Origin: Sergeia podlipaevii
Lineage: Eukaryota > Euglenozoa > Kinetoplastea > Trypanosomatida > Trypanosomatidae
DNA: 24,327 nt
Reading direction: 5' to 3'
Assembly (NCBI GenBank): GCA_030849805.1
Contig: JASANZ010001916.1
Span: 1-24,327 of the forward strand
Shown here piece after piece: positions 1 through 24,327 of this stretch (its first letter is position 1; each line of letters begins with the position of its first letter). A program made the position numbers and the translations under genes. The notes under the pieces were generated by a model. The model saw only the letters and a list, made by a program, of their open reading frames with translations, had not been told where the DNA came from and searched no databases.

Positions 1-1443
1 GTGTGTGTGTGTGTTGGCACAAGCACCATACATAAAGCGTTGCACACCGTCTGCCATTACAAGTAATCAAAACGTGCTGAGGTGAAGAGGAGGAAGAAGG
101 AAAGGGAAGGAAATATTATTATTATCATAATTGTAGGCCCTATATATATATAAAAAAAGAAAATTTTTGATTATTATCAGTTAGTTATTTTTTTCTGTTT
201 CTATTCTTCTGTGGCGGAAGTGCTCATACAAGGTGCTTCCCTATACACATTATTATTTTTTTTTCTCAATTTTGGTGTGGCTATACCGTTTTTTTTTTCT
301 CCTTTTTACTATCGCTCACATATATCTTCTTGCAAGGCAATCTTGCTCACGAAGAAAGCAAATCAACAAGGAGAAAACGAAAAATAGGAGAGGAAAAGAG
401 TGAAAACATTAACTCTTTTTTTTTTAATAACAATTTTTTTTCATTTTTGCTTGCAAGCCCTTTTTTTGTTTCATTATTATTATCATTTCGTGTGTTTGTG
501 TTGTGATATTTGGGCTTTTTTCCATTTTTTTTTTGAGTTCTCCCCGTTTTAATTTCGTAGATACGATTTGTTTGTTTGCTTTTATTTCTCTTCTTTTTGT
601 TTTTCGTATTGTTGTTTTTCTTTCCCTCCTTGGAAAACTGCGGCTGCATCTTTGTTCTCTCTTTTCTTTGTATATAGATTTTCAGCAAAGCATCTATATC
701 AAGAAGAGCAACGGGAGAAAAAAAAGAAATTGCAAGTGTGGGTGAAGGAAAAGAGAATATACTGAAAGCAAAATAGCAAGAGAAGAGAGAGAAAAGATAT
801 ATATATATACTAGGAGAAAAGTGAGGATAGAGAAGAGAGTGCTCTTCTTGAGTCCTTCATTGTTTCTTTAGGCACGAAGGAAACCCTTCTTTTGGGTGTG
901 CTTGTGTGTGCGCGTGTGTGTGTGTGTGTATATATATCTGCCTGAGTGTGAAGAAAAAGAAGGCGAGGGAAATACAAATAAGAAAAAAAAAAATAGGAGC
1001 TGTGATACATTGAGCCACTTTTTATTATTATTTATCTATTTTAAAAAAAAAAAAGATACATTCAACTATATATTTTTGGTGGCTACCCACACCTCAATAT
1101 TTCAGGTCGAGCAGAGCAAAACAGAAGGTGAAAAGAAAGAGATTGAGAAAGAGAGAGAGAGATAGAGAGATCATAGCCCTCTGCCTCGGCGATATATATA
1201 TATATATACTCTGCAGCGGAAAAGGAAAAAAAAGGAGGGGGAGAAGTTTATCCTATCTTTGCTTCTCTTTCTACTCGCAGTCAGACCTCCTTTTTTCGGT
1301 ATTTTTAAACGGAAAGGAGAGAAAGAGAGTAAGAGAGAAAGAGAAGACAAAAAGAAAAAGATCGAGGGTTGAATACTTCAATACATAGAGTAGAAAGAAA
1401 GAGAGAGAGAGAAATCGCAAGGGAGTAGAGCATTTACAGTGGC
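1..1443. other. Non-coding region upstream of the giant kinase gene
   Basis: No open frame here has protein-like composition. The short frames present are T-rich, A-rich or GA-rich noise. The stretch holds a (GT)7 run at 1-14, several poly-T runs (about 270-300 and 415-430), TA dinucleotide runs near 797-809 and 1190-1207, a GT run that passes into TA near 913-937, and purine-rich GA tracts at 1130-1165 and 1390-1413. The last 163 bases are the likely 5' untranslated region of the kinase mRNA, since a good acceptor site ends at 1280. The rest probably holds the 3' end of an upstream transcript and the intergenic spacer. I see no tRNA, rRNA or small RNA gene. Confidence 0.7.
1250..1280 (+). 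promoter_or_regulatory. Probable spliced-leader acceptor of the giant kinase mRNA
   Basis: A C/T-rich tract (about 1251-1278) runs directly into CAG, with the AG at 1279-1280. This is the classical polypyrimidine-AG arrangement for trans-splicing. The resulting leader is about 163 nt, GA-rich, and contains no ATG before the start at 1444. A weaker alternative AG lies at 1104-1105. Confidence 0.55.
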
Positions 1444-4400
1444 ATGTGGAAGAAACTTCTCGGCCTCTTTGGGAAAGTATTGTCACCCGACAATGTTGAA
1501 CACCTTACTCAGCCCACTAGCTCACCGGGAGAGTCAAGTTCTGCTATTACTTTAACTAGTGCCACGCGCGACAGCAGCGGCGGCGGTGGCGGTGCTAGGG
1601 ACACAAACAAGGATGTAGCCACTGCAGCTGCTGAAGGTGATGACGGCGCGATCCGACATGCCGACGCGGAGAGCGTAGCAACATCAGAATATGCTGCCCC
1701 TCTGGCAACAGAGGCGACAGTATCATTGGACGATTCGGTGTTTGACTTTCTCGATGACGTCATTGCTGGCAAGACAGATAAACTTAGAAAGGAAATGGCG
1801 AAGCAGAAACTGCGGAGCGCGGCCGAAGAGACAGAAGCCAAGGTTGCTGCAGCAGCAGCTGCTGCCGCTGCCACCGCTGCTGCTGGGGGGGATGACACAA
1901 AGAAGACAAGCGGTGAGAACGACAGCATAGTAGCAGCAGCACCGAGTGTAGTAGCGGCAACCACGATGGGGAAGAACGCCACTGGTGGGGGGCCCGTGCC
2001 TGGTTCTGTCTCAGCTACTGTAGCGCCATCACCGAGCGCAACTACACGCTATGTCAGCTCCGCTGCGCGTTCGCTACAAGAATATGAACTTGTGGCCTAT
2101 CTAGGCTCTGGCACCTTCGCCGAGGTCACCCTTGCCCGCCTGAAGGTGTCTAATCAGCTATTTGCAATCAAGAAGATTTCCAAGCAGAAGGTGAAGGAGG
2201 AGGGCTGTGTAGAGCGCACCTTTACAGAGCGGCAGCTGCTAGCTAATCTGAGGCATGCTTTCCTAGTGCAGATGCATCGCGCCTTTCAAAGCCGCACGCA
2301 CTTGTACCTCGTTCTAGACTTCGCTCAGGGTGGTGACTTGTTCTACTTTAATCAGGAAAATCTGTGGGTGAAGGACATGCAGCGTAGTCTACGTAGGATG
2401 AAGTATCCCTACTACGGCACCGCTGCGGGTATGGCAGTGGCGAACAGCAGTTATGCTCAACACATGCCCTACCCGGGGTCGGTGGTTTCGCTACTCCCTC
2501 CTTGGACAGCTCTGAACAGCAGTGGCGGTGGCGCTGCTGCTGCTGCTGCTGGTTGTAGTGGTGAGCGTGAAGCTCAAAGGCGAACGCCTTCCTCTGCCAG
2601 TGCTAGACATCTACGCCGGAGTGGATGCAGCTTCAGCGGGGGCATCGCTAGTCTCAAAGGCGAAGACAGCGCACGCATGGGGGATGTGTGGGAGGAGGGA
2701 AGCAACAGCACCTTTCCTGCCGATGCTGGCGGCGCTAGCAACAGTACTACTACCATTCTTAGCAAGAGCAATGCTGGTAGCTCCCTTCTTCTTGAGGGTA
2801 GCGAGCGGCACCGCGTACGTCGAGGGCACACATTCCATACTAAAGTGTCATCCTTGTCAACAGGGGCTACAGAAGATGATGCCCCTCTTTCTACTAGCAG
2901 GGGGAAGAAGAGAAGGGCTGGTAAGGGGGCTGTGTCGATCTGTGAAGATGCAAATGTAACCGCCACCGCCATTGCGAGTACTGCGGAGACAACAACCAAA
3001 TCGCGGAGGAAACTTCCTGAGTCAATCATCTGTGGCAGCACGGGAGGTCTCGCGGCGCGCGCTGGTGCAAGTGCAAGTGCCACCACGTTTGGCACAGCGC
3101 TCAAGCGCAATCTTCACAGTAAACAGTCCGCTGGTGTGTCTCTCGTCGCAACGGTTGGCAGCACCAGCAGTAGCGGCAGCAGGGCCGCCAGGGCGGCAAA
3201 TCGGGCTCTTGCCGAGGGACAAAGGGAAAAGAAGGGAACGAAAGTTCTTCCTGCTGTGACGGTCGAGAAGGAGGAGGGGAATAGCAGAGGGGCGGAGAAG
3301 ACAAATGTAGTTCCTACTACTTCCAGTGCCATTGCCGCGGCCGCAGCGCTCATCTCTCATGAAGAGCCTTCCGGTGGTGAAGTGCCCAGCATGCATGTGG
3401 ATGAATGTGGTTGTAACAGCAGCCCTCATGTCCCCAAAACGGTTCGCTGCCATACTGTATCCTTAGAAGATAGTGCAGTAGTCAACGCCGAGCCTCGTGT
3501 TGGGACCACCTCCTCCTCAGCTGTGGCTTCGGTGCGGATAGCGGGCATGACTGCTGCCGCTACCGAGGAGGTGCCTGCTTCTATTACTGAAGCTGCATCA
3601 CATAACAACGGCAGCGGTAGCAACGCTATCGTTGCTTCCGGTATGGCAACAAGCGCGAATGAGCATCATCACCATCTCACGGCCGCCACCACAGGGGCAC
3701 CATCAAGTATTGGCACCTCCGTGCCCTCGCCTGCGACCTCGATCCCGCAAACGACCTTCAGCAGTGATGTCTTGAGTGGCATGTGCTCACCCCTGCTTGC
3801 ACGCCTTGGCCCAGCACAGGCACCTGTGGATCCGCTTAACTACTACACAACGGATGCGGTGGACGAGTTCCCAGAAGCACGCGAGACGACGGTGGACGCG
3901 GAGGGTAATGGATCCTTCTCGCCTCTCTCTGCTCGTCAGCGTCTTGGGTGTTTACGAGGCCAGCAGCAGCAGCAGCAGCACCTACCGCAATCGTTTGGGG
4001 TACGAGGACGTGAGCAGCAACAGCCACTCCTGCAGCAGCAGCCCGGGGAGGCTGGAGACATGGATGACGGCGGTGAAGTGCCGCACAGTGAGAGGGCTGC
4101 GGCTACTACTACTCCCACTACTTCTGTGGTATCATCCCCTGCGTGCTCCATCACTGCGCGTGCACTTTCAAAGCAACAAAGCAGCGCTATGAAGAAGAAA
4201 AGCCGTCGAGACGACGATGAAGAAGAAGGCGATGAAGCGAAGACGGTGAATGTGAAAGGGGAGACACCTCTCATCTTTTCTGCCATCACTTTTGCAGGTG
4301 ATAGTGAGAGTGCCACCACTGCGGCGATGACGACAGCATCCCCTATTGGCGACATGAGTCCGCCGCCACACATGCCTGTGTTCTTCACTGCTGACACAGC

Positions 4401-7400
4401 AGGTGTGGCGGAGCAGAGCAGCTCTCGCTCACGCACCAGGATGAACACACTCCCATTCATCTCCACATCGCATAGGTCTGGCAAGGCACAAGCGTCCGGC
4501 GGCAGAAACATCACTGCCAGCGCCAGCTCCGCCGCTGTCAAGCAACAAGGAGGAGACGCGATGAAGGACACAGACGCATATGGTGACTTCGTGGTGAGTG
4601 AGGAGGAGGACGAGGAGGAGGAGGAGGGAGACGCAACTAGCACCAGTGGTAACGAGAGGAGGAGTAGGAGTTGTAAAGCGACAGAAGCAAAGGGGGAGCA
4701 AGGCACGACGAATACGTCAGCAACAGAAGCGGCCACCAAGAGGCAAGCGGGCACACCACTCAAGCAGCACACGATACACCAAAATTCGCGTTCTGCTTCT
4801 CTGTCTGGCACTCCACCGCTGGCATCACACTCCCGCACCTCGACGCTCAGCAAGTCTCCTAAAAGCAGCGGTGCTGCTGCTGCTGGTGCCAGCGATAGCG
4901 CAACGACGACGACATCCCCCTCTGCTACACATGGACTGACACGGCGACGCTCGCAGCGCATGACGCGCTCAGAGGATTCGGCAGTAGGAACAAACAGTCC
5001 TGGCGAAACTGCTTTAGATAGACATAAGTCGAAGAGGAACCTCAAAAAAATCAACAACAGCTCGTTTGATGCTTGCTATGTTGAGCACAGTCCTCACAAA
5101 GGGGGTCTGCTGCGCGGCGAGCGGAAGTCTTTTAGAGGACGCCACGGCGTTTCTGCCGGTCAAACCGTGCAGGAGCTAGCAGGACCCCACATGATGGAGG
5201 GCTGCACCGTGACACTGCCCGATTTTGCCGACGACGACTCTCGCTTTCCGCTGCGGCTAGTTGCTTTTTATGCGATTGAGATGGCCCTGGCGCTACAGTA
5301 CTTGCACGCGGAGGGCTTCATCTACCGTGACCTGAAGCCGGAGAACGTTCTGATGCGACGTGAGGGACACATTATGCTCACTGATTTTGGTGTCGCCAAG
5401 TACCGTCGTGGTGCCCCTTCAGGTCGTAAGGAAGGCGCCGCTGCGGCCAACACCACCACCACCACCACCACCACCGCGACGACGAAGACGACTGAAGATG
5501 GAAACGACAACAATCGGTCTGGTGATGCCGTTGCTGCTGCTGGAGCTGCAGAAGAGGCAGAGCGTGCCACAAGTTTTAGAGGCACAGCGCACTATATGAG
5601 TCCAGAGATGCTTCAAGGACTTGTGCATGACAGTCGCACGGACTGGTGGAGTTTTGGCTGTGTCCTCTTCGAGTGGGCCAACGGCCGCAAGGCGTTCGAT
5701 AGCCCGAACCAGTTCTTACTCTTCTGCTCGATTGTGGAGGAGGACGTGAAGATTAACGAGGCAACAGACTTCAAGCTCACGGGCCTTGAGCTGCACACTC
5801 GGGTCGCGCAGATGTACTGCCAGTATGAAGACAAGCTTCAGCAGCAGCAGCAGCAGCTAGCGCATGATACACGGCGTCGCGGCAAGGACTGTGCTGAGTC
5901 ACCAAACCCGAGCTTTGCTTCTTCTTTGAGCCCTTCGTTCTTTACAGACAGTGCCGGCCACATCCATACGGCCATTACCGCTCCTTTCAGCAGCCGCTTT
6001 TCACAATCTACCTCGCAGCAACATCAGCGTTCTATCGGCGGCGCGGCGGGGGCGGCGGACCCTTCGGCGGCAGCAGCGGCGGTCATGACCGTCGCTGCGG
6101 TTGCAGCTGCGGTCTCCACAGTGTCAGCAAACGCTTCTCCCACAAACGTGTCTTTTCAGGTGGCTCCTGACGGCACTGTTGCCACCGCGAGCGCCACGAC
6201 AGCAACTCCAATTAGTGCAGCGACGCTGCAGCCGCGTGAGCGTGATGTGTTCTTGCGTCAGGCGCTAAGTGAGATGGAGGAGGCGCGAGACTTGCTGCGA
6301 GATCTCATTTTGCGTGTGCTTTGTCGAGACGTGGAGCACCGCTTGTGTGGCGCGGACGTGCTCGAGCACCCATTTTTCACCTGTCAGTACATCACCTCTC
6401 AGCTCTACTGCCCACGCACAGTGACACTACAGGTCAGCAATAACTCGTTCGCACAGGCAGCGGCTGCATCGCTGAGGCTGGGAGGCAGTGTTGGTGCCTC
6501 CGAGATGCCGCTAGGAAGCGCTGCCGCAGCCTTTAGCAACAGCTTTGCGTTTCTTTCCTCCATGGCGTCGCGGTCGCCGCGAATAACGCCACTCAGCACG
6601 TATGCACACAAGGAAGGCGGCTATAGTGAGAGAAATGGACGTGACAAGCAGCAGCAGGAACAACCCGTGAGTGCTCGCGAGCCGTCGCTCTCTGGGGGAC
6701 GTGCACAGGACAATGCGAGCATCACCTCCAGGCTCTCCGGGGCTGATGAAGAAGAAGGAGAAGAGGAGAAGCCCATCACAGTCGAGGAGAGCGCTGCGGA
6801 GCGAACGGTGAGACCAGAGGCGTGGAAGGAGCTCTTCACATCTTTGAGGCTTCAGGCCTTGTACATACCACGGCTGCGCGCGCGCGATGACCTGCGCTAC
6901 TTCCCCAGTGCTGTCACAGCGACTGGGTTAAGCGCTGCTGTCGAGCAGCAAAAGGCCCTCAGCGAGGCGAAGGAACAGAAGCGGCGGTTGGTGCGCAAGA
7001 CGATCCTTCAAGCTGCGCAGGCTCAGATGAAGGCAGAGCAAGACGCCATCGTAGCAGCGGAGGCCTTCTCTCGGCAGGAGAAATCCTTCTGCTCAACACC
7101 TTCGCCTCTAGCCACTCCTACAAGTAGTACCGCAGGTGCGTATGCTGCAGCTACGGCGACACTGCAAAAAGGCAACAATGGCGATCGTGCCAGCGCATCA
7201 GAGGACACCCGAGCGTCGATCGCGGCAGTTTCTTCGGAAGCAATTCCGCAAGCCGCTCCTTCGCTCGCTGGGAAGAATATTGATGACGATCCGAAGAGGA
7301 TAGAGGTAGGAAAAGGGACTGCTGAGAGCAACAACACTGTGTCTGATTCGGCAAAGTCACCAGAAGTGAGTGCAGCATACATAGCGATGAGGGACGAGAA

Positions 7401-10400
7401 GGTGAATCACATCTCCGTGTCATCGCCAACGCAACAGGATGCCAGCACAGACAAGGAGTTCCCTCCCTTGTCCTTGTCTTTTCCTCCACCCCTCTCTGCT
7501 ACTGCTATACTTGGTAAGAAGAGCAGTGGCTCCACAGTAGTGCACAGTGACCCAAGCAAAAATGCTGCGGAGAATGAACATGAGGAAAGCGATGAGAAGG
7601 GTGGCGGTGCCCGCACAGAGGATACGGCAGCCCCGCTTCCACACCCGCTTGCCTCCCTCGGTGTGCTGCGGACAACGAGCAGTGATGAGTCGAACAGTGC
7701 AACAACACCTCTGACGCTGCACACAACACCACCGATAGTAGTCACAAGTATTCTTTCCCCAACTGTCGTGCTGCGCCAGCGAACGACGATGACGGCGGCA
7801 GGCGCCAGCGGCAATAACAACGGCGGCAGCCAACGTGGTGGTGGAGGAGGAACGATTACGTGGGCGGATGGCGTTACGCATGCCACGACGTCACGCACTA
7901 GCAGTACTTCCCCTCCTGCGACATCGGCTGTACGAGGCACTTCGTTGTCACCAACCGCAGCACCAATTCGATTCAATGCACCCCCGAGCTTCCTCAACTC
8001 CCCAGAGGAAGAGCACGCGCTCGGCTCCGTGAAGCTCTCCTTATCCTCAGTACAGCGCTCTCTCTCTGACGACGATGACACCCAGAGCAGCAGTGGACTT
8101 GCCATCGCTACCGCCGAGCATGATGAGAGCGGCGTAAGCACCGCCATCACCATGGCGGATGCGACGCAGGACGAGGTGAACGCAAATCTACTTCGCTTCA
8201 CCACAAATCTCGAGCAAAGCGTTATCACTACCCCTTCAGGGGATGATTCTGCCCTCGCAAGTCTTAATGTTTCCCCCATGCGTATGCCGAGGGATGCGTT
8301 GGCGGTGACTGGGCGTGGCAGCTCTCACACAAACGTCAGTGGCGGTGGCAGCGGGAAGGAGGAACTAGATCTTTCTGCGAACGACTTGATGGCAAGGACG
8401 GCTATCTTGCCTCAGGAATTCGTCGCCGCCGCGCTTGCCGCTGCCGCTGCCGCTGCCGCGCACAACAATAGCAGCACAATGAATATTCAGAGTGCCTCCC
8501 ATGGTGGCGCAGGCGGTAACACACTCACCACCACCACAGCGGCAGAAGCTACTAACGGTGGTCAGGTGAGCACTGAACCGTCCTACTCTCTGGCAAACAC
8601 AGGGCGTGACGGGAATGCTGGTACTGCTGAGACTCAAGGTCTAGGCGATACCGGCGGCGGCGGTGTCTCAGCTGCCGTTGGTAGAGACAGGATAGGAGAG
8701 AATAACCACAGCAATGCCTCAGCGATGCTGGCAGCTGCAGGAGGGGGTTACTATGAGTGTGATGCGCTTGAAGATATTGCAGAGGAGGAGGAAGAAGAAG
8801 AAGCGGCGGTGCCGGTGGGGAAGCTGACGGCGTATGAAACGTGCCCCGCTTCTTCTGTGGAGAAGAATGAAAAAGAGAGTATCCTTAATGAGGGAGGCAA
8901 CCAGCAGCAGCAGCAGCAACCGCAGCTGGAGGAAGAGAAGCCAGAATTACAGAGCTGTGACGCTTCTGCACTAGTTGCACTGCCGAGTGTACTCCCTGGC
9001 ATGGTCAGTTCCGCCGCGGCCGACGCTGCTCAGGATGTCAGCAACGAGACTTCCTCCTCGACTTCCCCTTCCGCGTCGACCACTCATGAGGGCCTTACCA
9101 CTGTCCCGCCAGGGCTGCTACCAGTGACATTAACAGGCGAAGCGCAGCTCAGCGAAGGCGAAGTGAAAAGGTGTGGTGAAGCGCCAGACAGGCGATACGA
9201 AGGAGAAGGAGAAGAACCGAGAGAAAGCAGCACCCACACCGAGAAGGGCAGGAACACAGGTAAGCCTTACCACATGGATAGCAACAACAGCAATGACAGT
9301 GGTGTAAGCGCCAATGAGAAGGAAGGAGACACCACCTGCACAGATAGCAGGGAAAGTAGTTTTTCCTCCAGCGTCAGCGTGGATGCGCTGGCAGGCACGC
9401 TGCGTCATGACATGTCGGACGGAGCTGTCTCTTCGAAGCAACACAGCCCTTACACAACCTCCTCCAGGGGTCCTCTTTGGGGGTCCCAGCTCTCCTCAAG
9501 CGGTGTGAAGTCACCTCAGCAACAGCAGGAACAAGAAATCGACGACGAAAGCGCAGGTACGGCGGAGAGAGAAAAGAAGAGCAACACTAACGATCTTTCC
9601 GTTGTTGCTGCCGCGATTGCCTCAGGATCTGCAGAGGTGTCTCATCAAGTTGAAAATAAAGAAAATATGGAGCCCCCCTCACTGGAGTTGCCACCTGAGC
9701 TCATCAGTGAGAAGCATGAAGCAGTAGTAGCAGCAGCCTCTTCAATGATAGAAGAAAGTACTCAACCTCTCAGCATGGCATTTGTCGCGCCACCTACCGT
9801 CACTGGCTCCTCCACCTCGCCTTTATACTGTAGTAGCAGCAGCTGTGCTCCTCCTGATCCCTATCCCTCTCGTTTCTCGGACCCGAGTAAGACGCCGTGC
9901 ACGCCTGTGAGCCACAGCAGCAACAAGGATACAGTTTCTTTTCACGGAGAAGGGGGAGGTGGTAGCGATGATGACGATGGCTACAACGAGGACGATGATG
10001 AGTGGAGTGACGAGAAGGACGAGGAAGGGTCTGGCGACAGCCTATACACTAGTGAAGGGGAAGAGGATGAAAAGTCAGAGTGCGTAGGGACCGAGGAGGA
10101 GGAACTGGCACACACAAACAGCACAGGCAACTTTGAAGGCAGTGATGAGGAATACGACTGTACGGACCGGAGCAGCACGTTCGCGAGTGAGGAGGCCGAA
10201 GAGGATGATGACGACGGCAGCAGTACTAGCAGCAGCAGTAGCAGCACTGAACTCGGTCTCGTTCAGCATGACGCTGAGCGGTTATTCAAGAGGTTTCATC
10301 GCTCTCTTGCCAAGTTCTCCCCCGGTATGATAGCAGCCGCTGCAGCGGCAGCCACGCAGCGCGCAAACACCGGCAGCACAGAAATGAGTGAGAGAGAAAC

Positions 10401-11895
10401 ACGTGGTTCTGGCCAGTGCAACGCACTAGGTAGCAGCAGCCCCGTCGCGGACGGACGGAAGGAAGAGGGGGAGGACTGTTGCAATGATGACGCCAGCGGT
10501 GCTCCAAGTACACAAGCTGAGGGAGGTATGATGGGTTATGGTGGCGTGGGTAACACCGTTGGAGCCTACTGGGACAACATGCTCCCACTTTTCCGCCACT
10601 ACACTGACTCCTTCAACAGCTCCCGCTCGCTCCAGCAAGGTACATTGCAACAGCAACAGCAGCAGCAGCAGCAGCAGCGAGGGATGCATGTTCCACCTTC
10701 ACAACGTCGTCGCCGGCGCTTTTTGGACGACACGAGCCTTTTTGAGAGTAACGCAACACGTACTGGGCAGCAGCCGTACGCAATAGCGGCGCAGAACGCG
10801 AGAGACGCTCTTGGCATGTCGGCCTTCAACAATACTTCTGCGAACACAGAAGCCCTTGAAGATGCCGGCGAGTGTGCGCTAGACTTCAACTACACCTCGC
10901 CCTTGAACACACTCCATGGCGTCGCCTACGACGTGGAGGACGAGGTGTACCGCAGCGCGGGATGTGGAGGGAGTAATAGTAGTAGTGCCTTGGAGTCCAC
11001 ACAAGCGTCCAATCCTGCTCTTCGGCGCCGAGCGATGGCCACTGCACCGACTGCTTCGGTTTTGTCTTCCACCTCCTCGGTAGGCAACGTGAGTAGAGCT
11101 GCTGGAGCGCCGCCACAGCAGCAGCAAGGCCCGCCACGCCACGTAGCCGCTCACGCAATCTCTTCATTGCCTTATCCCCAGCATGAGCAGCAACAACTGC
11201 CGTACGTTACGTCGCGACGCAACAGCAGCAACGATAGAGCAGCAGAGGAAGAAGAAGGCGCGGGTGGACCTTCTATGGCACACCTGTCCCTCTCCAGCGC
11301 CTCCAACGATGGCGCTGGCGGGTGCTTATGGCAGCAGCCTGGGTTCTCGCCAGGTATGTTAGGTACAAGCCCAGTTATTTCCTCGCAGCTGTATGGCAAC
11401 AGCGAAAACGTCGTCCTGACACCGTTGCCGCCTTCGTCGACGACACCACTGATGCCAGCCGGAGGAGGAGGAGGAGGAGGAGGGACGAAGCCTTCAGCGT
11501 TTACAACGACAGACACTCGCATGCCGCCTCGTATGGCACTGCAGCCCGGTCTGATCCCTTCCACCACGAGCGACTCGACTACCTCCAAGGAGATGGGCTC
11601 GCTCGATAGGACAGAGGGCTTGCTAGGGAGGACACGCAGGTCCATTGCGGACCCTGGTCAAGACTTTCTCGGTTATTCCTTCAATTGTAGGCCGAACCTT
11701 TGGGGAGCTACCAGCGGTGTTCCACGAGTGCCTAGCACCAACTTGGATGAGAAGAGCCCTTTCGGCAACGAAGCCTCGTTCAGTAGCTTTGATCACTATC
11801 AGAACTTTTCCTTTACTTCTCCTGCTGTGATGGAGCAGTACTATAGCAAAAGTGGGACAAGCAAGAATGGGGGTGGAGGAGGAACGAGCACATGA
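1444..11895 (+). CDS. Giant AGC-family serine/threonine protein kinase with split catalytic domain
   Basis: This 3483-residue protein carries all key elements of an active kinase. The glycine loop is GSGTFAEV at 221-228, the ATP lysine K243 and the helix C glutamate E262. The catalytic loop YRDLKPEN is at 1294-1301 and DFG at 1314-1316. SPE is at 1386-1388, DWW at 1400-1402, and the final lobe ends near 1646. The YRD loop, the hinge DFAQGGDLF (292-300) and tail elements place it in the AGC group, which phosphorylates Ser/Thr using ATP. About 950 residues are inserted between hinge and helix E, about 50 in the activation loop and about 150 before the last helices. An AGC-tail-like segment follows at 1790-1822, then a charged helical stretch to about 1880. 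The remaining C-terminal part is mostly low-complexity A, S, T, G, Q and D/E, with an FLGYSF motif at 3408-3413. The N-terminus (residues 1-14) can form an amphipathic helix. The exact subfamily and its substrates are unknown to me. ATG 1444 is the first ATG after the predicted acceptor. Confidence 0.9.
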   Translation: MWKKLLGLFGKVLSPDNVEHLTQPTSSPGESSSAITLTSATRDSSGGGGGARDTNKDVATAAAEGDDGAIRHADAESVATSEYAAPLATEATVSLDDSVFDFLDDVIAGKTDKLRKEMAKQKLRSAAEETEAKVAAAAAAAAATAAAGGDDTKKTSGENDSIVAAAPSVVAATTMGKNATGGGPVPGSVSATVAPSPSATTRYVSSAARSLQEYELVAYLGSGTFAEVTLARLKVSNQLFAIKKISKQKVKEEGCVERTFTERQLLANLRHAFLVQMHRAFQSRTHLYLVLDFAQGGDLFYFNQENLWVKDMQRSLRRMKYPYYGTAAGMAVANSSYAQHMPYPGSVVSLLPPWTALNSSGGGAAAAAAGCSGEREAQRRTPSSASARHLRRSGCSFSGGIASLKGEDSARMGDVWEEGSNSTFPADAGGASNSTTTILSKSNAGSSLLLEGSERHRVRRGHTFHTKVSSLSTGATEDDAPLSTSRGKKRRAGKGAVSICEDANVTATAIASTAETTTKSRRKLPESIICGSTGGLAARAGASASATTFGTALKRNLHSKQSAGVSLVATVGSTSSSGSRAARAANRALAEGQREKKGTKVLPAVTVEKEEGNSRGAEKTNVVPTTSSAIAAAAALISHEEPSGGEVPSMHVDECGCNSSPHVPKTVRCHTVSLEDSAVVNAEPRVGTTSSSAVASVRIAGMTAAATEEVPASITEAASHNNGSGSNAIVASGMATSANEHHHHLTAATTGAPSSIGTSVPSPATSIPQTTFSSDVLSGMCSPLLARLGPAQAPVDPLNYYTTDAVDEFPEARETTVDAEGNGSFSPLSARQRLGCLRGQQQQQQHLPQSFGVRGREQQQPLLQQQPGEAGDMDDGGEVPHSERAAATTTPTTSVVSSPACSITARALSKQQSSAMKKKSRRDDDEEEGDEAKTVNVKGETPLIFSAITFAGDSESATTAAMTTASPIGDMSPPPHMPVFFTADTAGVAEQSSSRSRTRMNTLPFISTSHRSGKAQASGGRNITASASSAAVKQQGGDAMKDTDAYGDFVVSEEEDEEEEEGDATSTSGNERRSRSCKATEAKGEQGTTNTSATEAATKRQAGTPLKQHTIHQNSRSASLSGTPPLASHSRTSTLSKSPKSSGAAAAGASDSATTTTSPSATHGLTRRRSQRMTRSEDSAVGTNSPGETALDRHKSKRNLKKINNSSFDACYVEHSPHKGGLLRGERKSFRGRHGVSAGQTVQELAGPHMMEGCTVTLPDFADDDSRFPLRLVAFYAIEMALALQYLHAEGFIYRDLKPENVLMRREGHIMLTDFGVAKYRRGAPSGRKEGAAAANTTTTTTTTATTKTTEDGNDNNRSGDAVAAAGAAEEAERATSFRGTAHYMSPEMLQGLVHDSRTDWWSFGCVLFEWANGRKAFDSPNQFLLFCSIVEEDVKINEATDFKLTGLELHTRVAQMYCQYEDKLQQQQQQLAHDTRRRGKDCAESPNPSFASSLSPSFFTDSAGHIHTAITAPFSSRFSQSTSQQHQRSIGGAAGAADPSAAAAAVMTVAAVAAAVSTVSANASPTNVSFQVAPDGTVATASATTATPISAATLQPRERDVFLRQALSEMEEARDLLRDLILRVLCRDVEHRLCGADVLEHPFFTCQYITSQLYCPRTVTLQVSNNSFAQAAAASLRLGGSVGASEMPLGSAAAAFSNSFAFLSSMASRSPRITPLSTYAHKEGGYSERNGRDKQQQEQPVSAREPSLSGGRAQDNASITSRLSGADEEEGEEEKPITVEESAAERTVRPEAWKELFTSLRLQALYIPRLRARDDLRYFPSAVTATGLSAAVEQQKALSEAKEQKRRLVRKTILQAAQAQMKAEQDAIVAAEAFSRQEKSFCSTPSPLATPTSSTAGAYAAATATLQKGNNGDRASASEDTRASIAAVSSEAIPQAAPSLAGKNIDDDPKRIEVGKGTAESNNTVSDSAKSPEVSAAYIAMRDEKVNHISVSSPTQQDASTDKEFPPLSLSFPPPLSATAILGKKSSGSTVVHSDPSKNAAENEHEESDEKGGGARTEDTAAPLPHPLASLGVLRTTSSDESNSATTPLTLHTTPPIVVTSILSPTVVLRQRTTMTAAGASGNNNGGSQRGGGGGTITWADGVTHATTSRTSSTSPPATSAVRGTSLSPTAAPIRFNAPPSFLNSPEEEHALGSVKLSLSSVQRSLSDDDDTQSSSGLAIATAEHDESGVSTAITMADATQDEVNANLLRFTTNLEQSVITTPSGDDSALASLNVSPMRMPRDALAVTGRGSSHTNVSGGGSGKEELDLSANDLMARTAILPQEFVAAALAAAAAAAAHNNSSTMNIQSASHGGAGGNTLTTTTAAEATNGGQVSTEPSYSLANTGRDGNAGTAETQGLGDTGGGGVSAAVGRDRIGENNHSNASAMLAAAGGGYYECDALEDIAEEEEEEEAAVPVGKLTAYETCPASSVEKNEKESILNEGGNQQQQQQPQLEEEKPELQSCDASALVALPSVLPGMVSSAAADAAQDVSNETSSSTSPSASTTHEGLTTVPPGLLPVTLTGEAQLSEGEVKRCGEAPDRRYEGEGEEPRESSTHTEKGRNTGKPYHMDSNNSNDSGVSANEKEGDTTCTDSRESSFSSSVSVDALAGTLRHDMSDGAVSSKQHSPYTTSSRGPLWGSQLSSSGVKSPQQQQEQEIDDESAGTAEREKKSNTNDLSVVAAAIASGSAEVSHQVENKENMEPPSLELPPELISEKHEAVVAAASSMIEESTQPLSMAFVAPPTVTGSSTSPLYCSSSSCAPPDPYPSRFSDPSKTPCTPVSHSSNKDTVSFHGEGGGGSDDDDGYNEDDDEWSDEKDEEGSGDSLYTSEGEEDEKSECVGTEEEELAHTNSTGNFEGSDEEYDCTDRSSTFASEEAEEDDDDGSSTSSSSSSTELGLVQHDAERLFKRFHRSLAKFSPGMIAAAAAAATQRANTGSTEMSERETRGSGQCNALGSSSPVADGRKEEGEDCCNDDASGAPSTQAEGGMMGYGGVGNTVGAYWDNMLPLFRHYTDSFNSSRSLQQGTLQQQQQQQQQQRGMHVPPSQRRRRRFLDDTSLFESNATRTGQQPYAIAAQNARDALGMSAFNNTSANTEALEDAGECALDFNYTSPLNTLHGVAYDVEDEVYRSAGCGGSNSSSALESTQASNPALRRRAMATAPTASVLSSTSSVGNVSRAAGAPPQQQQGPPRHVAAHAISSLPYPQHEQQQLPYVTSRRNSSNDRAAEEEEGAGGPSMAHLSLSSASNDGAGGCLWQQPGFSPGMLGTSPVISSQLYGNSENVVLTPLPPSSTTPLMPAGGGGGGGGTKPSAFTTTDTRMPPRMALQPGLIPSTTSDSTTSKEMGSLDRTEGLLGRTRRSIADPGQDFLGYSFNCRPNLWGATSGVPRVPSTNLDEKSPFGNEASFSSFDHYQNFSFTSPAVMEQYYSKSGTSKNGGGGGTST
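10648..10677 (+). repeat. CAA/CAG repeat encoding ten glutamines in the kinase
   Basis: Ten consecutive glutamine codons, the last seven of them CAG, lie in the kinase C-terminal region. Shorter glutamine tracts of the same kind occur near 3961, 5839 and 8902 in the same gene. They look like products of replication slippage kept in frame. Confidence 0.85.
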
Positions 11896-12376
11896 GTCAG
11901 TTGGCTCTCTCTCTCGCTTCTTTTTTTTTTGTCGCTTGTTTATGTTGTTGTTGTCCAGCTGTGTACTGTTACCACCATTATGAGTGTTTGCTGTTGTGCC
12001 ATGAAGCTTTTCTTTTTGTAGCTACTTGTGTTTATCATTGCTATCGCATATACTATTATTTTTTTTTGTTTCTCTCTATGAGTATAATCTTAAATAGAGT
12101 GACTGTGTGCCGTTCTTGTACGACATTTTATCTTTTTGCTGCGTGTGTCTCTCTGTATATGCGTGTGTGTGTACTTCTCTTTTTCCTACGGCGCTTTTGG
12201 TGTGTTTTTGTCATAAAATGATTATTTCTGTAGATTATTCCTTTTCAAATGCATTATATTTTGGCGGGTTTTATTATTATTATTACTATTTTCATATTTA
12301 TTATTCACGCACGTCTGTGCGCTATTTGCGTTCAATTTTTTTTTTAATCTATACCTTTTGCTGCGCTTGCTGTTAG

Positions 12377-12419
12377 TGTTGTTGTTGTTGTTGTTTTCTT
12401 CTTCTTCTTCTTCTTCCAG
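12377..12419 (+). promoter_or_regulatory. Candidate distal trans-splice acceptor for the TBCE-like gene
   Basis: A GTT run and a pure TTC-rich pyrimidine run end in CCAG, with the AG at 12418-12419. By tract strength this is the better of two acceptors. Its use would give a leader of about 340 nt that contains a short frame starting at ATG 12481 and ending at 12732. Confidence 0.4.
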
Positions 12420-12625
12420 CGACATTCTGCATTGCTTCATGTCGTAGCAAGGCACATATCCAGCCTTTCCAAATGCAAAAATGCATGGAGATAAAGTAAA
12501 GCTATTGCAATACAAGAGAGAAGCACTTTGTGCCCGCCTGATGAATGCTTCCCCATTATATTTAGAAGAAAAAGAAAAGAAAAGAAAAAAAATGGTTTTT
12601 TTCTTAAGTGAAGCCGCAGTATCAC

Positions 12626-12693
12626 TATTCTTTATCTGTTTTCTGTTATACCTCTACATCTTTGTTTCTTTATTTTTGCTAACTTCATTGCAG
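12626..12693 (+). promoter_or_regulatory. Candidate proximal trans-splice acceptor for the TBCE-like gene
   Basis: A T/C-rich stretch ends in GCAG, with the AG at 12692-12693. Use of this site gives a 66-nt leader that contains the AT run and no upstream ATG. It therefore avoids the short upstream frame that the distal site would include. Confidence 0.45.
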
Positions 12694-12697
12694 TTTC

Positions 12698-12702
<5 letters not shown>

Positions 12703-12730
<28 letters not shown>
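12703..12730. repeat. (AT)n microsatellite just upstream of the TBCE-like start
   Basis: About 14 uninterrupted AT dinucleotides sit 30 bases before the ATG at 12760. Under either acceptor choice they lie in the mRNA leader, so length changes would alter the leader but not the protein. Confidence 0.9.
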
Positions 12731-12733
<3 letters not shown>

Positions 12734-12759
12734 AGCTTCTCATATTGTCACTCAAGCCA

Positions 12760-14583
12760 ATGTCGAGCGCTGCTTCGTGCAAGGAAGTCAGTTTCCTGGA
12801 CGCGCTCAAGATGAGATACGGAGCAGAGGACGACATCAACCAGTACGACTCCTCCGCCTTCCTCGTTGGTGACTCCAAGCGCAGACGCAACAAAACGTGG
12901 GAGATGGTGGGGATGGAAAGCACTCGACAGAAGCAGAGCCGCTATGATAGACTTGTGCATGTAGTGCTACGCAACCTCGGCATAACTGTCGCCGTGAAGG
13001 CAAGTGAGAAGGCCAAGGAAGAGGAAGAAGGAGGTAGCAACAGCGCTGCTGCGGGTGCGGCCTCCGCCACCACCATCACCACTGCGTCAAGGGACGAACT
13101 GGCGCAGGCAAACATGCGCTGCTTGCAGGAGCTTGACCTGAGCGAGAACGTAGGCCTATCGTTTGAGGAAATCAGCAAGCTGCTTGCTTACTTCTCTGCG
13201 CTGGAGATTCTGCAAGTCTCCGACTCTCCGCAGCTGCTGTTGCAGGCCACTGGGGTTACCGCCATGTCATCCACGCACATCACGAAGCTCGTGTTCAACA
13301 ATATCGGCTTCCGCTCTCTTTTTCAGCTCAGGCAGTTGGTTGATCTGCCTAACCTGCTCGAACTCCACCTAGACAGTAACGGACTTGAGTCCTTCGAGTT
13401 CTTCGCAAACAGTGAGGAGGAGCAAGCTTCCCGTGCGCGCATGTCAGCGAAGAAGAAAGGCAACGATGACGATGCGGCGGAAAAAGACAAGCAGTGGCTG
13501 TCCATGTCCAACGTGACGACGCTCAGTCTTGCCCACAATCGCATCTCTACGTGGGGAAGGGGGAGTGGCCTCGCGCGCACCATCGCCACGGCGTTTCCGA
13601 AGCTGTCACGACTCTTCCTCACCGACAACGTCCTCCCGAACTTGATCCTACCCTCTCGTCTTGTCACGCCTCTTCCCTCTCCCCCGTCGTCACAGCAGAC
13701 GGAAGGAAGCCCAGTCGGTGAGGACGCGGCCACGCCACTACCACCGGTATCACACGTGGCGGAGCTGATCACAAAGGAAGAAGTCGAAGCAGATGCCAAA
13801 CTGCTGGAGGAACTCGCCTTCCTTCATCCTTTGAAGCTGCTTTGTCTGAACGACAACGCTGCCATCACCGACCCACGCACGATCGACGCGGTTCGTATTC
13901 TCTGTCCTGAGCTGGAGGCGTTCCGCATCACATATGGCGCGCTTCTGCCAAGGTGGAACGAAACGCTGAGCCGCATGTTCGTGGTGGCTTCGCTCCCCAC
14001 CATAACACTGCTAAATCGAGGCCAAGTTCGGCCCAAGGAGCGCCTTGACTCTGAAGTATTTTACGTTCAGAGAGGACTCGCCAAGCGAGAGAAGGAGAAG
14101 ACGGCAAGTGCCGCTACCGGCGCCGATGGCAATAGCGTCGCATCAGACGAGCCGGAGTACCCACTTCTGGACACACTTCAGGATAAGTATAAGGACCTAG
14201 TGCTATCTATCTACCGCGAAGGCACAACAGCGAGCAGTGGCAGCGGTGCGGAAAGCGGTGCGCACGTGATGCTTGACGTCACGCTTCATTGCGAAAACCA
14301 CTACAAACCTTCTTCCGCCTCTGGTGCTGGCGGCGGTAGTGAAGGCACTTCCATCCCTACTGTGCGGAAGCAGCTCCCCAGCAACCTCACAGTTGGCAAG
14401 CTCAAGACACTTATCAAGATGACCTTCCAGATCGATCCGACGAATCAAGATCTCAGCTATCAGACTGGGGATGCCGAGGTTCTTCAACGGCCTATTGCGT
14501 TGGACAATGAGATGGAGTCTCTGGGCTACTACGGCGTGTGTGACGGAGCCATCATCCACGTCCGTGATACCTCGGTCCGGTAG
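12760..14583 (+). CDS. TBCE: Tubulin-folding cofactor E-type protein: LRR plus ubiquitin-like domain, no CAP-Gly
   Basis: TBCE works with other cofactors to assemble and take apart alpha/beta-tubulin dimers in the cytosol; its CAP-Gly domain binds the alpha-tubulin C-terminus. This 607-residue protein begins at the segment that follows CAP-Gly in TBCE: FLDALKMRYG (residues 12-21), then a W-E-M-V-G-M-E-S segment near 47-54. Leucine-rich repeats span about 120-400, for example LQELDLSEN, LLELHLDSN, VTTLSLAHN and LSRLFLTDN. The LRR cap LLNRGQVRPKER lies near 418-429, and a ubiquitin-like fold covers about 500-605. The computed frame opens at TTG 12745; I chose ATG 12760, the first ATG in that frame after the stop at 12730-12732. 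Low-complexity loops interrupt the repeats near 85-107 and 305-345. TBCEL, a relative that also lacks CAP-Gly, is the main alternative, but the N-terminal segment resembles TBCE more. Tandem TAG codons end the frame. Confidence 0.78.
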   Translation: MSSAASCKEVSFLDALKMRYGAEDDINQYDSSAFLVGDSKRRRNKTWEMVGMESTRQKQSRYDRLVHVVLRNLGITVAVKASEKAKEEEEGGSNSAAAGAASATTITTASRDELAQANMRCLQELDLSENVGLSFEEISKLLAYFSALEILQVSDSPQLLLQATGVTAMSSTHITKLVFNNIGFRSLFQLRQLVDLPNLLELHLDSNGLESFEFFANSEEEQASRARMSAKKKGNDDDAAEKDKQWLSMSNVTTLSLAHNRISTWGRGSGLARTIATAFPKLSRLFLTDNVLPNLILPSRLVTPLPSPPSSQQTEGSPVGEDAATPLPPVSHVAELITKEEVEADAKLLEELAFLHPLKLLCLNDNAAITDPRTIDAVRILCPELEAFRITYGALLPRWNETLSRMFVVASLPTITLLNRGQVRPKERLDSEVFYVQRGLAKREKEKTASAATGADGNSVASDEPEYPLLDTLQDKYKDLVLSIYREGTTASSGSGAESGAHVMLDVTLHCENHYKPSSASGAGGGSEGTSIPTVRKQLPSNLTVGKLKTLIKMTFQIDPTNQDLSYQTGDAEVLQRPIALDNEMESLGYYGVCDGAIIHVRDTSVR

Positions 14584-15328
14584 TAGCATGCACACCGTCC
14601 TAGAGGAAGTGAGGAACGGACAATTGCGTTGCTGAGGGCTCCTGCTTTGCCGTTGCTGTTGTTGTTGTTTTGTTTTGTTTTTGAAGTGGCGTACACGTGA
14701 GGGAGTAACAACGTTAAAGCATATTTGATACACAAGCAGAAAAAATACTTGCTCTCTTTGTTATTTCTTTTGTGCTCTTGAAGAAAGATAGATAGAGGAG
14801 TGTCCCCCACTTCCCCCTGATTTTTATTCTAACATTAATATCTTATGTATTTAAAAGATTTAAATTAAAATAAGAAAAAAAAAAAGCATGTATATATATA
14901 GAGGGAGAGAGATACTGCAAACGTCATGAAGGAAGTTAGCTTTCTTCTTCTTCCTCTTCCTTTTCTTTTTCTTCCTTTTCTTCCTTTATATTTGATATCT
15001 CTTGTGCATCAGCGGAGCAGAAAAATGACAATGCGCTTGCAATGTTTGTGCTCATATATCGTATTTTGTCTGTATGTTGGTATATCTGCCTCGCTCCTTC
15101 TCTTTTCTTATTATTATTATAATTATTATTATTATTGACTTGAAGTTTGAAAAAAGGAAAAGGAAAAAAATCTATTTTGGGGGTCGCATCCTTTCACAAC
15201 TGAAGCATCATCTCTTTTTTTTTTTTTGAATAGCACAAACGGAAAACAAGAAAAGCAGAAGGAACGGCCACCAGCAAAACTCAAAGCACACTGATAAACT
15301 TATACATTTTTATCTATTTTATATATTG
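14584..15328. other. Spacer between TBCE-like and NYN-like genes
   Basis: No credible gene is present. The region has TTG-type runs (14652-14680), an A-rich stretch around 14850-14885, a TTA run (15107-15136) and a final poly-T tract that is the acceptor signal of the next gene. The frame at 14926-15138 is T-rich noise. No RNA gene is visible. Confidence 0.7.
15210..15233 (+). promoter_or_regulatory. Probable trans-splice acceptor of the NYN-like gene
   Basis: A near-pure run of T is followed within five bases by an AG at 15232-15233. The predicted leader is about 95 nt and has no ATG before 15329. Confidence 0.55.
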
Positions 15329-16315
15329 ATGCTTATGAGGAAAGTACGACTCTCTTGTCAGCTAGCGTGGCAGCGAAGTGCCCTCCTAGCAACGGACATG
15401 CATTTTCATAGTCGGCCCCTCACCTTAGGACCGTCAGACCCTTCCTCCTTCTCTAGCATTGCTGGCAGTGATGGCAGTGGTGGCGGTGGACGTGGCTTCG
15501 GGAGAGGCAGAGGTGGCGGTGGGTTCCGCGGGAGGGCCCGTGGGGGAGGTGCGCCACCTAGTGGACGCCCACAGCACGAAGGCGGCAGTGGGCACAAAAG
15601 TCTGCGTGGCCCCGTGAAAGATCGCTACCCGCCTGTGTCGACTGACCTCTCAGACCCACGCAGACGCCTTGCCGTTCTTATTGATGCCACTAATACCAAT
15701 CTTCTCTCTTCGTCGTCGTCAGCTGGGTCACGTTCAGCGCTAGACTGGAACTCACCTTTCTTCTCTACAGTGCTGCCAGAGGTGCTGAAGGTGGGCACAC
15801 CAGTGTTGCTCCGCGTCTTTGCTCATCAGCTGCCTTCAGAGTGGGAAGCTTTGATAGCAGGGGGAGGAGGAGGTGCTACTGCTACTACTAGTAGTAGCAG
15901 TGGCGGTAGTGCTGCGCAAGGAGGCTCTAGCGGAGCCCCACACACGGTGCAGGTCAGTCCGCGTACCGGAGCGACCAATGAAGAACGTGCGGCAGCGGCA
16001 GCAGCACCGCAGATGGCACAGGCTGAGTTTTTCAGAGTTGAGAGGTTCATCCCTATTCCAATGCAGATCGAAGCTGATGCACAGCACCTGTTTGACTTTC
16101 GCGAACACAACAAGATTGAAGGTGTGTGTTACGTGTGTAGTGAGATCGATCGGTCCATGTACGAGTCGCTCATGCGTGAGCAGGTGGGCGGCAGTGCTGC
16201 TGTTGGGAGCCGTAACCAGGCGAATGCCGCGGCTTTCTTTAATCAGTATCTTGTGGATGAACTTGGGATGGTGAAGGAGGTTGTCGTGGATGGCAGATCG
16301 GCGGATGGATCGTGA
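15329..16315 (+). CDS. Probable NYN/PIN-like domain protein with Gly/Arg-rich region, possibly mitochondrial
   Basis: The 328-residue protein starts with a basic segment that has no acidic residue for over 20 positions and includes RKVRLSCQLAWQRS, resembling a mitochondrial presequence. A Gly/Arg-rich block with RGG-like units (about 47-80) is typical of RNA-binding proteins. The C-terminal half looks like a NYN domain, a PIN-related ribonuclease fold. It shows LAVLIDATNTN (D119 and N122), an acidic helix IEADAQHLFDF (D250), and a strand VCYVCSEID (D274) in the place of the family's S-G-D-x-D motif. A Gly/Ser/Ala loop of about 60 residues is inserted in the domain (about 175-230). RNA cleavage or binding is an inference. 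The frame begins at TTG 15326; ATG 15329 is the likely start, with ATG 15335 two codons later as an alternative. The domain could also be a degenerate, non-catalytic NYN. Confidence 0.55.
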   Translation: MLMRKVRLSCQLAWQRSALLATDMHFHSRPLTLGPSDPSSFSSIAGSDGSGGGGRGFGRGRGGGGFRGRARGGGAPPSGRPQHEGGSGHKSLRGPVKDRYPPVSTDLSDPRRRLAVLIDATNTNLLSSSSSAGSRSALDWNSPFFSTVLPEVLKVGTPVLLRVFAHQLPSEWEALIAGGGGGATATTSSSSGGSAAQGGSSGAPHTVQVSPRTGATNEERAAAAAAPQMAQAEFFRVERFIPIPMQIEADAQHLFDFREHNKIEGVCYVCSEIDRSMYESLMREQVGGSAAVGSRNQANAAAFFNQYLVDELGMVKEVVVDGRSADGS

Positions 16316-16383
16316 GGAAAGGAGAAGAAATGGGAGGAGGGGAGGAGGAATAGAACAAAAGAGAGAAGGGGGACTGAAAGAAG

Positions 16384-16403
16384 CAAAAAAAAAAAAAAAA
16401 AAA
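16384..16403. repeat. A20 homopolymer in the 3' flank of the NYN-like gene
   Basis: Twenty consecutive A residues lie about 70 bases after the stop codon, in the likely 3' untranslated region. Confidence 0.9.
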
Positions 16404-16635
16404 TAGCGATATTGTCTGCTGCGTGAAAAAAAACATGAGGAAACTCTTTGTTGTTGCTGTTTGTTTGTTTGCTCTTGTTTTACTCTGGAGCTCTTTTTTT
16501 TTTTCCCCTCGAGGGAGGAAAGTAGATCCTTGTCGGAAGAGACCCTTCTTTGGTTTTTTTTTTGATTTGTGTGAGTGCCGCAGCTGCTGCTGCTGTTGTT
16601 GTGTGTTTAAGTTACAGAGTACTAGCGATACCATC

Positions 16636-16658
16636 TATATATATATATATATATATAT
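16636..16658. repeat. (TA)n microsatellite
   Basis: About eleven TA dinucleotides in the intergenic spacer. Similar TA runs lie upstream of several genes in this window. Confidence 0.9.
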
Positions 16659-16931
16659 GCGCAGAGAGGGATGAACTATCTTGTTATGTGTGCAGCGGTG
16701 TACTGTTTGTGTGATGTTGTATGGACTATCGTACTATTAAACAATATATGTTTACGGCCTATTTGTGTATTTTTATATATGTATGTATGTATGTTGTTGT
16801 TTTTGGTAGGACCTATATCCTGTCTTATTTTTCTTTTGGATCTTCAACATTAAAATTCTCTGCATTGTACTCTCTCTTTCTCTCCTGGCGCGCCTCTTCA
16901 TGCTGTCTGTGGGACTTATTTTTTTTAATAG

Positions 16932-16958
16932 TTATTATTATTATTATTATTATTATTA
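16932..16958. repeat. (TTA)9 microsatellite
   Basis: Nine perfect TTA units in the spacer. Related but less perfect TTA runs occur near 12270-12290, 15107-15136 and 21426-21450. Confidence 0.9.
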
Positions 16959-17045
16959 ATTTAAGGGAAAGGAATCTGTGCTTGAGGCAGTCAAACAAAC
17001 AAGCAAAAAAGCAAAAAAAAAAAAGGTTTGTACGGCATAGGATTA

Positions 17046-17083
17046 CCCCCCCCCCCTCCTCCTCTTCCTCCCCTCCTCTAAAG
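17046..17083 (+). promoter_or_regulatory. Strong trans-splice acceptor of the TatD/YVH1-like gene
   Basis: A 34-base pure C/T tract, opening with a run of C, is followed by the first AG at 17082-17083. The predicted leader is only about 34 nt, and the first ATG after it is 17118. Confidence 0.65.
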
Positions 17084-17117
17084 AGAAGGAGGATTATTAT
17101 TTTTAAAATATATATAT

Positions 17118-20100
17118 ATGGGGTTTGTTGACCGTGGTGGTGGTCGCGAGGCCAAGGGCTCAAGTCTGCGCCGCTCCAAGAAGAACCCAGGTGCCCCCTC
17201 CACTCGCAACAAGGGAGCAAACAAAAAGCATATCTCACCTCCAACCCGTGCCACCCCCATCCCACCGCCCGTGTGCTTGCCGTTTGTGAAGGAACTCGTG
17301 AAGGAGCTTCGTCGCCAGCGTGGCAGCAGCGAGGCGGTCGCAGATGACAAGGAGACACAAAAGCAACAAGAGGAAGGCGTCGATGCAGCGGCGACGGAGG
17401 AGACGTCAACGCCGAGCGTGGTTGCGCTCGTCAAACAGGTCCGTGCTCGGCAGAAGGACGCCGTCAAGGACGAGGCCGGTTGTGCACTGGCAACAGCGAG
17501 AAACATCGATGCCGCTGTTGCGATTTTGTCGCGTAAACTGGAAGACGATCGTGAGGGCATTTTCCGGCGCGCAGTCGAAGATGGCCACCTCGCGGCGATG
17601 CTGTGTTGGTGTAACGAGATGGAGAGGCAAGATGCGATGCTCGAGGCGTGCCGGAGCCACAGCACACACCTCTCTACTACTACTACTACTACTACTACTG
17701 CTGCTGCTGAGGGAGTCAAGAAGGTGCGCTTCCAGGTCAGTGAGGAAAGTGCTGGCAGCGGTAGCACCGCACTTGATGCCAACGTGTTTGCCTCATCAGA
17801 CAAGGCTAGCGGGGATTGTGCTCTGTATTGTCTGATTGGCGTCCACGTCAACAACATTGATCGAATGAATAAAAAGTTTCACGAGCAGTGGATCACGGAC
17901 ATCACGAGCCAGGGCAAGAACTCGCAGGTTCTTGGCATTCTCTCTGGGTTGAACCTGAGCAGAGACGCAGGCACACACTTTGCCCAGGAATGGATGCTGC
18001 GCGAGTGCTGGCGCGTCGCGGGTGAACTCCGTCTGCCTCTCGTGTTGCACGTGTACTCCACCGGCGATGAGAGCAGCATGCAGAGCACTGTGGACCGCGC
18101 GGCGGAGCTGCTCACGGAGCTCATGGTGGTGGCGACGACACGGACCGGCGCACCCGCCACCGCCAACCCCACTGCGGTGGTATTGTACAACGGTATCAAG
18201 GTGCTCGCCAGCTCCGCCGCGATGCGACACCTCGTCAAGACACACCGTCCCGCCTCTGCCGTGTCTGTCGCTCTTAACGCCGTCGCAGCTTCCTCCCACA
18301 CTCCTCCAGTGCCTTCTCTGACAGCGGTAGCAGGAGTTGAAGACGAAGGCACGGCGAAGATTCCATTCTACGTCATTGCCTCCGCGGAAGGCCTCACAGA
18401 GGCGCGGGAGGAGGAGGGGAAGAAAGAAGAAGGGAAAGCAGCCGCGGAGGGCGTCCCTGCCGGAGAAGGAGAAAGCAGCAAGACAGAGAAGGCGGTGGCG
18501 CGCAAGGACATGGAGTGGGTTGCGCTGCTCCCCAGCCTATTGGAGGAGGAAAAGTGGGACGAGGAAGACAGCAATGGTGAGGACACAGCAACGGAGACTG
18601 CTGTCGTTGCGCTCTCGCAGCTCATTGTTGGCAGCGGGTCGCCGTGGGGGACCCCGCAGAACATTGAAGATCCGTACCTGCGCACGCTGCCCAACGAGCC
18701 TGGTAACTACCAGTACGTGATGCGAGGTGTCTATGATGCCTTGGAGGCCAACAGCGCGGAGAAGAAGGAAAAGAAGAAGGAGGAGGTGGCGAAGTCTAGC
18801 GCTGAGCGGCTGTCCTTCGAGGAGGTGGAGGATGTGTGCCTGGGTAACTTCTTGAGTGTCTTCTTTGCGGATTTCATTGCCCAGCAGGTCTCTGGCAATG
18901 GGGCCGATAACACAACTACGATTTCCACTAACGCTGCAGGGGAGGAAGAGGAGAGCGATAGCGATGGCGACGGCAATGAAGAGGCCGCGCAAGGCACATC
19001 TGCGCTAAAGCACCACCACTACCACGACTGCGGTGGCTTTATACTCCCCAGCATTACCGGGATCATGTCCTTGCCTGGTGTGTCTACTTCTTCCGCGACT
19101 TACACATGTCGTGTATGCCGCGCCAGTTTGTTTCGCGAGTGTGCGCTGGCAACCCACTCACGTGAGGCCCCACGTGTGCATCGAGGCGGGAAGAAGAATC
19201 AGCAGCAGCAGCAACAGAAGCCAAGTAAAGTGGCGGAGTCTCAGAAGCGCAAGGGCAAAAGCAAAAAGGGTGAGCGTGGAGCTCGAACCCCATCGGAGAG
19301 CGATGACGATGAGTTTCACCACGGTGAAAGAGGAGAGGAAGACGACCCTGATTACGCCAAGTGCGGTCAAACACTCGTCCTGTGCGCGGTTCAGAGGGAC
19401 GATAGTGGCGAAGATGGGGACGAAGACAGCGATGATGATGATGATGATGACTCCGGTTCCCACCTTCACATCATCGGTGAGCTTCGCGAGAAGAACAATA
19501 AAAGCAAGAAGAATAGTGGAGGTATTTGTGTTGAGGCGACGCAGGCGGTGTGCGGTGGATGTGGCACCAAGATTGGCAATGTGCGTGAGAACAGTCCCTG
19601 CCATTGTGGAGTGAAGCTGCCCGGAATCACAATCCGCGTCATGCCCGCGAAGGTGGACAGGTGCGAAGCGGCCATGGTTGCATCAGGGACAAATATTCGT
19701 GTTGCTAAGCCTCTTGCTAGCAGTAGTGACGCCGCAGATGCTGGGAAGAAGGTGGCAGCAGCAACAGCAGCAGCATCAGCTGGGCGTGGCCCGGCTGGAA
19801 ATGCCAATGACGATGACGATGATCTGCAGGCGTTGTTAGAGCAGGCAGCGCGTGAGCGGGAGGAACTTGAGCGGGAGAAGGAGACCCTTGAAGCACGCGG
19901 CAACGATGACGACGACGGGAATAGTAAAAAAAAGCGCGAAAAGAAAAAGAACGTCAAGGCGAACAATCGGTCTAACTTCACACACTTCAGAAACAAGGAT
20001 TTTGCCCCGCGGCAGTCGCGCGCAGAGAAGCTGGCTCACCAGCGCGAGATTGAATCGCTTAACATCAAGAAGGATGAGGAGGCGTCGGGTAGTGACGATG

Positions 20101-20270
20101 AGAGTGACGGATCATCCTCCGCGGCGGCCTCTGCCTCTGAGGACGAGTCTGGCAGCGAGACAGAGACTCAGCAGAGGCCTCAGACGATGGCTCCGCGACG
20201 GGCGAGGAAGAAAGACAAGAAGCGGCAACAGCAGATGCAGCAGTACCGCGGTGGCGAGGACTCCGACTAG
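17118..20270 (+). CDS. TatD-type pseudo-hydrolase fused to a YVH1/DUSP12-like zinc-binding domain
   Basis: Residues about 125-580 of 1050 follow the order of TatD-family TIM barrels: IDAAVAIL (130-137), GVHVNN (241-246), GILSGLNL (273-280), PLVLH ending at H311, GSGSPW (505-510), an NEP...YV segment and a closing EDVCLGNF helix (N577). TatD enzymes are metal-dependent nucleases, but here the H-x-H pair, the second H of the GIHPH motif, the GEIGLD glutamate and the final aspartate are all replaced; H311 remains. Residues about 662-845 match the zinc-binding tail of YVH1/DUSP12: CRVC (664-667) with H680, C749, CGGC (812-815), CHC (828-830) and a closing KVD. No phosphatase signature is present. 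In YVH1 this tail supports 60S ribosome assembly. Acidic runs, a Lys-rich nuclear-signal-like patch (937-945) and a basic C-terminus (about 1028-1040) suggest a nucleolar protein; this is inference. ATG 17118 is the first ATG after the acceptor. Confidence 0.78.
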   Translation: MGFVDRGGGREAKGSSLRRSKKNPGAPSTRNKGANKKHISPPTRATPIPPPVCLPFVKELVKELRRQRGSSEAVADDKETQKQQEEGVDAAATEETSTPSVVALVKQVRARQKDAVKDEAGCALATARNIDAAVAILSRKLEDDREGIFRRAVEDGHLAAMLCWCNEMERQDAMLEACRSHSTHLSTTTTTTTTAAAEGVKKVRFQVSEESAGSGSTALDANVFASSDKASGDCALYCLIGVHVNNIDRMNKKFHEQWITDITSQGKNSQVLGILSGLNLSRDAGTHFAQEWMLRECWRVAGELRLPLVLHVYSTGDESSMQSTVDRAAELLTELMVVATTRTGAPATANPTAVVLYNGIKVLASSAAMRHLVKTHRPASAVSVALNAVAASSHTPPVPSLTAVAGVEDEGTAKIPFYVIASAEGLTEAREEEGKKEEGKAAAEGVPAGEGESSKTEKAVARKDMEWVALLPSLLEEEKWDEEDSNGEDTATETAVVALSQLIVGSGSPWGTPQNIEDPYLRTLPNEPGNYQYVMRGVYDALEANSAEKKEKKKEEVAKSSAERLSFEEVEDVCLGNFLSVFFADFIAQQVSGNGADNTTTISTNAAGEEEESDSDGDGNEEAAQGTSALKHHHYHDCGGFILPSITGIMSLPGVSTSSATYTCRVCRASLFRECALATHSREAPRVHRGGKKNQQQQQQKPSKVAESQKRKGKSKKGERGARTPSESDDDEFHHGERGEEDDPDYAKCGQTLVLCAVQRDDSGEDGDEDSDDDDDDDSGSHLHIIGELREKNNKSKKNSGGICVEATQAVCGGCGTKIGNVRENSPCHCGVKLPGITIRVMPAKVDRCEAAMVASGTNIRVAKPLASSSDAADAGKKVAAATAAASAGRGPAGNANDDDDDLQALLEQAAREREELEREKETLEARGNDDDDGNSKKKREKKKNVKANNRSNFTHFRNKDFAPRQSRAEKLAHQREIESLNIKKDEEASGSDDESDGSSSAAASASEDESGSETETQQRPQTMAPRRARKKDKKRQQQMQQYRGGEDSD

Positions 20271-20930
20271 TGGAGAAGAAAAGAAAAAACATGGGAAAGT
20301 GAAGAAAAGTGGGGGGCGAGATTTTTAAATGTATCGAATATCGCTGCTTGTGTGTGTGGTGTGTGTGTGTGTGCAGAGACACATATACGTACTTGAGTGC
20401 GGATGGGTTGACTAGTAGTAGTCTGAAGTGGTCGGCTGCAGTTGCTTTTTGTTGTTGTTCCTATGGTTGCCAATTTGATGACTGAAACATGCTGGCGTCG
20501 CTCTCTTTCTCTTCACTGCAGCTTTCGACTGTTGTTATATAAATAATATATATATACATTTTTGCTCTTCTTGGGAGTTTAGTAATATATATATATACGC
20601 AACACTTTAAGCAAACGAAAAATCATATATCTATATACATATATATGGTTGCGTAGAAGCAATCTTGACTCACTGTGTGCGTGGACGTGTCAGTGGCATA
20701 TCTCTTTTCATCAAAAAAGTTTTATCATTTTTCCTTCTCTCTCTCTCTCTCCCTCTCGCTTATATGATACTGTTTTTATTGTATTACTAGATATCATATA
20801 TCATATATTATACACACATACACACACACACACAGAGAGAGAAAGAGAGAGAGACACACATTCACATTCACAGTCAGCATTTAGGTAGCATCAAAAAAAA
20901 AGGGGGGGTGGTGGAAGAAAGACAAAAAGG
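20271..20930. other. Spacer between TatD/YVH1-like gene and COX17
   Basis: No gene is seen. It holds a GT run (20350-20373), short TA runs (20550-20556, 20585-20597, 20638-20645), a CT tract, and CA followed by GA repeats (about 20820-20855) inside the likely COX17 leader. The frame 20649-20888 is repeat-derived and not credible. Confidence 0.7.
20729..20790 (+). promoter_or_regulatory. Probable trans-splice acceptor of COX17
   Basis: A CT-rich tract (about 20729-20760) is followed by a second T-rich stretch and an AG at 20789-20790. The predicted leader is 140 nt, made largely of CA and GA repeats, and contains no upstream ATG. Confidence 0.5.
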
Positions 20931-21170
20931 ATGGGCTCGAACAACTCCACTCAGCAGCAGCAGCAGCAGACCGCATCAGGGGACACGAAGCCCGCATGTA
21001 AGATATGTTGTGCGTGCCCAACAGAGCGCCGCGCACGTGATGAGTGCACGCTTCTCAAGAACATGAACGAGTGCGAGACGGAGATCTCCGCCTTCTATGC
21101 ATGCTTGCTGAAGGAAGGCTTCAGTAAGACAGAAGTGGACGCGCTGAGGAAGAATACTAAGCAAATGTAA
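20931..21170 (+). CDS. COX17: Cytochrome c oxidase copper chaperone COX17
   Basis: COX17 carries Cu(I) in the mitochondrial intermembrane space and passes it to SCO1 and COX11 for assembly of cytochrome c oxidase. This 79-residue protein has the copper-binding pair C26-C27 within CCACP. It also has the twin CX9C motif, C29-X9-C39 and C48-X9-C58, which forms the disulfide-stapled helical hairpin imported through the MIA pathway. The R-A-R-D-x-C segment before C39 is also family-typical. Unusual features are an additional cysteine C23 just before the copper motif, an N-terminal six-glutamine tract (residues 8-13), and about 20 residues after the last cysteine. The N-terminus MGSNNST also fits a myristoylation consensus. 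ATG 20931 is the first ATG after the predicted acceptor. The identification rests on motif order and spacing and is strong. Confidence 0.92.
   Translation: MGSNNSTQQQQQQTASGDTKPACKICCACPTERRARDECTLLKNMNECETEISAFYACLLKEGFSKTEVDALRKNTKQM
20952..20969 (+). repeat. (CAG)6 encoding glutamines in COX17
   Basis: Six perfect CAG codons lie in the otherwise compact N-terminus of COX17, upstream of the conserved core. Confidence 0.9.
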
Positions 21171-22025
21171 GGAGAAGGAAGAAGAAAGAAGGAAAGAAAG
21201 AAAGAGAGAGAAAAGGAGGGAGGAGGGGGAGAGGTCAGGGATATTGGAAACAAATAAAAAAAAAAAAAACAGGGAGGGTGTAAAAGAACTTGTTTGCCGG
21301 TGCCTTCACTTTTGAACTTCCGTTTTTTTTTTCGTTTTTCTTTTCCTTTTTTCATTTTCTTTTTGTTTTTTTTGTATTTGTTTGGCATCATCAACCGGCA
21401 CGAGGCGCGTCTATGGTCGTCACTTTTTATTATTATTTTTATTATTATTACGTTCTTTTCACACTTTTTTTTTTGTTAATTCCTATTGTTTTCTTTATTT
21501 GCGAGAGCGTGTGGATCAGGCAGTGGGAGGTGAAGATGAAAGGAGGAAGGAAGGTTACTGTCGGGCAGACCGAAGCGCATTCTCCACTTTGTTCACTGTT
21601 ATTATTATTGCTATTTATGAGTCACTATTATCGTTACTACTGCTATTCAGCTCCATTTCACGCATACACACACACTTTGACATGGCGTATCGAAAAACAA
21701 TTTACATATATTTAAAGAAAAGTATCTCTTGAAAAAGCATAGAGTTTTGGGGAAGAATACGTGAGCATCACACTGAAACAACAATTACGAAGATAGAATT
21801 ATTTTACACCTTTGGTACCAACAATCTCTATTTTTTTTCTTTTTTCTTACGCAGTTCCAATTTTTTATCCTTTTCTTTAAAATTATGTGCATGTTTCAAT
21901 CTCTTTTTTTTTTTAATGATTTACTTTTATTTTTTATTTTTTTTCATTTTTCCTTTTCTTTTTGCCGCTGGTTTCCACTATATCAAGAGTTCAGGAGCAC
22001 AGCACAGGATATATTCCGCTAGTTC

Positions 22026-22076
22026 ACACCTCCTTCCTCTCTCCTTCATTTTCTTTTTTCTCCTTCTCTACCCCAG
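22026..22076 (+). promoter_or_regulatory. Probable trans-splice acceptor of the 528-residue gene
   Basis: A long C/T tract ends in CCCCAG, with the AG at 22075-22076. This gives a 153-nt leader. A second T-rich tract (about 22128-22177) with AGs at 22190 and 22212-22213 is an alternative and would shorten the leader to under 40 nt. Confidence 0.55.
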
Positions 22077-22178
22077 GAATCAAGAGAGAGAGAGGGGAGA
22101 GAGAAGATAGCAGAAGCGTATTTCGCTATTCTTTGTTCGTTTCTCTTTTCATTCTTTATTTTATCTTATTTTATTTTA

Positions 22179-22205
22179 TGAAAATCAAAAAGTGGGATCA
22201 CTGAA
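22179..22205 (+). promoter_or_regulatory. Short upstream ORF in the predicted leader
   Basis: An ATG at 22179 opens eight codons ending in TGA at 22203-22205, 24 bases before the main start at 22230. It is part of the mRNA only if the acceptor at 22076 is used. If so, it could reduce translation of the main frame. No function is claimed for the peptide. Confidence 0.35.
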
Positions 22206-22229
22206 CGCATTTAGTTAGTAGATATATAA

Positions 22230-23816
22230 ATGGCCGATCGAGTCTCCCCTTCCGCTGCTGCTCTAGCGCTTATACGCTTGCCGCTAGTCCCGCCATCTGC
22301 CTTTACCTCAAAGCAGCTTCGAGACAACAACAATACATACACCAGCAGGGCCTCTGTGGCCTCCACCACACAAGGAGCCGCTGCTAACGCTATCACGGGA
22401 GGGCAATCAGCTGTCGGGGGTTTGCCGTCTGGCAAGCGTAAGGCTGACGGCATCACCGCCTTTGCAGCCTACTCAGACCGGCTTCTATGTGATCCTACGA
22501 ATTCTATTTATGTCTACGGCAAGTATGAGTACAAGTACTCCGTCACGGACTCACAGTCGCACGCGCATGTGGAGCGGCTCGTGAGGCGGATGATGAAGGA
22601 GGCTCTGGATCAGTACGACGCCTCTGTAAATTCGTTTTTGGCGATGCCAGAGGAGGTGCAGCATGCACACGTGTTGCGTGGTGTCCCGGCTCAAGTGCTG
22701 CCAGCCATGCAGCTGGCGCCAAGGCATCGAGGCAGCCTTCCTGGAGCCGGGCAACGCGCCTCTTCGCGATCACGCGCGCTATCCCTGACCTCCACTGCGG
22801 TGCCGCCTCCACAAGGAGGTCCAGCTGGCGGCTCTGACACCGCCCATCACTCGCCTCTCTCCAGGTCTATGCTCGCTGCTGCCGCTGCTGCTGTCGAGGC
22901 ATCTACGACTAGTGCAGGCGGGGTGGGAGGTAGTCCGCAGATGGCGGCCACCGGGTCTCCAGGCAGCTCACAGAGTGTCGTTGCCAATATTAGTATTCAC
23001 ACGGTGCCACGTGTGACAGAGGATGAGGCATTTAATGCTCTACGGAAGTTCTGGCCCTCACATGAGTCAGTGGCGCTTGCCGCGGAGAAGGCCGCCCTTG
23101 AGGCGGAGAGGAGTCCCATCGCTGCCAAGAGAAAAAACAGGAATATGGATACCGGCGCTGCCGGCGCAAACCCCCTTGGTGGTGTAGAGAAGGATGGAAA
23201 TGCGCGCAAAATGAAGAACGTGAACATTCTCGTCGATTCGCAGGCGATGGAACGCAAGCGGGAGGCAGAACAGTTGCAGACACTTACATACCCCAAGGTG
23301 AAGTTGGTGATTGACCTCGTGGTCTCTCGTAAGTCCCTAGGAGACTCCCCGACAAAGAGCAAACCGTATCGGCTCGCTCAGTATTTATACAAGCATGTCA
23401 CCCGCCGCTACGCCACCTCAGTTTCAACAATCTGCATCGGCATGACGGACGCCAGTGTGAAACTTGCCTGCCGCGATGTACTTTTTCCCTTTCGCCAGCA
23501 TGCGACCATCCCTGGGATCGGTACTCCCAGCCAGCTCTACGGCAGCAGCGGCGGTGGTGGCGGCATGTCTAGTGGAAACAATAATAATAATAGCAATACA
23601 ATGAATAACAACAATACACTTTCTGGGACTCTCAGCTACGGTAGTCCACGTAGTATGAGCATAAGGATGAGAAGTGGGTCAGCGTCGTTTCCGCTCGCCG
23701 CCACGATGCCGATCTCGACGCTGCCGCTGTGTACGCGCCTGCCGCCGGCGATGCCGGAGCTTCTGGATCAGAGTCGTTTGTTCATATGTTTCCATCGCAA
23801 CAGTGGAGAAATGTAA
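22230..23816 (+). CDS. Unrecognised 528-residue protein
   Basis: I do not recognise a family. Two blocks look structured. The first (about residues 73-150) has DGITAFAAYSDRLLCDP, an aromatic stretch YVYGKYEYKYSV and a helix HVERLVRRMMKEALDQY. The second (about 357-425) has VKLVIDLVVSRK, RLAQYLYKHVTRRY and a mixed segment ending in DVLFPFRQ. A charged helix with FWPSHESVALAAEKAALEAE lies between them (about 274-293), followed by a K/R-rich patch. The linkers are low-complexity, with S/P/G and A runs (about 165-255) and an N/S/G run (about 436-465). No signal peptide, membrane segment, zinc site or catalytic signature is evident. Codon use and composition match the neighbouring genes, and the frame starts at the first ATG after the uORF, so I am confident it is a real gene. 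Confidence 0.8.
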   Translation: MADRVSPSAAALALIRLPLVPPSAFTSKQLRDNNNTYTSRASVASTTQGAAANAITGGQSAVGGLPSGKRKADGITAFAAYSDRLLCDPTNSIYVYGKYEYKYSVTDSQSHAHVERLVRRMMKEALDQYDASVNSFLAMPEEVQHAHVLRGVPAQVLPAMQLAPRHRGSLPGAGQRASSRSRALSLTSTAVPPPQGGPAGGSDTAHHSPLSRSMLAAAAAAVEASTTSAGGVGGSPQMAATGSPGSSQSVVANISIHTVPRVTEDEAFNALRKFWPSHESVALAAEKAALEAERSPIAAKRKNRNMDTGAAGANPLGGVEKDGNARKMKNVNILVDSQAMERKREAEQLQTLTYPKVKLVIDLVVSRKSLGDSPTKSKPYRLAQYLYKHVTRRYATSVSTICIGMTDASVKLACRDVLFPFRQHATIPGIGTPSQLYGSSGGGGGMSSGNNNNNSNTMNNNNTLSGTLSYGSPRSMSIRMRSGSASFPLAATMPISTLPLCTRLPPAMPELLDQSRLFICFHRNSGEM

Positions 23817-24327
23817 ATAAAAAATATTTAAAAAATTAGATATGCTCCACTATTTATTTATTTTTTCTTCTTTTGTTGCTTTGTAGTGTTGCTTTATATA
23901 TATATGTTTATTTTTATACACATACTTATATTATTATCTTGCTTATGTCTCTCTTGTGTAGATGTATTTGTGTTGTGTATTGTTGTGTGTGTGTGAGAGA
24001 GGGAGAGCTTTGTATATTTTTTTTAGTAAAAAAGAAAAGGCGTTAGGATACATTCCTGTTACTTATGTAAACTAGTTCATCTGGTGTTTTGCCAACTGTC
24101 ACTTGTATTTTTGTGTTTTCGTTTTTTGTTGTTGTTGCTTTTCTGGAATATGCTCCGTACGTGTAATATATTCGTGCGTGTATGTACATGGACTCACTTA
24201 CTTTGAGAAGGGAAGGAAGTAGCAAATTATACACCTTTTTTATATATATGACTGCATTTACTTCTTCCTTTCTATTGTACGTGTGTCTACGCGTGTGTGT
24301 GTGTGTGATGATGATGATGATGATGAT
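23817..24327. other. 3' flank of the last gene, no gene seen
   Basis: AT-rich non-coding sequence with TA runs near 23895-23905 and 24240-24249 and GT runs. It probably holds the 3' untranslated region of the preceding gene and the start of the next spacer. Confidence 0.7.
24292..24327. repeat. GT run followed by (GAT)7 at the window end
   Basis: A GT dinucleotide run passes directly into seven GAT units (24307-24327) and is cut by the window edge, so its full length is unknown. Confidence 0.9.

Follow-up and report, generated by a model that had tools for sequence, protein, structure and literature searches.

The trypanosomatid Sergeia podlipaevii encodes a protein in which a TatD-type barrel is joined to a YVH1-type zinc module, and this combination is real and conserved in a protist family that neither Pfam nor NCBIfam nor the literature searched names as such. 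The gene lies in a window of 24,327 nucleotides (the whole stretch of DNA analysed), where 17118-20270 on the forward strand forms a single open frame of 1050 codons with an ATG start. Our proposal is that in this family a TatD-like pseudo-nuclease barrel precedes a zinc module that is a paralogue of the YVH1 one, with a basic motif at either end, and that the protein would act as a scaffold that binds RNA or ribonucleoprotein, a reading that we regard as having an even chance of being right. The features of the gene are as follows.

17118..20270, forward strand: whole open reading frame, TatD barrel plus YVH1-type zinc module, 1050 aa, with start and end motifs common to relatives.
17118..17195, forward strand: N-terminal motif MGFVDRGGGREAKGSSLRRSKKNPGA, residues 1-26, from a loose-pattern count in the family.
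17505..18863, forward strand: TatD-type barrel with long inserts, residues 130-582, from Pfam, the predicted model and Foldseek.
17946..17948, forward strand: G277, at the place of the metal-bridging Glu of active TatD proteins, from alignment, with the role of the Glu taken from PMC10085689.
18048..18050, forward strand: H311, the retained metal-ligand His, from alignment.
18186..18188, forward strand: Y357, replacing the second metal-ligand His, from alignment.
18636..18638, forward strand: G507, replacing the active-site Asp, from alignment.
19095..19661, forward strand: YVH1-type zinc module, residues 660-848, with low-complexity inserts at about 688-742 and 762-797, from profile matches.
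19944..20009, forward strand: C-terminal motif KKNVKANNRSNFTHFRNKDFAP, residues 943-964, from a loose-pattern count in the family.

A first relative search, in which 7992 candidates were scored, gave 53 relatives, including proteins of Leishmania, Porcisia, Leptomonas, Phytomonas, Trypanosoma and Bodo, and a profile search (7992 scored) gave 76, among them the stramenopile Ochromonas danica. The family set holds 114 proteins, window protein included, and in 78 of these the zinc module is matched at both ends and stands in one reading frame with the barrel. The architecture thus recurs in kinetoplastids, and the kinetoplastid scope of a sequence-only reading of this DNA proved too narrow because Ochromonas danica and other relatives share the arrangement.

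A partial match was found in 14 of the 114 proteins, 13 of them short proteins ending at or soon after the match, and 22 had no module match above 5 bits. Eighteen of the latter are of the Leishmania/Porcisia/Leptomonas type (13 by name and five placed by tree), and no protein of this type with a zinc module was seen in the family set (0/18). The other four are a Phytomonas protein, P0031 and P0049, which are long and keep their CxxC pairs, and P0139, which is short. In a quick tree of 58 rows, which left out the near-copies P0006, P0010, P0012 and P0020 and most of the profile-search proteins, 14 module-less Leishmania-type rows formed one clade with support of 100, adjoined by the window protein, P0003 and Phytomonas.

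Both conserved end motifs are basic, and loose patterns of both occur in each of the 18 module-less Leishmania-type proteins. The sequence-only reading had noted neither these motifs nor the loss of catalytic residues from the barrel. By loose pattern the N-terminal motif was found in 89 of 114 family proteins and in 37 of the 38 proteins P0001-P0038, some of the others being incomplete at that end, and the C-terminal motif in 81 of 114 and in 38/38 of the same group. The N-terminal motif has pLDDT values mostly under 50 in the predicted model. We know of no described function for either motif.

Within the zinc module, the motif positions given by the sequence-only reading (CRVC at 664-667, H680, C749, CGGC at 812-815, CHC at 828-830 and KVD at 845-847) all hold, and the eight zinc ligands of the window protein are C664, C667, H680, C749, C812, C815, C828 and C830. 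The full set, C-x2-C, H, C, C-x2-C and C-x-C, is found in 78/78 TatD-linked modules and in 33/33 stand-alone modules, these counts covering the 78 of the 114 TatD-linked and the 33 of the 36 stand-alone proteins in which each end of the module was matched. The ligands and their order are those of the YVH1/DUSP12 zinc-binding domain (6n8m chain Y), and the likeness extends to a K-x-G after the second CxxC in 78/78 and to a closing V-(D/E) in most TatD-linked modules. A profile of the module built from 16 relatives found yeast YVH1 as its top PDB match (3.3e-8), which supports the earlier assignment to YVH1/DUSP12. TatD-linked and mini-YVH1 profiles aligned with an hhalign probability of 98.9%, and the mini-YVH1 profile matched 90 of the 114 family proteins at E < 1e-3, the window protein at 1.4e-5. 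Unlike YVH1, the TatD-linked module is fused to a TatD barrel, has no W at positions 290, 319 and 329 (0/78) and is not accompanied by a phosphatase; in keeping with what had been read from the letters, a Pfam search of the window protein gave no phosphatase match at E <= 10. In the predicted model the zinc core blocks have pLDDT values of 83-93 and the region around C749 has values of 61-78. The model of the whole protein has a mean pLDDT of 64.8.

Structural comparison leaves some room for a likeness to YVH1 at the level of the fold alone, with the module being a Yippee-, Mis18-, MsrB- or cereblon-like zinc domain (presumably a beta-tent) that was gained independently. The VIA-align Z scores of Mis18 (8.7) and MsrB1 (8.5) tie with that of YVH1 (8.3), and Foldseek of the isolated predicted module gave no match at E <= 0.001, with bacterial cereblon in the top rows and YVH1 ranked 23rd (E 0.35). 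Pfam searches of 16 modules found no YVH1-type family and gave weak Yippee-Mis18 matches in 5/16, the best at 1.5e-4. The sequence profile, however, favours YVH1, since the next and best non-YVH1 PDB match, which is what sets off the Mis18/Yippee, MsrB and cereblon domains, stands at E 0.037. Furthermore, the additional ligands (H, C and CxC) are common to YVH1 and 78/78 modules, and YVH1 could be aligned over 113 of 128 residues, albeit with an rmsd of 5.1. Hence an independent origin appears unlikely.

The barrel that carries this paralogous module is of TatD type by fold and Pfam profile. The Pfam TatD_DNase match (E 1.8e-13, best stretch 131-317) is the sole Pfam match above cut-off in the protein, and Foldseek of the predicted model gave seven PDB matches at E <= 0.001, TatD-type without exception (E 5.5e-8 to 1.8e-6), which bears out the barrel that had been called at about residues 125-580. 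The TatD matches in NCBIfam are far below cut-offs. The barrel core has pLDDT values mostly above 80, with lower values in the inserts. In common with TatD and TATDN1 nucleases (1zzm, 1j6o, 1xwy) the family has the barrel fold, the GxH and the first metal-ligand His; in contrast to them it has Gly for the bridging Glu, long inserts and the added zinc module and end motifs.

Active-site residues were read from an alignment to two residue-bearing TatD proteins of the same genome (L022 and L023). The metal-ligand set of Glu, His, His and Asp is incomplete in the window protein, which has G277, H311, Y357 and G507 at these places. Across the family the bridging Glu position is Gly in 110 of 114 proteins and a gap in 4, whereas the first metal-ligand His is His in 110/114 and the GxH His is retained in 101/114. 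The second metal-ligand His is present in 84/114. The Asp is found in 77/114, just 7 of them among the 38 proteins P0001-P0038 and 70 among the 76 outside that group.

In human TATDN1 (PMC10085689), Glu112, His149 and His174 coordinate one metal, and Glu112 also binds the other, together with Asp222. Exchange of this Glu for Ala was the only metal-ligand change tested that significantly lowered both activities, and Ala at the matching Glu of TATDN3 likewise cut both; the exchange of Glu for Gln in TATDN1 raised the activities, Asp222 and both His were nearly dispensable, and residual activity was left in every mutant tested. Loss of nuclease activity is therefore likely rather than proven, and the barrel is probably catalytically dead, a pseudo-nuclease, as judged from its residues. 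An active TatD nuclease guided to DNA or RNA by the zinc module and tails would fit the His positions that are kept, the Asp of most members outside P0001-P0038 and the finding that several ligands are singly dispensable in TATDN1. It is hard to square with the Gly in 110/114 at the one residue that binds both metals, where Ala lowers the activities of both TATDN1 and TATDN3, or with a window protein lacking both the second His and the Asp, and we consider it quite unlikely.

The genome holds a second YVH1-type module. The yeast YVH1 module used as a genome query gave a single match, to an ORF of 154 aa on contig C496 (L026, 1480-1944, reverse strand; E 2.4e-9) with 31% identity over 111 residues, and the window gene was not matched by that query. 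The window protein is thus not the closest YVH1 match of its genome. As a single sequence the 154-aa protein (P0055), which has no phosphatase, matched YVH1 in the PDB at 2.4e-10, and NCBIfam gave no match for it. A profile of 16 stand-alone modules matched PDB YVH1 at 1.4e-21, as against 3.3e-8 for the profile of 16 TatD-linked ones, and its next matches were PRDM9 zinc fingers, none better than 2.2e-4. We found 35 relatives of the stand-alone module among 44 candidates, 113-214 aa in length, including proteins of Bodo, Trypanosoma, Angomonas, Phytomonas, Leptomonas and Leishmania. Some, in several cases, are labelled 'dual specificity phosphatase 12' in databases despite being too short.

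A YVH1 with a phosphatase was not found elsewhere in the genome when 20 of 21 DSPc matches were checked with 1500 bases on each side, although one might lie beyond an intron, farther away or at the 21st match. In 25 loci scanned with the zinc-module profile the only matches were L001 and L025, both of which are the window gene. MRT4 is encoded in the same genome (L027, 3.3e-52 to 'mRNA turnover protein 4 homolog', 8fkr). It was the one match in a genome search with PF00466 (L10 family), which did not find ribosomal P0, a protein that the assembly may lack or that this first look may have overlooked.

The rRNA contacts of yeast YVH1 allow the two modules to be told apart. As described in a cryo-EM study (PMC6393466), W329 stacks on H43 of the P-stalk, F260 on the sarcin-ricin loop (SRL) and R269 on H89, and F283 is a variant site from a yeast loss-of-function screen (PMC9404827). 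W is found at 329, 290 and 319 in 33/33 stand-alone modules but in 0/78 TatD-linked ones. The F260 position, which lies beside a gappy loop, is Phe in 67/78 TatD-linked modules and His in the window protein. Position 283 is F or Y in 16/78 TatD-linked modules, and Y in 28/33 and L in 5/33 stand-alone ones; gaps affect the R269 loop in stand-alone and TatD-linked modules alike. Since the three tryptophans are kept in one group and lost in the other, the stand-alone 154-aa protein is likely to be the kinetoplastid YVH1, and the TatD-linked module, despite its profile likeness, is likely to be a YVH1 paralogue whose zinc frame has been retained but whose P-stalk contact has disappeared.

The sequence-only reading had suggested that the YVH1 module, and with it a part in ribosome assembly, had been moved to a new scaffold. 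A YVH1-type module does sit on the TatD barrel, but the transfer of YVH1 function did not hold up, as a separate YVH1 exists and keeps W329. For the window protein itself to be the kinetoplastid YVH1, its module releasing MRT4 from the pre-60S particle, is very unlikely. The homologous module, the presence of MRT4 and the Phe at the SRL-stacking position in most members agree with it; however, this genome, like those of kinetoplastids at large, encodes a better-matching YVH1 module, W329 is missing from 78/78 TatD-linked modules, and Leishmania-type family members lack the module while Leishmania has a separate one. The separate module and the loss of W329 led us to reject this assignment.

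An erroneous gene model or a motif that arose by chance has a negligible probability: low-complexity inserts do interrupt the zinc module, but barrel and module share a frame in 78 proteins including that of the window, and chance resemblance is ruled out by shuffling, with profile A2 (which holds no window row) scoring the window protein at 53.1 bits against a best of 9.7 in 2000 shuffles (1503 gave a score), and the mini-YVH1 protein profile scoring it at 17.8 against 10.4.

In the scaffold and RNA-binding model, the barrel, its bridging Glu lost, would serve as a scaffold, while the zinc module and basic tails would bind RNA or ribonucleoprotein. The target would most likely be a pre-ribosomal or ribosomal particle, engaged at a site or in a manner differing from that of YVH1. 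Ribosomal particles are the most natural target to propose, given that the module's nearest relative binds rRNA and that the SRL-stacking position is mostly kept; a difference in site or manner is suggested since the W that stacks on the P-stalk is gone, while the SRL-stacking position is still Phe in most modules. A pre-ribosome is possibly the target, and the TatD-linked protein may yet have a ribosome role. As the genome has a separate YVH1 module, the protein probably represents a factor in its own right and does not take the place of YVH1.

A broader and more tentative picture, which we would not yet favour, is that many protists have two YVH1-type modules. The true one, without a phosphatase in kinetoplastids, would serve P-stalk assembly, and the second, on a dead TatD barrel, would be an undescribed ribosome-assembly or ribosome-quality factor acting at another rRNA site, cut down to barrel and tails in Leishmania and its kin.

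These results define a domain architecture masked by the database name 'TatD related DNase' and predict that members of the TatD-linked family are not DNases. They also point to a natural split, in which a kinetoplastid YVH1 would consist of the zinc module alone, in agreement with the mapping of yeast MRT4 release to the zinc module of YVH1 and not to its phosphatase (PMC9404827), and a paralogous module, its P-stalk contact residue gone, sits on another scaffold.

Open-licence literature was searched for TatD or YVH1 with trypanosomes, with ribosome assembly or with each other, and among the matches listed, by titles and the starts of abstracts, the pairing of TatD with YVH1 is not described. 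By word look-up, the two are also absent from the main texts of PMC13248013, PMC6411936 and PMC6562600, on trypanosomatid ribosome assembly or the nucleolus, and YVH1 or DUSP12 from those of the trypanosomatid phosphatase papers PMC2175518 and PMC2994645.

Four further ORFs lie on the forward strand of the window. The largest (1444-11895, 3483 aa) matches a protein kinase in Pfam over three stretches, of which residues 214-309 give the best score. A 328-aa ORF at 15329-16315 has an RG-rich stretch and Gly/Ser-rich parts, with a Pfam match only below cut-off, and a 528-aa ORF at 22230-23816 has N- and S-rich stretches and nothing above the Pfam cut-off. The ORF at 12760-14583 encodes a protein of 607 aa with Pfam matches to leucine-rich repeats and, at its C-terminus, a ubiquitin-like domain, an order that we take to be that of tubulin cofactor E.
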